In this document: positions 1 through 64,000 of the stretch, in pieces | Layout of the letters: every line of letters starts with the position of its first letter | How positions within the stretch are numbered: position 1 is the first letter of the stretch | The notes under the pieces: generated by a model | Database searches by the model: none | Told to the model about the DNA's origin: nothing | The model's input: only the letters and a program-made list of their open reading frames with translations | Position numbers and translations under genes: made by a program | Source of the DNA: an uncultured Bacteroidota bacterium | GTDB taxonomy: Bacteria; Bacteroidota; Bacteroidia; Bacteroidales; 4484-276 | Direction: 5' to 3' | Length of the DNA stretch: 64,000 bases | NCBI GenBank assembly: GCA_903944895.1 | Contig: CAJATL010000206.1 | Coordinates: 1-64,000 of the forward strand

Positions 1-340
1 CTCCTTTCAACAAGTTCTTTGTCATCTTTTTTAGTTTTAGTTTATAAATGGTGATTGGATTATTCCAGATTTTGGCCTGTAAAACGATGCTGAATCATGG
101 ATATTGCCGCTTTTCGGTTTTGATCGTTGGTGCCTGCCTTCAAATTTCCCCCGGCTAAGCGGTCCGCCAGTTGGCGGACCGCTTAGCCGGGGGTAATTTG
201 AAGGCAGGCACCAACGATCAAAACCGGAAACCGGCAATATCTATGATTCAGCATCGTTTTACCAGCCAAAATCTGGAATAATCCAATCACCATTTATAAA
301 CTAAAACTAAAAAAGATGACAAAGAACTTGTTGAAAGGAG
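1..340. repeat. 340-bp near-perfect palindrome at the window edge
   Basis: Base i pairs with base 341-i over the whole stretch, with no indels and seven mismatched pairs out of 170. The mismatches lie at 77, 78, 99, 110, 114, 147 and the centre (170/171). The GC-rich centre is two 22-base arms around GT. The right arm runs through the promoter region and the first eight codons of the lipoprotein gene at 316, so the left arm holds a mirror copy that reads MTKNLLKG on the minus strand from base 25 and leaves the window. It is either a divergently duplicated gene start or a fold-back assembly end; the mismatches argue against a simple fold-back. Confidence 0.9.
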
Positions 341-765
341 CCATGTTACTGGTATTGATCGCGTTTTTTATTTCATGTGAAAAGTCAGATGAAAACGAAA
401 ACAGTGGTGATGGCGACAAAAGCCATAATGCAGGCGAAAACTGTATGAATTGTCACAAATCGGGAGGCAGCGGAGAAGGAAGGTTCACCGTAGCCGGAAC
501 CCTGTACAACGCAGCCGGAAGCGTCTATCCGAATGCGACAGTTAAGTTATATACCGGTGATGAAGCTACAGGAACCCTTGTTAAATCGATCAAGTCGGAT
601 GCCAGTGGAAATTTTTATACCACCGAATCTGTCAGTTTCGTGTCGGGCCTCTACGTGACCATTAACGGTACGAACGGTGAAGTAATGAATAAAGGATTTA
701 CCATTACCAATGGAAGTTGTAACAGTTGCCACGGAAATTCAACCGGAGCAATCGAGGTAAAATAA
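316..765 (+). CDS. Lipoprotein with two CxxCH haem-binding motifs
   Basis: A 149-residue protein. It opens with a lipoprotein signal (hydrophobic residues 8-20, then SCEK, with Cys21 as the likely lipidated residue). Two CxxCH motifs follow, CMNCH near residues 43-47 and CNSCH near 136-140, which are the covalent haem c attachment signature. Between them is a small beta domain resembling carboxypeptidase-regulatory-like folds (VAGTLYNAAGSVYPNATVKLY). I infer an outer-membrane or periplasmic diheme-type c protein; distal axial ligands cannot be assigned. The start ATG lies inside the right arm of the 340-bp palindrome, so its promoter and first codons are duplicated in inverted orientation. 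No partner oxidoreductase is adjacent, so its redox role is unknown. Confidence 0.75.
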   Translation: MTKNLLKGAMLLVLIAFFISCEKSDENENSGDGDKSHNAGENCMNCHKSGGSGEGRFTVAGTLYNAAGSVYPNATVKLYTGDEATGTLVKSIKSDASGNFYTTESVSFVSGLYVTINGTNGEVMNKGFTITNGSCNSCHGNSTGAIEVK

Positions 766-955
766 CCAGCAGTCAGGTGCTTTTTTAAGACAGCATCATA
801 TTTTCCAAAACAATATCCGGGGTCAGATAAGGGCATTCCATTTTCTGAAACGACAACTTTACAATCCCTGTCTGACCCAGGTCAATGCATTAACAATTAT
901 CATCTGCCACGGGCTTTTTATTATTTTTACCGCTCCATAAACTTAACGCTAACTT

Positions 956-1882
956 ATGCCGGAAAAAATCAGAGCTGGAAAAATTATAAGGGCCTCATGG
1001 GTTGCTATTTTCAGCAATGCTGCACTGGCAATTCTCAAAATATCGGTTGGCCTGATTGCCGGCAGCCTTGCCGTTGTCGGTGATGGCATTGATTCATCGG
1101 GCGACATCGTAACTTCCATTATCACGTTGGTTACGGCTGGTATTATTTCGAAACCACCCAACGCAAAATTTCCTTACGGGTACAGCAAAGCAGATACTGT
1201 GGCTGCCAAAGCCCTGTCGTTTATCATTTTCTTTGCCGGTGCACAGTTGGGAATTTCGACTATCCAGCGGCTAATGGAGGGCGGTGGTGAAAAAATTCCT
1301 GAAACTTTTGCCGTTTACACCATCCTGATTTCGATAGTCGTAAAATTGCTGTTGTCGGTTTATTTGCTCAAAACCGGCCGGAAAGTTGCAAGCCCCATGC
1401 TCATTGCCAATGGTCGAAACATGCGAAACGACGTGGTGATCTCTGCTTCGGTGCTTTTAGGGTTGTTTTTTACGATTTACTTCAAAATGCCCGTGATCGA
1501 TTCCATTTTTGCGCTGCTCATCAGCATCTGGATTATGAAAAGCGGCTTCGATATTTTCATGGAAACCAACGTGGAACTGATGGATGGAATCTCCGATCAG
1601 ACCATCTACAATAAAATTTTTGATATTGTAAGCCAGGTTAAAGGTGCCAGAAACCCGCACAGGCTCCGCGTAAGGAAACTGGCTAACTTATTTGTTATTG
1701 GCGTAGATATCGAAGTTGACCCGGAACTGAAGGTGGCCGAGGCCCATCATATTGCCCAAACTGTCGAGAGAAGACTAAAAAAACAACTTGGCAATGTTTA
1801 TGATGTCATGGTGCATATCGAGCCTTTCGGCAATTTTGAGCATGACGAAAAATATGGAATTTCGGCAGACAACTTCAAATAA
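956..1882 (+). CDS. Cation diffusion facilitator (CDF) family metal transporter
   Basis: A 308-residue membrane protein of the CDF family (FieF/MamM-like), which exports divalent metals from the cytoplasm by proton antiport. About six TM segments lie in residues 12-205, followed by a cytoplasmic domain with the typical HIAQTVE...VHIEP pattern near the end. In TM2 the metal-site motif is D46xxxD50. At the equivalent TM5 position the usual H/DxxxD reads N155-MRN-D159, giving a DD/ND site instead of the DD/HD set of zinc-type members. Metal preference may therefore differ from zinc (inference). It is a single gene, 43 bp upstream of the peptidase gene and in the same direction, with no obvious regulatory site. 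Confidence 0.88.
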   Translation: MPEKIRAGKIIRASWVAIFSNAALAILKISVGLIAGSLAVVGDGIDSSGDIVTSIITLVTAGIISKPPNAKFPYGYSKADTVAAKALSFIIFFAGAQLGISTIQRLMEGGGEKIPETFAVYTILISIVVKLLLSVYLLKTGRKVASPMLIANGRNMRNDVVISASVLLGLFFTIYFKMPVIDSIFALLISIWIMKSGFDIFMETNVELMDGISDQTIYNKIFDIVSQVKGARNPHRLRVRKLANLFVIGVDIEVDPELKVAEAHHIAQTVERRLKKQLGNVYDVMVHIEPFGNFEHDEKYGISADNFK

Positions 1883-1924
1883 AGCCTGATTCTTAAACCG
1901 AAAATATTTTTAACATCAGATAAA

Positions 1925-4069
1925 ATGAAAAACGCATCTTTACTTCTTACCGCTTTCTTAATCATGGCCGGTACTTTTTACCTGCCGGCCCAGGACAAGC
2001 TTTTTACCACCAGCGATTATCTCAACCGCGAATTGTATCCCAAATCCATCACCAACCTTGCCTGGCGTGGTGATCTGGACGTTTTTACTTATGTTGAGAA
2101 AAATGTTCTTTTCCAAAAATCGGCTGCAAAACCTGAAACGATGGATACCATCATGACCCTGGAAACGCTGAATGCTTTGCTGACTGGCGCTAAACAGGAG
2201 GAAATCGGGCGTTTTCCGGCAATAAACTGGATCGACTTCAACCGGTTTTATTTTACCGATCAGGCTAAGATTTTCAGATACGATTTCAGGGATTCCACCT
2301 TAACAAAAGCTAACGAATACGACGAAAACGGAGAAAATGTGACCCTGGATGAAACGAATCTTCGTGTCGCCTACACGATCGAAAATAATTTGTTTGTGGC
2401 TATCGGCGGGCAGACCATCCAGGTTTCGGATGAAAAGAATAGTGGCGTAGTTTATGGTCAGGTTCCATCGCGAAATGAGTTTGGAATTAATGCGGGCGCT
2501 TATTGGTCGCCCGGCGGAAAGTTTCTGGCCTTCTACAAAACCGATCAAACCGAAGTTGCCGATTATCCTTTGGTTGATATTGACGACCGTATTGCACAGG
2601 CTGCACCGATGAAATATCCCATGGCAGGCACGAAAAGCCAGAAAGTTAAACTCGGGATTTTCAATCCTGACCTCAACGAGGTTATTTACCTGCAAACCGA
2701 GGGACCCGAAAACCAATACATCACCTCGGTAAGCTGGGATCCTTCGGGGGAGTTTATGTATGCCGGCATTTTAAACCGCGACCAGAATCATCTGGAGATG
2801 AACAAATATGACGCTAAAACCGGGAAATTTGTCAGCACTTTATTTGAAGAAAAAAACGAGCGATACGTCGAACCGATGAGTGGTTTGATTTTTCTTGAAA
2901 ATGATGCAACAAAATTTATCTGGCAAAGCCGCCGCGATGGCTGGAACCATCTTTATCTTTATGAAAATGACGGCAAACTGCTGAAACAGATTACCAGCGG
3001 AGCTTGGGATGTCACCGACTTTTCAGGCTTTGATCCTGACGAAAAATCAGTTTATTTTCACGCCACCAAAGACAGTCCACTCGAAAGGCATCTTTATAAA
3101 GCTGAACTCAAATCAGGAAAGACCGAAAAAATCACCGTTGGTGCAGGAGTTCATAACGCCAATCCAGCTAAAAGCGGAAACTTTTTTATTGATGCGTTCA
3201 GCAGCCTGGAAATGGCCCGTGCTTATTATCTTTTGGATAAAAACGGCGAACGACTTGCAGTTTTGAAAGAAGACATAAATCCTTACAAAGACTACAAACT
3301 CGGCGAGATGAATATTTTCAGCATCAAAGCCGACGATAGCCTCACCGATCTTTATTGCCGTTTGATAAAACCGGCAGATTTTGATCCATCAAAAAAATAT
3401 CCTGTTATGATTTATGTTTATGGCGGCCCTCATGCCCAGATGATCACCAAATCGTGGACAGGTGGCGCGGGATTCTGGCTGAATTACCTGGCGCAGCAGG
3501 GTTATGTGGTTTTTACCCTCGACAACCGTGGCTCGGCAAACCGTGGATTTGAGTTCGAGAGCATCATCCACCGGCAGTGTGGCGAAAAAGAAATGGCGGA
3601 TCAGATGACCGGTGTGAAATATCTCAAATCGCTCGGTTATGTCGATTCTACGCGGATTGGTATTGATGGCTGGAGTTATGGTGGTTTTCTGACGATTTCG
3701 ATGATGCTGCGCAATCCCGGGGTTTTTAAGGCCGGATGTGCCGGCGGTCCGGTAATCGACTGGAAATGGTACGAAGTGATGTACGGCGAAAGATACATGG
3801 ACACGCCCATGCAAAATCCTGATGGTTACGAAAAATCTTCGCTGATAAATTATGTGGGTGATCTTGATGGAAAATTACTCATCATTCATGGAACCAACGA
3901 TAACACCGTGGTCTGGCAAAACAGCCTCACTTTTCTGGATGAGTGCATCAATCAGGGCAAACAGGTCGATTATTTTGTGTATCCCGGCGCCGATCACAAC
4001 ATGCGTGGCAAAGCAAGGGTTCATCTATTTGATAAGATTTCGGGATATTTTAACGATTATCTGAAATAA
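1925..4069 (+). CDS. Dipeptidyl peptidase IV (S9B family)
   Basis: A 714-residue secreted serine exopeptidase that releases Xaa-Pro or Xaa-Ala dipeptides from peptide N-termini, normally in the periplasm. A signal peptide covers residues 1-22 (ending LPAQD). The DPP IV-type beta-propeller spans about 90-450 and an alpha/beta-hydrolase domain about 490-714. The catalytic residues are visible: nucleophile Ser584 in GWSYGGF, Asp659 in GTNDNTV and His691 in GADHNM. The length matches Bacteroidetes DPP IV enzymes. It lies 43 bp behind the CDF gene and converges on the T9SS paralogue at 4409, with the 21-bp repeat array between. It fits the peptide-degrading character of the neighbouring M14 carboxypeptidases. 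Confidence 0.95.
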   Translation: MKNASLLLTAFLIMAGTFYLPAQDKLFTTSDYLNRELYPKSITNLAWRGDLDVFTYVEKNVLFQKSAAKPETMDTIMTLETLNALLTGAKQEEIGRFPAINWIDFNRFYFTDQAKIFRYDFRDSTLTKANEYDENGENVTLDETNLRVAYTIENNLFVAIGGQTIQVSDEKNSGVVYGQVPSRNEFGINAGAYWSPGGKFLAFYKTDQTEVADYPLVDIDDRIAQAAPMKYPMAGTKSQKVKLGIFNPDLNEVIYLQTEGPENQYITSVSWDPSGEFMYAGILNRDQNHLEMNKYDAKTGKFVSTLFEEKNERYVEPMSGLIFLENDATKFIWQSRRDGWNHLYLYENDGKLLKQITSGAWDVTDFSGFDPDEKSVYFHATKDSPLERHLYKAELKSGKTEKITVGAGVHNANPAKSGNFFIDAFSSLEMARAYYLLDKNGERLAVLKEDINPYKDYKLGEMNIFSIKADDSLTDLYCRLIKPADFDPSKKYPVMIYVYGGPHAQMITKSWTGGAGFWLNYLAQQGYVVFTLDNRGSANRGFEFESIIHRQCGEKEMADQMTGVKYLKSLGYVDSTRIGIDGWSYGGFLTISMMLRNPGVFKAGCAGGPVIDWKWYEVMYGERYMDTPMQNPDGYEKSSLINYVGDLDGKLLIIHGTNDNTVVWQNSLTFLDECINQGKQVDYFVYPGADHNMRGKARVHLFDKISGYFNDYLK

Positions 4070-4132
4070 ATTCAGGGTAAAACATCCATTTTTCTTAAGA
4101 AATCCTCAGATTTTCCAGATATTTCTTTTAAG

Positions 4133-4312
4133 AATACCGGTATTTTTCACAGGAATACCGGTATTTTTCATAGGAATATCGATATTATTCACAGGAATAC
4201 CGGTATTCTTCACAAGAATATCGATATTCTTCACAGGAATACCGGTATTCTTCACAAGAATATCGATATTCTTCACAGGAATACCGGTGTTTTTCACAAG
4301 AATATCGGTAAT
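4133..4312. repeat. Nine 21-bp tandem repeats, each centred on a 12-bp palindrome
   Basis: The 12-bp cores start at 4133, 4154, 4175, 4196, 4217, 4238, 4259, 4280 and 4301, an exact 21-bp period. Five units carry AATACCGGTATT or a variant and the others AATATCGATATT or a variant, in the order A A B A B A B A B; the last two are imperfect. Spacers read roughly TTCACAGG or TTCACAAG. A to B needs two changes placed symmetrically, so dyad symmetry is preserved. 21 bp is two helical turns, so all dyads face the same side of the DNA. It lies between two convergent genes. In one minus frame it reads as a seven-residue repeat, which I regard as incidental. Confidence 0.95.
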
Positions 4313-4408
4313 AATTATTGGACTGCTTGTTTTATTTTGAAGGCATTAGTAAATCTGACGCTTTTCACTACCTCGTCAGGTTTTGGTTGTGAATATTCAA
4401 CCCGACAA

Positions 4409-6676
4409 TTATTCAATCACGAGCTTTTCGACTTTAACAAAATCATCGCTTTCGATTTTAACGAGGTAAATGCCTTTTGGCGAATTGGAAAGGTCGATCT
4501 GTGTTTTTAGCGAAAAGGCCGTTTCATAAACCTTCCGACCTGTTAAATCAAAAATGCAAACATTAAATTTCCGGTTGCCGTCACCTGCAACAAATTCAAC
4601 CAGCCCGCTTCCGGGGTTTGGGAAAAATGAAATGCTCGTATTGGAATTTTCGCCGATGTAGGTTGGATTGAACACAATTTTCGCAACAGCCGATAAACCG
4701 TCTGTGATAAAACCGCCAACCGACGAAGGCATGGTTGCATCAAAATCAAATCTGATTTCAAATTCCTGGTTTATTATTGGTCGGAATAGTTTAAAGTTTA
4801 AAGCTTCGTAATCCTCAAAACCATCTTTTTCGAAGGTGGTTTGGTCGTCACCAAAAACCTGCAACAAATAGCTTTGCGAAACATCAGTAATCTGAACCAT
4901 GCCGGCACAAATGCCTTCTGCGGTAAAAGCGCCGATAATATCGCCAGCCATCAATTTACTGAGAACCGCCGAAGGTAATGCGATAGAGTGGCTCGATGGC
5001 GACAATACCGGATCATTCCAGGGTGAATTATTTTTAAAAACAACATCAGGAATATCTTCATCTTTAAAAGAAGTACAAGCCGGAAAAGTAGCCGTAAACC
5101 CCGACGAAACCGCCATCAGGTAAGCTTTGCCAGGCTGCAGGGTTACCAGTGTTTTGATGTTCACCGAAGGCCAGTAAATGTTTGTCCCGGCGATTTCTTT
5201 AATGACAGTAATTTTATTCAGATTGGCAGCAAAAAGCGATTCAACCTGCATGTTGCAGTCGCTGAGTACCGGGATTAAATTCCATCCTGTAACCAGGGTG
5301 AGGATTTTGGAGGATAAGTCGGTGCCGATAACCGGCAAAATGACTGGCTGGGTAACTTTAATTTTGTAACCCGAACCTGTACTCCATTTTCCGATGGTAT
5401 TAATGTTCTGAGCCGGCCAATAGGTTTTGGTGAGATTTTGAACGATCACCAGCGAATTTGTAATGGGCGCCATTATCCTGCGGATCGAATCGGCACCTGT
5501 TCTCGGGGAAGCACTCGGGATATTGTTCAGGGGCAAATCAGTACTTGGTTTCAGGTAACTCGAAATGCCGCTCCAGCCTGCAGTAATTTCCAGATTATGT
5601 GTTTTATAGGCGGGAAGCGAAATTATTCTGGAAGTTCCGTAATTTCCGTATTTGTAAAGATCTCCTGAAAACATCGTTGGAAAGGCAGTAAATTCCTGTT
5701 GGGTGGTCGAAGAAGAAAACACCTTCCAGTTCAGTACTTCCGAATCGGCAAAGCCATCTTTAGCTGTAGTAAATGCATCATCGCCATGAGCTAAAACAGC
5801 AGAACTTGTGGCACCACCTGAGTATTTTCCGGCACCTCCACAATGCAACTGGCCATCGTCGCCAACATAAAAAACGCCTATCCAGTCGCCCTCATTTAAG
5901 GGTATTCCACAAATATTCGGATTTGCCTGAGGCATTACTGCGATAATGTGAAAATTACCTGTATTTACATAAACCCAATTGGGCGGTCGGGGAAAGGAGC
6001 GAGGCATAGCTGCATAATCCTGGTTGTAAATGTTGTTGGTAACATTGGTGTGGGTACGGCTTAATGGGTTAAAATTATAATCGGCTGTGGTTGGTGTTAA
6101 CGTGTAACTTCCGCAAGGTACAACCATAACCGAATACTGACCCAGCGCGTTTGTGGTATCCTTGTAGCCGTTGCCAAAATCAATGATAAGATCAGTTATG
6201 GGCTGATTGTTGGTTGTACTGGTGATGGCGCCGTTGATCGAAAAACCAGCAGGGTTGGGTGTTCCCACAAAATCCTGATTTGGTGTATTTGCTTTTACTT
6301 TGGTGTAAGTTCTGGATGAAGGCGAAAAAACGTAAAATCCGCAATAATAGGGTGTAACCGTACCTGTCCATTGTGATACTACAAATTTTTCGTAATAACC
6401 CAATTCGTTGGTAACAACCGAGCCCAGACCTGAAAATGTTACAGTAACGCCAACCAGCGGAACAAGGCTGCCAGCAACCGAATGCTTTACTATTCCTGAT
6501 ATCTTATAATCGATCAGGACCTCCGGCGTTGTAACGTCATTTGAAATAAAACTGATGACTTCTGAGGTTTTGTTCAAATCAGCCTTATTATCAACTTCAA
6601 CAACAGGGTTTGGATTAGTGCCGGCAAAAACAAAAATCCACAAAACACCAAAGACAACTCCCGGTAAATATCTCAT
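4409..6676 (-). CDS. T9SS-secreted protein, tandem paralogue A
   Basis: A 755-residue protein, taking the start at 6676 because the sequence then aligns with paralogue B from MRYLPG onward and has the same length; an upstream Met at 6739 adds 21 non-homologous residues. The order is: signal peptide; two carboxypeptidase-regulatory-like beta domains (about 45-120 and 130-195); a first module with GDWIGVFYVGDDG...CGGAG and KDGF; a linker with NLTKTYWPAQN and SGYKIKVT; a second module with GDIIGAFTAEG...CAG, GDDQTT and KDGF; and a type A sorting tail (SFFPNPGSG...GIYLVKIES). It is probably exported by the type IX system and anchored or released at the cell surface. The function of the repeated module is unknown. 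It is the first of three head-to-tail copies. Confidence 0.85.
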   Translation of the reverse strand: MRYLPGVVFGVLWIFVFAGTNPNPVVEVDNKADLNKTSEVISFISNDVTTPEVLIDYKISGIVKHSVAGSLVPLVGVTVTFSGLGSVVTNELGYYEKFVVSQWTGTVTPYYCGFYVFSPSSRTYTKVKANTPNQDFVGTPNPAGFSINGAITSTTNNQPITDLIIDFGNGYKDTTNALGQYSVMVVPCGSYTLTPTTADYNFNPLSRTHTNVTNNIYNQDYAAMPRSFPRPPNWVYVNTGNFHIIAVMPQANPNICGIPLNEGDWIGVFYVGDDGQLHCGGAGKYSGGATSSAVLAHGDDAFTTAKDGFADSEVLNWKVFSSSTTQQEFTAFPTMFSGDLYKYGNYGTSRIISLPAYKTHNLEITAGWSGISSYLKPSTDLPLNNIPSASPRTGADSIRRIMAPITNSLVIVQNLTKTYWPAQNINTIGKWSTGSGYKIKVTQPVILPVIGTDLSSKILTLVTGWNLIPVLSDCNMQVESLFAANLNKITVIKEIAGTNIYWPSVNIKTLVTLQPGKAYLMAVSSGFTATFPACTSFKDEDIPDVVFKNNSPWNDPVLSPSSHSIALPSAVLSKLMAGDIIGAFTAEGICAGMVQITDVSQSYLLQVFGDDQTTFEKDGFEDYEALNFKLFRPIINQEFEIRFDFDATMPSSVGGFITDGLSAVAKIVFNPTYIGENSNTSISFFPNPGSGLVEFVAGDGNRKFNVCIFDLTGRKVYETAFSLKTQIDLSNSPKGIYLVKIESDDFVKVEKLVIE

Positions 6677-6844
6677 TGTACAAAAAGTTTTATAATGAAA
6701 AGAAAAAATTCTTTCACGGAAAATAATTTTCCAGCCCACGCAAAAGTAATGTCATCAAATTATAATTACAAAATATTTTAACCGAAAATGTAGCCTCGAA
6801 ATCTGCCCGAAGGCTTCCGGTGTTATGACCGGAAACCGAAATTT

Positions 6845-6878
6845 CCGGCAGTTTTTACAGCCTCTATAAAACTGCCGG
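6845..6878 (-). terminator. Hairpin 3' of paralogue B
   Basis: Perfect 11-bp arms (CCGGCAGTTTT at 6845-6855 and AAAACTGCCGG at 6868-6878) around a 12-nt loop. It lies about 60 nt past the stop of the gene ending at 6937. No clear U-run follows, so a terminator role is only likely. Confidence 0.4.
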
Positions 6879-6936
6879 CATTGAAATTTTGTCACAAATC
6901 AGTGAAATTTTTTAGCCCCAAAAAGAGGTCATTATA

Positions 6937-9204
6937 TTATTGGATGATTAGTTTTTCGAATTTTATAAAATCGGCACTTTCAATTTTAACCAGATAAATT
7001 CCTTTGGGCGAATCTGAGACATCAATCAGGGTTTTACCAGAAAATGTTGTTGCATCAACCTTTTGGCCCGTCAAATCCAAAATAGTAACTTTAAATTTCC
7101 GGTTGCTGTCGCCGGCAACAAACTCAACCAGTCCGTTGGCAGGATTCGGGAAAAATGAAATGCTGGTATTTGCGTTTTCGCCGATGTAGGTTGGATTGAA
7201 CACAATTTTCCCAACAGCCGACAAACCATCTGAGGTAAAAACGCCATCTGATGAAGGCATGGTTGCATCAAAATCAAACCCGATTTCAAATTCCTGGTTT
7301 ACCTGAGGCCTGAAAAGTTTAAAGCTTAAAAATTCGCTTTCTTCAAAACCATCTTTTTCCAGGGTGGTTTGGTCGTCACCAAAAACCTGCAACAAATAGC
7401 TCTGTGAAACATCGTTAATCTCAACCAGGCCTGCACAGGAGCCATCTTTGGTAAAAGCGCCAATAACATCACCTGTCATTAACTTTCCCAGAACCCCCGA
7501 AGGCATTGCAATCGAGTGATTTGATGGTGTCATCGCAGGATCATTCCAGGGTGAATTATTTTTAAATGGCGTCTGTACATTTTCTTCAGCTTTAAAAGCA
7601 GCACAAGCCGGAAAAGTAACCGAAAAATCAGCGGAAACCATCATCAGGTAAGCTTTTCCTGTTTGCAGGGTAAGCAAGGTTTTTATGTTCATGGCGGGCC
7701 AGTAAATAAACGACCCGGCAATTTCTTTGATAATGGTAATTTTGTTGAGATGGGCTGCAAAAAGCGACTCGATTAGTATGTCGCATTCGCTGAGCACAGG
7801 AACCAAATTCCAGCCTGTAACAAGACTTATCGTTCTTGGTGAATAGTCACAGCCATGAATCGGCAAAACAATCGATTCGGTGACTTTGATTTTGTAACCG
7901 GATGTTGCACTCCATTTACCGATGGTGTTAACATTCTGGCTTGGCCAATAGGTTTTGGTAAGATTTTGAACAATGGATAATTTGCTGACGACGGGCATCA
8001 TGATCCGCCGGATTGAATCAGCTCCTGATCTTGGTGATGCGCTTGGGATGTTATTCAATGGCAGCGAGGTGGCTGGTTTAAGATAACTCGAAATGCCGCT
8101 CCATCCTTGCGGAATAACCAAATTGTGGGTTTTGTATGCCGGAAGTGAAATAATCCGGGTTAAACCCATGCTTCCCCATCTATATGAATCCCCTGAAAAT
8201 GTTGTTGGAAAAGCAATAAATTCCTGTTGGGTTGTCGAAGAAGTAAACACTTTCCAGTTCATTACTTCAAAACTGGCGAAGCCATCTTTAACAGGTGTTG
8301 TAAAGTCGTCGCCCTGGGCAATAACAGCCGTGCTGACTGTTGTTCCCTGATACATTCCTGCACCACCACAATGCAGCAGTCCATCATCACCAACATAAAA
8401 AACGCCGACCCAGTCTCCTTCATTTAAGGGTGCACCACAAATAGTCGGATTTGCGTAAGGCATTACCGAAATAATATGGGCACTTCCGGTAAGGGTATAA
8501 TCCCAGCCTGGCGGGCGAGGGAAGGAGCTGGGTGTAGCTTCATAATCCTGATTGTAAAAATTGGTAGTTATGTTTGGATAATTCCGGCTTAGCGGGACAA
8601 AATTATAGTCGGCTGAGGTTGGTGTTAAAGTGTAACTACCGCAAGGCTTTACCTGAATGGAATATTGCCCCTGCGAATTGGTGGTGGCTGTGAAGCCGTT
8701 GCCAAAATTGATGTTGTAATCAGCCAGTGGCGAATTATTGATGGTTTCGATAATCGTTCCATTGATTGTAAACATTTGTGCAGGTGTACCAACAAAATCC
8801 TGGTTAACAGCATTTACCTTGATTTTGGTGTAAGTGCGGCTGGCAGGAGAAAAATTATAATATCCGCAATAATACGGAGTAACCGTTCCCGTCCATAGCT
8901 CGGGTACAAATTTTTCATAATAACCCGTGTCGTTGGTAACTACCGTCCCCAGACCCGAGAATGTAACAGTAACTCCGGCAAAAGGCGGAAGCGAATTTGA
9001 CCCTCCATGCTGAACTTTACCTGAAATCTTCAAATCAACAAGCACTACGTCCTGTTCAGGAAGCAGGTATTCCAAAGAGTTGGTTGTACCTGAGTTTTGA
9101 AGCGATTCAAATTGATTATCATTGGCTTTAGGAGTATTTGGATGAACACCGCTCACCACAAAAGCTGATAAAAAACAAAAAACAATTCCAGGTAAATATC
9201 TCAT
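6937..9204 (-). CDS. T9SS-secreted protein, tandem paralogue B
   Basis: 755 residues, collinear with the copy at 4409: signal peptide (MRYLPGIVFCFLSAFVVSG), two regulatory-like beta domains, module 1 (GDWVGVFYVGDDG, CGGAG, KDGF), a linker with NLTKTYWPSQN, module 2 (GDVIGAFTKDG, CAG, GDDQTT, KDGF) and a sorting tail (SFFPNPANG...GIYLVKIES). The C-terminal half is much more alike between copies than the N-terminal third, including long stretches of near-identical DNA, which suggests recent duplication or gene conversion. Adhesion or glycan binding is possible because the modules have no visible catalytic residues, but that is a guess. It is 202 bp from paralogue C and 260 bp from A, so the copies are probably transcribed separately. 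Confidence 0.85.
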   Translation of the reverse strand: MRYLPGIVFCFLSAFVVSGVHPNTPKANDNQFESLQNSGTTNSLEYLLPEQDVVLVDLKISGKVQHGGSNSLPPFAGVTVTFSGLGTVVTNDTGYYEKFVPELWTGTVTPYYCGYYNFSPASRTYTKIKVNAVNQDFVGTPAQMFTINGTIIETINNSPLADYNINFGNGFTATTNSQGQYSIQVKPCGSYTLTPTSADYNFVPLSRNYPNITTNFYNQDYEATPSSFPRPPGWDYTLTGSAHIISVMPYANPTICGAPLNEGDWVGVFYVGDDGLLHCGGAGMYQGTTVSTAVIAQGDDFTTPVKDGFASFEVMNWKVFTSSTTQQEFIAFPTTFSGDSYRWGSMGLTRIISLPAYKTHNLVIPQGWSGISSYLKPATSLPLNNIPSASPRSGADSIRRIMMPVVSKLSIVQNLTKTYWPSQNVNTIGKWSATSGYKIKVTESIVLPIHGCDYSPRTISLVTGWNLVPVLSECDILIESLFAAHLNKITIIKEIAGSFIYWPAMNIKTLLTLQTGKAYLMMVSADFSVTFPACAAFKAEENVQTPFKNNSPWNDPAMTPSNHSIAMPSGVLGKLMTGDVIGAFTKDGSCAGLVEINDVSQSYLLQVFGDDQTTLEKDGFEESEFLSFKLFRPQVNQEFEIGFDFDATMPSSDGVFTSDGLSAVGKIVFNPTYIGENANTSISFFPNPANGLVEFVAGDSNRKFKVTILDLTGQKVDATTFSGKTLIDVSDSPKGIYLVKIESADFIKFEKLIIQ

Positions 9205-9351
9205 AATTCGAACAGTTTATTTTAAAGCAATACTTTTTCTTTTTGGATATTTGATTTCCTTATCAGATAAATTACCAATCCGGAAACAATACCTGATTTA
9301 GAATTCCACAAACATAGTTTTTTTACATTTTAGGCGATAGCCAAAAAAAAG

Positions 9352-9372
9352 CCGGAATCTTTTAAATTCCGG
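9352..9372 (-). terminator. Rho-independent terminator of paralogue C
   Basis: On the minus strand, arms CCGGAAT/ATTCCGG with a 7-nt loop are followed by C and a run of eight T (the A run at 9343-9350 on the plus strand). It lies about 35 nt after the stop at 9407. Confidence 0.8.
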
Positions 9373-9406
9373 GATTTTTTTAAAATTCATCAGGCTAAAA
9401 ATCAAT

Positions 9407-11641
9407 TTATTGAATAATCAGTTTTTGGACCTTTACAAAATTGTCGCTTTCAATTTTAACGAAATACATTCCTTTTGGAGCATTCGAAAGATTCATCCGG
9501 GTTTTTCCCGAAAACGAGGTTTCATCAACCTTCTGACCTGTCAAATCCAAAATTGTAACAGTAAATTTCCGGTTGCCATCACCTGCAATAAATTCAATCA
9601 TCCCGTTACCGGGATTGGGGAAAAATGAAATACTGGTATTGGTATTTTCGCCGATGTAGGTTGGATTGAATACAATTTTTCCTGCAACCGATAATCCATC
9701 AGTGGTAAAAACGCCGTCGGATGAAGGCATGGTTGCATCAAAATCAAACCCGATTTCAAATTCCTGGTTTACCTGTGGCCTGAAAAGTTTAAAGCTTAAA
9801 AACTCGCTTTCATCAAAACCATCTTTTTCCAGGGTGGTTTGATCGTCACCAAAAACCTGCAACAAATAACTCTGCGAAATATCGTTAATCTGAACCATGC
9901 CAGCACAGATGCCATCCTGGGTAAAAGCCCCGATAACATCACCAGTCATTAATTTGCCCAGAACGCCCGAAGGCAGGGCAATCGAGTGATTTGATGGGGT
10001 CATGAGCGGTTCATTCCAGGGCGAGTTATTTTCGACAACCGTATTTTGGATTTCTTCATCTTTTAACGAAGTACAAGCCGGGAAAGTAACCGAAAAATTA
10101 GAGGTAACCCTCATCAGGTAAGCTTTTCCTGCCTGCAGGTTAAGCAGTGTTTTTATGTTAACCGCCGGCCAGTAAATATTTGAACCTGCTATTTCTTTGA
10201 TTACCGTAATTTTATTCAGATTGGCTGCAAAAAGCGATTCGATCGGCACATTACAGTCGCTAAGCACGGGAATGAGATTCCAACCGGTGATAAGGCTAAC
10301 TGTTTTTGGAGAATAATCACATCCGGTGATCGGTAAAGTGACAGGCTCAGTTACCTTAATTTTATAGCCCGAAACGGAACTCCAGTTGATAATTGTGTTA
10401 ACACTCTGGCTTGGCCAATAAGTTTTGGTGAGATTTTGAAGAATCACTAATTTGGATAAAATCGGCGCCATCAGCACCGTAATTGTAGCTGTACCGGTCC
10501 GTGGCAAAATATAGCTTGAAATGCCACTCCAGCCTTGCGGGATTTGCAAACTATGGGTTTTATTTATAGGCAGTGAAGAAACGATTGATAATCCACCGGG
10601 ATACCATTTGTTATTGGAAGTTAATAACCCGCCTGTTTCGAAAACCGGAAATGCCGGATATTCAAGCTGAGTAGTGTTTGTTGAGTAAACTTTCCATGTT
10701 ATTAATTCACCATAGGTAAACCCATCTTTTGCTGGTGTGTAAGTATCGTTGCCTAAAGCTGTAACCTGCGTATTTTCGGTTCCGGTCCACAAACCGGCAC
10801 CTCCACAATGCAGCAGGCCATCATCACCTGTATAAAAAACACCTATCCAGTCGCCGGCCTGGATGGGCACGCCGCAATAAGCTGGATTAGCAGATGTTCG
10901 TATCGAAATAATATGCACTTGTTCAGCATTAGCAGGATGATCCCAGCCTGGAGGCAAGGGCACAGAACCAACGGGTTGAGCCTCATAATCCTGGTTGTAA
11001 AAACTCTGGATAAGGTCTGGATAGCTTCGGCCTAGCGGAGAAAAGGTAAATTCATTCGAAGTTGGCGTTAAAGTGTAGCTTTCACAAGGCATGACTTCAA
11101 GGGAATATTGTCCCTGAGAATTGGTAGTAGTTGTAATGCCATTACCAAAATCGACGGTAAAGTTTGCCATACCCAAACCCGTACTTATATTGATAAACGT
11201 TCCGTTGATGATGTATTGATCAGTCGGGGTAGCCGTAAAATCCTGCCCGAGATAATTTAGTTTAACGAGGGTGTAAGTCCTGTTTACAGGAGAAAAACTA
11301 TATTGATCACAAAAATAGGGGGTCACTGTTCCTGACCAGTTTCTTTCTACCACAAACGAAAATTCCCCAAGTGCATTTGTGGTATCAATAACTCCGTCTG
11401 AACAGGTCATGATAACTCCTGAAAATGGAACCAATGGTGAGCCTGAATGATAAACTTTTCCGGAAATAGTATAGGTAATCAGAACATCAGGAAATAAAGC
11501 TCCTTTTTCGAATAAAGCATTTGCATCAGGTGATTTCGATAAATCAACTTTAGGGTTGTTTAATCTTGTGGAGTTTTGAGTGTTTTCAGCAAAAACAAAA
11601 ACCCATAAAAAACAAAAAATAAGTACTGTTGTAGATTTCAT
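9407..11641 (-). CDS. T9SS-secreted protein, tandem paralogue C
   Basis: 744 residues and the most divergent of the three tandem copies. It has a different signal peptide (MKSTTVLIFCFLWVFVFAE) but the same architecture: two regulatory-like beta domains, module 1 (GDWIGVFYTGDDG, CGGAG, KDGF), a linker, module 2 (GDVIGAFTQDG, CAG, GDDQTT, KDGF) and a type A sorting tail (SFFPNPGNG...GMYFVKIES). It lacks the linker segment around PLNNIPSASPR that A and B share, having PRTGTATITV instead, so A and B are probably the younger pair. It has its own terminator. Its role at the surface is unknown. Confidence 0.85.
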   Translation of the reverse strand: MKSTTVLIFCFLWVFVFAENTQNSTRLNNPKVDLSKSPDANALFEKGALFPDVLITYTISGKVYHSGSPLVPFSGVIMTCSDGVIDTTNALGEFSFVVERNWSGTVTPYFCDQYSFSPVNRTYTLVKLNYLGQDFTATPTDQYIINGTFINISTGLGMANFTVDFGNGITTTTNSQGQYSLEVMPCESYTLTPTSNEFTFSPLGRSYPDLIQSFYNQDYEAQPVGSVPLPPGWDHPANAEQVHIISIRTSANPAYCGVPIQAGDWIGVFYTGDDGLLHCGGAGLWTGTENTQVTALGNDTYTPAKDGFTYGELITWKVYSTNTTQLEYPAFPVFETGGLLTSNNKWYPGGLSIVSSLPINKTHSLQIPQGWSGISSYILPRTGTATITVLMAPILSKLVILQNLTKTYWPSQSVNTIINWSSVSGYKIKVTEPVTLPITGCDYSPKTVSLITGWNLIPVLSDCNVPIESLFAANLNKITVIKEIAGSNIYWPAVNIKTLLNLQAGKAYLMRVTSNFSVTFPACTSLKDEEIQNTVVENNSPWNEPLMTPSNHSIALPSGVLGKLMTGDVIGAFTQDGICAGMVQINDISQSYLLQVFGDDQTTLEKDGFDESEFLSFKLFRPQVNQEFEIGFDFDATMPSSDGVFTTDGLSVAGKIVFNPTYIGENTNTSISFFPNPGNGMIEFIAGDGNRKFTVTILDLTGQKVDETSFSGKTRMNLSNAPKGMYFVKIESDNFVKVQKLIIQ

Positions 11642-11780
11642 ATTTGTTTAGATTAAATTAGTTCCATAAAGATAACACATTTATTTGGAAATCAATCCGC
11701 CGGGTTTGACAAAGATAATGTTTTATAATGAATTAACAATTCAACTGCCCATTATGTTCTAAATGTTCTGTAAAATAAAA

Positions 11781-11807
11781 AAAGCCGGTGAATGATCCAC
11801 CGGCTTT
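11781..11807 (-). terminator. Rho-independent terminator of the GEVED protein gene
   Basis: Ten-bp arms AAAGCCGGTG (11781-11790) and CACCGGCTTT (11798-11807) around a 7-nt loop. On the minus strand the second arm runs into a T-rich tract. It lies about 20 nt after the stop at 11827. Confidence 0.85.
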
Positions 11808-11826
11808 CTTTTAACTTCAGAGCAGG

Positions 11827-14800
11827 TTATTTTTGAATAACAATTTTCTTAATGATGTTAATATTTTCACCACTCAGATTCAAATAATAAACACCTTCGC
11901 TGTATTTTTCAAGGTTAACAGTGGTGCTGTTCGCCTGATTGACCAGCATATCGTTTTTAGCATAAACTTCGATACCGATGGCATTGAAAATTCTCATCTG
12001 TACTGGTTTTTCATAATTGGTGCGTAATTCGATATTGAAAATGCCATTTGAAGGATTTGGGAAAACTTCAACTGACCAGCTATCGGATACTTCCTGAATA
12101 CCGGTACAATCGTCGAACTGAATTGAAATTTCATCAGTTTCTGAACAACTTTCGTTGCTGGTAACTTCAACCCAAACTGTTTTTGAACTATAACCTACGC
12201 CGGTAGTATCAACAACAATCGTTTGTGTTGTTTCACCAGTTGACCAAAGATAGGTAGTTCCTGCCGCTGGATTTCCTGCATCAAGGGTAACTGTCCAGTT
12301 TGCACAAACGGTCATGTCATCACCAAGTTCAACAGTAGGTAATGGATAAACCATCACTGGCATATGAACTGATTCTGGTCCTTCTCCGCAAGCATTAAAC
12401 GGGATAACCCAAATGTCGGCACCACCTGTGAAGGTTTCGCTCCAGGTAACTGTTGCAGTAAGTCCGTTACCTGCAATGGTTCCGGCTTCTAAAGGCCACA
12501 TCAGCCACAAGTAAGTTTGTGCACCTATTGAACCTGTTGTATTGTAAACGGTCTGGTATTCTCCAAAACATACCGAAGCCTGGCCTTGTGGTGCTTCTGG
12601 TTGCAGAGGCATGTTCATCACAGTGACAGTAGCCTGCTGGGTGAGTGTTGTTTCACCATCGTTAACCTCAACGGTGTAGGTTGTGGTAACAGTTGGCGAA
12701 ACTAGAGGATTTTGCTCGGTTGAAGTGAACCCGGCAGGATCTGAAGTCCATGAATAGGTGTAGCTTCCGGTTCCGCCTGAAACGATTGCTGCCAATTGTG
12801 ATGAAGCACCAGTACAAATTATTGCCGGATTGGCAATTACCTGTAAAGCTAATGGGAAAGTGCCGCCAACATTGAGTGTAATCGGAACATTGACTTCTGA
12901 TAATAAAGGATCGTTGGTTTCTACTTTTACATTTCCATAATAAGTACCGGCTTCAAGGTCTTGTGAATCAAAATCAACAGCAATAACTGCAGATGCTCCA
13001 GGGGCAATGGTATCAGTAACTCTGTCAACAAACATCCATCCAGATACGCTCACGGTGTAATCTTCGATTTCGCCGTAGGATGCACTTTCGCAAGGAACAG
13101 GAGGAGTACTGTAAGTCATACGGATTCTCATTCTGTGCTCTCCGCTTGGTGTTCCCATTGGGACGGTAATAACACCGGTGAAAGTCTGACCTGAACCGCC
13201 AACATTGTTTAATTGATATTCTTCATCAGTGCCAACACCAAAGGTAAAATCATCATTCCAGTCCACCCAGACATAAACAATATCACTTGCCCATGCATTG
13301 CCGTTGGAGACGGTAATGTTGTGTGAAGATCCAACTTCCATGAAGGCAACATTGTCGGTGTAATTAGCTACACCACCTTGCCATCCACTGCTTTTGCTGA
13401 TTTCGGCTACGACAACATTCGAAATGAACTCATCTTCGGTTGAAGTTGATGCAGTACAGTAATCTCTGCCTCTTGTTGGCTCGGTTGAAGAAGTGATCGA
13501 ATAAACCAGGTCGAGCTGGCCAACATTTGTAACATTAATGTAACGTGTTGAAGTGCTGCCAAGATCAATGTTTTCGATGATTTCTGCAGGATCAACGGCA
13601 ACATGCGGGTCGCCCCACTGAATTGTTGCGCTTGGTCCTGATGATTCGCCTTCGGTATGAACTGCAGTTACTTTGTATTTGTAAATGCCGTAGTCGGGGA
13701 GGTTGTCGGTGTAGAAATTATCGGTGGTAGTTCCAATCAGGAAATTATCACGATAAATATTAAAATTCTGAAAATTCGGAACCACCACAAATGACCAGTT
13801 AAGCTGAACAGCACCGGTTTCAAAAGTTACGCTGCCAATAAGATCGGTAGGTCTTGGAAGGCTGTTTGTTTCGTAAGGCGAAACATAAGTCATAACGTGT
13901 CCTGACCTGGTGTCGCACCATACCGGATAAACTTTTCCGCCACGTGCCGAAATACCCAGGTAGTCACCCATGTAGCTACCGGCAAGACCAGGAATTGGAG
14001 TTGGTGTAAAAGAAACATCGCTCACTTTAAAATCTTCCCAGGTATCGCCACCGTCAAAAGAGTTGGCGCAATAAACTTCGCATTGTGATCCGCCAACGTT
14101 GCGGTCGTCATAAAAAATTGTGCTGAGTGCACCTGTTTCGGGGTCGCAGGTAATCCATGGGAAATAATGTTTTTTACCCATGCCAATAGGATCCTGGTTT
14201 ACACGAATCGGTGTTGACCATGTAGTACCCTGGTCTTCTGAGCGAATCATGTAAATATCTCTGTCGGCGCCGCTGTTAATTCCGGGAATGCCACAATTTG
14301 TCCAGGTAACATAAATATTGCCGTTTTCGAGGTCAACTGCTGCTGAAGGGAACGAATTTACCCTTTGATTTTTCGAAACTCCTGTGTTACGGATACCTTT
14401 AATATTGGAGATAATCCTGGTTGCAGGTGTAAAAGTTGCACCGCCATCCAACGAACGGGCCATTCCAATAGAGGTTTCATCGGTTGGCCAGCCATCATAA
14501 ATCGAAAAAATAACATAAACCTCGCCATTAGGGCCAGTCTGAATGTTTACTCCCTGGCAATGGCTCCCAGCATTAACTGCTGAACTTACGTTTTTATGGG
14601 TCGAATAACTTATGCCGTTATTAGTTGAACGAACAAATTCGATATCCGAATCGTTTGAATTTCCAAAAGCTGTCCATGCATCATAAACATTACCTGCGTA
14701 AGGACTTGTCGGGCTGTTATCAATCCAAAGATGGTTTTTGTCCAACATTCCGCCACCGCCTGGTGAAGTACCTGCCTGAACTGATGTCCAGGTTGTTCCG

Positions 14801-15372
14801 TTATCGGAATAAGCAACACCCTGGCCATAATTGTTGTGAATAAAACCAACATATTGTCTTCCGCTCAAACCGATAGCTGTTGCCGGGTCGCCAGAATTGC
14901 CGCCACCGGCACCTTGTACAGTACCTCCCCACGTTGAACCAAAATCATAGGAGAAAAAATAATTGGCACCATAAAGGCTACCAACTGGATTTTGGGTAGA
15001 ATTGTTCGACTGCAAAACATGATCAGGATCGTTTGGGTCAACAAAAATTGAGTTTTCGCTCTGTGTTGAATTTTCGGTAGTAACAGGAACGTCCGGTGAA
15101 TCGTCACGGACAACACTTGTTGCATTGATGCGGCTTGAAGTGTATTTGCCTAATGGAGCTACAACATCCGGATTGTAAGGAGTTAGCCCCAGTTCGGCGG
15201 CTTTGTTCCAATACGACATATTATCAACACGGGTGTCGAGGACTTCGAATGGTTTGTAAACGCCATTCTCATAAAGTGGTTTCTGTTTGGGTTTTTCGCG
15301 TGTCTGGGCTACCAATCCTTCGATGGCAAAAACCAAAAGCAACGCCAAAAGCAGTGTTGTGGATCTTTTCAT
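11827..15372 (-). CDS. T9SS-secreted sialidase-fold (Asp-box) protein with GEVED and PKD-like domains
   Basis: 1181 residues. After a signal peptide (ending GLVAQTRE) comes a six-bladed sialidase/BNR-type propeller over about residues 80-510, with Asp-box motifs such as SYDFGSTW, SDNGTTW, SLDGGATF, SEDQGTTW and SFDGGDTW. A fibronectin-like segment follows, then a GEVED domain (CTASTSTEDEFISN ... ASYGEIEDYTV, about 640-790), PKD/Ig-like repeats and a sorting tail (VEVFPNPSNG ... IVIQK). The propeller looks like the exo-alpha-sialidase superfamily, but I cannot see a secure arginine triad or catalytic Tyr/Glu, so enzymatic activity is not claimed. It shares the GEVED module with the carboxypeptidase at 18606. 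Confidence 0.85.
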   Translation of the reverse strand: MKRSTTLLLALLLVFAIEGLVAQTREKPKQKPLYENGVYKPFEVLDTRVDNMSYWNKAAELGLTPYNPDVVAPLGKYTSSRINATSVVRDDSPDVPVTTENSTQSENSIFVDPNDPDHVLQSNNSTQNPVGSLYGANYFFSYDFGSTWGGTVQGAGGGNSGDPATAIGLSGRQYVGFIHNNYGQGVAYSDNGTTWTSVQAGTSPGGGGMLDKNHLWIDNSPTSPYAGNVYDAWTAFGNSNDSDIEFVRSTNNGISYSTHKNVSSAVNAGSHCQGVNIQTGPNGEVYVIFSIYDGWPTDETSIGMARSLDGGATFTPATRIISNIKGIRNTGVSKNQRVNSFPSAAVDLENGNIYVTWTNCGIPGINSGADRDIYMIRSEDQGTTWSTPIRVNQDPIGMGKKHYFPWITCDPETGALSTIFYDDRNVGGSQCEVYCANSFDGGDTWEDFKVSDVSFTPTPIPGLAGSYMGDYLGISARGGKVYPVWCDTRSGHVMTYVSPYETNSLPRPTDLIGSVTFETGAVQLNWSFVVVPNFQNFNIYRDNFLIGTTTDNFYTDNLPDYGIYKYKVTAVHTEGESSGPSATIQWGDPHVAVDPAEIIENIDLGSTSTRYINVTNVGQLDLVYSITSSTEPTRGRDYCTASTSTEDEFISNVVVAEISKSSGWQGGVANYTDNVAFMEVGSSHNITVSNGNAWASDIVYVWVDWNDDFTFGVGTDEEYQLNNVGGSGQTFTGVITVPMGTPSGEHRMRIRMTYSTPPVPCESASYGEIEDYTVSVSGWMFVDRVTDTIAPGASAVIAVDFDSQDLEAGTYYGNVKVETNDPLLSEVNVPITLNVGGTFPLALQVIANPAIICTGASSQLAAIVSGGTGSYTYSWTSDPAGFTSTEQNPLVSPTVTTTYTVEVNDGETTLTQQATVTVMNMPLQPEAPQGQASVCFGEYQTVYNTTGSIGAQTYLWLMWPLEAGTIAGNGLTATVTWSETFTGGADIWVIPFNACGEGPESVHMPVMVYPLPTVELGDDMTVCANWTVTLDAGNPAAGTTYLWSTGETTQTIVVDTTGVGYSSKTVWVEVTSNESCSETDEISIQFDDCTGIQEVSDSWSVEVFPNPSNGIFNIELRTNYEKPVQMRIFNAIGIEVYAKNDMLVNQANSTTVNLEKYSEGVYYLNLSGENINIIKKIVIQK

Positions 15373-15546
15373 GAGTAAATTTTTAAAATGATAAAATGAT
15401 TTGAGTTACTACTATTTGATTTTGAAAAATATTAACTGTTTAAAATCGTGCAAAATTATACTTTTATTTTTAGATTCAGATCGTACCCGGTTTTTAAAAT
15501 CCTCATTATTAACATGATTTAATGAAAATGATGAGCGATGTTGTTG

Positions 15547-18501
15547 TTACTTCCGGATGATAACTTTCTTAAGTTCAGTTCCTGCTTTACTTTCAATTCT
15601 TATAAAATAGATGCCTTCATCTATTTTTGAGAGGTCAATTGTCAAAGTGGGTTCTGAAGAATACTTAATTTCCCTGCTGTAAATTGTTTCTCCCAAAACA
15701 GTAAAAATCCGGATGCTCAGATCTTCAATTTCTGCATTTGACGTTTGTAAAACAAGAAAATCATTTGCAGGATTTGGGTAAATGGTAAAATCTGATTTTA
15801 TGTTTTCATCAATTCCGGTACAATCCTGGATATCCACAGCAAAATTATTCGAAAATTCGCCATAGCCGCAATTGTTTATGCCTCGTACCTTTAAGGTGGC
15901 AAAATTGAAAAATGTTTCCGACCACGTAATTGTTACCAAAGTATCGTTTTCCTGGACCAAGGTGCCAGCTTCTGCAGGCTGAAAAACCCATTCGATTGAG
16001 GTTGCATTGGCAATAGCCGGGCAGTGATAGGAGGAGCTCCATCCGGCACAAACCAGAAAATCACCTGTTGCGCTTTGACCTGCCTCAGGCAGAGGATTGA
16101 TTGTAAGCGTAAGATTGTCGTTGTCGGAAGTTCCGCCTGAACCATAAGCTGTGAGTGTTAAAACTGCTGAGCCTGCCGAAATATCCTGTGTTCCTGGTGT
16201 GTAAACCGGGTTTAAAATCGTGGTGTTCGAAAAAGTCCCGTTTCCGGATGTTGTCCAGGCAACAGTATTATAAAATGTTGCTGTTCCCGCACAGGTAAAA
16301 GTTGTGTTTTCGCAAATAGTTCCATCGGGGCCGGCCAAAGCGTTAACTGTGGCAGTTGGCGGGAAAGTAATAAAATCAATCCAGCCGCAATCGCTTCCTG
16401 AGGCAACATAAACGTCTTTTGTGTAAACCCATTTAAAAGTATGACTTCCGGCAGGAACACTGTACGAAAACTCAGCCCAGTCCATTTCGCCCGACCATTC
16501 ATTCTTCATGGTATTATCAACATAAAACTGCAGGAAATCATAGGTTGCTTCTGATGAAACTTTCCGGTAAAAACTAATTGTGCCGGAACTTACCGTCGTC
16601 ATGGTTATCGAAAGTGTTGTGGTTTGATCATCACCGATATTTCCCGATTTGGCTGAATAGCTGCCGTCCCAGGCGTTTGAATTGTCGATGGTCCAATTGG
16701 CGTTTCCGCTAAAATTCCAGCCAGTACCAAAAGTTCCGGTTTCAAAACTTACTGCGGTTGAATAGGTCAGTTGGAAATTTGCCACAGTGTTTGGCTGATT
16801 TACGGTAACTTCCTGGATAAGTGTCGCATAATCCAAAGCATAAACTTTAAAGGAATAGGCATTTTCGTAAATTTCGGAAATCACATATTCGCCGTTTCCA
16901 TTGGTGTAAACCGGTTCGATGGGTGCACCAATAACCTGAATCATCGCTCCCGAAATCGGATTACCGTTATCGGCATCAGTTACAGTTCCGGTAACCGAAA
17001 GAACCTGGGCAGGAACCAGTGAAACATCAAGAATAGTCTGCCCAACGTTGTTGATATTTACATTGTTGAAGGTCTGTGAGAGGTATCCGTAGGCGGAAAA
17101 AGTTACAGTATAATTTCCGTTGACAAGTAACCTGTAATACGTGCCAAAATCCTGGTTGCTTTTGTATGGATCGCGCGGTTCACCGGTGTTATCAATTCCG
17201 TTGATGTAAATCTCAGCAACCACCGGTTCACCCGTGTTTGAATTGGTGATATGGCCGGTCAGCGTTGATTTATTCACTCTGTTAAGCAGGATCATGGCAG
17301 CATTAAGATTATCTTCCGTGATCTGATAAACTTCGTTTGCCGGTGGAATAAATTCCTGTCCCAATTCGATGGTATAAGCGAAAACCCCAAATTTTCCATA
17401 AACGAAATCATCGGTAATGCCAGAGCATGGATAGAGTTGCCAGCAAACCTGGGGAGTATAATGACCACCCGTCAGACCAGGAATAGCATTTCCCATTGCT
17501 GTTCCAAGTGCGGCAAGTGCAGTTTGATCAGGTGCATAAATACCTTCATTATAACCATAAGGCCAAAGAACAAGTTCGCTGTAGGTGTGGTACGAAATTC
17601 CGGCTACAAATTGTTTTGATTCCAATAAATTAACAATGCTTTGAAGTTCGGGTTCAGATAATGGTGAGGGGCCACAATACGTAATATCAGTGGGATCGGA
17701 ACTGGTACCCTGACCACCCCAGCCCCATGCATAATTCCGGTTGAGGTCAACGCCATCGGGATAAGCCCAGCTACCGGGAGTTACCGCGCCGTTTCCGTCG
17801 TTGTCGCGGATATTTTTACGCCAATCGGTGTTTATCTGATTTAATACAATTTCGTGGCCATCGGGATTAACCATTGGCACGAACCAGATTTCCTTTGAAT
17901 TTACGTTGGCAGTAACTTCGGCATTGGTTCCATAATTATCAACCAGATAGTTTAATACATAAAAGGCAACTTCTGTGCTGAGTGGTTCGCGGGCATGGTG
18001 TGCACCAAAATAGTAAATTCCGGGTTCGTCTTCTTCAAGATTAACATTGTCGGATAATTTTAGCGCCCAGATGTTATGCTGGTAATTGGCGTAATTGTTA
18101 TTTCCGGCATCAAAATATTGTTTGCCACGGCTGTCGCCAATGTCAATAAGCTGGCAAATATCAGGATGAGCTGCAGCAATTTGCTGCAATTCGGTAAGCG
18201 CTTCGGCGTATGTCCGATAACCGTTGATGTCGTCAACATTGCCGAGGTTGGCAGCCATTTGTGCTGAGGTTGTCCTGATCTGTGCCTGGTAACCTTCGGC
18301 AAGTACTTTTTGATAAGTTTCTTCAGAAACTACAAGGTCAAGGAAAACTCCGGGTTTGTAAGCGGCAATATCATAGCCTTGTTTCGAGAAAGTTTTGAAG
18401 TCTTTTGCATCAGGATTTTCGATGCGGATAACCAGCTTTTGCTGAGCAAACATAAATGTCGCAAAAAACAGCGACAGAAAAAGAAAGAAGAATTTTTTCA
18501 T
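15547..18501 (-). CDS. T9SS-secreted zinc carboxypeptidase (M14 family), first of a pair
   Basis: 984 residues from the Met at 18501; the longer frame to 18537 would add 12 residues before the signal peptide MKKFFFLFLSLFFATFMFAQQ. The M14 domain occupies about 110-430. The zinc ligands are H169 and E172 in HHAREP and the later His in SYHTYSE, and the general base is the Glu in TIELGQEF; DLNRNY carries the substrate-binding Asn-Arg. Two regulatory-like beta domains follow, then a jelly-roll segment (FSGNANWTIDNS...), Ig-like repeats and a type A sorting tail (FTIYPNPAND ... VIIRK). It removes C-terminal residues from extracellular peptides (family knowledge). It is 104 bp downstream of a second M14 gene on the same strand. 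Confidence 0.93.
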   Translation of the reverse strand: MKKFFFLFLSLFFATFMFAQQKLVIRIENPDAKDFKTFSKQGYDIAAYKPGVFLDLVVSEETYQKVLAEGYQAQIRTTSAQMAANLGNVDDINGYRTYAEALTELQQIAAAHPDICQLIDIGDSRGKQYFDAGNNNYANYQHNIWALKLSDNVNLEEDEPGIYYFGAHHAREPLSTEVAFYVLNYLVDNYGTNAEVTANVNSKEIWFVPMVNPDGHEIVLNQINTDWRKNIRDNDGNGAVTPGSWAYPDGVDLNRNYAWGWGGQGTSSDPTDITYCGPSPLSEPELQSIVNLLESKQFVAGISYHTYSELVLWPYGYNEGIYAPDQTALAALGTAMGNAIPGLTGGHYTPQVCWQLYPCSGITDDFVYGKFGVFAYTIELGQEFIPPANEVYQITEDNLNAAMILLNRVNKSTLTGHITNSNTGEPVVAEIYINGIDNTGEPRDPYKSNQDFGTYYRLLVNGNYTVTFSAYGYLSQTFNNVNINNVGQTILDVSLVPAQVLSVTGTVTDADNGNPISGAMIQVIGAPIEPVYTNGNGEYVISEIYENAYSFKVYALDYATLIQEVTVNQPNTVANFQLTYSTAVSFETGTFGTGWNFSGNANWTIDNSNAWDGSYSAKSGNIGDDQTTTLSITMTTVSSGTISFYRKVSSEATYDFLQFYVDNTMKNEWSGEMDWAEFSYSVPAGSHTFKWVYTKDVYVASGSDCGWIDFITFPPTATVNALAGPDGTICENTTFTCAGTATFYNTVAWTTSGNGTFSNTTILNPVYTPGTQDISAGSAVLTLTAYGSGGTSDNDNLTLTINPLPEAGQSATGDFLVCAGWSSSYHCPAIANATSIEWVFQPAEAGTLVQENDTLVTITWSETFFNFATLKVRGINNCGYGEFSNNFAVDIQDCTGIDENIKSDFTIYPNPANDFLVLQTSNAEIEDLSIRIFTVLGETIYSREIKYSSEPTLTIDLSKIDEGIYFIRIESKAGTELKKVIIRK

Positions 18502-18605
18502 TAAAAAAGCATTATTTATTGACGATTTCACAAACAAAGGGAAAAGTCTCCGTTGATTAGTTTTCCGGAAACTTTGCCCTTTAGACTATTAAATTATAAA
18601 ATGGT

Positions 18606-21600
18606 TTACTGATGAATGAGAATTTTCTGAATAAAATTTCCAGTCTCATTTTCAATTTTCAGATAATAAACACCTTCTGGCAGGCCAACAAGGTTAACTC
18701 CAAAGCTATTTCCGGAAGAAAGCGATTTAAAAGATTTAGAGAAAACTTCCACACCCATCATGTTTACAACAGAAATGGCTATTTCTTTATCGAAATTTTT
18801 AGTTGCATTTACTGTAAAATTTCCATTACCCGGATTTGGGAAAATGGTGAAAACATCGTTTTGATCTGGTGTTGAAATTCCGGTACAATTTTGTACAAGC
18901 ACTTCATAATTTGCCGACCAGGCACCTGTTCCGCAATCGTTTACGCCGCGAACCTTCAATATTGCAGCACCCATCCAGCTATCGCTCCAGGCTATTGTAT
19001 TTTCATTGGCTGTAATATTCATTATTCCCGCAGCGGCAGGTTCGAGGCTCCATTCATAGTTTGTTGCATCGGCAATTACCGGCACTGTGTATAATTGTAC
19101 CTGTTCCTGGCAAACAATTTCGTCGCCTGTAATGTTTCCGGCAACAGCCGGGAAAGGAGTTACAGTTATGGCGAGAACATCTGACCAGGCACTTTCGCCG
19201 CAAAGATTTGAAGTTTTTACCTTTAGCGATGCTGTTCCTGCAAAAGTGGCTGACCAGTTAACAACAGCAATTGGCCCGTTTGGTGTAATCGTTCCGGCAG
19301 TTACAGGGCTTAAATCCCAAATCCAGCTTGTAACATAAGCAGGATTTCCTGAAGTATTGTAGGTTCCGTTTGGAGCATCCTGGCAAATTTCGGTTGCACC
19401 GGTTGGCTGGTTTGGAACGCTTACTTCACCCATTACGATTAAATATTCGAGGGCATTAAATGTATTTGAGTTGGTCCCATCAGAAACTGTGAGGCTTACG
19501 CCGGGCATTCCGGGTGAATTGTAGGTAACCACAGGATTTTGTAATGTTGAAGTTGCCGGCGTTCCTTCCGGGAAAGACCAAGCCCAGCTTGTAATATTTC
19601 CGGTGGAGTTATCATAAAAATGAACCTGTCCACCGGCACAAAGTTCGGTAACATCAGACGTAAAAATTGCAGTTAAGGTATTTCCGCCAACAACAACGGT
19701 GTAATCTTCGATTTCGCCATAGCTTGCCGAGCCGCAAGGCGTGGGTGCTGTGCTGTAAGTCATTCTCACCCGCATCCTGTAATTTCCACTTGAGGTTCCT
19801 TCAGGAGCAGCGATATTTCCGGTAAACGAGGCGCCGGTTCCGCCAACATTGGTCAGGTTAAAAGTTTCATTTGACGGACTTCCAAGTTCAAAATCGTTGT
19901 TCCAGTCCACCCAAACAATAACGATGTCGCTGGCCCACGGAGTGCCGTTTGTAATTGTAATCGGCATCGAAGTTCCGGCATCAATATTTACCGAAAGGTT
20001 GGTGTAATTTGCAACGCCGCTCTGCCAGCCGCTGGAATTGTTTATTTCGCCGCAAACAACATTGGAAATGTACTCGTCCTCGGTGGTGGTTGAGGCCTGG
20101 CAATAATCCGGGAAGATAACCGAAATGTTTTTGGTTGAGGCTGCCACGTTGGAACCTTCGTAAGTTAAAACCAAAGTTGCGGTATGCCCGGCAGGTGCGC
20201 CGGCTGCAGCAGAAATTGTAAACGTAGCAGTTGCAGAAGCGTTGATGGCAATATTTCCAAAAGTTTGCGGTGAAGTTGTAATTACCATAACATACTGGTC
20301 GTTGCAGTCCAAAGTTCCTGTAATATCCAGCGCATTTTCGGAACCTACATTTTTAAGGGTGATGATGTAATCCGCAGTTTCTCCGGGCTCCAGAATCCCA
20401 TTATTATTTCCGTTTGAGTCGTCAATATCGTAGCTGTCCATAATAATGTAAGGACCGGTAACTGCACTTAATACCTGGATAGCATCGAGGTCAAAACCGG
20501 CATCGGCAACGGTTGCGGTGCCATCGCCATCATCCAGTAATTTAAAATAGCGGGCTTCACCAATTGTACAGTTTTCGAAGCTAAACTCGGAAGTTCCCAT
20601 TCCCGGTCCCATCGAATACCAGGGGCCATCCATGCTTGTACCTGCAAAAAGTGTGTAGCCTTCTGCGGAAGCATCGCCTTCAAAAACCATCATATCAGGA
20701 CCGGCACCATTAAAAACAATTTCCTGCATATCCATGATAATCCAGCCACTTTTCCCAACCGAATAATTTACATTGTCGGGCTGGCCTAACGAAGCCCAGG
20801 TTGCACCTTCATCGTTAAAATTATTTCCGGGAATCTGGCAGGCTACAATTTTGAATATGCCATGATTATCTTCGGGAGTTAGCTGAATATCGGTTACTGT
20901 GGCATTGTTGGCAGTAACCAAGACATTGCTGATGGTTTTGGTTTGATAACCGTTGGCTTTTACCGTAACATTATAGGTGCCTGGCAGAACATATTTGTGA
21001 TAATCGCCAACCAAAGGGTCGGTGTAGGAAGGTACAAAACTGCTTACAAAAACTGTTGCTGCAACGGGTTGCCCGTTGGTTTCGTCGGTAACTGTTCCTG
21101 CAACACCATAGCCACCGTATTCCATCAGCATAAGCATCGAAGGCTTGTTGTAGTTGTAATACAACATAATCTGAGATGCCGGAGGTTGTTTATCCATCGA
21201 AATTTCGATTGACCAGCTTACCGAACCCTGAATACCGTAACTGGCATCTTTTGTACTTCCGTTGATGGCATACATTCCTGTGTAACCCGGACCATACGGA
21301 ATATTTGAATATCCCGATGTGGTGGCATAAACTCCTGCCAGTTGGTTTACATGAGCATGGTCGGGCGAAAACGCTGCGCGATAACTCCAGGGATGCGAAA
21401 TAAATTCGGTCCCGCTGTGGTATGAAGTATAAACCACAAACTGATTGGCCATCAAAGCATCGCGCAACATCTTGGTTTCGTGTTGAGACCAGGCGCCAAG
21501 GCTTTCGGTATCCCACATATAACCGCAATCGCGGTTCAGGTCTTCGCCATTGTTGTTGTAGCGGGTCATCCCTTCTCTTCCGTCAGGGTTAACCATCAGA

Positions 21601-22184
21601 TACAGCCAGGTTTCGCGGCCATTTACCAGGTTGGTTATTTGTGTGTTTGTTCCATAACCCAGGCATAAATCGCGGGCAAAGCGGATGAGATTTTCGGCTC
21701 CGCCAATTTCATCGCCATGAATTCCTCCATCAAAAAATACCTCGGCTTCGTTTTCGTCGGTTTCAACGTTATCGCTAATTTTGAGTGCAGCTAATTGTCT
21801 TCCTCCCAGCGAAGTCCCAAAAATCACTTTTTTGCAGATTGCCGGAAAATGGGCTGCAAGGCTGTCGGCAAGGTCGATCATTTGCTGGTATGAATGGTAG
21901 GCGTCATCGGTTTGCCAGAAATTTTTAAAATGTTCATTGAGGTTTTCGATCTGAACCTCGTATCTGAAACCTGCTTTATTTAAAACTTCAAGTTCTTTTG
22001 GAACAACATACAGGATAGCATAATTCTTATAAATATCTCCATTCAGATTAAGATTGTGCAGTTGTGAGGCAGCTTCGACAGAATGAAAAGGAACCTTAAT
22101 TTCCATTTCGTCGGAGCGCCATCCTTGTGAAAGCGCTACCAATCCAAAACATAACGTGATAATCGTGAATAAAAACTTTTTCAT
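18606..22184 (-). CDS. T9SS-secreted zinc carboxypeptidase (M14 family) with GEVED and PKD domains, second of a pair
   Basis: 1192 residues from the Met at 22184, where the signal peptide MKKFLFTIITLCFGLVALSQ begins; an upstream Met at 22202 adds six residues. The M14 domain (about 105-370) shows zinc ligands H156 and E159 in IHGDE, NPDG and DLNRDCG for substrate binding, the third ligand in SYHSGTE, and the catalytic Glu in SWSIEIS. A regulatory-like beta domain follows, then a segment with MVFEGDASAEGYTLF, a CARDB-like region, a GEVED domain (GEIEDYTV), a PKD domain and a sorting tail (FTIFPNPGNG ... KILIHQ). It belongs to a different M14 subgroup from its neighbour (HGDE against HARE), so the pair may have complementary specificities (inference). 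Confidence 0.93.
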   Translation of the reverse strand: MKKFLFTIITLCFGLVALSQGWRSDEMEIKVPFHSVEAASQLHNLNLNGDIYKNYAILYVVPKELEVLNKAGFRYEVQIENLNEHFKNFWQTDDAYHSYQQMIDLADSLAAHFPAICKKVIFGTSLGGRQLAALKISDNVETDENEAEVFFDGGIHGDEIGGAENLIRFARDLCLGYGTNTQITNLVNGRETWLYLMVNPDGREGMTRYNNNGEDLNRDCGYMWDTESLGAWSQHETKMLRDALMANQFVVYTSYHSGTEFISHPWSYRAAFSPDHAHVNQLAGVYATTSGYSNIPYGPGYTGMYAINGSTKDASYGIQGSVSWSIEISMDKQPPASQIMLYYNYNKPSMLMLMEYGGYGVAGTVTDETNGQPVAATVFVSSFVPSYTDPLVGDYHKYVLPGTYNVTVKANGYQTKTISNVLVTANNATVTDIQLTPEDNHGIFKIVACQIPGNNFNDEGATWASLGQPDNVNYSVGKSGWIIMDMQEIVFNGAGPDMMVFEGDASAEGYTLFAGTSMDGPWYSMGPGMGTSEFSFENCTIGEARYFKLLDDGDGTATVADAGFDLDAIQVLSAVTGPYIIMDSYDIDDSNGNNNGILEPGETADYIITLKNVGSENALDITGTLDCNDQYVMVITTSPQTFGNIAINASATATFTISAAAGAPAGHTATLVLTYEGSNVAASTKNISVIFPDYCQASTTTEDEYISNVVCGEINNSSGWQSGVANYTNLSVNIDAGTSMPITITNGTPWASDIVIVWVDWNNDFELGSPSNETFNLTNVGGTGASFTGNIAAPEGTSSGNYRMRVRMTYSTAPTPCGSASYGEIEDYTVVVGGNTLTAIFTSDVTELCAGGQVHFYDNSTGNITSWAWSFPEGTPATSTLQNPVVTYNSPGMPGVSLTVSDGTNSNTFNALEYLIVMGEVSVPNQPTGATEICQDAPNGTYNTSGNPAYVTSWIWDLSPVTAGTITPNGPIAVVNWSATFAGTASLKVKTSNLCGESAWSDVLAITVTPFPAVAGNITGDEIVCQEQVQLYTVPVIADATNYEWSLEPAAAGIMNITANENTIAWSDSWMGAAILKVRGVNDCGTGAWSANYEVLVQNCTGISTPDQNDVFTIFPNPGNGNFTVNATKNFDKEIAISVVNMMGVEVFSKSFKSLSSGNSFGVNLVGLPEGVYYLKIENETGNFIQKILIHQ

Positions 22185-22233
22185 TGTGGCAGTAGTTAAC
22201 ATGTATTATTTAAAATTATAAACTGAGCTATTT

Positions 22234-25200
22234 TCAGACATTTAAGGAGGCTTCCAGAATACTCTTGGTGATTTTATTATAGAGGTCGTTGGGTTTGAAA
22301 GGCTTCGAGATAAAATCGTTCATTCCTGCTGCAAAAACTTTTTGCTTATCCTCCACGAGAGCCGCAGCCGTTAGTGCGATAATAGGGATGTTTTTGTCTA
22401 GTTTTCTAATCTCAACAGTTGCTTCATAACCATCCATTTCAGGCATGTGAAGATCCATTAAAATCAGAGAGTACTTACCTGGTGAAAACATATTTACAGC
22501 TTCACGACCATTTTTCGCCACAAATACTTCAATATCCCACTTTTTAAGAATCTGGTCGGCAATTTTTATATTGATGAGGTTATCTTCGACGAGCAGAATT
22601 TTATATCCTTTAAGGCTGGGTAAAAGGTTATTGTTGGCGGCTACAACCTTGGTTTCTTTTATGCTTTGGCTGATGTCGAGATTAAGCCTGAACGAAAATT
22701 CAGAACCTACTCCAAGCCGGCTTTGCACCTGAATGCGGCTTCCCATCAATTCGAGTAATTTTTTGGTTATCGAAAGACCAAGGCCTGTTCCGCCATATCT
22801 TCTTGTTGTGTTGGAACTTCCCTGGCTGAAAGTTTCAAAAATCGTTTCAAGTTTTTTGGGTGATATGCCAATACCGGTGTCCCTGATGCGGAATGTAACT
22901 TCGAGTTGATTTCCCGGACGTAAACGTTTGGAAAGGATGATATTGATTTCGCCTTTTTCGGTAAACTTGAGGGCATTCCCCACAAGGTTGATAATAATCT
23001 GTGAGATACGCGTAGGATCGCCTATGAGAAGATCCGGAATTCCTTCCTCAACCTGCAGATTAAGCGTGACGCCCTTAGCATTGGCGGCGGGATCGAAACT
23101 CAGTTTAATGTTCCTCGCTACTTCTTTCAGGTCAAAGTCGATCCGTTCGAAATCGACTTTTCCGGCTTCAATTTTATTAAAATCGAGGATATCGTTGATG
23201 AGCATCAGGAGGTTCTCGGCTGAAAACTTTAAGGTATTTATGCGGTCTAACTGATCTTCACGAGGCTCTTCCATCAGCAAAATGTTGGTCATCCCAATTA
23301 CGGCATTCATCGGAGTTCGTATTTCGTGCGACATGGTCGAAAGGAACTCTGCCTTAGCTTTTGATGATCGTTCGGCTTCGTCCTTAGCAATAACGAGGGC
23401 TTCATTTTTTGCTTCAATTTCGTGTGTTTTACGCTCAAGTTCTGAGGTGCGTTCACTCACCAGAATATTTAACCTTTGTTTTTCGTGCTCGAGCCTGCTG
23501 CTTCGCCATCTGGCAGTTAAATAAACAAGCAGGGCGATAACTGCAATTAGTATCGACCATGCCCACCACGATTGATACCAAATGGTGTAAATTTGAAACT
23601 TATAGCTGAGTGGTTCGCTCCAAAGGTAGTTTCCGCGTTGTTTTGCCTGAATGATCAATTCATAATCGCCGGTTTTAAAATCAGTGTAAATCAGGTCGTT
23701 TTTGCCTGAAAAATAGCGCCATGTTGTATCCTTGCCTGCCAGCATCACTTTGTAGTGAATCCCGTCGGTTGGGAAGCTTGGGCTGATAAAAGTAAATCCC
23801 AGATAAGCCAGGTTACTGAAACTGTTTCTGCTGATATCACTCAATGGCTGCCCTTTTTCGGATATCGAAAGAAAAACAGGTTTAGGCATTTTGTTTAATG
23901 GAATATTTTCAAGGGCATATGAAATCCCGGCAAGCGTTCCGACCCAAATCCTGTTTCTCGCGTCAGTTTCGATGCAGCGGTAGCCTATCGTTTTTGAAGG
24001 CAAACCATCCATATAATCGAAAGTAACAATATTATCCTTATTGTATTTACTCACGCCAATGCTGGATGCAAACCAAATATCGCCATCATGCCCTACCATA
24101 ACAGCTTTGATGTCTTCGTTGGTGAGGTTTTCCAGGTCGATGCGTTCGATGTCGTTTCCGCGAACCTTCAGCAATCCATGGTTACTGGCCAGCCACATGA
24201 CGCCATCCTCATCAAAACTTAAATCGTTAATTAACAACGATTCATTAAACGCAAAAGGTAAAGGTTTGCTCAGGTTGATGAATTTTTCCTGCTCAGGGTT
24301 GAAATAATAGAGATAACTTTCAGCACCGCATGCCCCCAGAAAAATATAATTTATTGGTGAGTCGATAATAAAATTTACCCGTGAAACAAGGCCTGATTCT
24401 TCGCCATATTTTGTGATGAGGCCCTCTTTTGTGATTTTGAGTACACCATTAAGATTATCCTGGCAAATCCAGATATTTTCATTTTTATCCAGAGTGAGAT
24501 TATAGATAGAGCTGCCATAACTGCTTAGATCGATGGTTTTTATGACTGCTTTATCCTTCAATTGACGCAAAAAACCATTGTTATCAGCAACCCAGATGCT
24601 GTTTTTGTCAGGCAAAAGCCTCAACAATAAGCTACCTGTCGAATTAAAAACAATGCTGGCTTCGAGGGTAAACTGATTTATGGCAAATACTGTCCTGCCA
24701 TCAGTAAAAAACATCTCGTTGGTTTCGTCATTAAATGCAATATCCTGGATATACTCCTCTGTAAGGTTATTAAAATCGGATTGAAAAACTTTTCTCTGCA
24801 TGATAACAAGACCATTATCTGTTGCAAGATACAAATCACTCCCTCTTAAATTGATCTGGTTAATCCCACCTTTATTAATCGAAGGATCTTCGATTTTGGT
24901 AAATTCATAATTATCACCGGTAAGTCTTCCCTGATAAAGGCCTTTCGACCAACTTCCAATAAAAAAGGTACTATCCTGTATCATTACAAAAGCTGAAGCA
25001 TCGATGTCCGGGTCTAAAATCCTGAACGACTCGAAGGTATGATCTTCATACAGCGTAAGTTCAGCGATCATATTATTTGCCGCGATAAGTACTTTGTTTT
25101 TGCTAATGGGCAAAACTGCACTTACATTTGTTATTGGGAAACCGGGATCAAGCGAAACAGGTTTATCGCGCTGCAAATCAAACCAGTAAAAATGTCCGGT

Positions 25201-25815
25201 CTGAGAAATCGTGTAAAGATTTCCGTAGCCATCCTCGAAAAACGAAAACGAGCGATTATAACTATTGGGTGTATTTTGCGATCCTAAATAATATTTTTTT
25301 AAATAACCATCTCTGAATCTGTAGATTGAAGTATTATCCGAAAACCAGATATTACCGTTTTTATCTTCATAAAGTTGTTTGGGAAAAAACAGCAAACTGT
25401 CCGATTCGTTAATTGAGCCAGCCCTGATGGTGCTTTTGTTGAAGCCGTCGACACCATAATCAATTTTACTAAAGCTCAGGTCGGTGGTAAAAAACAGGCT
25501 CCCGTTTTTAGAGCATAAAACTGATTTGATGTACTTTGAATCCTGTACATCAGCGCACTCGATAAACTCGAAGCCATTGTACCTGATTAGCCCGCCATCA
25601 GTGGCAATCCATATAAAACCCACCGAATCGATGGTGATGGATTTTAACAGTTCGTTCTGAAGACCGTTTTCGATGGTGTATGTTTTAAACCGGTATTCCT
25701 GCCCCTTGAGGCTCAAAGGAAATAGCTGAATCAATACCAGAAAGGGTATTGCAAAATTAAAAACAAACCAAAAGTTAACCTGACGCAGAAGTATGATGTG
25801 CATTATTTTAATCAA
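22234..25815 (-). CDS. Hybrid sensor histidine kinase with two-component-regulator propeller
   Basis: 1193 residues. An N-terminal signal/TM segment precedes a periplasmic propeller built from repeats such as GLIRYNGFEF, GNIWFSDN, GVMWLASNHGLLKV and GDIWFASSIGVSKY. A Y_Y_Y domain follows (near 640-740), then a TM helix (750-768), a coiled coil, HisKA with phospho-acceptor H830 in STMSHEIRTP, HATPase_c (NLVGNALKFTEKG, GTGLGLSI), and one receiver with Asp1121 in LMDLHMPEMDG. Bacteroides hybrid systems usually end in an AraC-type DNA-binding domain. This one stops after the receiver, so it needs a separate output protein, and none is adjacent. It could sense oligosaccharides or peptides made by the secreted enzymes downstream (inference). 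Confidence 0.93.
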   Translation of the reverse strand: MIKIMHIILLRQVNFWFVFNFAIPFLVLIQLFPLSLKGQEYRFKTYTIENGLQNELLKSITIDSVGFIWIATDGGLIRYNGFEFIECADVQDSKYIKSVLCSKNGSLFFTTDLSFSKIDYGVDGFNKSTIRAGSINESDSLLFFPKQLYEDKNGNIWFSDNTSIYRFRDGYLKKYYLGSQNTPNSYNRSFSFFEDGYGNLYTISQTGHFYWFDLQRDKPVSLDPGFPITNVSAVLPISKNKVLIAANNMIAELTLYEDHTFESFRILDPDIDASAFVMIQDSTFFIGSWSKGLYQGRLTGDNYEFTKIEDPSINKGGINQINLRGSDLYLATDNGLVIMQRKVFQSDFNNLTEEYIQDIAFNDETNEMFFTDGRTVFAINQFTLEASIVFNSTGSLLLRLLPDKNSIWVADNNGFLRQLKDKAVIKTIDLSSYGSSIYNLTLDKNENIWICQDNLNGVLKITKEGLITKYGEESGLVSRVNFIIDSPINYIFLGACGAESYLYYFNPEQEKFINLSKPLPFAFNESLLINDLSFDEDGVMWLASNHGLLKVRGNDIERIDLENLTNEDIKAVMVGHDGDIWFASSIGVSKYNKDNIVTFDYMDGLPSKTIGYRCIETDARNRIWVGTLAGISYALENIPLNKMPKPVFLSISEKGQPLSDISRNSFSNLAYLGFTFISPSFPTDGIHYKVMLAGKDTTWRYFSGKNDLIYTDFKTGDYELIIQAKQRGNYLWSEPLSYKFQIYTIWYQSWWAWSILIAVIALLVYLTARWRSSRLEHEKQRLNILVSERTSELERKTHEIEAKNEALVIAKDEAERSSKAKAEFLSTMSHEIRTPMNAVIGMTNILLMEEPREDQLDRINTLKFSAENLLMLINDILDFNKIEAGKVDFERIDFDLKEVARNIKLSFDPAANAKGVTLNLQVEEGIPDLLIGDPTRISQIIINLVGNALKFTEKGEINIILSKRLRPGNQLEVTFRIRDTGIGISPKKLETIFETFSQGSSNTTRRYGGTGLGLSITKKLLELMGSRIQVQSRLGVGSEFSFRLNLDISQSIKETKVVAANNNLLPSLKGYKILLVEDNLINIKIADQILKKWDIEVFVAKNGREAVNMFSPGKYSLILMDLHMPEMDGYEATVEIRKLDKNIPIIALTAAALVEDKQKVFAAGMNDFISKPFKPNDLYNKITKSILEASLNV

Positions 25816-25915
25816 GAATCATTCAGTCAAAAACTGATATTTAACAGGTTCAAAATTAAACCAATATTTAAAGGTACAGCAGATTTGTTGAATATTATTT
25901 CTGAGGCAAAAAAAA

Positions 25916-25935
25916 TACCGGATACATTTCCGGTA
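25916..25935 (-). terminator. Rho-independent terminator of the glutamine synthetase gene
   Basis: Arms TACCGGA/TCCGGTA around a 6-nt loop, followed on the minus strand by a T run of eight. It lies about 25 nt after the stop at 25960. Confidence 0.85.
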
Positions 25936-25959
25936 CTTTATGTATTAAAAATCAATGTT

Positions 25960-27468
25960 TTAACCGCAATTAAAATAGGTTTTCACCAACTCCATAACTG
26001 CGTTGCTGTCGTTCGAAATTTCCTGGCGGAGGGTTTTATCGTTCAGTTTTTTCAATTTCAGCACGATGCTGTCGATAAGCCCCTGAGGAAAAATATTTTT
26101 TTCGGTGTAATAACTGCTTTGTTTTTCGAGATATTCGGCCGATTCCCAGCACGATGCAGGAAGCTGTCTCAGTTCTTTCACCCGGTTTGCATGTTTTTCG
26201 GCGAAAATATTCACATCAACGTAGGTTTTTTGAGCATATTCGAGGCTGTTTTCCATGGTCAGCCCATGACGTGCAGCCACCGTGAGGCCGGCAAGCAACA
26301 GATAAATGTCGGCAGAGCCATCGGGACAGCGAAACTCAACAGTCTGACGCTCTTCAAAGGCACCTTCAAAAGGTTTTTCGTTGGGGTTAGCGTGAAGATA
26401 CATATTTTTGTTTCCGGTCCATCCAAGCGGAACTCTTACCAAAACCGAACGGTTGCGGTCGCCCCAGCAAATATTTGTTGGCGCCTCCTGGTGTGGCACA
26501 AGCCTGAAATAGGAAGTTGGAATTGTGTTTCCAAAAGCCGTTAATGAGGGTGCAAGTTCGAGATAACCGGCAATTGCTTTTTTGGCAGTATCGCTTAGTT
26601 TTCCATCTTCCAGCATCTGGTTTTTATCATCTTTTACCAGCTTGGTGTGGATGTGAAGACCACTGCCAGCTTTGCCTACGGTAATTTTTGGAGCAAAAGT
26701 TATGGTGATTTTGTGTTTGAGGGCGAGAGTCCGTAAAATCCATTTTGCAATCATCAACTGGTCGGCGGCATCTTCGAGTGGCGAGGGGGCAAACTCCAGT
26801 TCATTTTGTTCATACTCCATATTGCCTACCGAAAAATTACCGACTTCGCAATGGCCATATTTTAAATTTCCACCCGACTGTGCGATAGCAAGCATGGCTT
26901 CACGCCTGAAATTTTCCCATTTGGTAAAAGGCGACGATTCATGGTATCCCCGTTGATCGACGGCTTCAAAAAGTTCCTGCTTTTCGCTGATGATGTAGTA
27001 TTCGAGTTCTCCCATCACATGAAACGAAAGCCCGGTTTCCTCCTGAAGGGCTTTATGAGCCTTTTGTAAAATGTATTCGGGCGAACTTTCGAGGGGAAGG
27101 CCATCTTTATTAAAATAGGAACAAAGAATGTCGAGTGCGGGGATTTCGGAAAACGGGTTAACAAAAGCGGTGCGGTAACGCGGGACAACGTAAAGGTCGC
27201 TCGAGCCTGCCTCGATGTGCGAAAACAAACTCGATCCGTCAACACGCTCGCCCAAGGTAAGAATGTCTTCGAGATGTTTGCGGCTGTTGATTACAAAACT
27301 GAGTGTTTTTAACCTGCTGTCTTCGCCGGCATACCTGAAGTTGATCATCCCGATATTGTGATCCTCGGCATAAAGAATCAGATCTTCTTTGGTGAAAAAC
27401 TCGGGTGATTTGTTAAGATATTGAACCAGTGGATTTGGGTTCATCAAAATTTTATTCTTCGTATCCAT
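25960..27468 (-). CDS. Glutamine synthetase family protein (type I-like)
   Basis: 502 residues. This is a glutamine synthetase of the type I fold rather than the roughly 730-residue type III common in Bacteroidetes. It has a beta-grasp N-terminal part and a catalytic domain with ELEYYI, NELEFAPSPLEDAADQ, the GSGLHIHTKL ligand/ATP segment, RNRSVLVRVP and TVEFRCPDGSAD (metal ligands and substrate arginines). The expected reaction is ATP-dependent amidation of glutamate, although related proteins ligate other amines, so the substrate is not certain. I see no clear adenylylation-loop Tyr. It is transcribed divergently from iorA with 237 bp between, which may link ammonia assimilation to amino-acid fermentation (inference). 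Confidence 0.85.
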   Translation of the reverse strand: MDTKNKILMNPNPLVQYLNKSPEFFTKEDLILYAEDHNIGMINFRYAGEDSRLKTLSFVINSRKHLEDILTLGERVDGSSLFSHIEAGSSDLYVVPRYRTAFVNPFSEIPALDILCSYFNKDGLPLESSPEYILQKAHKALQEETGLSFHVMGELEYYIISEKQELFEAVDQRGYHESSPFTKWENFRREAMLAIAQSGGNLKYGHCEVGNFSVGNMEYEQNELEFAPSPLEDAADQLMIAKWILRTLALKHKITITFAPKITVGKAGSGLHIHTKLVKDDKNQMLEDGKLSDTAKKAIAGYLELAPSLTAFGNTIPTSYFRLVPHQEAPTNICWGDRNRSVLVRVPLGWTGNKNMYLHANPNEKPFEGAFEERQTVEFRCPDGSADIYLLLAGLTVAARHGLTMENSLEYAQKTYVDVNIFAEKHANRVKELRQLPASCWESAEYLEKQSSYYTEKNIFPQGLIDSIVLKLKKLNDKTLRQEISNDSNAVMELVKTYFNCG

Positions 27469-27652
27469 AATTCCTAAATTAGCTTTTAAAAATGGGCGGC
27501 AAACTTAAACATTCCTTTCGAAATAATTATTGGATTTGTTATTTAATTAACAATCAGATTGAAAATAAGCTACTTCTGATTTTTGGTTATCTAAAACCTC
27601 TAAAAATTGGCGAAAAAGGAAAGTCCCGAACCTGTGGTCAACCAAAAATATT

Positions 27653-27660
27653 TAGCTTTG
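27653..27660 (+). promoter_or_regulatory. Bacteroidetes -7 box upstream of iorA
   Basis: TAGCTTTG matches TAnnTTTG and lies 46 nt before the iorA ATG. A clear TTG at -33 is not seen. Confidence 0.5.
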
Positions 27661-27705
27661 CAGAGCTGGTTTTTAATTAAAAATCAATCGAAAAACCTTT
27701 GATAA

Positions 27706-29313
27706 ATGGAGCAAAAACTGTTATTACTCGGGGATGAAGCCATCGCTCAGGGAGCTATTGACGCAGGCTTATCGGCCATTTTCGCCTATCCGGGTACACC
27801 TTCTACCGAAATTACCGAGTATGTGCAACACTCGGCACAAGCCACTAAAACGGGAATCAGGTCATCCTGGTCGGCTAACGAAAAAACCGCCATGGAGGCT
27901 GGTCTTGGAGTTTCTTATGTGGGCAAAAGAGCCATGGTTTGCATGAAGCATGTGGGCCTCAACGTAGCCGCCGATGCTTTTATAAATGCTGGCATGACCG
28001 GTGCCAATGGCGGATTGATTGTAGTTTCGGCCGATGACCCTTCGATGCACTCTTCGCAAAATGAGCAGGATTCGAGGTTTTACGGCAAGTTCGCCATGAT
28101 TCCCACTTTGGAACCATCAAACCAGCAGGAAGCCTACGATATGGTTTTTTATGGTTTCGAATTATCCGAACGACTCGGTACTCCGGTATTATTCAGGATT
28201 ACAACCAGGCTTGCCCATTCCCGCGCTGCTGTTTCGCGTCGGGCTGTTTTACCACAGAACGAAATCCGCCTGTCATCCGATTTAAAGCAATTTATCCTGC
28301 TGCCGGCACTGGCCCGTAAAAGGTACAAAGGTTTACTCAAAAGCCAGGCACTGTTTATTGATGAATCCGAAAACTCGGGAAATAATCAATATTTTGAAGG
28401 TCCTGATAAATCGCTGGGAATTATTGCCTGTGGCATCGCCTGGAATTACCTGATGGAAAATTATCCCGATCGTGTTATTCCTTTTCCAGTCATAAAAATT
28501 ACACAATATCCTGCTCCCCGCAACATGATCGAAAAACTTGTTGACGAATGTAAGGAAGTTTTGTTGCTCGAAGAAGGCGCCCCACTCATCGAAGAGCTTT
28601 TAAAAGGAATTCTGTCGAAAAACCTGCATATCAAAGGCCGCCTCGATGGAACAGTTCCGCGTGACGGCGAGTTAAATCCAAACATCGTTGCTGTGGCGCT
28701 TGGCCTCGAAAATACCCGAGGAAGTGAAATTCCGGAAATCGTGGTTGGCCGTCCGCCATCGTTGTGTATGGGCTGCTCGCACCGCGATGCTTACGACGCT
28801 CTGGGGGAAGCCCTGGCTAAATATTCCAAGGGCCGTGTTTTTTCGGATATTGGCTGCTACACCCTCGGCGCACTCGAACCTTTCAACGCCATAAATTCCT
28901 GCGTGGATATGGGCGCTTCGATAACCATGGCCAAAGGTGCCGCCGATGTTGGCTTTGTACCTGCCATTGCTGTTATCGGCGATTCCACATTCACACATTC
29001 CGGCATGACCGGCCTGTTGGATGCTGTTAACGACGAAAGCAATATCACCGTAATTATTGCAGATAATTCGACTACCGGCATGACGGGTGGACAAAAATCG
29101 GCAGCCAACGGAAAAATTGAAGCTATTTGTCAGGCTTTGGGCGTCGAAGAGGCACACATCAAGGTAATAAAACCGTTAAAGAAATTCCATGAAGAAAACG
29201 TAAAAATCATTCAGGAAGAATTGGATTATGCAGGCGTTTCGGTGATAATTCCAAGACGAGAATGCATCCAGACCCTCAATAAAAAGATGAGGGAAAAGGC
29301 AAAAGACAAATAA
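27706..29313 (+). CDS. iorA: Indolepyruvate:ferredoxin oxidoreductase alpha subunit, short form
   Basis: 535 residues. IorA with IorB oxidatively decarboxylates aryl pyruvates (from Trp, Phe and Tyr transamination) to aryl-acetyl-CoA with ferredoxin as acceptor. The N-terminal pyrimidine-binding domain begins GDEAIAQGAIDAGL...YPGTPSTE. The C-terminal TPP domain shows CMGCSHRDAYDAL, GDSTFTHSG from residue 425 and DNSTTGMTGGQ from 453. The protein ends about 60 residues after this domain, so the C-terminal ferredoxin-like domain with two CxxCxxC clusters of the classic archaeal enzyme is absent; an external ferredoxin would be needed. The stop is genuine, with no cysteine clusters in the next 140 bp. 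iorB follows after 146 bp. Confidence 0.9.
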   Translation: MEQKLLLLGDEAIAQGAIDAGLSAIFAYPGTPSTEITEYVQHSAQATKTGIRSSWSANEKTAMEAGLGVSYVGKRAMVCMKHVGLNVAADAFINAGMTGANGGLIVVSADDPSMHSSQNEQDSRFYGKFAMIPTLEPSNQQEAYDMVFYGFELSERLGTPVLFRITTRLAHSRAAVSRRAVLPQNEIRLSSDLKQFILLPALARKRYKGLLKSQALFIDESENSGNNQYFEGPDKSLGIIACGIAWNYLMENYPDRVIPFPVIKITQYPAPRNMIEKLVDECKEVLLLEEGAPLIEELLKGILSKNLHIKGRLDGTVPRDGELNPNIVAVALGLENTRGSEIPEIVVGRPPSLCMGCSHRDAYDALGEALAKYSKGRVFSDIGCYTLGALEPFNAINSCVDMGASITMAKGAADVGFVPAIAVIGDSTFTHSGMTGLLDAVNDESNITVIIADNSTTGMTGGQKSAANGKIEAICQALGVEEAHIKVIKPLKKFHEENVKIIQEELDYAGVSVIIPRRECIQTLNKKMREKAKDK

Positions 29314-29356
29314 CAAATAACAAAATTCAAATCTCAAATCTCAAAATTCAAAAAAC
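29311..29356. repeat. Dispersed A-rich intergenic repeat (CAAAATTCAAATC type)
   Basis: Runs of CAAAATTCAAATC and CTCAAATC fill the first part of the iorA-iorB spacer. Related runs occur at 36619-36655, 39388-39429 (inverted) and 48838-48860. No coding frame is present. Confidence 0.6.
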
Positions 29357-29459
29357 AATATTGATTTTGCGGGAAATTGAATAGATGGAAGGTTTTAGTT
29401 TTTTGCGTTATGCGCTTTGCTCTCTGCGCTAAAAAAAAATTATAAAAGATATTTGATTC

Positions 29460-30050
29460 ATGAAAAAAGACATCATTCTTGCCGGAGTAGGCGGACAGGG
29501 AATTCTCACAATTGCAGCAACTATCGGATGGGCTGCGGTTGAGGCCGGACTATTTTTAAAACAGGCCGAAGTTCATGGCATGAGCCAGCGTGGTGGCGAC
29601 GTTCAGAGTAACCTGCGGTTGTCGGATAAAGACATTGCCTCCGACCTTATCCCTTTCGGGAAAGCCGACATGATCCTGTCGGTAGAACCGCTCGAATCGC
29701 TCAGGTATTTGCCAATGTTATCGCCAAAAGGCTGGCTCATCACCAACATCGAGCCATTTATCAACATCCCCAATTATCCCGAAATGGACGCCATCATGGC
29801 TGAGATCGAAAAACTCCCGTTTTTTGTAGCCCTCGACGCCGAACTTATTGCCAAAGAAATTGGCTCGGTGCGCTCGGCAAACATGGTGATGCTTGGCGCT
29901 GCTTCTCCATTCCTCGACATTGACTATCATTTTCTCGAAAACGCCATATCCAAGCTTTTTGGTAAAAAGGGCGACAAAATTGTCGGGCAAAACCTGGAAG
30001 CCATGAAAGCTGGCCGGAAAGTGGCAGAGGAGAAAATCGGGGGGAGATAG
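29460..30050 (+). CDS. iorB: Indolepyruvate:ferredoxin oxidoreductase beta subunit
   Basis: 196 residues of the pyruvate/ketoisovalerate oxidoreductase gamma-type domain. The signature GVGGQGILTIAATIG at the N-terminus and VHGMSQRGGDVQSNLRLS near residues 40-58 are typical of IorB, which binds the CoA side of the substrate and pairs with IorA. The length is normal. It follows iorA on the same strand after a 146-bp spacer that contains a dispersed A-rich repeat, an unusually long gap for a two-subunit operon; I see no terminator or promoter in the gap. Together the pair would let the cell ferment aromatic amino acids released by its secreted peptidases. Confidence 0.93.
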   Translation: MKKDIILAGVGGQGILTIAATIGWAAVEAGLFLKQAEVHGMSQRGGDVQSNLRLSDKDIASDLIPFGKADMILSVEPLESLRYLPMLSPKGWLITNIEPFINIPNYPEMDAIMAEIEKLPFFVALDAELIAKEIGSVRSANMVMLGAASPFLDIDYHFLENAISKLFGKKGDKIVGQNLEAMKAGRKVAEEKIGGR

Positions 30051-30116
30051 CACTATCTTGGGCCGTTGAGATTCATGAGCTTTCGTTGTGTTGATTCCGG
30101 CACGAAAAATATATAA

Positions 30117-30446
30117 TCAGAATCCAGCTATCATTTTTACAGTAGCTTTTACCTCACCCGATAAGCCATTCAAATCATTTTCGGTAATGAATTCATCCAC
30201 CAGTTGACCGGCAATGATAAACAGATAAGTTGATCCCGACATACGATCGTATCTTTGGGCAATATGTTTATCAAAATCAATGATTTTCTTGTACAATTTA
30301 TGATAGGTATCCTGATTGTTTGTCCGCTTGTTTTTCCAATCGTCCAAAATAGTGTCAGCTTCAAACAATCCTTTAGCAAACTCCTGCTGCAAGCCCTTTT
30401 CGATAATTTCACGGACAGCTTTTTTGTCGGATTTTGATAATTCCAT
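30117..30446 (-). CDS. Small hypothetical protein
   Basis: 109 residues, no signal peptide and no TM segment. The sequence is mostly helical and charged (KSDKKAVREIIEKGLQQEF, then LYKKIIDFDKHIAQRYDRM and a hydrophobic LFIIAGQLVDEFI). The start at 30446 is preceded by an A-rich leader with AAGGAA about 8 nt upstream (read on the minus strand). It converges on iorB 66 bp away. I do not recognise a family. It looks real because the frame is compact, balanced in composition and bounded by proper spacing, but its function is unknown. Confidence 0.6.
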   Translation of the reverse strand: MELSKSDKKAVREIIEKGLQQEFAKGLFEADTILDDWKNKRTNNQDTYHKLYKKIIDFDKHIAQRYDRMSGSTYLFIIAGQLVDEFITENDLNGLSGEVKATVKMIAGF

Positions 30447-30725
30447 GATTTTATTCCTTTAAGTTAATTTTTATCAAAAGTATAAATTTTGGATATTATG
30501 GACTTAGCTGTAACTTCTGAAAACGGAATTTTACCAACCGATTCCCCCGAATAAACAGGCACACTTTGGAACGTTTTGTGCAAAATAAAGCCCCGACCAG
30601 GGCGGAGCGAAAGGTTTATAAAAGTGAAGGTAAGCAGCATCGCAGCGTGGTAATGTTCCTGGATTTTTTTAAAAACGACAACAAACCGGTTTTGGAAAAA
30701 GGGGTTCTAAACCAAAGGGTTGTCT

Positions 30726-31916
30726 TTACTCAGCCACAATCCTGCATTTGAGAATCCGCAAAGGAGCTTCGTCGTTTTGTTTTAAGCCAGGCGTGTAAAC
30801 AAATCCATCTTTAAACTTAAAACTTCCCATCCTCGAAAGCAAATCATAGCCTTCAATTTTGAATTCTGATTTTCCAAGAAATTTTCCATCAATGGAGTAA
30901 GCCTGAAAAGCATAATCCTGGTTTTGCTGGTTGGTGTAAACAAAGAACAGGCAATTGTTTTTGTCGTCCAGAATCAGTTTATAATAGTTGGGCAGATAAT
31001 CAGGAAAAAAGCCTTTTGCTTTAACCTTTTCGGCGTAAGCCACATCAAGGCCGTTTTTTTGAAGTCTTTCTTTAAAATTCTGATAATACTCCTCTTTTTC
31101 CTGTTCACCAATTTTGATAGGTTCGGTGTTTATTTTGAATGCTGATTTCTGATATTTACCATTCACCTTTGTAAACAAAACAATTTGGTCGGTTGCATTA
31201 TCTGCCACAATAAGCCTGTCGTCGCTGGTAACCCTGAGTATTTGCCTGCCGGCTGAATAAGGTGCTCCATAGCTGATGATTGACTTTTCGGCTGGAATGC
31301 TGATTCTTGAAGGTTCATCATTGGATTTGGTGATTTCATCGAAAACCTTGTACGTTCCGGTGGAATATTCAACTTCGGCAAGCACGCTTTTGGATTGATT
31401 TCCGGCTACCGGAACATGTCCCCAAACGATCAGGTTACCCGATTTTAGAGGATAAACACCAAGTGGCATAAAATCAATCGTAATCATTTTTACAAAATTT
31501 CCCTGAAGGTCGAAAAAGTTAATGCGCCCCTGATTGTCGCTTACAACCAGCAATTTGTCGTTTAAAATACCGTCGAAGCTTTGGTTATTTACAAATTCGC
31601 CAGGCTTGCTGCCTTTTTTTCCAAAGGTTTTTACGATATGGCCTGTTTTATCGAGAATAGTAATTGTAAAAGTATTGCGGTCGGAGATAAATATCTGCTC
31701 CTCAGGTCCAACAATAACCTGTTTCATCAAACCGGCTTTTTCGGCAGCATTGGTTTTTGTTTCATCCTGGAAAAGTGTTTTCCAGTCGGCGTTGGGTAAA
31801 AATGAGGTCTCTGGAACAAGTTTTAATGCGCTGGCATTGAAGTTAATTGGCTGCGCCCACCCGATCGAAATCATCAGGAACAGAGAAATCGTCATGCTCA
31901 AAGTTTTTGCTTTCAT
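30726..31916 (-). CDS. Secreted 6-bladed beta-propeller protein
   Basis: 396 residues with a signal peptide (MKAKTLSMTISLFLMISIGWAQP). The body has NHL/6-bladed propeller repeats: KQVIVGPEEQIFISDRNTFTI, the blade turn KTFGKKGSKPGEF, and DDRLIVADNATDQI. This is the family often annotated as 6-bladed beta-propeller in Bacteroidetes, usually of unknown ligand. It lies 11 bp after the anti-sigma-like gene in the same direction, so it is probably the third gene of the sigma/anti-sigma operon. That suggests a propeller under control of, or sensed through, the ECF system (inference). No catalytic motif is visible. Confidence 0.85.
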   Translation of the reverse strand: MKAKTLSMTISLFLMISIGWAQPINFNASALKLVPETSFLPNADWKTLFQDETKTNAAEKAGLMKQVIVGPEEQIFISDRNTFTITILDKTGHIVKTFGKKGSKPGEFVNNQSFDGILNDKLLVVSDNQGRINFFDLQGNFVKMITIDFMPLGVYPLKSGNLIVWGHVPVAGNQSKSVLAEVEYSTGTYKVFDEITKSNDEPSRISIPAEKSIISYGAPYSAGRQILRVTSDDRLIVADNATDQIVLFTKVNGKYQKSAFKINTEPIKIGEQEKEEYYQNFKERLQKNGLDVAYAEKVKAKGFFPDYLPNYYKLILDDKNNCLFFVYTNQQNQDYAFQAYSIDGKFLGKSEFKIEGYDLLSRMGSFKFKDGFVYTPGLKQNDEAPLRILKCRIVAE

Positions 31917-31927
31917 GATAAATATTT

Positions 31928-32401
31928 TTAATTGTTAAGTTCGATAACAGTACAAATCAGTTCTTTCTGGTGCCAGCAGCGGTTTGGGCTGATGTAATAA
32001 TCCAGTTCGTTGTCACAGGAGGTTTGGTTTATAGTTGATCCTTCAAAAGAAGGGTTGGTGTTTGGCAGCGGTTTTTTATTATCGAAAAGCCAGAAACTTA
32101 ATGGCAAAGCTACAACAACAAGGATTGCTGCTGCATAACGCAAAACAACCTGCCACATCGGAAGAGCCTTTGGTTTTTGGGATATTGATTTTGAAATGAT
32201 GGATCCGACTGGTGGAATTGAAAACGATTCCTGCGGGTTCAGGCTTGCAAGCACGTCGAGGGCTTCTTGCCGTTTCGTCCGGATGGTTTCAAAAATTTCA
32301 TATTGGTCCGGATTTTCCTTCAGGATTTTCTCTACCACTAAAGCCTCTTCAGCCGAAGCCTGTCCATCTAAATATTTCAAGAAAAGCACTTCGTTATTCA
32401 T
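31928..32401 (-). CDS. Single-pass membrane anti-sigma-like protein
   Basis: 157 residues. A cytoplasmic N-terminal helical part (LFLKYLDGQASAEEALVVEKIL...) resembles the start of Bacteroidetes anti-sigma proteins; one TM helix lies near 86-106 (VVLRYAAAILVVVALPLSFWLF); and a short periplasmic tail carries two Cys (SCDNEL and NRCWH). It overlaps the sigma gene by 8 bp, the usual sign of a cognate pair with translational coupling. It differs from FecR-type proteins in having no C-terminal FecR domain, so the signal is not obviously TonB-linked. The role as anti-sigma is inferred from position and topology. Confidence 0.75.
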   Translation of the reverse strand: MNNEVLFLKYLDGQASAEEALVVEKILKENPDQYEIFETIRTKRQEALDVLASLNPQESFSIPPVGSIISKSISQKPKALPMWQVVLRYAAAILVVVALPLSFWLFDNKKPLPNTNPSFEGSTINQTSCDNELDYYISPNRCWHQKELICTVIELNN

Positions 32402-32900
32402 GATTTTTTGTTTTGATGGTTTCTGATATTTTTCCGATAATCCGCCACAGCGTTTTTCCGACCGAGTTTATTGGAATCCCACTGGCTTCCGACATTTCAC
32501 GATACGATAATCCATCCTGATACATCAGAATCAAAAGCCTGCTTTGCGGTTTAAGCTGCCCGATAAAATTTTTGACCAAAGCCGTATTTTCATCATTTAT
32601 CAGCAAGCTTTCGGGTGTACTGGTTTCGACAGGATTTCCATGCAGACCAAGCTCAATTTCGTTGTGCCGGTTTTTGTTGTGAATGGCATTCAGGCAAAGA
32701 TTTCCGGCTACTTTGTAAAGCCATGCTTTGGTGTTTTCGATTTCTTTGCCTTGCTGGTTCATCCGTTCATAGTATTTGATAAATGTTTCCTGCGCAATGT
32801 CCAAAGCACTTTCGCGGCTATTTAAAAACCTGAAGCAAAACTTAACGATGGCCTCGTAATTTTGCGCATAAAGTTTTTCAAACTGTGCTTTGTTTTCCAT
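32394..32900 (-). CDS. ECF-type RNA polymerase sigma factor
   Basis: 168 residues from the Met at 32900 (MENKAQFEKLYAQ), chosen because it begins just before sigma region 2; an upstream Met at 32942 would add 14 residues. Region 2 is visible in FRFLNSRESALDIAQETFIKYYERM and region 4 in LLILMYQDGLSYREMSEASGIPINSVGKTLWR, a helix-turn-helix that recognises the -35 element. It heads a three-gene operon with the membrane anti-sigma-like protein and a secreted propeller. Autoregulation is usual for such operons, but I could not pick out the target promoter. Confidence 0.93.
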   Translation of the reverse strand: MENKAQFEKLYAQNYEAIVKFCFRFLNSRESALDIAQETFIKYYERMNQQGKEIENTKAWLYKVAGNLCLNAIHNKNRHNEIELGLHGNPVETSTPESLLINDENTALVKNFIGQLKPQSRLLILMYQDGLSYREMSEASGIPINSVGKTLWRIIGKISETIKTKNHE

Positions 32901-32966
32901 ACTGTTAGATATATGAACATCCGAAACAAGGATTTGTGACAAAAAAAAGATGAATCTATAAAAAAA

Positions 32967-32988
32967 TTGCCGGGGTTAATTCCGGCAA
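32967..32988 (-). terminator. Rho-independent terminator of the ABC/M1 gene
   Basis: Arms TTGCCGG/CCGGCAA with an 8-nt loop. On the minus strand the hairpin is followed by six or more T. It lies about 10 nt after the stop at 32998. Confidence 0.85.
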
Positions 32989-32997
32989 CTCAATTTA

Positions 32998-35900
32998 TTA
33001 TAGTTCTTCTGGCTTTCGCAGATTATCTTCAGGCAGCCTGTCAACAAGGTAGTTGTAAGGATCTATGCCTACCTGGTAAGGCTTTTCTTTGGTTCGGAAA
33101 GTAAAAGTGTTTTCCTTCCGGTCGAATTTTAATCGTTCGTAAATCAACGCTTTGCCGAGGTTTTTCTTATCGTTGGGTTCGGCAAACACGCCAATATCAA
33201 TATAGTCCGCAACCGGGACAGCGGTTTCGGTACCCAGCGAATCGGAAACAAATTTTTCGGAACTTGTCTTCACCGTAATTTCATACTCACCGCCGGTTTT
33301 CCGGTAGGTTGTCTCAAGAACCCTGTTATTAAAAAGGGTGATATTCTCAAATAAATCATTAATCACGTATTGCAGACTATCCGGCGTAACCTGTCTGAAA
33401 GCGCGTATCGCTGACCAGGAAGTAGGGTAGGGGGGATTCTGGTAAGCAAACGAATCAATAAGCATCCGTAAGGCCGAATTGACGCTGTCTTCGCCAATCA
33501 TTTCCTTGAGATAATACATCACCACGCTGCCTTTTTGATAATGAATATATCCCTGGCTTTCAGTCTTCATGAGCGGGCGTTCGGCTTCCGGCTCCGAGCT
33601 TCTTCCGCGGAGGTAGCCATCCATCTCGTATTTGAGGAACTTTTTCATCTTGTCTTTTCCATACTCTTTTTCCATTACCATGAGTGCCGAATATTGCGAG
33701 AAACTTTCGCTCATCATCTCGCTGCCCTGCATGCCGGCACCACAAACCTGGTGAGCCCAGTATTGGTGAGCCATTTCGTGGGCAACAACATAAAATACCT
33801 GGTCGATATCATCTTTGGTGACTTCACGCAAATCAACAATAAACCCGATTCCTTCGCTGTAAGGCATGGTACCAGGGAAGGATTGGGCAAAGCTGCTATA
33901 GCGAGGGAATTCAATTATCCTGCACTGTTTGTGATAATAAGGCCCGAAATTAGATGTGTAATATTCGAGTGATTTCCTGAGGCTGCCAAGCATGTTGGGA
34001 ACATTATATTCGTGCTCTTTGGTATAATAAACTTCGAGGTCAACGCCGTTCCACTTTTCACGGGCAACTTCATAGCGTGCCGAAACAAACGAGTAAAAAT
34101 TGAATGATTTATGGTCGAGGCGGTAGTTGAAATAATTCCTGCCATTGGCTTCCCATTTTTTAATCAGGCTTCCCGGAGCAACGGCAATCTGGTCAGGTGC
34201 TGTGCTGATAACGGTGTTTACTTCCACCCAATCGGCATCGGTGAGGAAATAGGTGTTTTTTCTGGCTACCAGATTGTTTTCATCCAGTTTCGGCATCCTG
34301 ATGCGGGGAGGAAGCTTCAGTTTTACACGTTTATTTTTATCAGTAATTTCAAATAGGTTGCTGTAGCCCAGTGAAGGCATAATATCGGTGTTATTAAAAA
34401 AAGTGCCATTCTGCGTAAGCTGCGTAAAACTAACCTCGTTTTCAAAACCACGGCTGATGCTCCACAGATCAACTTTTATTAAAAGTGAATCTTTAGGAAG
34501 TAATGGCTTTTCAAGTGTATAAATCCTGTAATTTAAACGGTTGTCGCGTAAATTTAATTTGCTGCCAGCAATGGTTATCTGCACGCTGTCGGTGAGTTGG
34601 GGCATGGTGAAATGCAGTTCATCAATTGTTGAATCCGAAATGTTTCTGACCCAGGCATCAATACTTGCCGTCATGCTCCGCTGGTATGGCATCAGGTCAA
34701 TATTGAAATTGAGTCTGTAAAACCTGGGTTGCACCAGATTTTCGTACTTTTTATAGGTTTTTTCATAATCTACCTGTTTGGTTTCGCTTTCTTTGGGTGA
34801 ATCGTACGAATTCAAAACTTTGGTGTTGTAATACACAAAACTGCCGCAAATCACAAAAACCAGCAAAAGGGCAAACCCGGCAATTTTATTCTTTAAAAGC
34901 AGGATTTTGGAAGTTTTAAGCCTGTTCACAAAACCATATTCCTTGCCCCGGATAAAGAAGGTAAAAGCCACCAAAGCAATGATAGCACTTGCCAGAATCC
35001 AGTAAATATTAAACCAGGTTAGTGATGTTACAAACGGCCCGAAGGCATTCATATCGGAATAGGTCACGGATGGCGTGCCGCCGAATTTAAGCATGTTGCT
35101 GTTAATTTCGAGTATGCCCCATAAAAACTGATTCAGGATCAAAAAAGCGACAAAAGCAAAATAGGCAATGTACCTGTTATTGATGACGTAATGTAAAAAC
35201 AGGGCGACAACAATCAGGTAAGCGAATGAAAGTGCATCCATGATCATCAGCGATTTTACATAAACATCAAACTGGTAGCGAAAATACCCGAAAAAGGTTT
35301 GAGCAACCATACCTTCGATAATCGAAAGGAAAATGACAAGTTCGGTTGCTATCAGCATGGCAATGAGTTTGGAAGTGAACAGCATTCCGGCTTTCACGGG
35401 CGTGGCATCCTGAATTTCATCAATTTTGGCATCTCGTTCTTTCCAGATCAGAACGCCGGTGTAAAAGGTTATGATGCCGATAAGGAAAAGATAAAACGAA
35501 CCGCGGATACTGTCGATTACATCATAAGTTACCGGATATTGATCAACGCCGTACCGGCCGGTAAAACTGGTGATGCTACCCAGGAGATTTAAAAGCCCAA
35601 GAATTACAATGATGATAAACGTAGGATTTTTGATGATGGCTTTGGTTTCGAAACGAATTAGGTACCACAACATGCGAAACGAAAAACGTGAATTATCGGG
35701 AGTTTTGTAAACGGTGGCCACTGAAACGATGCTGTGTTCTTCCTTTTTATCTTCCTTGATTTTCTTAACTTTTTCTTTGCGGGTGTTAAATGAAAACCTG
35801 AAATACGAAAATGCGAGAATTGCAGCACTCACGCCAATCCAGATCATCCTATTAAAAAGCAATGCTCCGGCAAGTGGGACTGCATGAAGGTTTTTCTCGT

Positions 35901-36573
35901 CAATGGTCATATATTTTGCGATAATTCCCTGTGGCCTGAAACCAAACGGATCTAGAATATTGGCCAGCCACTCTTTCTCGATATCGGCAGTAAAACCTGA
36001 CGAGACCACATAGAAAACCAGGATCAGCATAGCTCCTACAAACGAAACAATATTATTCCTGTAAAGGATGGCCAGGCCAAACAAGATTACTCCGGCGATG
36101 ATGGTGTTTGGGATTCCGAAAGTTAGTAAACCCAGCAAATGCCCCGACCAGATTACATCACTGTACCTTTCGGTCTGTACCCATGGCATCAATGGACCAA
36201 TGAGGCTTCCTAAAGAAACACCAAGCAACGGAATGATTGAAATCGTAATCGCACCGATGAATTTCCCAAAGAAATAATCACGTTTACGGATGGGCGACGA
36301 AAATACAAACTGGTACATCCCGTATTGAAAATCGCGGTTAGCCGATGCGTTCATGAAGGCGGTTGTCATGAGTAAACTCACGAGTGACATTACACCGTAA
36401 TAGGTTTGAATGACGTAAGGCGCATTTTTATGCACGCTTCCAACGGCTCCGCCAATATTTACATGGTCTGACGAAACTGCCCCAAAAACCATGAGCGAAT
36501 TCACCAACAGGAAAATCCACACCATGGGTGAATTTAACCAGTATTTCCATTCGTGTTTGATAAATATCCACAT
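32998..36573 (-). CDS. ABC-2 type permease fused to an M1-like metallopeptidase domain
   Basis: 1191 residues. The N-terminal 560 or so hold two ABC-2-type permease halves with about twelve TM segments. The C-terminal half is extracytoplasmic with the M1 aminopeptidase fold: zinc motif H932-E933-MA-H936 and a third ligand in SESFSQYS (E956), plus a beta-rich N-terminal M1 subdomain. There are 19 residues between the last His and the Glu; gluzincins usually have 18, but related fusion proteins appear to share this spacing. The next gene downstream in reading order, at 36649, is its ATPase. The likely role is export or membrane-protein remodelling coupled to peptide processing; the substrate is unknown. 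Confidence 0.9.
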   Translation of the reverse strand: MWIFIKHEWKYWLNSPMVWIFLLVNSLMVFGAVSSDHVNIGGAVGSVHKNAPYVIQTYYGVMSLVSLLMTTAFMNASANRDFQYGMYQFVFSSPIRKRDYFFGKFIGAITISIIPLLGVSLGSLIGPLMPWVQTERYSDVIWSGHLLGLLTFGIPNTIIAGVILFGLAILYRNNIVSFVGAMLILVFYVVSSGFTADIEKEWLANILDPFGFRPQGIIAKYMTIDEKNLHAVPLAGALLFNRMIWIGVSAAILAFSYFRFSFNTRKEKVKKIKEDKKEEHSIVSVATVYKTPDNSRFSFRMLWYLIRFETKAIIKNPTFIIIVILGLLNLLGSITSFTGRYGVDQYPVTYDVIDSIRGSFYLFLIGIITFYTGVLIWKERDAKIDEIQDATPVKAGMLFTSKLIAMLIATELVIFLSIIEGMVAQTFFGYFRYQFDVYVKSLMIMDALSFAYLIVVALFLHYVINNRYIAYFAFVAFLILNQFLWGILEINSNMLKFGGTPSVTYSDMNAFGPFVTSLTWFNIYWILASAIIALVAFTFFIRGKEYGFVNRLKTSKILLLKNKIAGFALLLVFVICGSFVYYNTKVLNSYDSPKESETKQVDYEKTYKKYENLVQPRFYRLNFNIDLMPYQRSMTASIDAWVRNISDSTIDELHFTMPQLTDSVQITIAGSKLNLRDNRLNYRIYTLEKPLLPKDSLLIKVDLWSISRGFENEVSFTQLTQNGTFFNNTDIMPSLGYSNLFEITDKNKRVKLKLPPRIRMPKLDENNLVARKNTYFLTDADWVEVNTVISTAPDQIAVAPGSLIKKWEANGRNYFNYRLDHKSFNFYSFVSARYEVAREKWNGVDLEVYYTKEHEYNVPNMLGSLRKSLEYYTSNFGPYYHKQCRIIEFPRYSSFAQSFPGTMPYSEGIGFIVDLREVTKDDIDQVFYVVAHEMAHQYWAHQVCGAGMQGSEMMSESFSQYSALMVMEKEYGKDKMKKFLKYEMDGYLRGRSSEPEAERPLMKTESQGYIHYQKGSVVMYYLKEMIGEDSVNSALRMLIDSFAYQNPPYPTSWSAIRAFRQVTPDSLQYVINDLFENITLFNNRVLETTYRKTGGEYEITVKTSSEKFVSDSLGTETAVPVADYIDIGVFAEPNDKKNLGKALIYERLKFDRKENTFTFRTKEKPYQVGIDPYNYLVDRLPEDNLRKPEEL

Positions 36574-36618
36574 TTTGCTATAGTTTTATTAACTGTTTTA
36601 TAAATGATGCTTTATTAG

Positions 36619-36655
36619 CAAAAAATCACAAAATTCAAATCACAAAATTCAAATC
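36619..36655. repeat. Dispersed A-rich repeat overlapping a stop codon
   Basis: Two 16-nt copies of ATCACAAAATTCAAAT type lie between the ATPase and permease genes. The distal end overlaps the ATPase stop codon at 36649, so the last residues of that protein come from the repeat edge. Confidence 0.6.
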
Positions 36656-37521
36656 AATTGGTTTAGTTTGGCAAAAAACACATCTTCGAGGGTTTCTTCG
36701 GCGCGAAGAAAGCCGTCATTTAAGGTGGTTTCCGAGAAAACATGAATCAATGGTTTGCCTCCGACCAGTTTGTTGGATACAATTTTATACGCTTCCTGAT
36801 AAGCTGGCAATTCGGTTTTTTCCACTTTTTTCTCCCAAACTTTTCCTTTAACAGAAAGCAAGGCATCGTCGGTATTTCCGCTGAAGAGAACTTTTCCATC
36901 GTTCATGATGGCCATGCGGGTGCAGAGTTCGCGTACATCCTGTACAATATGCGTGGAAAGGATAACAATGATATTTTCGCCTATTTCGCTGAGGATATTA
37001 TAAAAGCGGTTGCGCTCGCCGGGATCGAGGCCGGCAGTAGGTTCGTCAACAATGACAAGTTTAGGATTTCCGATGAGCGACTGGGCAATCCCGAAACGTT
37101 GCCGCATACCGCCGCTAAAGCTACTCACCGATTTTTTGCGGAGTTCGTAAAGATTGGTTTTTACCAGGAGCTGGTTTACCATTTCTTTACGTTCGGCACG
37201 ATTGGAAAAACCTTTGAGCAGTGCAAGGTGGTCAAGAAGTTCAATAGCCGAAGTGCGAGGATAAACGCCGAATTCCTGAGGCAGATAACCAAGAATTTTG
37301 CGCACCGATTCTTTATCGTTCAGTACGTCAATTTCACCAAGTGTTACTGTGCCACTGTCGGCATCCTGCAAGGTTGCCAGGGTGCGCATGAGCGACGATT
37401 TTCCGGCGCCATTTGGACCAAGTAGTCCGAACATTCCTTTTCCAATGGTCAGGCTCACATCGTTGAGCGCCACAACGCCATTGCTGTATTGCTTGCTGAG
37501 GTTTTTAATCTGTAAATCCAT
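36649..37521 (-). CDS. ABC transporter ATP-binding protein
   Basis: 290 residues, a cytoplasmic ATPase with all the motifs: Walker A GPNGAGKSS (residues 35-43), Q-loop LPQEFG (80-85), signature SFSGGMRQR (134-142), Walker B LVIVDEP (155-161), D-loop AGLDP and the switch His in LSTHIVQD. It lies directly upstream of the fused permease/M1 gene on the same strand (75-bp spacer), so the two probably form one exporter. The C-terminal 60 residues are the variable accessory part usual in the multidrug or lantibiotic-type ATPases. The substrate cannot be told from the sequence. Confidence 0.95.
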   Translation of the reverse strand: MDLQIKNLSKQYSNGVVALNDVSLTIGKGMFGLLGPNGAGKSSLMRTLATLQDADSGTVTLGEIDVLNDKESVRKILGYLPQEFGVYPRTSAIELLDHLALLKGFSNRAERKEMVNQLLVKTNLYELRKKSVSSFSGGMRQRFGIAQSLIGNPKLVIVDEPTAGLDPGERNRFYNILSEIGENIIVILSTHIVQDVRELCTRMAIMNDGKVLFSGNTDDALLSVKGKVWEKKVEKTELPAYQEAYKIVSNKLVGGKPLIHVFSETTLNDGFLRAEETLEDVFFAKLNQLI

Positions 37522-37653
37522 AAACTTGAATTATTTCTTTTGAACAATGAAATTATAAGCCATTTGACGACTTTGAGAGGTTAAAGTTACACGAATTATT
37601 TGGTTCCCGGAATTTCGGCGTAAATGTAACATGATGAGTTCCGGCCTTTACAA

Positions 37654-37713
37654 GAGTTCCGAACCTTCCAAGGGTTCGGAACTCTAAAAAAAAACCACCC
37701 CGGAATGGAGTGG
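37654..37713 (-). terminator. Terminator of the lipoprotein gene plus adjacent hairpin
   Basis: On the minus strand, CCACTCC (37707-37713) and GGGGTGG (37695-37701) form a stem followed by nine T. Further on, a perfect 12-bp hairpin (37654-37665 and 37673-37684, arm GAGTTCCGAACC) lies in the same spacer. The first is a good terminator for the gene ending at 37845; the second has no known role. Apart from these, 37522-37844 holds a variant of the CCCGATAGC palindrome near 37754. Confidence 0.7.
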
Positions 37714-37844
37714 CTTTTTAAAATATTTACGCAAAGAGACTTAAATTTCTCCCGATAGCCCCGATATCTGGTGGGATCGGGATACATAGCGGCATTACAA
37801 ATGTCGCTTAGCCGGGGTTTAAAAGTAATAAACAAAAAAATAAA

Positions 37845-38810
37845 TTATAAGTGTTTTAATGTGTATCTGACAAGTATTGGAGTTGCAACTCCTCCATTTA
37901 GACTCATTGATCGAACTGAATACACAAAAAGATCTTTTGTAATAGAATCAATTTGACATTCAGAATCATTATAAGCTGGATTGTCAGTATGAAAGAGTAT
38001 GGTCATTCCATTTACAGACCAACTAACATTTAGGTATGCTGATGTGCCTTGATATACGCCATTACAATCATATCCATAATCTCTTACAACTTTATTAGGA
38101 TTTCTTGTAAAAAGAAGTTTGTTGTCTCCTTCACACAAAGGATCAGTTTCGATATTCCAAAATATTGCATAACTAACTCCCAATGTGTCACAGAACTCCA
38201 TTTGAGTAACAGTCCATAATTCGGTATCGAGACACTCGGAAATTATGTCTTCTTGCGTCAATACCTTGATGGTTAAAGTGGAAGTATCTTCTCCTCCTTT
38301 GCCTTTGACGGTGACGGTGAAGTTAGAAGTAGTAGCGATAAATCCGGTTTCAATCGAGCCATTTGGTGCATACCAAACTCCGTTGTATTTCACCGAGTCG
38401 GCGTGCTGTGTAGTCCACGAAAGTGTGGTTGTCCCGCCTCCGATTGGGAGGGTGTCGGGAGTGGCGGTGAGAGTGATTATTGGAAGATAGGCTTTGACTT
38501 CCACTTTTTTTTCTATGCTTCCACCTTCACCTACTACAACGAAAGTAAAAATTGTGTTTTCGACGATATCGGTTGTTTTTGAACCTGACAATGCCACTGT
38601 ATCACCGTTCAGTGTGCAAGAGGTTGCTCTAATAGCATTCCAATCAAGTTTTATGATTTTAATTACTCCTGAGCTATCCTCGGTTACCATGTAGGTTAAA
38701 TCGGGCTTTTGAACGGCTGGTGGGGTATCTGATTCAGGATCTTTTCCACATCCAACGAAAATTAATAGAAAAAGACCAGCAGCAAACAAGGTAAAGAATA
38801 ACTTTTTCAT
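37845..38810 (-). CDS. Hypothetical lipoprotein with Ig-like domains
   Basis: 321 residues. The lipoprotein signal MKKLFFTLFAAGLFLLIFVGCGKD places the lipidated Cys at residue 21. Two beta-sandwich-like segments follow, one around VVVGEGGSIEKKVEV and one around LTATPDTLPIGGGTTTLSWTTQHADSV, then a Cys-containing C-terminal part (SECLDTELW, MEFCDTLG, DPLCEGDN, YDCNGVY) that may form disulfides and resembles a lipocalin-like region only vaguely. No enzymatic motif. It has a strong Bacteroidetes promoter just upstream and its own terminator, so it is monocistronic. Function unknown; an outer-membrane location is likely. Confidence 0.75.
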   Translation of the reverse strand: MKKLFFTLFAAGLFLLIFVGCGKDPESDTPPAVQKPDLTYMVTEDSSGVIKIIKLDWNAIRATSCTLNGDTVALSGSKTTDIVENTIFTFVVVGEGGSIEKKVEVKAYLPIITLTATPDTLPIGGGTTTLSWTTQHADSVKYNGVWYAPNGSIETGFIATTSNFTVTVKGKGGEDTSTLTIKVLTQEDIISECLDTELWTVTQMEFCDTLGVSYAIFWNIETDPLCEGDNKLLFTRNPNKVVRDYGYDCNGVYQGTSAYLNVSWSVNGMTILFHTDNPAYNDSECQIDSITKDLFVYSVRSMSLNGGVATPILVRYTLKHL

Positions 38811-38835
38811 AATTCATGATTTTTTTAACGTCTAA

Positions 38836-38864
38836 CAAATGTAAAGAAAAATTGATAGAAACAA
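38836..38864 (-). promoter_or_regulatory. Bacteroidetes promoter of the 37845 lipoprotein gene
   Basis: On the minus strand TTG (38862-38864), an 18-nt spacer and TACATTTG (38836-38843) match TTG/TAnnTTTG well. The start codon lies 26 nt further on. Confidence 0.75.
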
Positions 38865-38991
38865 GTTTATTTTGTTAAATATTAGGGACTTGAATGAAAT
38901 TAATTTGCTTCAATGGCTTTGCTTCCAGTAAAAGATTGAACAGCGGCAGCGCCGCGAAATGTTTGTACCCATTTGCACCAAGCGGGTTTAA

Positions 38992-39157
38992 AAGGTGCAT
39001 CGCACCGAAATAGGGTCTAAATTACGGTGCGATGCACCTTTCTCGAACTTGAGGGAGCATTTGTTCTACAAACATTACCGGTGCGCTGCACCTGCTTCTG
39101 CTAAACGGCCATCCAACTTGCGGGCTGCTAGCAACTTTGGACAATTTATAATTGTCC
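38992..39157. repeat. Cluster of three REP-like hairpins
   Basis: Perfect 16-bp arms (38992-39007 and 39025-39040, core GGTGCATCGCACCG) around a 17-nt loop. A second GGTGC-GCT-GCACC palindrome lies at 39080-39092 and a 19-bp palindrome GGACAATT-TAT-AATTGTCC at 39139-39157. They fill the spacer between two genes and contain no credible frame. The repeat of the GGTGC/GCACC core suggests a dispersed palindromic family. Confidence 0.75.
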
Positions 39158-39280
39158 TTCTAAAACTTATCAGAGGAAGTATGAAGTATTTTGATGAATT
39201 GCAAATTCAACAATGAACAAACTGTTTACAAGTTGGTGGGCTGTTTAGTCAAGATTTGTGACAAAAATCGCAAAAAAAAA

Positions 39281-39301
39281 GCCACCCCTGAAAAGAGTGG
39301 C
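39281..39301 (-). terminator. Terminator downstream of the threonine dehydrogenase gene
   Basis: On the minus strand, GCCACTC...GGGTGGC with a 7-nt loop is followed by nine T. It is a near copy of the terminator at 37695, including the flanking TTTTTAAAATATTT. It lies about 135 nt past the stop at 39437. Confidence 0.7.
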
Positions 39302-39344
39302 TTTTTAAAATATTTGAAAATGTATTTTTTAAATCTCAATTCTC

Positions 39345-39429
39345 TCCCGATAGCTATCGGGATCAAAACTCAAATAACAAATTCCATGATTTGAATTTTG
39401 TATTTTGTGATTTGAATTTTGTATTTTGT
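39345..39429. repeat. 18-bp palindrome and two perfect 21-bp direct repeats
   Basis: TCCCGATAGCTATCGGGA at 39345-39362 is a perfect palindrome. Two identical 21-nt units (39388-39408 and 39409-39429, GATTTGAATTTTG...) follow; they are the inverse of the A-rich dispersed repeat at 36619. Confidence 0.8.
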
Positions 39430-39436
39430 GATTTCT

Positions 39437-40399
39437 TTAGATCAATCCTTTAGCATGTTTTTCACGGATCACTTTCAGCATATCCTGTGTCATGGCATCG
39501 AGGTCCCATTTCGGGTTCCAGCCCCATTCTTCACGGGCAGCGGAGTCGTCCATTTTGTTTGGCCATGATTCGGCAATACCTTTTTTTACAAGGTCAACAT
39601 CGTAGGTCATCACCAGTTCAGGAACGTATTTTTTGATATTTGCATAAAGAATTTCCGGATCAAAACTCATGGCAGTGATGTTGAAGCAATTTCTGTGTTT
39701 CAGTTTTGAAGGGTCGGCTTCCATCAGGTCAATGGCGGCGTCAAGTGCATCTGGCATGTACATCATATCCAGGAAAGTGCCGGCTGGTAAAGGGCAAACA
39801 AATTTGCCGGTTTTTACGGCTTCGTAATAAATTTCGACAGCGTAATCGGTGGTTCCGCCACCAGGAAGCGTAAGGTTGGAAATAATTCCCGGATAGCGAA
39901 CGCCCCTTGCATCAACACCAAAACGTTTGTAGTAATAATCGCTGAGTAATTCGGCAGCAACTTTGGTAACGCCGTACATGGTTCCAGGGCGTTGAATGGT
40001 GTCCTGAGGTGTGTTATCAAGCGGAGTACTTGAGCCAAAAGCACCAATCGAACTTGGGAAAAATACGGCACAGTTGAATTCCCTGGCAACTTCCAAAACG
40101 TTGTAAGCACCGTTAACACCTACATTCCAGGCAGCCTGCGGGTTTTTTTCGGCAACAGCCGACAATAGCGCGGCAAGGTTGTAGATGGCGTCAATTTTGT
40201 ACTTTTTCACGATCGCAACAATGCGGTCAACATCGGTGGCATCAACAATTTCCAGCGGGCCGCTTTCGGCAAGCTCCTGCGATGGTTGTGTTCTGCGATA
40301 TCCGGCAACTACATGGTCGTTACCATACCTTCTGCGAAGCTCCATGGTCAACTCCGAACCAATCTGGCCTACTGATCCAATGACAAGAATATTTTTCAT
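39437..40399 (-). CDS. L-threonine 3-dehydrogenase, NAD-epimerase (short-chain) type
   Basis: 320 residues of the extended short-chain dehydrogenase fold: GxxGxxG at G8-S-V-G11-Q-I-G14, AALLSAVAEKNP as in this threonine dehydrogenase subfamily, Ser116/Ser117, and catalytic Y142xxxK146 in MYGVTK. It oxidises L-threonine to 2-amino-3-ketobutyrate with NAD, which Kbl then splits with CoA into glycine and acetyl-CoA. The Kbl gene starts 195 bp away on the opposite strand, which is the main reason to choose this function over a nucleotide-sugar epimerase; the sequence also fits the Flavobacterium-type threonine dehydrogenase. A TATTTTTG box (plus positions 40449-40456) may be its promoter. Confidence 0.88.
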   Translation of the reverse strand: MKNILVIGSVGQIGSELTMELRRRYGNDHVVAGYRRTQPSQELAESGPLEIVDATDVDRIVAIVKKYKIDAIYNLAALLSAVAEKNPQAAWNVGVNGAYNVLEVAREFNCAVFFPSSIGAFGSSTPLDNTPQDTIQRPGTMYGVTKVAAELLSDYYYKRFGVDARGVRYPGIISNLTLPGGGTTDYAVEIYYEAVKTGKFVCPLPAGTFLDMMYMPDALDAAIDLMEADPSKLKHRNCFNITAMSFDPEILYANIKKYVPELVMTYDVDLVKKGIAESWPNKMDDSAAREEWGWNPKWDLDAMTQDMLKVIREKHAKGLI

Positions 40400-40508
40400 T
40401 AAATTTAAGATTATTTAGTTTTTGTTAATTTGTTAACAATAAGCGCGGCAAAAATATAAATTTTTATAAAACAGCTTCTTAATAATTCATTTTTAGTAGT
40501 AAAATGCT

Positions 40509-40538
40509 TTTGCGGCAAAAAAGATTGCATTACATTTG
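40509..40538 (+). promoter_or_regulatory. Bacteroidetes promoter of kbl
   Basis: TTTG (40509-40512), an 18-nt spacer and TACATTTG (40531-40538). The kbl start codon is 57 nt further on. Confidence 0.75.
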
Positions 40539-40594
40539 CGGCCTGTTAACGAATAAACAATACAATAATATTTAACATTTAAAGTCCAAAAAAC

Positions 40595-41785
40595 ATGTAC
40601 GGAAAAATGCAGGAATTTTTACAAAAAGAGCTTGCCGATATCAGGGAAGCCGGTTTGTACAAAGAAGAAAGAGTTATCGTTTCGCCTCAGCAGGCCGAAA
40701 TTAAACTAAACACAGGCAAGGAAGTAATTAACTTTTGCGCCAATAACTATTTAGGGCTTTCAAACCATCCAAAGCTTATCCAGGCTGCCAAAGATGCTAT
40801 GGATACCCATGGTTTTGGAATGTCGTCGGTGCGCTTTATCTGCGGAACTACCGACCTACACAAAACACTCGAACAAAAAATTGCTGAGTTTTTCGGAACC
40901 GAGGACACCATCCTTTATGCTGCTGCTTTTGATGCCAACGGCGGTGTTTTCGAACCACTGCTCAACGAACAGGACGCCATTATTTCGGATTCGCTCAACC
41001 ACGCTTCGATTATTGACGGCGTAAGACTTTGCAAAGCTCAACGTTTCCGTTACGAAAACGCCAACATGGAAAGCCTCGAAGAGCAACTCATCGCGGCAAA
41101 GGAATGTCGTTTTAAACTCATCGTTACCGACGGTGTTTTCTCGATGGACGGCAATGTAGCTCCGATGGACAAAATTAACGAACTGGCTAAGAAATATGAT
41201 GCCATGATTATGGTTGACGAATGTCACTCGGCAGGTGTTGTTGGGCAGACAGGTCGTGGAGTAACCGAATTATTTAATATCCGCGGCGAAGTTGACATTA
41301 TCACCGGAACACTTGGAAAAGCCTTTGGTGGTGCTATTGGCGGATTTACCACTGGTCATAAAGAAATTATCCAGCTTTTGCGTCAGCGTTCACGTCCATA
41401 TCTTTTCTCAAACTCTGTTCTGCCGGCAGTTGTTAATGCTGGTATCAAGATGTTCGACATGATGTCGGAAACCACCGAACTGCAGGATAAACTTCACGAA
41501 AACACCGATTACTTCCTCGGCAAAATGAAAGCAGCCGGTTTCGACATTAAACCAACCAAATCGGCAATCTGTGCCGTGATGTTGTATGATGCCAAATTAT
41601 CGCAGGTAATGGCTTCCAAGCTTCTCGAAGAAGGCATTTATGTGATTGGATTTTACTATCCGGTGGTTGCCAAAGGCCTTGCCCGCATCAGGGTTCAGAT
41701 TTCAGCAGGTCACGACAGGAAACACCTCGACAAATGTATCGACGCCTTTACCAAAGTTGGTAAAGAATTAGGCGTTATCAAATAA
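40595..41785 (+). CDS. kbl: Glycine C-acetyltransferase (2-amino-3-ketobutyrate CoA ligase)
   Basis: 396 residues, full length for this PLP enzyme of the alpha-oxoamine synthase family. The PLP lysine is K242 in GTLGKAFGG. DECHSAG (around 208-214) holds the Asp/His that contact the cofactor, and SLNHASIIDG and GFGMSSVRFICGT are typical of the family. It cleaves 2-amino-3-ketobutyrate with CoA to glycine and acetyl-CoA, in the soluble cytoplasm. Divergently transcribed from the threonine dehydrogenase, so both steps of threonine breakdown are encoded side by side, each with its own Bacteroidetes promoter. A strong terminator follows. Confidence 0.96.
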   Translation: MYGKMQEFLQKELADIREAGLYKEERVIVSPQQAEIKLNTGKEVINFCANNYLGLSNHPKLIQAAKDAMDTHGFGMSSVRFICGTTDLHKTLEQKIAEFFGTEDTILYAAAFDANGGVFEPLLNEQDAIISDSLNHASIIDGVRLCKAQRFRYENANMESLEEQLIAAKECRFKLIVTDGVFSMDGNVAPMDKINELAKKYDAMIMVDECHSAGVVGQTGRGVTELFNIRGEVDIITGTLGKAFGGAIGGFTTGHKEIIQLLRQRSRPYLFSNSVLPAVVNAGIKMFDMMSETTELQDKLHENTDYFLGKMKAAGFDIKPTKSAICAVMLYDAKLSQVMASKLLEEGIYVIGFYYPVVAKGLARIRVQISAGHDRKHLDKCIDAFTKVGKELGVIK

Positions 41786-41810
41786 ACTTTTTCATCTACA
41801 AAATCAAAAA

Positions 41811-41835
41811 AGGCAGCCGGTTGGTTGCCTTTTTT
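41811..41835 (+). terminator. Rho-independent terminator of kbl
   Basis: Arms AGGCAGCC/GGTTGCCT with a 4-nt loop (one G-T pair) and six T after it, 26 nt past the kbl stop. Confidence 0.85.
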
Positions 41836-41998
41836 GGTTTTTGGAATGGTAGAGATAAGCGCGAAATAAGTGAAATCATCAACACTCCCAAAAAGGCGAA
41901 TTGATTCATCAAATTTCTCAATAATATTGGAGATACTTCCAAATGAAATGGTTGTATTGGCTGGATGTTTTTGCTAAATTTGTCATCAAAAAAAAGCA

Positions 41999-43267
41999 AT
42001 GAAAAATATCACAAGATCCCGGATTTTAGTTTTAATAATGCTGCTCCTGCCTTTTTCAGGAATTTCGCAGTGGACCAACCATTATTATTTTCCCCTCCCT
42101 GTGATAAATCCAAATTGTACAGGAACTTTTAATGATGCGGTTTTTATTTCGGTGGACACAGGGTTTTATTGTATGTCTGAATCATGTTCTCCTTCCGTAG
42201 CATCATCAAATTTATGGAGGACGGTTGATGACTGCTCAACATGGGAACTTGCTTCTGATGAAGAGTGTTGGGGTTGCTCTGCCTATGTAATCAAATATTT
42301 CCCTCCTTACATTTATTACATTCGAAACTACGGTGGCTTTATCAAGATCATTTATGGTCCAAGAGGATTTGGATTGGCCAATTTGTTATTCGCATCTGGT
42401 TTTTACCAGGATTTTTATGCAAATTCACCATCTGATTTTAAAATGATTTTTGAATATGGTGTATTCCGTCATTACATAAACGGTAACGTTGTTTTAACGC
42501 AATCATTTACTGAATTCAATCTTCAAAAAATGTTCTTTCCAGTTGATACTGTCGGATTATTTATTGCAAAACTACCTTCTGCATCATCAAATACGTTAAT
42601 TGTAAAATACACGCCATCAACAGGCTTTAATGTTGTTTACCAGACGACCACAATAAACATGGTCAGTATCGAATTTTCTGATGATATGACAGGCTATGTA
42701 GGCGGAAGCCTCGGATTTATAATGCGTACTGATGATCTGGGTGAGACCTGGATTCCTTTGACCACAGGTGTAAGCCTGAGGTTGAATTCGATAGATTTTG
42801 TTGATGATCAAACCGGTTACGCTGTGGGTGATGGCCAGACAATTATTAAAACCGAGAACAGAGGCGAAACATGGACATCACAGTTTTCGCCGGTAAGCGG
42901 TAGCTTAAGTAAAGTTTTTTTTGTGAGCCACGATGATGGATTTATTTTATGTGGACGCCTGCTTATCAAAACCACAAATGGAGGAATAACCTGGGTTGCC
43001 GAAGAACAATTTCCGGAAAACAGTCTTAATGTTTTTCCAAATCCCGGATCAGGAGATTTTGTAATTAACCTCCCTGATGAATACAATCAGGATGCGCGAT
43101 ATTTAATGACTATATCAGATTTGACAGGAAACACCGTTTTGAGGCAATTCGTCAGGTTTACAAACGGAACCTTACAGGTTAAACTAGACCATCCTGAATC
43201 AGGAATGTACCATGTTATCCTTACATCGAAAGATCAAAATTATCATACAAAGCTGGTAATCAAATAA
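41999..43267 (+). CDS. T9SS-secreted YCF48/BNR-type propeller protein
   Basis: 422 residues. A signal peptide (ending FSGISQW) leads into a beta-propeller with repeats of the photosystem-assembly-factor/BNR type: YVGGSLGFIMRTDDLGETWIPL, YAVGDGQTIIKTENRGETWTSQ and ILCGRLLIKTTNGGITWVAE. The C-terminus is a type A sorting domain (LNVFPNPGSGDF ... YHTKLVIK). The N-terminal 150 residues are rich in Cys and aromatic residues (DDCSTW, EECWGCSAYV) and not recognisable. Probably a surface protein; no catalytic residues are evident. Its neighbours give no functional hint, and the downstream 322 bp (43268-43589) show no gene and no clear element. Confidence 0.85.
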   Translation: MKNITRSRILVLIMLLLPFSGISQWTNHYYFPLPVINPNCTGTFNDAVFISVDTGFYCMSESCSPSVASSNLWRTVDDCSTWELASDEECWGCSAYVIKYFPPYIYYIRNYGGFIKIIYGPRGFGLANLLFASGFYQDFYANSPSDFKMIFEYGVFRHYINGNVVLTQSFTEFNLQKMFFPVDTVGLFIAKLPSASSNTLIVKYTPSTGFNVVYQTTTINMVSIEFSDDMTGYVGGSLGFIMRTDDLGETWIPLTTGVSLRLNSIDFVDDQTGYAVGDGQTIIKTENRGETWTSQFSPVSGSLSKVFFVSHDDGFILCGRLLIKTTNGGITWVAEEQFPENSLNVFPNPGSGDFVINLPDEYNQDARYLMTISDLTGNTVLRQFVRFTNGTLQVKLDHPESGMYHVILTSKDQNYHTKLVIK

Positions 43268-43589
43268 AAGATAATTTTAAATTTAAATTAGCATTTTGTA
43301 TGATGGGTTTTTTTGGAAAAATTCAGACCATCTAATTAAAATTTGTAACCTTTTCCTCCTTTCTTCGGTAACCCTTAAAAAGCAAAACCCAGCATAGGTG
43401 TAACAATTTTTGTCGTTTTGCGTCATAGTAACTGCCTGAAAAAGTTCATTCAATGCTGTTTTACCAGCGAACACCAATTTGTGAAAACGAACAGTTTTTA
43501 TTGAACGATCTGATGCAAATTATTGAAAATTAGCGTTATCAATGTCTGGCATAATTAATGGAAATCATCAATCGTAAAAATCCGGTAAT

Positions 43590-43901
43590 ATGAAAATAGA
43601 TCTTAAAGCAAACGAAATGGTCATCAGAGCTACCGATACCAATCATTTTATCGATGGATCGGGTAAAATAAAAGGTAAGCTGATTCTGACAAACCAAAGG
43701 ATTTATTTCAAAACCACAAACGGCGACGGCGTAAAATATGATCTGGAGATCGAACCAAAAGCCATCCGCGACGTACTCTTCTTTAACACCAACTTCATTT
43801 TTCCCAACGGCATCAACTTAGTTACCACCGAAGGCAAAGAATTTCGCTTTACCGTAAAACAGCGCAACTGCTGGGGCCAAATGATCGCCGGGATGTGTTG
43901 A
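43590..43901 (+). CDS. Small GRAM-like domain protein
   Basis: 103 residues, no signal peptide. The pattern ANEMVIRATDTNHFIDGSGKIKGKLILTNQRIYFKT... is the GRAM/PH-like fold (the LxLTxxRIYF strand), as in small bacterial GRAM proteins thought to bind lipids or peptides. The function is unknown. It ends 2 bp before the stop of the convergent GH39-like gene, leaving no room for a terminator between them, so transcripts probably overlap. It looks like an ordinary native gene. Confidence 0.75.
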   Translation: MKIDLKANEMVIRATDTNHFIDGSGKIKGKLILTNQRIYFKTTNGDGVKYDLEIEPKAIRDVLFFNTNFIFPNGINLVTTEGKEFRFTVKQRNCWGQMIAGMC

Positions 43902-43903
43902 TT

Positions 43904-45337
43904 TTAGAGGTTAATTTCGATAAATGCCACCCCATGTGGTGGAATCGAAATTTCTAACTTGTAAAGATCACCCTCGGGCAGGAGCTCAACCGGCTCTGTT
44001 TGTATCGCGGTTTCAACAATTATCATCCTGATTTCGTCATGGCTCAAATATCGCGGGCTTCCCATATCAAGCCAGCGTTTCCGTGGGTTGCCGTGGGTTT
44101 CGTCAATCCTTTTTAACCAGGCATCTTTAAAGCCAGTCAGTCCCGAAATTCCGACAGTAATAATTTCCTCCTTCATTGGGCTGAAAGGCACGTCGTGATG
44201 ATAAATCAGCAACTGAATTTTAGATTCGGATTTTAAAGCCAATACTTCCACTTTCGTGGGATGCTCCCGCTTTACAGCGATTTGCTGGCCTTCGAGCTGG
44301 TTCAGAAAATCAAAAGCGTGAAAAGCGGGTTTTGGGATGCCGTAAATATTTAATAAACCTGAGCCGCCATGAAAAGGATTTGTCGGAAAACCATCTTCAT
44401 CAAAAATATCCGTCATCGAGCGAAACGCGTAAACATCGGCCAGTCCCTGTTGGTCGGCAATTGTTTTGATGATAAAAGCCGGCATATACATTTCGTCGTG
44501 ATGAATGTCGCGTGATCCGGGCGTACAATTCCATCCGGTGATGAAAACCGGAAGACCAAGCGCCTCTTCCTTAGCTTTGGTGGTCATGTTTTTTAGTGCA
44601 TCCCGTTTTGCCGCTGCCATCAAAAACTCCAGGTTGAGGTTTTGATTTGGAACAGTATTTATGGGAAATTGGTGGGTCGAAATAAAATCGACCATCACTT
44701 TTTCACGGTGTGCAAATTCGAGAAAATCGGTAATCCAATCTCCGGCTGCAGTGCCAGGCCCGCCGATTTTTATTTCTTCATCAATTTTTTTGATAGTCCG
44801 TGAAGTTTCGGCATAAAGCTGAAAATATTCCTCTTTTGTTCCTGCCCAGAATTTTTCGGTATTTGGCTCATGCCAGACTTCAAAAAGCCAGCTTCTTACT
44901 TCGGCTTTGCCATATCGCACCTGAAAATGCCCGATCTGGCGTTTCACAAGATCACCCCAATCGCTCATGTTTTTTGGTGGCGTAATATTGGCCTGATAAG
45001 GTAAAACGGTTTTTTTGCCGGAAGCCATGTCAGACGGAGTGAAACTCAGGCACAGCAATGGTTTCATCCCAATTCCGACAATAAAATCAAAAATATTATC
45101 GAGATTGTAAAACGATAATTGCTTTTGACCATCGATAACCCGGTAAATCCCGGTTTCGTCATTCAAAACGCCATGCATGCTTACAAATTGAAAACCAAGC
45201 TCATCATGACAGATTTTGAGATGCTTCCGCCAGTCATCTCGCAACGCAAGGCTTGCATGGCCTCCAAAAATGCACCTTTCCCAGAAATGGGGGTAAGGTT
45301 TTGATTCGCTTTTAGTATCAATACTGAATTTTAACAT
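43904..45337 (-). CDS. GH39-like beta-xylosidase-fold protein lacking the usual nucleophile
   Basis: 477 residues from the Met at 45337 (MLKFSIDTKS), preferred over the Met at 45364 because homology to GH39 starts here; no signal peptide, so cytoplasmic. The TIM barrel is typical of GH39: WERCIFGGHASLAL, DELGFQFVSMHGVL, the acid/base E157 in EVWHEPN, and a C-terminal beta part. The nucleophile strand, normally ITEWN or ITEFN, reads VFITGWNCTPG, so G268 stands where the Glu is expected. Either the nucleophile comes from elsewhere, or the protein is a binding or non-retaining variant. The usual substrates would be beta-xylosides, but that cannot be assumed here. Confidence 0.8.
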   Translation of the reverse strand: MLKFSIDTKSESKPYPHFWERCIFGGHASLALRDDWRKHLKICHDELGFQFVSMHGVLNDETGIYRVIDGQKQLSFYNLDNIFDFIVGIGMKPLLCLSFTPSDMASGKKTVLPYQANITPPKNMSDWGDLVKRQIGHFQVRYGKAEVRSWLFEVWHEPNTEKFWAGTKEEYFQLYAETSRTIKKIDEEIKIGGPGTAAGDWITDFLEFAHREKVMVDFISTHQFPINTVPNQNLNLEFLMAAAKRDALKNMTTKAKEEALGLPVFITGWNCTPGSRDIHHDEMYMPAFIIKTIADQQGLADVYAFRSMTDIFDEDGFPTNPFHGGSGLLNIYGIPKPAFHAFDFLNQLEGQQIAVKREHPTKVEVLALKSESKIQLLIYHHDVPFSPMKEEIITVGISGLTGFKDAWLKRIDETHGNPRKRWLDMGSPRYLSHDEIRMIIVETAIQTEPVELLPEGDLYKLEISIPPHGVAFIEINL

Positions 45338-45446
45338 GTGGTATTTTCTCTGAAATATTGGCAAAGGTATGATTATCCGGCCAAAATGTACTTTTTTAAA
45401 TCGTTAACAGGTCAACGTTTAAGAAAAGTTGGGAAAATCGCGGGTG

Positions 45447-45474
45447 TTGTTTTTTTATTAATTTTATAGCTTTG
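45447..45474 (+). promoter_or_regulatory. Bacteroidetes promoter of the agmatinase gene
   Basis: TTG (45447-45449), a 17-nt spacer and TAGCTTTG (45467-45474), 30 nt before the chosen start at 45505. This also argues for 45505 rather than the upstream Met at 45472, which would lie inside the promoter. Confidence 0.75.
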
Positions 45475-45504
45475 CGGCAAATATTAAAATTACTGCATTT
45501 ACCT

Positions 45505-46362
45505 ATGGAAAACAGAACAAATTTTGGCGGTTTACCCGATGAATACTCAACTTTTGATGTCTCGAAAGTGGTTGTGATCCCCGTTCCTTACGATGAGACC
45601 AGCACCTGGGGAAAAGGCGCTGACAAAGGCCCGGATGCCGTTCTCGAGGCATCGGCAAATATGGAGTTGTATGATATCGAAACCGACTCAGAAATCTATA
45701 AAATCGGAATTTTTACTGCTGATCCGGTTGACGAAAAATCATCACCCGAAAACATGGTAAATGCTGTTCAAAAATCGGCAGCTCACTATCTGAAACAGGG
45801 AAAATTTATCGTGGGAGTTGGTGGCGAACACTCGGTTTCGACAGGTTTTGTGAGGGCTTACGCCGAAATTTATGACGACCTGAGCGTTTTACAATTGGAC
45901 GCTCACACCGATCTTCGCCCCGAATATGAAGGCACACCGTACAGCCACGCCAGCATCATGTCGCGTGTAAGCGAAATCTGCCCCTTTGTGCAGGTCGGCA
46001 TCCGCAGCATGGATACCATCGAATTGCCTTTTATCACCAAAGAAAACCTCTTTTTGGCCGAAGACATTTATGGTAGTCAAGATTGGATGGACAAAGCCAT
46101 CTCAAAGCTCAGCAAAAACGTTTTTGTTACGATCGATCTCGACGTTTTCGATCCTTCGATTATGCCGTCAACCGGAACACCCGAGCCGGGGGGCATGCTC
46201 TGGTACGACGTTGTCAGATTCCTGAAAAAGGTAAACGACAATGTTAATATTGTTGGTTTTGATGTGGTGGAACTGGCGCCCAACGAAAACAACAAGGCCC
46301 CCGATTTCCTGGCTTCCAAATTGGTTTATAAGCTTTTATCATACAAATTTCTGAAAAGTTAA
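45505..46362 (+). CDS. speB: Agmatinase (ureohydrolase family)
   Basis: 285 residues from the Met at 45505 (MENRTNFGGL); the earlier Met at 45472 overlaps the promoter. The manganese ligands of the arginase/agmatinase fold are present: His in GGEHSVS, DAHTD (with H and two D) and DLDVFD (two D). PEYEGTPYSHASIM is the substrate loop usual in agmatinases. It hydrolyses agmatine to putrescine and urea in the cytoplasm. The downstream gene at 46385 follows after 22 bp and uses polyamines, so the two form an operon. Specificity for agmatine rather than arginine or guanidino acids is inferred from the loop and context. Confidence 0.9.
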   Translation: MENRTNFGGLPDEYSTFDVSKVVVIPVPYDETSTWGKGADKGPDAVLEASANMELYDIETDSEIYKIGIFTADPVDEKSSPENMVNAVQKSAAHYLKQGKFIVGVGGEHSVSTGFVRAYAEIYDDLSVLQLDAHTDLRPEYEGTPYSHASIMSRVSEICPFVQVGIRSMDTIELPFITKENLFLAEDIYGSQDWMDKAISKLSKNVFVTIDLDVFDPSIMPSTGTPEPGGMLWYDVVRFLKKVNDNVNIVGFDVVELAPNENNKAPDFLASKLVYKLLSYKFLKS

Positions 46363-46384
46363 TAGTTAATCACAAAAAAATAAG

Positions 46385-47401
46385 ATGATGAATAAAAAAG
46401 ATCTTCTCAAGGACACCATCAAACACATCGATATCAAATCGTTTGATTCGGCCCCGATTATCGACGCCATGCGCGACATGTCGTTTACCTCGCGCGACAC
46501 TGCCAACGCTGCCGACATTTTGCAGCGGATGATAAAAGATAAAGATTGCTCAATCTGGCTCACCCTTGCCGGCAGCACCAGCGCCGGCGGTTGTATGCAG
46601 GTTTACGTGGACATGATCAAAAACAACATGATCGATTGCGTTGTTGCCACTGGTGCCTCCATTGTTGATATGGATTTTTTTGAAGCCCTCGGCTACAAAC
46701 ATTACAAAGGCTCACCCTGGATCGACGACAAACACCTGCGTTCGCAATACATCGACCGGATTTATGATACTTTTATTGATGAAGAAGAGCTGCAGGCCTG
46801 CGATCAGACGGTAAAAATTATTGCCGACAGCCTCGAACCACGGCCATATTCATCGCGTGAATTTATCTGGGAAATGGGACGTTATCTTACCAAACACAGC
46901 ATTAAAAAAGATTCACTCATCCAGGTGGCTTTTGAGCACAATGTTCCGATTTTCTGCCCTGCATTCTCGGATAGCAGTGCCGGTTTCGGACTTGTTGTTC
47001 ACCAGGTTGAAAATCCCGAAAAGCATCTTTCGATCGATTCGGTAAAGGATTTCAGAGAACTGACCGATGTAAAAATAGCCGCAGGAACCACAGGTTTACT
47101 GATGATTGGCGGTGGTGTTCCCAAAAACTTCGCCCAGGATACCGTTGTTTGCGCCGAAATTCTTGGTCATGAAGTCGAGATGCACAAATACGCCATACAG
47201 ATTACCGTTGCCGATGTTCGCGATGGCGCCTGTTCGAGTTCAACGTTAAAAGAAGCCTCATCCTGGGGAAAGGTTGATACTGCCTACGAACAGATGGTTT
47301 ATGCCGAAGCAACCTCCGTACTTCCTTTGATGATCAGTTACGCTTTTCACCGTGGCGACTGGAAAAACAGGATCAAACGCGAGTGGGCGAAGTTGTTTTA
47401 G
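46385..47401 (+). CDS. Deoxyhypusine-synthase-like protein, probable polyamine aminobutyltransferase
   Basis: 338 residues of the deoxyhypusine synthase fold: TLAGSTSAGG for NAD binding, GVPKNFAQDT, and the catalytic lysine K296 in KEASSWGK. Bacteria have no eIF5A, and such homologues are known to make homospermidine by moving the aminobutyl group of spermidine or putrescine to another amine (family knowledge). Directly behind agmatinase in one operon, it probably acts on the putrescine made there. The start could also be the next Met at 46388. The sequence has the complete conserved set, so it is likely active, but the exact product is not determined by sequence. Confidence 0.85.
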   Translation: MMNKKDLLKDTIKHIDIKSFDSAPIIDAMRDMSFTSRDTANAADILQRMIKDKDCSIWLTLAGSTSAGGCMQVYVDMIKNNMIDCVVATGASIVDMDFFEALGYKHYKGSPWIDDKHLRSQYIDRIYDTFIDEEELQACDQTVKIIADSLEPRPYSSREFIWEMGRYLTKHSIKKDSLIQVAFEHNVPIFCPAFSDSSAGFGLVVHQVENPEKHLSIDSVKDFRELTDVKIAAGTTGLLMIGGGVPKNFAQDTVVCAEILGHEVEMHKYAIQITVADVRDGACSSSTLKEASSWGKVDTAYEQMVYAEATSVLPLMISYAFHRGDWKNRIKREWAKLF

Positions 47402-47412
47402 GAAGAAAGTTA

Positions 47413-47502
47413 GGAGTACTTGGAGTGCCTTGAGTGCCTAAAGTACTTAGAGTACTTAGAGTGCCTAAAGTACTTGGTGTGCCTAAAGTACTATGAGTGC
47501 CG
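47413..47502. repeat. Ten 9-bp degenerate tandem repeats
   Basis: Ten units with consensus NNAGTRCYT (R=A/G) follow in exact 9-bp register after the stop of the polyamine gene. No terminator is seen. The next 350 bp up to 47857 hold no recognisable gene; an 81-codon frame at 47556-47801 has no features. Confidence 0.8.
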
Positions 47503-47857
47503 GGAGTTAGGAGTACCGGATAATTTGATTTGGGAATGAAGTCAACATTGTTTTATTGCGATCGAAAGCACCAATTTTATATGTTATCACTATTAACCAG
47601 GTCAAAATGTTCTTTTGTTTCAAAACGCTTGAAGTCTTTGATGCAACGATTAGCGGATTAAGTATTGTGGAACAGTTGGATACGATGCCATTGAATTTTT
47701 CTCATTGGGATAAAACAGCTTACCTGGTTACTCCTTTAAAAAACTATTCCAAACAAGCTTTTACCCTTGCAAGAATGATTACTTTTGTGTCCTTCAAATA
47801 AAATAACTCACGGAATGTAGAAATCGGTTTTTTATAACTGCTAAAATTTAAGGAACA

Positions 47858-48769
47858 ATGATCGAGACTATTAAAATCGGGACCATCAGGTGGCATCATG
47901 TCCTCGACCCGAAAGAAGACGATCTTCAATACCTGAAAGATAACTTTTACTTTCACCCACTCGACATTGAGGACTGCCGGAGCAAGCTAAACCAACGCCC
48001 CAAAATCGACGTTTATGATGACTATTATTTCATCATCCTTCACTTCCCAAAATTCGACCGGATCAACAAATTTCTGAAAACCAAAGAGGTAAAAATCTTC
48101 TGGGGCGAAGATTATGTGATCACCATCGGAAATACACATTGGGTAATTCAGGATTTGTTTAACCTTGCCCGCGAACAGGCAACCCGCAAAGAGGAATTCG
48201 AAATCGGAACGAGTGATGCCCTTCTCTATCACATACTCGAAAGACTCATGACCGAAACCACCACGCTGATCCGCAAAATCGGCAGCGACGTCGAATTTCT
48301 GAACCGCGACCTCTTCAACAAAAATTCACAAAAAACCATCGAACGGATTTCGGTTACCCGGAAAAACATCATCCTCCTGAATACCATTTTCAGGCCGCAG
48401 CTTCCACTGTTCCAGAAATTCGAAAGTGGCGCCATCGAAGGCTATGCCGAAAACATGGAAGATTACTGGGGAAATATCCTCGACTATTACCAGAAAATCT
48501 GGGATATGACCGAGGATTACGCCGAATTGATCGAAGGCCTTTCCAAAACTTTCGACTCGCTGCAGGCCAACCGCACCAACGAAATCATCAAAATTCTCAC
48601 CTTAATTTCATCGTTTATCCTGCCACTCTCTTTTATCACCGGCCTTTACGGGATGAATGTCATCCTGCCGCTTGGCGACCATCCGCTGGCTTTTTATGGC
48701 ATTATTGGCTCGATGGTTTTACTGGTAGCTTCGATGTTTACCTATTTTAAGATAAAAAAGTGGATGTGA
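47858..48769 (+). CDS. corA: CorA-type magnesium/cobalt channel
   Basis: 303 residues. The cytoplasmic N-terminal alpha/beta domain starts METIKIGTIRWHHVLDPKEDD; the long stalk helix is followed by two TM segments. The selectivity motif Y-GMN (GMN at residues 265-267) lies in the periplasmic loop after TM1, and TM2 ends with the basic tail FKIKKWM. Full-length CorA proteins are about 310-350 residues, so this one is normal to slightly short. It imports Mg2+ as a pentamer. It sits alone, behind the 9-bp repeat region. The substrate may also include Co2+ or Ni2+, as in other CorA proteins. Confidence 0.93.
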   Translation: MIETIKIGTIRWHHVLDPKEDDLQYLKDNFYFHPLDIEDCRSKLNQRPKIDVYDDYYFIILHFPKFDRINKFLKTKEVKIFWGEDYVITIGNTHWVIQDLFNLAREQATRKEEFEIGTSDALLYHILERLMTETTTLIRKIGSDVEFLNRDLFNKNSQKTIERISVTRKNIILLNTIFRPQLPLFQKFESGAIEGYAENMEDYWGNILDYYQKIWDMTEDYAELIEGLSKTFDSLQANRTNEIIKILTLISSFILPLSFITGLYGMNVILPLGDHPLAFYGIIGSMVLLVASMFTYFKIKKWM

Positions 48770-48837
48770 GAAGGAGGTGTAAGGCATTGGGCATAAGGCG
48801 TAAGTCAGGAGTCGGCGGTTGCCAGTCAGCAGTATTA

Positions 48838-48860
48838 AAACACAAAATTCAAAAAACCAA
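48838..48860. repeat. Dispersed A-rich repeat copy
   Basis: A short copy of the CACAAAATTCAAAA type lies in the corA to acetyltransferase spacer. It has no coding frame. Confidence 0.45.
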
Positions 48861-48891
48861 AAAACAACGAAACAAAGAGGGGCAGGGCTGA

Positions 48892-49317
48892 TTATTTTTG
48901 GAGAATCATCAGATAATGCCGGATGAAGGCTTCTGTAAAAATATCACCCGACTTCACGAAACCCTGCCGTTCGTAATATCTTACGGCATTGAGCTGCGAA
49001 TGGAGATAAATCTTTTTGTTGAAAGGTGTAACATCGTCGAGTATTCGTTGTAATAAAATGGTGCCTGTACCTTGGTTTCTGAATTCGGGCAAGAGGGCAA
49101 AACGCTCAAGTTTAATTCCTTTTTCGGTTTCTCTCCATCGTGCGGTTCCTGCGGCTTTGCCATCAATAAAAATCAGGTAAAACCGGCAAAATTCTTCATT
49201 TTCGATTTCGAGTGTCGGATCAACACTGAGTTCTTCAATAAAAACATGCTGTCTGATTTCCAAAGCTTTATTGTATAATGCCTGGTCTGCCGACGTGAAC
49301 GATTTTATTTCGATCAT
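48892..49317 (-). CDS. GNAT family N-acetyltransferase
   Basis: 141 residues from the Met at 49317 (MIEIKSFTSADQALYNKALEIR); the longer frame to 49413 runs back into the fabH end and terminator and is rejected. The GNAT core is seen in GTARWRETEKGIKLERFALLPEFRNQGTGTILLQ, with the acetyl-CoA loop Q/RNQGTG and the C-terminal NAVRYYERQGF motif. It transfers an acetyl group from acetyl-CoA to an unknown amine. It resembles ElaA-like bacterial acetyltransferases. It follows the fabH operon with a terminator between, so it is probably transcribed separately. Confidence 0.88.
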   Translation of the reverse strand: MIEIKSFTSADQALYNKALEIRQHVFIEELSVDPTLEIENEEFCRFYLIFIDGKAAGTARWRETEKGIKLERFALLPEFRNQGTGTILLQRILDDVTPFNKKIYLHSQLNAVRYYERQGFVKSGDIFTEAFIRHYLMILQK

Positions 49318-49335
49318 GATTGTAAAAATTAAAAA

Positions 49336-49358
49336 AGCAACCCATATTTTGGATTGCT
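49336..49358 (-). terminator. Terminator of the fabH operon
   Basis: On the minus strand AGCAATCC...GGGTTGCT (one mismatch) is followed by six T. It lies 25 nt past the fabH stop. Confidence 0.75.
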
Positions 49359-49382
49359 TATCGTCGAATGTAAAAATATCTT

Positions 49383-50390
49383 TTAATGATGGTTGCTTCC
49401 ATCGTAAGCCCATTTAAGATAAATGGAACCCCAGGTAAATCCTCCGCCAAAGGCTGCAAGGATGATGTTATCGCCTTTTTTGAGTTGTTTTTCCCATTCC
49501 CAGAGGCAAAGCGGAATTGTTGCCGAAGTGGTATTTCCGTATCTTTCGATATTTATCATCACCTGGCTTTTATCGATACCCATGCGGCGTGCCGTGGCTT
49601 CGATAATTCTGAGGTTGGCCTGATGCGGCACCAGCCATGCCAAATCTTCCGATTCGAGATGGTGTTTTTTCATCATCTCAACCGAAACATCAGCCATTTT
49701 TGAAACAGCAAATTTAAAAACTGCCTGTCCTTCCTGGTAAATAAAATGTTCGCGGGCATCGATGGTTTCGTGAGAGGCGGGTTTAACCGATCCGCCGGCT
49801 TTTTGATGAAGATGTAGCCGGCCTGCTCCGTCGGACTGATGAATAGAATCGATAATTCCGACATCTTCGGTTGTTGGTTCGAGGAGGATTGCGGCGCCCG
49901 CATCGCCGAAAATAACGCAGGTTGACCGGTCGGTGTAATCGGTAATTGACGACATTTTATCGGCGCCAACCATGATTACTTTTTTGTATCCGCCCGATTC
50001 GATGAATTTTGCAGCTGTAGTCAGGGCATAAATTTGCCCGGAACAGGCCGCGTTAATGTCGAAATGAAAAGCGTTTTTTATCCCGACTTTATCAGCAATA
50101 ATATTGGCAGTAGCCGGAAACTGCATGTCGGGGGTAACTGTGGCACAAATCAGCAGGTCGATTTCGTCGGGGTGGGTGTTGGTTTTTTTGAGCAGGCCTT
50201 TAACCGCCTCGGCTCCCATGTCGGAGGTACCTTTGCCTTTTTCTTTCAGGATATGACGTTCTCTTATCCCGGTTCGCGTGGTAATCCATTCATCGGAGGT
50301 TTCTACCATTTTTGCAAGTTCATCGTTGGTCAGGATATACTCAGGAACCCACGCGTGAATGCCAGTGATGGCAGCTCTTATCTTGGTCAT
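49383..50390 (-). CDS. fabH: Beta-ketoacyl-ACP synthase III
   Basis: 335 residues. It condenses acetyl-CoA (or branched acyl-CoA) with malonyl-ACP to start fatty acid synthesis in the cytoplasm. The catalytic triad is C116 in AACSGQ, H256 in VPHQANLR and N286 in RYGNTTSA. The Gly-rich FGDAGAA loop and the C-terminal GGGFTWGS are also typical. The length is normal. It is the last gene of the order YceD-rpmF-plsX-fabH, on one strand and 26 bp behind plsX. The gene order agrees with a lipid and ribosome assembly operon found in many bacteria. Confidence 0.97.
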
Positions 50391-50416
50391 ATTTTATGTT
50401 CTAAATTTTAAAAAAT

Positions 50417-51367
50417 TTAATGCATGTAAATATGCAACGCTTTATTGATTTTGGAAGAAAGTCGTGCGTCGTAAATGCTTTTCGCCAGTAAGACCATATT
50501 TTTTACCGCAACATTATTCGAGATTCCATGTCCGATTACAACGGCACCATTGATGCCGAGAATAGGGCTTCCACCATGTTTTTCGTAATTAAACCGTTCA
50601 AAAAAGCTATCGGTTAAATTTCGTTTTTGTAAAATCCGGTAGATGGCTTCCGATTGTTTAATCACGATATTGCCTGTAAAACCATCACAAACAATAACAT
50701 CAACTTTAGTGTTAAAAAGGTCGCGGCTTTCGATATTTCCGAGGAAATTAAAATCCTTTGATTCTTTCATCAACTGGTAGGCCGATTGTGTTGAAAGATT
50801 TCCTTTTCCTTCTTCTTCGCCAATGTTTAAAAGACCCACGCGTGGATTTTCAATTTTAAGCACTTCATGGGCATAAATCGAACCCAAAACAGCAAACTGG
50901 TACAAAACATCAGGTTTTGAATCAGGGTTGGTGCCGATATCAAGGATGATGGCTTCGTTGCCGTTCTCCTGCGGAACGATAGCCAGGGTAGCCGGACGAA
51001 TCACTCCTGGAATGCTACCAATACTGTACATGGCTCCAACCATCATGGCACCGGAATTACCGGCACTTGCAAAAGCATTGATCTGCTTCGATTCGAGAAG
51101 TTTAAAGCCGACAAAAATACTGGAATCATGCTTGGTGGAAATGGCCTTTAATGGCTTTTCTCCCATGCCGATGACCTCAGTAGTGTTTACAATATGGAAT
51201 CTTCCGGAAGTAATTAAATTGTTGTCAACCTGGCTACGAATTATTTCTTCGTTTCCAATCAATACAATCTGATCATTCTCAGTCAATTCACCGAGGGCAA
51301 GAATTGCTCCCGCGATAATTGCATCTGGGGCAAAATCACCGCCCATAACGTCCAATCCGATCTTCAT
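50417..51367 (-). CDS. plsX: Phosphate acyltransferase PlsX
   Basis: 316 residues of the PlsX fold, which makes acyl-phosphate from acyl-ACP for glycerolipid synthesis. The start MKIGLDVMGGDFAPDAIIAGA is diagnostic (DxMGGDxxP), with SAGNSGAMMVGAM and VCDGFTGNIVIK further on. The length is normal (E. coli about 350, many Bacteroidetes 310-320). It sits between rpmF and fabH; the spacer to fabH is 26 bp. A membrane-associated peripheral protein working with PlsY (not in this window). Confidence 0.97.
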   Translation of the reverse strand: MKIGLDVMGGDFAPDAIIAGAILALGELTENDQIVLIGNEEIIRSQVDNNLITSGRFHIVNTTEVIGMGEKPLKAISTKHDSSIFVGFKLLESKQINAFASAGNSGAMMVGAMYSIGSIPGVIRPATLAIVPQENGNEAIILDIGTNPDSKPDVLYQFAVLGSIYAHEVLKIENPRVGLLNIGEEEGKGNLSTQSAYQLMKESKDFNFLGNIESRDLFNTKVDVIVCDGFTGNIVIKQSEAIYRILQKRNLTDSFFERFNYEKHGGSPILGINGAVVIGHGISNNVAVKNMVLLAKSIYDARLSSKINKALHIYMH

Positions 51368-51409
51368 CAGTTGCTGGAGTTAGTGCTATAAATAATCAGG
51401 AAGGAGCCT

Positions 51410-51601
51410 TTATTCGGCTTCATTTTTCTGCATTACAACCTTGCCTTTGTAGTACAAGCTTCCTTCTACCCAGTATGCTCTGTGGTAAATGTGAACGGTG
51501 CCTGTTACAGGGCATGTAGCCAATGTTGGTGCAACGGCTTTGTAATGTGTTCTTCTTTTATCTCTTCTGGTGTTCGAGATTTTATGCTTCGGGTGTGCCA
51601 T
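51410..51601 (-). CDS. rpmF: 50S ribosomal protein L32
   Basis: 63 residues. The start [25 protein letters not shown] is the conserved L32 beginning. The usual zinc-ribbon form has four Cys, but here only one Cys remains ([10 protein letters not shown]), so this is the non-zinc (C-minus) form, as in many Bacteroidetes. It sits 21 bp behind the YceD gene, the classic pairing. Monocistronic expression is unlikely. Confidence 0.97.
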
Positions 51602-51622
51602 TTAATCGTAAATTTATTGTTA

Positions 51623-52150
51623 TCAATTATTTAATGTCTTTTTTAACTGTGCAAGTGCTTCCCATCTTGGGTCTGTTTCCTGCGGTTCGGGTTGCGTACC
51701 TAACTTTTCCAGCATTTCGGGGTCGCAGGTACTATTCCCATCTTCATCATCCGGATGAATCCTCTGAATTGGCAGCATCAGCATGATGTATTCGTAAATG
51801 AGCTGACTTATGTTGAACTCATGCTCGCTTTCAGGGATAATGAGCACGTCGTCCGATTCTTCATCCCATTCATCACCGAGTTTAACATACAATGTTTCAT
51901 TTCCTTCAACGGGATAATCAAACAATTCGAGGCATCTGTCGCAGGTTACTTCAACACTTCCGTTGATGCTGAATTCGAAAATGAGCATCCTTTCCTGTTT
52001 ATTGAGGTCAATATCAACAGCTACCTTACCCTTTTTTATTTCAGAGTATTCGATACAATCAAAGAACTTTTCGCCTATAACGTATTCAAAATGATGATCC
52101 CCCAGCTTAAGGCCTCGAAAAGGGATTGCGAAATTTTTTAAGTAATCCAC
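51623..52150 (-). CDS. YceD/DUF177 family protein
   Basis: 175 residues. This family accompanies rpmF and contributes to 23S rRNA accumulation in some organisms (family knowledge). Visible features are the acidic middle VKLGDEWDEESDDVLIIPE, the CDRCLELFDYPV motif and the strand pattern IDLNKQERMLIFEFSINGSVEVTCDRC. A late Cys (CDPEM) is a possible partner. It is the first gene of the operon, upstream of rpmF, plsX and fabH. The preceding region 52151-52755 has no gene. Confidence 0.9.
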   Translation of the reverse strand: MDYLKNFAIPFRGLKLGDHHFEYVIGEKFFDCIEYSEIKKGKVAVDIDLNKQERMLIFEFSINGSVEVTCDRCLELFDYPVEGNETLYVKLGDEWDEESDDVLIIPESEHEFNISQLIYEYIMLMLPIQRIHPDDEDGNSTCDPEMLEKLGTQPEPQETDPRWEALAQLKKTLNN

Positions 52151-52453
52151 TTTACATTCCTCCTAAAAATTGGGCGGCAAAATTAGAAAATATTATTCTT
52201 AATAACAATGCTTTACATGGTTATTTTTGGAAATCAATGCAAATCAATGGTTTTATGACGACAAACAAGGTTGCTGTGAAGCATCGGAAACCGTTTAATC
52301 CTTGCGGGAGGTGCCAACACATTTTCGATAAAGGACCTTCCTTAAAAAAACAAAAAAGGTTAAAGGGACGGGATTCTTCAAAAAGGGGCTGTTGCCGATA
52401 GCCGTCTTTAAAATGGAGATTCCAATAATCCCAATCCGCCTGAGTTCGACTGA

Positions 52454-52589
52454 TCCGCCAAGCGGCGGACGAAGTCTGGCGGACTGGGTTATTCCTTTTC
52501 CCCCCAACCCCCCGAATCGGGGGGTTTTCTTCCATGAGAAATTTCTATCAATGCTGGCGGGTTCTTCCCTCCTCCGCCATCTGGCGGAG
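52454..52589. repeat. Cluster of GC-rich palindromes in a gene-free spacer
   Basis: Within 52151-52755, otherwise gene-free, lie TCCGCC-AAGC-GGCGGA (52454-52469), a 21-bp palindrome of two 9-bp arms AACCCCCCG/CGGGGGGTT (52506-52526) and CTCCGCCA-TC-TGGCGGAG (52572-52589). Related GTCCGCCA sequence occurs at the centre of the palindrome at 1-340. Frames found here are artefacts of the repeats. Confidence 0.75.
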
Positions 52590-52755
52590 ACTGAGGGGGG
52601 TAAACCAGTTGGTGGCGACCAAGGCAGGGCAAACAAATTTTGGGGATCAGGTATTTGAAAACCAGAGAAGTGACAATAAGTTGAGGGGCTTACCTGTTTT
52701 TATAGTACTTTAGCGACGTCTTTAGGTTTAAATTGTTTAATTCAAAATCAGGAAT

Positions 52756-53997
52756 ATGAAAAGTAGCTTCATTTTATTTTTAGTTCTACTTGCCGGTATG
52801 TTAAGTAAACCGGTTTTCTCTCAATCAGAAAATGATACCACATTATTAGGTTTGCCAGGTGATAATCTGGATCTTTACGCAGTATTGGACCTCTTTCAAA
52901 AGTCAAAAACCATCGAAGATTTTGAGAAAGTTTTAAATGAGGAAAAAACCGGGATTAATAATCTGGATCTGGACCTGGATAACCAGGTCGATTTCATCAA
53001 GGTTGAAACCAAACAAAAAGACAAAGATTTTACTTTTATCCTTCAGGTTGACGTAAGTAAGACTGAAAAACAAGACGTTGCAGTAATCTTAGTTTCAAAA
53101 GACAAAAATGATAAAGTTACCTTGCAAATAGTGGGTGATGTTGACCTGTACGGCAAAGATTATGTTGTCGAACCCAAAACTACTACCACTCCTGCAGTTA
53201 CAGCAAATCCGGCATACACCGGCGACAACCCTGTTACTGAGAGTGTTCCGGCAACCACCACCGTTGTAGTGGTCGAGACGGTTCCAATCGTTCAGTATGT
53301 GTATTCACCGGTGTATGTACCGTACTATCCACCCTATTATTACGGCTATTATCCGCCCTATTATGCACCTTTTGCAGTAATGGCCGTTGGCATTTATCGC
53401 CATAATAATTACTATTACCATGGAGGTGGCTATGGTTATCATGGTAATACAACAGTTATTGTTAACCACAATAGTTATAACAATTACAATAATTCGAGGA
53501 ATAGTTCCAATACTGTCAATCATAATAAAGCCAACGGCAATTATAATAGTAACCGAACTTCGACACGTCAGTCGGGAGGAGCATCAGCTACAACGCGTCC
53601 GGCAGGTGGAACATCAGGTGGTGCATCGGCAACGACACGACCTTCGGGAGGAGCATCGGCAACTACACGTCCCTCAGGCGGTGCGTCAGCCTCAACCCGC
53701 GAATCGAAACCATCGGCTACAACCAAGCCTTCAAATGCATCAGCTTCAACGCGTCAGTCAGGAACTTCTTCTGCATCAACCCGGCAAGCCAGCCCATCAA
53801 CATCAAATCGCCAATCCAATGCTTCGGCCTCAACCCGTCAATCATCCCCAGGTTCGTACAGTGGTAGTGGTCGCAGTGGAAGCAGCAGTGGAAGTTATAG
53901 TGGCGGCGGCGGCGGTGGACGTAGCAGCGGTTATAGCGGTGGAGGCCGTAGTGGAGGAGGAGGTGGCGGCGGCGGCCGTGGCGGTGGAAGAAGATAA
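52756..53997 (+). CDS. Secreted protein with Tyr/Pro-, Asn- and Gly-rich tail
   Basis: 413 residues with a signal peptide (ending KPVFSQSEN). Residues about 25-150 form an alpha/beta domain (DLYAVLDLFQKSKTIEDFEKVLNEE, DVDLYGKDYVVEPK). Then come a Tyr/Pro segment (YVPYYPPYYYGYYPPYY), a His/Asn segment, repeats of ASATTRPSGG/ASASTRQS type (about 275-365) and a final Gly/Arg/Ser tail. I recognise no family; repetitive tails of this sort occur in Bacteroidetes cell-surface or matrix-like proteins. The third codon positions remain normal in the folded part. Function unknown. A TACTTTAG box at 52706-52713 could be a promoter. Confidence 0.75.
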   Translation: MKSSFILFLVLLAGMLSKPVFSQSENDTTLLGLPGDNLDLYAVLDLFQKSKTIEDFEKVLNEEKTGINNLDLDLDNQVDFIKVETKQKDKDFTFILQVDVSKTEKQDVAVILVSKDKNDKVTLQIVGDVDLYGKDYVVEPKTTTTPAVTANPAYTGDNPVTESVPATTTVVVVETVPIVQYVYSPVYVPYYPPYYYGYYPPYYAPFAVMAVGIYRHNNYYYHGGGYGYHGNTTVIVNHNSYNNYNNSRNSSNTVNHNKANGNYNSNRTSTRQSGGASATTRPAGGTSGGASATTRPSGGASATTRPSGGASASTRESKPSATTKPSNASASTRQSGTSSASTRQASPSTSNRQSNASASTRQSSPGSYSGSGRSGSSSGSYSGGGGGGRSSGYSGGGRSGGGGGGGGRGGGRR

Positions 53998-54062
53998 AGA
54001 AAGGGAGAAAAAGGAGAGATTGGGAGAAATGGAGAAAAAGAGACAAAGATTTTATAAAAAGC

Positions 54063-54098
54063 AAAAGAGGTTGTTCTCGTTAGGAGACAGCCTCTTTT
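54063..54098. terminator. Bidirectional terminator between convergent genes
   Basis: Imperfect arms around AAAAGAGG (54063-54070) and CCTCTTTT (54091-54098) with a loop of roughly 20 nt, between the plus gene ending at 53997 and the minus gene ending at 54116. Confidence 0.6.
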
Positions 54099-54115
54099 GG
54101 TTAATCTGCTGATCG

Positions 54116-54604
54116 TTATTCAGCTACAGGATGAGCTGTTGCCATGTCGCGTGTGCAAACATAGCGGCCATCTCTTTTGGCAAAAAAACTGAAGTAATGT
54201 CCGTTTTGGATTACTGTACCCGTTGAATCCAGCCGCTTGTATGCTCCGATTTCGGCAACATTATTGCCATCATCTGTTACATAAATTTCGATGGTTTCAT
54301 TAATCATTTTTGAGCCTTCCGGAAAGTCCCTTAATTCTTCTTCGATGAATTTGTGAATGGCATCTCTGCCAACAACAGGCTCCTGCCCTACAAAATAACT
54401 CGTGGCATCATCAGCATAATAGGTTAAGGAATCTATATTCCGATGGGTGAAAACTGCTGCAAATTTGTTTTCGATGGCCTGAATTTCAGCTTTAACCTGC
54501 TCTTTATCAATAACCGGTTCTGCCTTTTTTTGATTACAGGCAAAAGATAAAGCCAGGATAACCATCAACAATCCTCCTCTTAAAATCTTGTTTTTCATCA
54601 TCAT
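54116..54604 (-). CDS. NTF2/SnoaL-like (DUF4440-type) lipoprotein
   Basis: 162 residues. A lipoprotein signal (LRGGLLMVILALSFACNQKK, Cys near residue 23) precedes a NTF2-like cone fold: helix EQVKAEIQAIENKFAAVFTHRNIDSLTYYADDATSYF, VGRDAIHKFIEEELRDF and strands with AEIGAYKRLD and GHYFSFFAKRDGRYVC. Such small lipoproteins bind unidentified small molecules; no catalytic residues can be assigned. The start MMMKN leaves the exact Met uncertain by two codons. Convergent with the Gly-rich gene. Outer-membrane location is inferred. Confidence 0.78.
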   Translation of the reverse strand: MMMKNKILRGGLLMVILALSFACNQKKAEPVIDKEQVKAEIQAIENKFAAVFTHRNIDSLTYYADDATSYFVGQEPVVGRDAIHKFIEEELRDFPEGSKMINETIEIYVTDDGNNVAEIGAYKRLDSTGTVIQNGHYFSFFAKRDGRYVCTRDMATAHPVAE

Positions 54605-54832
54605 AGTATTTTTTAATTTATCTATAATCCTTTTTCAAAAGCCAAATTAGCGACAAATTTAATTTAAATCATGGAATAGTTTTACTTTTCTGAGGTTTTT
54701 GAAAGAGGACTTTTTGAGACTTTGCTTACGGCTGCCGATGTCGATAATTAGTGGAGTCAGGGAGATGCTACCAAACCATGAAAAGTAAACCTGAGTTACG
54801 AATTTCATTTTCTGATTTCTGATGTAAAATTA

Positions 54833-54840
54833 TACATTTG
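54833..54840 (+). promoter_or_regulatory. Bacteroidetes -7 box of the lipoprotein gene at 54962
   Basis: TACATTTG matches the consensus 121 nt before the start codon. No exact TTG is seen 18 nt upstream. The rest of 54605-54961 holds no gene. Confidence 0.5.
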
Positions 54841-54961
54841 CCGATAATTCAAATTTTGATGTTTGGCTTTCTGAATAAAACCTTTGATCGGTAACATTAA
54901 AAATGTTCGGCTCGAAGAAGTATTCACCGGTGGGCCAGTTTTTAACCTAAAAAATTTAAAT

Positions 54962-55603
54962 ATGAAACGTACTCTTTTCTCATTATTCGTGCTGACTCTT
55001 TTACTTTCGGGCTGCGCACCTACCCAGGAAATTACAGGTTACTGGGTTAATAAAGCCGCCTTGCCAAAAGGGCCTTACAAAAACATTTTCATTTTTGTAA
55101 TTTCCGAAAACAAAACCAATCAGGTAATCATCGAGAACCAAATGGCCGACCTGATTATTTCGTTGGGCCATAAGGTGGTGTTAAGCAGCGAAATGTTTCC
55201 TCCTAAGTTTGTAGGCACTGCCCAGTTAACCAGGGAACAATTGGCCGAAAACATCAAAAAGGCCGGATGCGACGCTGTATTTGTTGTAGCCTTACTCGAC
55301 ACAAAAACCGAAACAAGTTATCAGCCCGGCACCACCTACATGCCGTCGAATTATGGCTATAATTCGAACTACTACGGATACTACAACCATTATTATCCAC
55401 AGGTTTATTCGCCGGGGTATTACACCACCGACAAAACCTATTACATCGAAAACAACTTTTACGACGTATCTACTGACGAGCTTTTATATTCGATTCAGTC
55501 GAAAGCCATCAATCCTTCCAATCTCGAAAGCTGGTTTAAAGGCTATTCCAAAATGCTGCTTTATAAACTCCGCGATGAAGGCCTTATTAAGAAAGAGCAG
55601 TAA
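54962..55603 (+). CDS. Hypothetical lipoprotein (LPP-like, Tyr-rich loop)
   Basis: 213 residues from the Met at 54962 (MKRTLFSLFVLTLLLSGCAP), whose signal ends at Cys18; an upstream Met at 54884 would add 26 residues with no signal character. The body starts with ITGYWVNKAALPKGPYKNIFIFVISE and has a Rossmann-like alternation (NQMADLIISLGHKVVLSSEMF). A Tyr/Asn segment (NYGYNSNYYGYYNHYYPQVY) sits in the middle. Similar lipoproteins are common in Bacteroidetes but uncharacterised. The helical tail LESWFKGYSKMLLYKLRDEG closes it. Function unknown. Confidence 0.75.
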   Translation: MKRTLFSLFVLTLLLSGCAPTQEITGYWVNKAALPKGPYKNIFIFVISENKTNQVIIENQMADLIISLGHKVVLSSEMFPPKFVGTAQLTREQLAENIKKAGCDAVFVVALLDTKTETSYQPGTTYMPSNYGYNSNYYGYYNHYYPQVYSPGYYTTDKTYYIENNFYDVSTDELLYSIQSKAINPSNLESWFKGYSKMLLYKLRDEGLIKKEQ

Positions 55604-55763
55604 TAAATGAATTTCGGGCAGGCAATGCATTCCGATGACTGGTCGCCAATAGCCGATCGTTGATGGGGGCGCTGTCTGCAATAATTACTGTCCAGATTAT
55701 TGAGGTAAACGAAAATTCATTTTCTTTGTCCATTCTGCATGATGATTTGATTTTATTAAAACG

Positions 55764-56921
55764 ATGACATTTATGAGATTTTTTACTTTGTTAAGTTTAC
55801 TTGTTTTGCTTGGGTTTGGTAAGATGGCCGTCGCCCAGGAAAATACCGGGATCGACCTCAAAATGAAAAAGTACTATCATTCGCTTCAGCTCTCTGTCGA
55901 GAATGGTGCGATGCTGGGTAACGAGGATGAATTTGGCGATCAGATTGTGAACAGTACTTATTATAACGGGATTGATCTCCGCTATGGCTGGTCAAAGAAT
56001 AACCCGATGGACACCTACAACAGGGTTTATCGTCATCCGACGCTCGGCTTGGGATGGTACGCTTCTACTTTTCACACAGCTGAAGTTGGGCAGCCCAATG
56101 CTTTGTATTTCTTTATGACCATGCCGTTTACTTTCGAAAAATCAAAAAAATGGACGACTTCCTACACCGGCGCTTTTGGTTTGTCGTACAATTTTAACCC
56201 TTACGACTCCATCAATAACCCAACTAATATTTTTTTAGGTTCATACCGGAATTGTTATCTTCACCTGGGTTTAAATCTCGATTATCACTTTAACAATAAG
56301 GTAATGGCTTTTGGGTCGGTTGGATTTACCCACTTTTCAAATGGTTCGTTCAAACTTCCTAATTTGGGCATTAATTTAATACCGGTTTCGTTGGGTGTAA
56401 AGTACAAATTCACCGACAAAGTGTTTGAAAAACCAGTTGAGCCACTTGATCCATTTATTAAGCACGACCAGGTTAACGTGATGCTGGCTTTTGGAAGTAA
56501 AAACTATGTGGTAGGCGATCCGAATTATTTAAAAATGACGCTTGGTGTAAATTACCTGCGGCAAATAGGCTACAAATATCGGGTTGGTCTGGGTCTGGAT
56601 TTCTTTTACGCCGCGCAATCAGATTTGCGGAACATCTCTGACGAAACAAACTTTTCAAAATCTGTATCTTACGCAGTGGTTGGTTCCTGGGAGTGGGTTA
56701 TCAGCAGGACCGTTTATGTGCCGATAGGATTGGCATATTATCTTCATCGCAATGAGGAAAATGGTGAAAAAGAGCCTTATTACGAGCGCGTCGGCTTACG
56801 GTTCAGGATTAAGGAACATTTCGACACAGGCGTAACGATCAAGGCTCATGGCGGCGTTGCCGATATGTTTGAATGGACGGTTGCTTACACTTTTCATAAG
56901 GATAAAAATACGTACAGATAA
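55764..56921 (+). CDS. Acyloxyacyl hydrolase/PagL-like outer-membrane protein
   Basis: 385 residues; the Met at 55773 is an alternative start. A signal peptide (ending AVAQEN) leads to beta strands of an outer-membrane barrel. The PagL-type motif is seen in FTHFSNGSFKLPN, with the catalytic pair H190 and S192. The third residue in PagL is a Glu about 14 residues after the His; here that position is N204 in LGIN, so the triad may be incomplete or supplied from elsewhere. Family knowledge: PagL removes the 3-O-acyl chain of lipid A. The second half, around FVEKPVEPLDPFIKHDQ and later, has further barrel strands. Activity on lipid A is not shown by sequence. Confidence 0.75.
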   Translation: MTFMRFFTLLSLLVLLGFGKMAVAQENTGIDLKMKKYYHSLQLSVENGAMLGNEDEFGDQIVNSTYYNGIDLRYGWSKNNPMDTYNRVYRHPTLGLGWYASTFHTAEVGQPNALYFFMTMPFTFEKSKKWTTSYTGAFGLSYNFNPYDSINNPTNIFLGSYRNCYLHLGLNLDYHFNNKVMAFGSVGFTHFSNGSFKLPNLGINLIPVSLGVKYKFTDKVFEKPVEPLDPFIKHDQVNVMLAFGSKNYVVGDPNYLKMTLGVNYLRQIGYKYRVGLGLDFFYAAQSDLRNISDETNFSKSVSYAVVGSWEWVISRTVYVPIGLAYYLHRNEENGEKEPYYERVGLRFRIKEHFDTGVTIKAHGGVADMFEWTVAYTFHKDKNTYR

Positions 56922-57047
56922 ATGGGGCATGCTTAAAACCGGATATTAAGTTGAAGATTTGGGAATTGGAAAGTATGTTGATTGTTTTTGATGGATGGTT
57001 TTATTATGGTTGATTCAAATCGTAACAATCAACATGAGTTTCTTAAT

Positions 57048-57298
57048 TTCAGACTTCCTGACCCCATTATTGTTTTTCAGTAACTTACAAAAACTATCCT
57101 TCAAATTGATTCGTCGCAAAATAAGGTAATAAGGTTTTGAAACTCGTGGTAACTTTCTTTTCTATTAAGGTTAAAAACCTTATTTCCTGGCTCTTAACCT
57201 TAGTACAAGAGTTACTAATGTCCATTTCAACCTTATTACCCTATTAGCAAATTTTGTTTGCGCGACACTTTAGTCTGCGAGAGGTCAGGAAGTCTGAA
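57048..57298. mobile_element. 251-bp MITE-like element with 16-bp terminal inverted repeats
   Basis: TTCAGACTTCCTGACC at 57048-57063 is the exact reverse complement of 57283-57298. The interior is AT-rich, has a short AAGGTT-AAAAACCTT inverted segment and no credible frame. A target duplication was not clear. It lies in the 592-bp gene-free stretch 56922-57514, next to gene debris. Confidence 0.5.
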
Positions 57299-57369
57299 TT
57301 TATTTTCTTCGCCTGGATTTCAAAACTGCGCATGCCGGGGTTGATTAATCCTGATATGTCGCACAGCGG

Positions 57370-57408
57370 CTATTCTTCCAGAAATACCGAAATAGGGTAA
57401 TGGTCGCT
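57370..57408 (-). pseudogene. C-terminal remnant of an endonuclease/exonuclease/phosphatase protein
   Basis: The minus strand reads SDHYPISVFLEE and a stop at 57370-57372. SDHYP is the conserved C-terminal motif of the EEP superfamily. The frame is open only to about residue -14 upstream, where it meets the plus-strand tail repeat, so only the end of the gene remains. Confidence 0.5.
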
Positions 57409-57481
57409 GAAACTAATTGAGACTTTCGTTTCTAAAAAGAGGTTTAAAGATTATCTGCAAAAGAAAATTGCTGCCTTATAA
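57404..57481 (+). pseudogene. Orphan gene tail, copy 1
   Basis: An open frame ends LIETFVSKKRF...KKIAAL and stops at 57479-57481. It has no start codon and a stop 6 nt before its first codon. The same tail recurs at 59757-59828; the 69 aligned nucleotides differ at five sites, all synonymous. Each copy is followed at once by a GC-rich terminator. Confidence 0.75.
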
Positions 57482-57490
57482 GAAAGAAAG

Positions 57491-57511
57491 CCCGGATATT
57501 GCCGGGTTTTT
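57491..57511. terminator. Bidirectional terminator after tail copy 1
   Basis: CCCGG...CCGGG with a 6-nt loop followed by five T. It also lies just beyond the end of the three-TM gene at 57515 on the minus strand. Confidence 0.75.
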
Positions 57512-57514
57512 CTG

Positions 57515-58021
57515 TTATACTCTGTAATCCATAAAAATAAAACCAATTATTAAAAACATAAGGATGCCTATAATAATCCCAAAACTAATCCATGACCATC
57601 TTCTTTTAAAGGATGTACCCATCTTATCAAATTCCTGAAAATACTTTAGATATTTATCGTTTTTAAATAGAAGCATGTTGTTTATTATAATGGATATGAC
57701 GAAAGGTGGGATGATAATAAAAAAAAATCCATGAGGCTTAATCATTGTAATGCCTAAAAAAAACTCTATTATTCCTAATTGAAAAAAGAAAACTAGGCCA
57801 TACATAAAACCTCCTACCCTTATACTACTTAAACCAACATCTGGCAGTCTAAAAGCTGTATTCAGGTTACTTTCAACATCAACACCTTTCTTAGAATAGA
57901 ATTTCTTAATAAAAGTAATTCGTAAGAGCAAAACAACAGGATTGATGTTGTTAAATAGCAAATGCATTTTATAATCACCCTTATAGGCGCAATAATGTAT
58001 TATGTTCCAAAACCTTTCCAT
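57515..58021 (-). CDS. Three-TM membrane protein after the orphan Rhs tail, candidate immunity protein
   Basis: 168 residues. Hydrophobic segments lie near residues 70-92 (GGFMYGLVFFFQLGIIEFFLG), 96-115 (PHGFFFIIIPPFVISIIINNMLL) and 142-165 (WISFGIIIGILMFLIIGFIFM), with a basic N-terminus (ITFIKKFYSKKG). It starts 7 bp after the end of the orphan Rhs tail, in the same direction. Small membrane proteins in this position commonly protect against the upstream Rhs toxin (family knowledge); here the role is inferred from position and topology. It has no detectable sequence similarity by eye to the three-TM protein at 59865, as expected if each toxin has its own immunity protein. Confidence 0.65.
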   Translation of the reverse strand: MERFWNIIHYCAYKGDYKMHLLFNNINPVVLLLRITFIKKFYSKKGVDVESNLNTAFRLPDVGLSSIRVGGFMYGLVFFFQLGIIEFFLGITMIKPHGFFFIIIPPFVISIIINNMLLFKNDKYLKYFQEFDKMGTSFKRRWSWISFGIIIGILMFLIIGFIFMDYRV

Positions 58022-58028
58022 TTGTACT

Positions 58029-59457
58029 TTAATGAATTATATTATATAAACCTTCACCAAGATTACTTCCTCCAATTCCTCCAAACACACCACCAACAAT
58101 ACCTCCAATAATAGCACCTGGAACAGCTACAACGCCCCCAAAAAATCCTCCAATTAAAGCTCCTGTGGCAGCTCCAATTTCTGCCCCAGCCCATGCTGCT
58201 GTGATTCCAAGTGATGTTTTAGCTACTGCTAGTTGAGTTTTATCTCCATAACTATAACTATCATTCACCCATGCATCGCCAACACTAACAACTCCAAGGG
58301 CTAGACTGGTATAGATTGAATACCTACCTATTACTTTCCCATATTTAATTGCACTATAGGTGACTATTCCGGCTTTACTCCCACCAGTCCAATTGGAAGC
58401 ATAATAATGTGGACTCCAGCCACCTTCTTTTGTAAATCTAAAGGAACCAGTATTTGCTAAACCTGCCCCAAAACCTCCTATTGCATTGTTTATATGGTTA
58501 GCTGCTGTTAACCAACCCCCTCCTCCCTGGGGAATCCAAAATAAATGAGCTCCGGCAGTAGAATTTAAAAAAAGATATTCCCCCATTTTCAGATGTAATT
58601 GTTTCACCCAGAGAGCCAAAAGAACTAACAACATTAGTTCTACCAAAAGCGTCAATCAGGTATATGTCCATTCCGTCGTTGTACGCATCTGCCAAATCAC
58701 TGAAATTATTACGATTTGAATTCATAACTCGGTCGAAACTGTCATTATACTTTTCTTCACCATACTTATCTTTAAACGCCTCACCTGACATTAACATAAA
58801 GTTATAGTCCTGGCTTCTAAATTGATCACTCCAATGATTATTTGAGCCTGGTCCAATATGATGCTGGTATGAAGTCATCCAAACGTTTCCTGCAAAATCA
58901 CTCGGGTTTGGTTCATATCCACTCGGGTCGGTGTATTTTAAAGGGTTGTTCAAACAATAGCTGTACCTGTTGTAACTCTGTGTGTAGTCGGTAGCCTGAA
59001 CAAACGGATCAGGTGAAAGGAAACGGGCAACAAACGGGTCGTAAACCCTGCCGTTCATATTTATCAGGTTAAATTTGTCGAGGTGTTTGTGGCCGGGATA
59101 GCCCCTATCGAACAGAAAAGTGGTGGGTACATTTGTAAACGTCCAATCATTTGGGTTTCGCCGTTGTTCCTCCCGCCTTCGTTTCATTGGCGGGATTAGT
59201 TCCACCATCGGATTTGGCGAGTTTGCGAAGCCAAATCCGGGTGTCACTGAACATGGGTCAAAGCTAAGTTTTTCGATCAGGTTCCCGTTGTTAGAGGAAA
59301 TAACTCGGTATGTTTGGTTTTGCTTACGTAATTTCTTTCCAAAAGAATTGTAACGAAAGTAAATTTGATGCCCATCGGCATCAGTAATTTCAATCCGTTT
59401 GGGCAGATTTAAATGTTTGTTGTCGCTATGGATAATTTGTTTGCTCAAGTTTTTAAT
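58029..59457 (-). pseudogene. Displaced orphan Rhs core plus variable tail, frameshifted
   Basis: A C-terminal Rhs segment. It begins after a stop at 59458-59460; the only candidate start is a TTG at 59448. An N-terminal stretch ([25 protein letters not shown]) precedes a core nearly identical to the intact gene ([25 protein letters not shown] ... DPSGYEP ... HWSDQF). DNA identity stops near 58815 and a different tail follows. An A run of seven at 58567-58573 shifts the frame; removing one A joins the 316-codon part to the 208-codon part. The tail ends in repeated GxxxG segments (GGFFGGVVAVPGAIIGGIVGG). Most likely a silent toxin cassette. Confidence 0.75.
59168..59250. mobile_element. In-frame palindromic insertion in the orphan Rhs core
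   Basis: Compared with the intact gene, the core has 81 extra bases (27 residues) between SFDP and RRNPNDW. They contain a 7-bp stem TCCCGCC/GGCGGGA (59171-59177, 59189-59195) and a 10-bp stem CGGATTTGGC/GCCAAATCCG (59209-59218, 59230-59239). The frame stays open through it. Confidence 0.75.
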
Positions 59458-59538
59458 TTAGCCATTCCGATTGTAAAAGTAATCAAAATTTTTGCTGGGA
59501 ATCAATAACACCGGAATATCCTTACAAAACAAGGATGT

Positions 59539-59709
59539 TCATCTTGCTAACAATCGTTTTTTCCAATACATAAATGTTGCAAGTTTGTTGTTGTGCTCAC
59601 AACTAAATTGTTTTTGGCTCATACCACTCTGCTGCCACAGCCCAACTACTTCAATTACGGCCGTGACTTTGGATCCGTTTTGTATATTTTTTACCTCAAA
59701 ACTGTAACC
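59539..59709 (-). pseudogene. IS66-type accessory protein remnant
   Basis: The minus strand reads VIEVVGLWQQSGMSQKQF followed by SCEHNNKLATFMYWKKRLLAR and a stop. This is the pattern of the small IS66 family accessory protein TnpA (WqqSGlSqraFC...sFxYWrkkl). No start codon and an in-frame stop at 59710-59712. No transposase or inverted repeats are left. The rest of 59458-59864 holds only the tail repeat and a terminator. Confidence 0.65.
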
Positions 59710-59756
59710 TCAATTTAGCTAAGCCAATGTGGATTGGCTGTAGGGATGCTTTGCTT

Positions 59757-59828
59757 AAACTGATTGAGACTTTCGTTTCTAAAAAGCGGTTTAAAGATTA
59801 CCTGCAAAAAAAAATTGCTGCATTATAA
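59757..59828 (+). pseudogene. Orphan gene tail, copy 2
   Basis: Ends in the same KKRF...KKIAAL as copy 1, stop at 59826-59828. The frame is open upstream (GCRDALLKLIETF) but not preceded by a gene. It differs from copy 1 only at five synonymous positions across 69 nt. Confidence 0.75.
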
Positions 59829-59830
59829 TC

Positions 59831-59857
59831 AAAAAGCCCGGCAAGCCCGGGCTTTTT
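59831..59857. terminator. Bidirectional terminator after tail copy 2
   Basis: Ten-bp arms AAAAAGCCCG (59831-59840) and CGGGCTTTTT (59848-59857) with a 7-nt loop; the T run on either strand makes it bidirectional. It also ends the minus gene at 59865. Confidence 0.9.
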
Positions 59858-59864
59858 GATTTAT

Positions 59865-60266
59865 TTATCCATTAAGTTTTTTGATAAACATCGCACTCAG
59901 GACAAAGAGAGCAAAGGATAATATGACATATAGCCAAATAAGAATCGTATTTATTCTTCTCTTTTCGGGTGGTTCCTTCTTTAGCTCTTTTACTGTTGAC
60001 CTATAATTACCTCTATGGATGAATAGGAAGTAATTTACAACAAACAAGCTTAACATTATTATTATAAGCTCTTTCTTGGGCAGTTCATCGCGCAAAAAAA
60101 TATTTACTCCCAAAAACTGTAGTAAAAATCCCAATAATCCCAGATTAAGGAACATCATAAAAGATACCCCAAACAAAGCATTCCATTGTGGAAGGTCCTT
60201 TTCACCCCATGTTTTCAGGTTCCATGAGTATAGCCGGTAGTACAAGTATCTATAAATCTTCATCAT
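59865..60266 (-). CDS. Three-TM membrane protein overlapping the Rhs gene, candidate immunity protein
   Basis: 133 residues. Hydrophobic segments near 30-55 (FGVSFMMFLNLGLLGFLLQFLGV), 65-85 (ELIIIMLSLFVVNYFLF) and 105-128 (ILIWLYVILSFALFVLSAMF) are separated by a basic loop (RGNYRSTVKELKKEPPEKRR). Its ATG overlaps the Rhs stop by 4 bp (ATGA), so the two are translationally coupled. This is the usual toxin-then-immunity order. The same topology as the gene at 57515 but no obvious sequence similarity. The name immunity protein is inferred from position. Confidence 0.7.
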   Translation of the reverse strand: MMKIYRYLYYRLYSWNLKTWGEKDLPQWNALFGVSFMMFLNLGLLGFLLQFLGVNIFLRDELPKKELIIIMLSLFVVNYFLFIHRGNYRSTVKELKKEPPEKRRINTILIWLYVILSFALFVLSAMFIKKLNG

Positions 60267-63200
60267 CGCAAAGGGAAAATTACTCGTGGTGCAACATAGG
60301 TATTATCTGGGACTGCGTACATTGGCGGTGTATACGGTGTTGTTATCATTGGACGGTCAAATGCCCCAAGTGCATCAAGTGCAAAATATCCACCTCCAAT
60401 AATCCATCCTGGAGGACCTCCAAAGGTTGCAAAAGCACCCATTCCTATATCTAAACCTGATTTTGCAGCTCCGGCATAATTTCCGTTCAAAAGGGCTTGG
60501 CCACCTTGATATAATGATATTCCCGTTCCAACAACAAAGAAGCCTCTACTTGCAAGTTTGAAATAGCCAGCTTTACTCAAGGCATTTGCACGTGCTCCTG
60601 TCCATTGATTGCCTCCCCATTCCAAGGAGTTCCATTTTCCGTTTACACCTCTCCAACTTCCGTTTATAACATTTGAATATTCTCCGGCACTTGAAAAAAA
60701 TCCAGCAGCATTCAAACCCATTCCAATAGCGTAAAGCGAATTACCCCCTCCACCTTGGGCATTCTCTATCTTCACAAAACGTAATATATTCTCATAGCTT
60801 GGTAATTGGTTTTGAGAAGAGTTCACACCATCCCAATCAAAGGAACCAACGATGTTGCTGTTGGGAACACTAACCCACATGCCTTGAGCGAGGGATAGAT
60901 TCCCCTGCTGCCATAGACTCCTTACATTGGGATCATTCAATGCCTGATTAACCATATCCCATGCTCCATCACCATGGATACTATTGAACGTTGATGTATT
61001 CATCAACATTAAATTGCCATAATCACTTCTAAATTGATCACTCCAATGATTATTTGAGCCTGGTCCAATATGATGCTGGTATGAAGTCATCCAAACGTTT
61101 CCTGCAAAATCACTCGGGCTTGGTTCATATCCACTCGGGTCGGTGTATTTTAATGGATTATTCAAACAATAGCTGTACCTGTTGTAACTCTGTGTGTAGT
61201 CGGTAGCCTGAACAAATGGGTCGGGTGAAAGGAAACGGGCAACAAACGGGTCGTAAACCCTGCCATTCATATTTATCAGGTTAAACTTTTCGAGGTGTTC
61301 GTGGCCGGTATAGCCCCTATCAAACAGAAAGCTGGTTGGCACATTTGTAAACGTCCAATCATTTGGGTTTCGCCGTCGTCCCCAAGGATCGAAGCTCAGT
61401 TTTTCGATCAGGTTCCCGTTGCTAGAGGAAATTGCCTGGTAAGATCCCATAAAATCTTTGTGAATGTAATACATAGTACCTGCGTTGTTTTCGATAACAT
61501 AAATCGCAAACAACCCATCGCCGCCATAAAGATAATGCAGTTTGCGTTCCTGCCCTTGTGCATTTGTTTCGACCTCATAATTATTCCCAATAAAATATTT
61601 ATTTTCGATCAGGGTTTCATGATCGGTATTATTGGTAGCGACTAACGCTGTTTTTTTTCGGTTTTCATCCGGCCCATAAGTAAAATACATTTTTAATGCT
61701 GCAATGGAATGTGTAATTTCGCTAACTTTATTAAATGCATTGTACTCAACCTCTTCGGGTGTTGCCGATTGTAAAAAACCTGTGGTCGGCTGCACTATCG
61801 AACTCACGGCGTGGGGACCTCCTGTTGAACCAACGACATTGTAAATGTATGGGTTACCAACATCCGACTTTTGGTTTATATTTCCATTATCTTCGTAAGC
61901 CATACTTGTCGTTTGTCCTCCTGCAACGGTCCATGAAGTTAGCCTTGCCTTAAATTTGTCGGTGTCGTAACCAAAATATTCTAACAGGTCGTCATTCGGA
62001 GTGGCTGGATCTTTTAAATCCTTACGCCAGCTAAGGTTCCCGGTGGGGGGATCAAATACGTACGACAAGTTTTGAACGGAATTGCTTGTAACAATACTAG
62101 CAGGAAATCCATAATTATCATATCCTTTGGTTGTTGTTAATCCATTTCCCAACAGGTATTCTTTTATTTGTCCACGGGCATTCATATCATTTAATTGCCA
62201 TAAAGTTTTTGATGTATTGCTTTCGACTACCTTGCAAAGATAACCGTTTTTGTATTTGTAATTTAGGGCATAGTCCGAAGGCCATATTTCTTTTTTCAAG
62301 TTCCCAAATACATCATATTCATATTTGGCGACAAAGGGAAGCCCCTCAATGGTTTCTGTTTTTTCGATAGCCCGGCAGTATTGATCGTATGTAAATGAGG
62401 TTGAAATTCCATTCCAGCCAACAACAGATTCCGGTAATCCCAATCCGTTTTCTCCATCATAAGTATAAGTGGTAATCTGTTCAGGATTGGTAAGTTTCTT
62501 TTCAGTTATCCTGCCAAGTGCGTCATACTTCATCAGATAGTTGTTTCCCTTATTATCGGTTTGCGAAACAAGTTGCCCAAAAGGATCATACTCATAATTT
62601 GTCAATCCGGCATCAGGATCATCAAGGTTTTCCTGGAAACCCGCAGTATTGTACGACATCGTTATGGTGGTTTGGTTAAAGCCTTCACCGTTTGTAACCT
62701 CAAAAGGTTTACCGGTGCTATTATATTTGTAATAAATAGTGCCTCCGGGGTCTGTTGAGTTCAGGATGTTACCGATAGGGTCAGTTGTTTTCGTAACTAC
62801 CTGTCCGGTTGTGAGGTTTTCGGTGATAATTGTAAGGCCGTCGTAAGTATAGTTTATTTCGCCAGTTGGTCTATTGATTGTTTTTACCTGCCCAAAGGGT
62901 AAATAATCATAACTGGTAACTAATGCTGTTTCACCAATAAAATGGGGCTCGGATTGCTCTTGTAGTTTTCCGTGCGCGGGTTGAGATGAACCATAATAAT
63001 CCGAATTGACATAAACTTTTGTTTCTCCATCAAAATGGTATTCAATGCTCAAATGACCGCGTCCGTTATTGTCGTTAAAGGATAATACTTCCTTTTCGCC
63101 GGAAACCTTGCTCCAGGTATAAAACACGCCAAATTGAGGATTTTCAGGATAGTCAAAAGCCCATCGCATTACATTTTCAATTTGTTTCCCATCCGGCAGT

Positions 63201-64000
63201 ATTGTCTTGTTCAACCGATCAAATCCATCGTAAAAATATTGAGTAGTAAGACCGTTGATGTCCGTTGTAGTTTTAGTCAATCCGGTTTTGGGATAGTATT
63301 GTGCACTTTCGATAAATGCAATATTACCAAGAGTTTTGGTTGATTTGGTTAAAAACCGGTGCTGGTATTCTTCACTGTATTCGTAATTGGTAACCCTGCT
63401 TTCGACTGTTTGATGGTTGTAATTTGGAGCTTCGATGGTTTTTTTGGTAATATTGCCAAAATTGTCGTACTCAAAGGATGTATTAATCTGATAATCACTG
63501 GTATTATTTGGAATAAACATCTTGGTTTTTAAAAGAGGATATTGCTGTTGGGGATCATTCTGAGGATAATATGAATAAGTACTGGTCTGTTGAAACGTAG
63601 TATTATCATCCGGATATTTTTTGGTTATTGTTTCATTTTGAATCCTCGAAATCAGCCAATCATCAAGGTTATCATAATTATAAACTAAGTCGGCAAAAGT
63701 ATAAAACCCATAAGACGAGTTTGGTGCTGAAAGTTCTAATTCATCTTCATCAACATAAATCTTGTAACCGGAAATGTTTCCATAATATTTATCAGTTTCG
63801 GAGTAGTTTCTTTCTATCCTCACAGTTTTTACGTAGCCACTTCCCTGATCGCCTGTACTAAATGTTTTATTAAGCGAAACCGGATCATACGTGAATATTC
63901 TCTTATTGCCAAAATCAACAACCGTATTCTGTTGGTTAACAGTTTCCGAGATCAATTCATCGCCAAGGTACGTTTCCTGCTTCAACGAAAAAGGATAAAA
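60263..64000 (-). CDS. Large Rhs/YD-repeat protein with variable C-terminal tail (5' end beyond the window)
   Basis: The frame is open to the right edge, and the codon at 63985 that looks like a start is TTG, so the gene extends further; 1245 residues are visible. Many YD/Rhs repeats (YDGFDRLNKTI, YDPFGQLVSQTD, YDALGRITEKKL) build the shell. The Rhs core follows ([64 protein letters not shown]). About 287 residues come after DPSGY; from about 61026 they differ from the orphan copy. That tail has a WTG segment and a Gly-rich hydrophobic end (GGPPGWIIGGGYFALDALGAF). No known nuclease motif. Probably a secreted toxin delivered by another system (inference). Confidence 0.92.
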   Translation of the reverse strand, partial: FYPFSLKQETYLGDELISETVNQQNTVVDFGNKRIFTYDPVSLNKTFSTGDQGSGYVKTVRIERNYSETDKYYGNISGYKIYVDEDELELSAPNSSYGFYTFADLVYNYDNLDDWLISRIQNETITKKYPDDNTTFQQTSTYSYYPQNDPQQQYPLLKTKMFIPNNTSDYQINTSFEYDNFGNITKKTIEAPNYNHQTVESRVTNYEYSEEYQHRFLTKSTKTLGNIAFIESAQYYPKTGLTKTTTDINGLTTQYFYDGFDRLNKTILPDGKQIENVMRWAFDYPENPQFGVFYTWSKVSGEKEVLSFNDNNGRGHLSIEYHFDGETKVYVNSDYYGSSQPAHGKLQEQSEPHFIGETALVTSYDYLPFGQVKTINRPTGEINYTYDGLTIITENLTTGQVVTKTTDPIGNILNSTDPGGTIYYKYNSTGKPFEVTNGEGFNQTTITMSYNTAGFQENLDDPDAGLTNYEYDPFGQLVSQTDNKGNNYLMKYDALGRITEKKLTNPEQITTYTYDGENGLGLPESVVGWNGISTSFTYDQYCRAIEKTETIEGLPFVAKYEYDVFGNLKKEIWPSDYALNYKYKNGYLCKVVESNTSKTLWQLNDMNARGQIKEYLLGNGLTTTKGYDNYGFPASIVTSNSVQNLSYVFDPPTGNLSWRKDLKDPATPNDDLLEYFGYDTDKFKARLTSWTVAGGQTTSMAYEDNGNINQKSDVGNPYIYNVVGSTGGPHAVSSIVQPTTGFLQSATPEEVEYNAFNKVSEITHSIAALKMYFTYGPDENRKKTALVATNNTDHETLIENKYFIGNNYEVETNAQGQERKLHYLYGGDGLFAIYVIENNAGTMYYIHKDFMGSYQAISSSNGNLIEKLSFDPWGRRRNPNDWTFTNVPTSFLFDRGYTGHEHLEKFNLINMNGRVYDPFVARFLSPDPFVQATDYTQSYNRYSYCLNNPLKYTDPSGYEPSPSDFAGNVWMTSYQHHIGPGSNNHWSDQFRSDYGNLMLMNTSTFNSIHGDGAWDMVNQALNDPNVRSLWQQGNLSLAQGMWVSVPNSNIVGSFDWDGVNSSQNQLPSYENILRFVKIENAQGGGGNSLYAIGMGLNAAGFFSSAGEYSNVINGSWRGVNGKWNSLEWGGNQWTGARANALSKAGYFKLASRGFFVVGTGISLYQGGQALLNGNYAGAAKSGLDIGMGAFATFGGPPGWIIGGGYFALDALGAFDRPMITTPYTPPMYAVPDNTYVAPRVIFPLR

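Follow-up and report, generated by a model that had tools for sequence, protein, structure and literature searches.

A self-complementary 21-bp intergenic tandem array, probably a minisatellite, with a 42-bp higher-order unit between convergent genes of an uncultured Bacteroidales bacterium

The window is the whole stretch of DNA that was analysed, 64,000 nucleotides from an uncultured bacterium of the order Bacteroidales. Near its start, a spacer of 339 bp houses a tandem array. The flanking genes end at 4069 (+ strand) and 4409 (- strand) and are convergent, in agreement with the preliminary description. The following features are located in this region.

1925..4069, + strand: S9 peptidase (DPP IV family) upstream of the array (Pfam PF00930/PF00326)
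4132..4310, no strand assigned: tandem array, 21-bp unit GAATAYCGRTATTCTTCACAR, 8.5 copies, better described by a 42-bp unit with 4.2 copies (Tandem Repeats Finder and unit table)
4132..4152, + strand: unit 1, type A, with an ACCGGT core (unit table)
4174..4194, + strand: unit 3, type B, with an ATCGAT core, opening the alternating A/B series (unit table)
4279..4310, + strand: degenerate end of the array with broken dyads, covering unit 8 (AATACCGGTGTT) and the first part of unit 9 (AATATCGGTAAT)
4135..4310, + strand: region predicted to form one long RNA hairpin, -84 kcal/mol (prediction only)
4351..4385, no strand assigned: possible, weak terminator hairpin (AAATCTGACG...CGTCAGGTTTT) in the part of the spacer that separates array and T9SS-type gene (sequence inspection)
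4409..6739, - strand: Por_Secre_tail (T9SS sorting signal) protein, convergent with the S9 peptidase (Pfam PF18962)

The T9SS-type gene belongs to three adjacent paralogues of the T9SS-sorted type on the - strand (4409-6739, 6937-9204 and 9410-11641), which are 60-69% identical. The putative terminator hairpin at 4351-4385 appears when the whole spacer is folded and is absent from the local fold.

Tandem Repeats Finder describes the array either by a 21-bp period (8.5 copies, 84% matches) or, better, by a 42-bp unit (4.2 copies, 92% matches). The 21-bp unit is a self-complementary segment composed of a 14-bp near-palindrome and a 7-bp spacer. The array as a whole is nearly self-complementary, sharing 74% identity with its reverse complement. 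Two types of unit are present. Type A corresponds to GAATACCGGTATT(T/C)TTCACA(G/A), with CATAG in one unit, and type B to GAATATCGATATT(C/A)TTCACAG. Along the array the units run A A B A B A B A B', alternating strictly from unit 2 to unit 9 and ending with a decayed unit (B'). Seven of the nine contain a perfect 12-bp palindrome (four AATACCGGTATT, three AATATCGATATT). The other 63.8 kb of the window contain 14 perfect 12-bp palindromes, and 15.6 are expected for the whole window. A pattern of four AYCGRT hexamers phased at 21 bp gives six matches, and none in 100 shuffles. The array sequence is found at a single locus of the 7.17-Mb genome. The nine dyad-bearing units of the preliminary description are thus correct as a tandem array of 8.5 copies, and the symmetry is absent from units 8 and 9.

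Types A and B are told apart by positions 6 and 9 (C-G to T-A), which are partners in the dyad, and often also by position 21. The chance that two random substitutions generate a compensated dyad pair is about 0.015. Re-pairing of left and right arms among the units gives p values of 0.054 (nine units) and 0.017 (eight units), which overstate the evidence, as the units of an array are copies of each other. Uncompensated changes are present in units 8 and 9. In view of the 42-bp order of the units, the A and B variants are not nine independent observations. Type B always resides inside an A+B unit of 42 bp. The ACCGGT/ATCGAT change is thus most simply explained by one event, a double substitution that was copied several times with the 42-bp unit, and not by many independent compensations. 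Co-variation of the arms was significant in none of twelve other arrays, three of them from a genome of the same order (G214) and nine from a set that includes the sister species, Bacteroidales, Aminicenantes and Bacilli. An open reading frame of 63 amino acids on the minus strand (4106-4297) is unsupported, as the A/B variants alter its amino acids (NTGIPVK/NIDILVK).

The window species is represented by one genome and its genus by one other, the sister species G001. There, a diverged 21-bp array (GAGTACCGGTACAACTCTCAG) occupies positions 1-216 of contig C711 and is 70% identical to the window array. It comprises about ten units (at least 10; the contig begins inside the array) and lies downstream of the homologous T9SS-type gene, 80 bp from its 3' end. 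One G001 homologue of the three T9SS-type paralogues carries three in-frame stops. The neighbouring homologous proteins of the two species are only about 60% identical. Compared to the window unit, pair 3-12 is changed from A-T to G-C in a compensated manner (A3-T12 to G3-C12). The CCGG core and its neighbours are unchanged and the inner 10-bp dyad is retained, whereas most units have lost outer pairs 1-14 and 2-13. The claim that the dyad itself is conserved is correct for the inner 10 bp in the sister species only, and the other palindromic arrays tested lack co-variation of the arms. Judged from the sequences, selection on pairing is possible, its basis being a single event inside the array and a single pair that differs between the species.

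The S9 gene of G001 is located on a different contig, and the 240 bp that follow it contain no array; conservation of the array's position is therefore seen on one side only. Convergent S9 and T9SS-type genes are also present in two genomes from another genus of the same family, where they overlap or abut (G010) or are separated by a gap of about 20 bp without an array (G011). These near-zero, array-free spacers suggest that the array was probably gained in the genus of the window species.

A selected RNA element would explain the symmetry at the level of the transcript. The peptidase-side RNA would form a long 3'-end hairpin that blocks exonucleases or convergent read-through, and its pairing would be under selection; on the basis of modelled folds, we regard this as possible but doubtful. 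The + strand of the array folds with -84.3 kcal/mol, compared to -37 +/- 11 kcal/mol for column-permuted arrays, of which 1 in 300 is as good. The - strand folds with -62 kcal/mol (average of column-permuted arrays, -40), and the z-score of the array fold is -12. Deviations from Watson-Crick pairing in the window are five G-T and zero A-C, and the G-T deviations pair on the + strand; five terminator-like sites are found where 0.5 are expected. The G001 array is separated from the T9SS-type gene by a strong terminator-like hairpin that is bidirectional (AAAAAACCTCCGGAA...TTCCGAAGGTTTTTT), so that the array would fall outside the transcript of this gene. On the other hand, the strand preference is not conserved, as the - strand of the G001 array folds slightly better (-99.7 versus -92.3), and the deviations in G001 include A-C pairs. 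No clear U tract follows the window array, and tandem arrays of near-palindromes fold into a long hairpin by construction. Rfam returned only sub-threshold matches for the array (best 36.5 bits, gathering score 116.6 bits). The transcript-structuring element of the preliminary description stands as a predicted structure with a possible role. A coding repeat would offer another source of the apparent compensation, since TAY-CGR-TAY codons (Tyr-Arg-Tyr) are palindromic in themselves. The array would then be a degenerate heptapeptide repeat, EYRYSSQ, in which ACCGGT and ATCGAT correspond to the synonymous TAC CGG and TAT CGA (both Tyr-Arg). In the frame GAA TAC CGG TAT TCT TCA CAR, all A/B and CAG/CAA changes are in third positions; G001 reads EYRYNSQ, and its GAG, CGA and TCT/TCC changes are synonymous as well. 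However, stops interrupt this frame in the window (a TAA immediately ahead of unit 1, a TAG within unit 2 and a TAA within unit 9) and in G001 (TAG before unit 9). There is no in-frame start codon between the stops in the window, and variation among units at positions 11, 14 and 19 is non-synonymous. The encoded EYRY-EYRY pattern is absent from the other 392 of the 393 genomes of the order searched. The stops and this absence from the rest of the order mostly refute a coding repeat, which we consider very unlikely.

A dimeric DNA-binding protein was proposed in the preliminary description as the reader of a helically phased operator array. The dyads are spaced by 21 bp, equal to two helical turns, and the inner 10-bp dyad is retained in the sister species. 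The placement of all centres on one DNA face is arithmetic and not evidence of function. The genome contains one array of this sequence only. The earlier suggestion to look for both dyads in other spacers yielded no occurrence of the 12-bp dyads elsewhere in the 1.28 Mb sampled of the 7.17-Mb genome, and the 10-bp dyad ATACCGGTAT occurs there once (0.77 expected), so isolated dyads are not in excess. Furthermore, the array sits between 3' ends and not at a promoter, and other 21-bp arrays of the order mostly have non-palindromic cores. Judged from sequence, an operator array is thus unsupported and unlikely. Also unlikely is a conserved intergenic class of TACCGGTA-centred arrays with a spacing of two helical turns, kept throughout the order by a common dimeric protein or RNA-processing factor. 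Its basis is the window and the sister species at 21 bp and G214 at 22 bp in 73 places. If such arrays shared an order-wide reader, they would constitute an undescribed chromosomal element. Of 393 genomes of the order, 16 have four AYCGRT hexamers phased at 21 bp and 2 have them phased at 22 bp. Heptanucleotide repeats, which account for several of the 16, and possible coding repeats, with their multiples of 3, confound these counts, and no conclusion on a preference for two helical turns is drawn from them. The dispersed 22-bp TACCGGTA element of G214 also gives some support to a mobile element, either REP-type or a MITE of the BrickBuilt kind. In G214, 73 TACCGGTA-N14-TACCGGTA pairs are dispersed through the genome within an element of about four 22-bp units with shared flanks. 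Like the window array, it has tandem units, the TACCGGTA core and a second dyad, TTTGNNNNCAAA, that resembles ACCGGTATTCTTCACAAGAAT of the window unit; the likeness is one of sequence only. The elements differ from the window array in their period of 22 bp, their number and their conserved, MITE-like flanks, and by sequence they look like a MITE-like family comparable to BrickBuilt. The window array, in contrast, is present in a single copy in its own genome, and the longest exact inverted word between its flanks is 8 bp. REP and BIME elements are short palindromes of intergenic regions, dispersed in many copies, and their RNA forms hairpins close to the ends of genes. The window array resembles them in its intergenic, hairpin-forming palindromes, and differs as one tandem locus without many dispersed palindromic copies. 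Collections of plasmids and phages contain no match to the array. BrickBuilt is a minisatellite/MITE of Porphyromonas gingivalis with a 23-bp unit at 19 dispersed loci (PMC4596501). It shares with the window array the tandem intergenic repeat without spacers, the predicted long stem-loops, a near-helical unit length (23 versus 21 bp, compared by description) and, at some loci, a position between convergent genes and near T9SS (PorSS CTD) genes. BrickBuilt is described there with a leader, a tail and IS5-type terminal inverted repeats, whereas the window array has the long stem-loop and neither such ends nor dispersed copies. A mobile element is the least likely of these explanations, and we consider it very improbable.

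The array consists of head-to-tail copies of a unit within the 10-60 bp range of minisatellites, and we read it as a self-complementary intergenic minisatellite, an instance of an already known general kind of repeat. It shares with bacterial VNTRs and minisatellites the tandem repetition, the degenerate end units and the higher-order units. Its nearly self-complementary unit is unlike VNTRs generally and unusual among the arrays of its own genome. On balance, we favour a hairpin-prone minisatellite whose present function, if any, is at most that of a 3'-end RNA hairpin, and we hold this to be somewhat more probable than not. The 42-bp higher-order unit speaks directly for propagation of the repeat by recombination, one of the options of the preliminary description. 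A 21-bp self-complementary segment would have been duplicated in tandem within the convergent spacer, and one copy would have gained the paired change C6T/G9A, plausibly via template switching inside a hairpin. In yeast, quasipalindrome mutations that extend the identity between arms are described (PMC3820800). The A+B pair of 42 bp may then have been re-duplicated by slippage or unequal recombination and the array homogenised in 42-bp blocks. Judging by the two relatives outside the genus, the spacer may thereby have expanded to 339 bp from only a few bases. Any present function would at most be that of a bulky hairpin towards the 3' end of the peptidase RNA. Three observations argue against this explanation. 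The 21-bp period and the TACCGGTA core persist in two species, and a neutral array might have been lost over the distance that separates their homologous neighbours. In addition, one more compensated pair, at positions 3 and 12, separates the window from G001. The third is the separate contig of the G001 S9 gene with its array-free downstream sequence, which leaves conserved position visible on one side only. If the array is a minisatellite only, it exemplifies how apparent covariation in a tandem array arises from one event copied along, a trap when structure or protein binding is deduced from repeats.

Intergenic arrays with units unrelated to that of the window array are frequent in the 1.28 Mb sampled of the window's own genome and mainly have 14-bp (heptanucleotide) units; their frequency is in line with a minisatellite. 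Three further 21-bp arrays in this sample have units without dyads. Intergenic 21-bp arrays with unrelated non-palindromic units lie between divergent genes at L083:7944-8057 and L086:4409-4701. Many 7/14-bp heptanucleotide arrays are present at L285:7364-10198 (G000:C168) and on other contigs, one stretch being nearly 3 kb long. A near-identical 15-bp array, ACAAAGTTGTAACTT, with 5.9 copies and 100% matches, is partly dyad-symmetric (L079:15838-15925, G000:C206:79838-79925). The window itself contains an 18-bp intergenic tandem repeat with a 9-bp substructure (AGTACTTAGAGTGCCTAA, 47415-47501).

The G214 element includes TACCGGTAGTTTGTGCACAAACTACCGGTA, a perfect 30-bp palindrome, and its shared flanks (CATTGAAAATGA...TTAATATT...; GAAAAAGGGGG) are found in both orientations. 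Example loci are L342:1500-1573, L343:1500-1573 and L357:1501-1574; five of the eleven contexts read are between convergent genes.

Across the whole collection, scanning for four phased AYCGRT hexamers detected 21-bp-phased arrays across many phyla; many of these arrays are coding or are built on heptamers. Candidatus Aminicenantes MAGs contain such arrays at L148:2503-2712, L169:7444-7526 and L176:7092-7195. Their units are nearly all different and each retains ACCGGT (11 of 11 distinct units in L148), a core for which the search pattern itself selects. Several 21-bp-phased AYCGRT arrays per genome are present in Sporosarcina luteola and further Bacillales (L170, L168, L151, L177, L190 and others), as exemplified by TTTTATCGATCACTTTC in L170.

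What the first reader, a model, noticed from the sequence alone, without database searches (positions are those of the whole stretch)
57515..64000. Rhs toxin/immunity locus with a displaced second cassette
The sequence shows an Rhs gene whose tail overlaps a three-TM gene by ATGA. Downstream is a second Rhs core joined to an unrelated tail, followed after 7 bp by another three-TM gene. The two cores are near-identical up to the same point (61026 and 58815), after which the tails differ completely. Rhs and CDI loci are known to store displaced toxin cassettes that recombine onto the shared core. The specific tails and membrane partners here are not ones I recognise.
Basis: partly seen in the sequence, partly recalled or inferred. 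Interest (0 to 1): 0.8.

Follow-up and report, generated by a model that had tools for sequence, protein, structure and literature searches.

The report
Rhs toxin with displaced spare cassette
A Bacteroidota bacterium carries a large secreted toxin gene with its protective partner and, right behind it, a worn spare toxin tip with a second partner; both partners are membrane proteins distantly related to each other and to the antidote of a Bacteroides fragilis weapon, which suggests both tips attack the cell membrane.

Summary
The finding holds. On the minus strand a 2135-aa Rhs protein (SpvB, FG-GAP, TcdB_midN, RHS repeats) ends in a 253-aa tail that overlaps by ATGA a three-TM gene. Behind it lies a truncated second core: 357 nt at 94.7% identity, breaking exactly at 61026/58814. 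It carries an unrelated tail and, 7 bp on, another membrane gene. An 83-nt downstream flank is duplicated with the cassette.

Corrections: the displaced tail is frameshifted (homopolymers at 58567-58584), its core has an 81-nt insertion, and the two three-TM partners are distant homologues.

Both tail-partner pairs recur across Bacteroidota. Nine further loci have pair 1; its partner hits NCBIfam Bfi1 immunity (2e-18, below cut-off) and relatives of its tail hit the C-terminus of the T6SS effector Bfe1 (5e-8). Eight further loci have pair 2, a Gly-rich tail plus a partner that no family model describes; in one genome that tail sits on the full-length Rhs. AlphaFold2 gives the second partner three long helices (pLDDT 89) without PDB match.

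Best reading: an ordinary polymorphic Rhs system whose active and displaced tails probably both act on the inner membrane. Membrane action is inferred, not shown.

The parts
60263..64000 (-). 3' part of the main Rhs gene (whole protein 2135 aa, continues about 2.7 kb beyond the window)
   Evidence: Pfam SpvB, FG-GAP, TcdB_toxin_midN, RHS_repeat; Rhs_assc_core TIGR03696
61026..61441 (-). end of the Rhs core shared with the displaced copy
   Evidence: 357 nt at 94.7% identity plus 59 nt at 85%
60266..61025 (-). polymorphic tail 1 (253 aa); the last ~130 aa (60266-60664) is the putative toxin domain, relatives of which match the C-terminus of Bfe1
59865..60266 (-). partner 1: 133-aa three-TM immunity candidate of the Bfi1 kind, ATGA overlap with the Rhs gene
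   Evidence: NF053699 E=2e-18, 66.6 bits, below the curated cut-off of 100; hydropathy
59753..59835 (.). 83-nt flank repeat, copy 1, with a terminator-like hairpin
   Evidence: 89% to copy 2; only these two copies in the genome
58814..59448 (-). displaced, 5'-truncated second Rhs core (homology to the main core 58814-59310)
59171..59251 (.). 81-nt in-frame insertion in the displaced core, with inverted repeat GGATTTGGC/GCCAAATCC, unique in the genome
58567..58584 (.). probable frameshift site (A7 and C5 runs on the + strand) between displaced core frame and tail frame
   Evidence: sequence; frames
58029..58655 (-). displaced tail 2 (Gly-rich tail), frame different from its core
   Evidence: relative on a full-length Rhs in G031 and upstream of a type-2 partner in seven other loci
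57515..58021 (-). partner 2: 168-aa three-TM immunity candidate, no Pfam/NCBIfam family
   Evidence: AlphaFold2 pLDDT 88.7, helices 64-92, 99-132, 136-165; no PDB fold match
57406..57488 (.). 83-nt flank repeat, copy 2, behind partner 2

Best explanation
This is a polymorphic Rhs toxin locus of the SpvB/FG-GAP/TcdB-mid/RHS kind. The large protein is exported through Sec (and perhaps the type IX system, whose SprA is in the genome), the RHS shell encloses the C-terminal tail, and the tail is delivered to competing cells. The active tail is followed by its translationally coupled immunity gene. A new core-tail-immunity cassette, with its 3' flank, recombined into the shared core, and the older tail with its immunity gene was pushed behind it. 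The old tail then decayed (core truncation, insertion, frameshift) while its immunity gene stayed open. Both tails most likely act on the inner membrane (pore or depolarisation). Their three-TM partners, remote homologues of one another and of Bfi1, would neutralise them there. Shown: gene order, core identity, break point, flank duplication, frameshift in the assembly, recurrence of both pairs, homology of the two partner families, relation of pair 1 to Bfe1/Bfi1. Inferred: export route, toxicity, neutralisation, membrane action, direction of the replacement.
For: Core identity and break; flank repeat present only behind the two immunity genes; Pfam architecture; pair 1 recurs in nine other loci with tail stop to partner start -4 to 56 nt, and all six of their upstream frames that were scanned have an Rhs-core hit; the Bfi1 model hits partner 1 at 2e-18 and the L103 partner at 1.3e-4, the Bfe1 model hits the L088 tail at 5e-8 over profile 232-313 and L060 at 4e-4; pair 2 recurs in eight other loci incl. 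Labilibaculum and Pedobacter and sits on a full Rhs in G031; partner families homologous: hhalign 96.4%, E 1.4e-9, score 61.5 against at most 34.5 in 59 block-shuffled controls and 18 reversed; weak Gly-zipper match of tail 2; published precedents: the Rhs tail of Tse5 forms pores and has a two-TM immunity protein (PMC9637101), CDI ionophore toxins have hydrophobic membrane immunity proteins (PMC11630599), Bfe1 kills when sent to the periplasm (PMC6692515).
Against: Tail 1 itself hits no family and has no window of strong hydropathy, so membrane insertion of tail 1 rests on its partner and on weakly hydrophobic Gly-rich stretches. The Bfi1 score is below the equivalog cut-off. The AlphaFold2 model of tail 2 is poor (pLDDT 45). 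Tails 1 and 2 show no profile similarity. Orphan immunity genes can have other roles. Nothing here shows toxicity.
Confidence: 0.72

Rival explanations
1. The locus is a polymorphic Rhs toxin with displaced cassette, but the tails are not membrane toxins: the Gly-rich parts are only translocation segments, and the active part is an undetected enzyme, or the tails are non-toxic linkers.
For: No catalytic family detected but also no strong TM segment in tail 1; a glycine zipper can serve translocation of an enzymatic effector (PMC10240207, title and abstract); poor model of tail 2.
Against: Both tails end in the Gly-rich domain with little room for a further domain; both partners are integral membrane proteins of one superfamily; the Bfe1 model matches just this terminal domain in relatives of tail 1.
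Confidence: 0.2
2. The second copy is not a stored, still usable cassette but only debris; what selection keeps is the second immunity gene, which protects against neighbours that still carry tail 2 on their Rhs gene. (Compatible with the best explanation; it concerns what the copy is for now.)
For: Displaced core truncated and interrupted, tail frameshifted, immunity gene open; free-standing type-2 immunity genes occur in Muribaculum (three in tandem), Polaribacter, Arcticiflavibacter and Mucilaginibacter records; orphan immunity genes protect gut Bacteroidales (PMC12247911, title).
Against: The shared core and flank repeat still give homology for recombination; the frameshift lies in homopolymers and may be an assembly error; arrays with open displaced tails exist in the same genome (C181) and in G638.
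Confidence: 0.45
3. The second copy is an assembly artefact of two strains merged in a metagenome bin (one with each tail).
For: Draft genome of 424 contigs with a 4% contamination estimate.
Against: Both copies lie in tandem in one 104-kb contig, with a truncated core and duplicated flank; the same arrangement is seen in several other genomes.
Confidence: 0.04

Closest known systems
TcdB/TcaC-type polymorphic toxins with RHS repeats (Zhang et al. 2012, PMC3482391)
   Same: Signal peptide, SpvB, integrin-like propeller (FG-GAP), RHS, exchangeable C-terminal tail, immunity gene downstream, silent cassettes (median one active to three cassettes)
   Different: The tail and immunity families here are not in the parts of that catalogue I read; the displaced cassette carries a duplicated downstream flank
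Bfe1/Bfi1 T6SS effector-immunity pair of Bacteroides fragilis 638R (NCBIfam NF053698/NF053699)
   Same: Partner 1 matches Bfi1 over its full length; relatives of tail 1 match the last ~85 residues of Bfe1, each with a Bfi1-like gene directly downstream
   Different: Carried on Rhs cores instead of a 313-position T6SS effector; scores below the equivalog cut-offs; TssD not detected in this genome (no positive control)
Tse5 (RhsP1)/Tsi5 of Pseudomonas aeruginosa
   Same: Rhs protein with a tail reported to form membrane pores and an integral membrane immunity protein (PMC9637101)
   Different: T6SS/VgrG delivery; two-TM immunity; no sequence relation seen here
CDI ionophore toxins of E. coli (PMC11630599)
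   Same: Membrane-depolarising tails with very hydrophobic immunity proteins that diversify in pairs
   Different: CdiA scaffold; two-helix immunity of 72-100 aa; sequence relation not tested
Orphan rhs-CT/rhsI cassettes of enterobacteria (PMC3150448, PMC3967940)
   Same: Displaced tails with partial core homology behind the main gene (own knowledge; only titles and abstracts seen)
   Different: Different scaffold and delivery; here the displaced tail is frameshifted

Membership tests
Polymorphic Rhs toxin locus (TcdB/TcaC type) | SpvB + FG-GAP + TcdB mid + RHS repeats in one protein | tested here: met
   all above curated cut-offs
Polymorphic Rhs toxin locus (TcdB/TcaC type) | Rhs-associated core followed by variable tail | tested here: met
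   TIGR03696 2.4e-16; break at 61026/58814
Polymorphic Rhs toxin locus (TcdB/TcaC type) | signal peptide | tested here: inconclusive
   MKRLFLVFIFTISLLQGYSQ by eye; no predictor available
Polymorphic Rhs toxin locus (TcdB/TcaC type) | cognate immunity gene directly downstream | tested here: met
   position and recurrence in 17 other loci, gaps -4 to 56 nt; protection itself not testable here
Polymorphic Rhs toxin locus (TcdB/TcaC type) | displaced core-tail-immunity cassettes | tested here: met
   second array in C181 with Ntox23 tails
Bfe1/Bfi1 effector-immunity pair | immunity above NF053699 cut-off (100 bits) | tested here: not met
   66.6 bits, E 2e-18: relative, not equivalog
Bfe1/Bfi1 effector-immunity pair | effector matches NF053698 | tested here: not met
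   tail 1 itself no hit; relatives L088 5.3e-8, L060 4e-4, L050 0.11 over the C-terminal part only
Bfe1/Bfi1 effector-immunity pair | T6SS delivery | tested here: inconclusive
   TssD PF17642 none in own genome, but nothing rang in controls either
Pore-forming or ionophore toxin | depolarises the target inner membrane | not testable with these tools
   needs an assay
Pore-forming or ionophore toxin | integral membrane immunity protein | tested here: met
   three hydrophobic segments in both, helices in model of partner 2
CDI (CdiA/CdiB) | two-partner secretion scaffold | tested here: not met
   scaffold is SpvB/RHS with no filamentous haemagglutinin match

The most novel reading that the evidence does not exclude
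Bacteroidota share one superfamily of three-TM immunity proteins (Bfi1-like, the partner-1 kind, and the undescribed partner-2 kind) that neutralises two differently built membrane-attacking Rhs tails, and the T6SS effector Bfe1 is such an Rhs tail moved onto another delivery system; immunity proteins of the superfamily may have been re-paired between toxin types.
Probability: 0.4. Interest if true: 0.6.

Novelty: new member of a known kind. Interest (0 to 1): 0.42.

Why it matters
The locus itself is a normal example of toxin-tail exchange. What is new is the link: the antidote of a potent Bacteroides fragilis T6SS toxin, for which I found no stated mechanism in the open papers I could search, belongs to a wide family of membrane partners of Rhs tails, and a second such tail family with its partner has no entry in Pfam or NCBIfam. 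That makes a testable prediction for Bfe1 (inner-membrane damage) and gives toxin-immunity families to annotate across Bacteroidota.

Tried and rejected
PDB sequence searches with both partner and tail profiles: nothing credible. Foldseek of the partner-2 model against PDB: no match at E <= 0.001. AlphaFold2 of tail 2: too low in confidence to use, so it was not searched by fold. Tail 1 against tail 2 as profiles: no similarity; tail 1 against the Pedobacter type-2 tail shares a GSWxGxNxKW-GNQxTGxR stretch (phmmer 3e-4, strong composition bias), reported only as a hint of a shared entry segment. Residual likeness just after the break between the two window tails was at chance level (85 of 500 shuffles). 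Viral contigs: no relatives. Weak Pfam hits of the partners (Glyco_transf_15, AgrB) rejected as below cut-off and compositional. The idea of a mobile element behind the flank repeat: only two copies in the genome. The displaced gene was searched in two pieces and not mended.
Full report
Observation. The window lies in a 104-kb contig (C206) of a 7.17-Mb, 424-contig genome. The Rhs frame at 60263-64000 runs on to give a 2135-aa protein that starts with a signal-peptide-like stretch and contains SpvB, FG-GAP, TcdB_toxin_midN and RHS repeats and an Rhs-associated core. This is the TcdB/TcaC-type polymorphic toxin layout of Zhang et al. 2012 (PMC3482391, read). Its 253-aa tail (60266-61025) ends in a TGA that overlaps the ATG of a 133-aa gene (59865-60266).

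The second core matches the first over 357 nt at 94.7% (61026-61382 and 58814-59170) and a further 59 nt at 85% beyond an 81-nt insertion. The break is sharp at 61026/58814; likeness after it is at chance level. The displaced copy is cut at its 5' side, and its core and tail are in different frames (58498-59448 and 58029-58655), with A7 and C5 runs at 58567-58584 as the likely frameshift site. The tail frame ends 7 nt before a 168-aa gene (57515-58021). An 83-nt repeat (89%) follows each partner gene (57406-57488, 59753-59835) and occurs nowhere else in the genome. The duplicated unit is thus core end, tail, partner and downstream flank, as expected if a cassette with its flank recombined in front of the older one. 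This order of events is inferred.

Pair 1. Partner 1 hits the NCBIfam Bfi1 immunity family at 2e-18, 66.6 bits against a cut-off of 100. Searches of Bacteroidota genomes with partner 1, with the Bfi1 and Bfe1 families and with the tail gave nine further loci in which a Bfi1-like three-TM gene lies -4 to 56 nt behind a tail with a related C-terminal Gly-rich domain. All six of those upstream frames that were scanned have an Rhs-core hit, one of them weak. Other hits were free-standing immunity genes. Relatives of tail 1 match the C-terminal part of the Bfe1 family model: L088 5.3e-8 over profile 232-313, L060 4e-4, L050 0.11. L103 was found with tail 1, and its partner hits the Bfi1 model at 1.3e-4. 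So both halves of pair 1 point at both halves of Bfe1/Bfi1, at a distance that makes it a relative, not an equivalog. Published work describes Bfe1 as a potent T6SS effector of strain 638R that kills when sent to the periplasm (PMC6692515).

Pair 2. The displaced tail (weak Gly-zipper hits) has a 47% identical relative on a 1455-aa open Rhs frame in G031, followed by a 49% identical partner. A scan of 84,980 species found 11 loci with relatives of partner 2. Together with G638, eight loci besides the window have the tail directly upstream (-4 to 12 nt), among them Labilibaculum filiforme and Pedobacter frigoris; others are free-standing partner genes, three in tandem in a Muribaculum record. 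No Pfam or NCBIfam family covers partner 2. Its AlphaFold2 model (11 sequences, pLDDT 88.7, pTM 0.80) is all helical with three long helices fitting TM segments and matches nothing in PDB. In G031 the situation is the mirror image of the window: a relative of tail 2 is on the main gene and another cassette with a lipoprotein-like partner is displaced behind it, sharing 351 nt at 95.2%.

The two partner families are homologous over 61-75 columns of their C-terminal part: hhalign 94%, and with more sequences 96.4%, E 1.4e-9, score 61.5; 59 controls with columns shuffled inside blocks of ten reached 34.5 at most and the reversed profile 18. G070 (L107) has a tail of type-1 look (by eye) and a partner matching the type-2 profile at 2.4e-6, which fits a continuous superfamily. 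The tails themselves show no profile similarity, only a suggestive shared stretch between tail 1 and the Pedobacter tail.

Mechanism. Gene order, recurrence and partner homology make cognate toxin-immunity pairs very likely. That both tails act on the inner membrane is inferred from membrane-embedded partners, Gly-rich terminal domains, and precedents: Tse5, an Rhs tail shown to form pores with a TM immunity protein (PMC9637101), and CDI ionophores with hydrophobic immunity proteins (PMC11630599). Against it, tail 1 has no strongly hydrophobic window. Export may use the type IX system, since SprA is present and Por_Secre_tail and YadA_head genes lie upstream, much as proposed for TANFOR toxins (PMC7073777); this is conjecture, and the Rhs protein itself has no sorting domain at its end because the tail is there.

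Generality. Multiple cores in tandem occur in many genomes of the order, G638 has a main gene with about five displaced cassettes, and the window's own genome has a second array in C181 with two Ntox23 tails and signal-bearing partners. The locus is therefore an ordinary member of a known kind; the Bfe1/Bfi1 link and the undescribed second pair are the useful additions.

Noticed in passing
L007 (own genome, contig C181) 2921-10526: A second array of three to four truncated Rhs cores in tandem; two tails are Ntox23 (PF15528) and the downstream partners carry Sec or lipoprotein-like signals. The fourth core is cut by a convergent gene at 10507-12861.
   Followed up: partly
57406-57488 and 59753-59835: Flank repeat encoding on + a 24-aa C-terminal-like peptide (LKLIETFVSKKRFKDYLQKKIAAL) followed by a terminator-like hairpin; parent gene not identified.
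   Followed up: partly
59171-59251: 81-nt in-frame insertion with a short inverted repeat in the displaced core, single copy in the genome.
   Followed up: yes
L006 10226-12767 (own genome, upstream of the main Rhs gene): Two genes before the Rhs gene: one with a T9SS sorting domain and a YD motif, one with YadA head repeats; further genes with sorting-domain-like ends lie beyond.
   Followed up: partly
L099 2739-4567 (Muribaculum record): Three free-standing type-2 immunity-like genes in tandem.
   Followed up: no
L085 5689-7318 (G031): Displaced cassette whose tail looks by eye like an M23 peptidase, with a lipoprotein-like partner.
   Followed up: no
L044 1878-3324 and L103 2339-3268: In two distant genomes a displaced Rhs core also follows the type-1 pair directly.
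   Followed up: no
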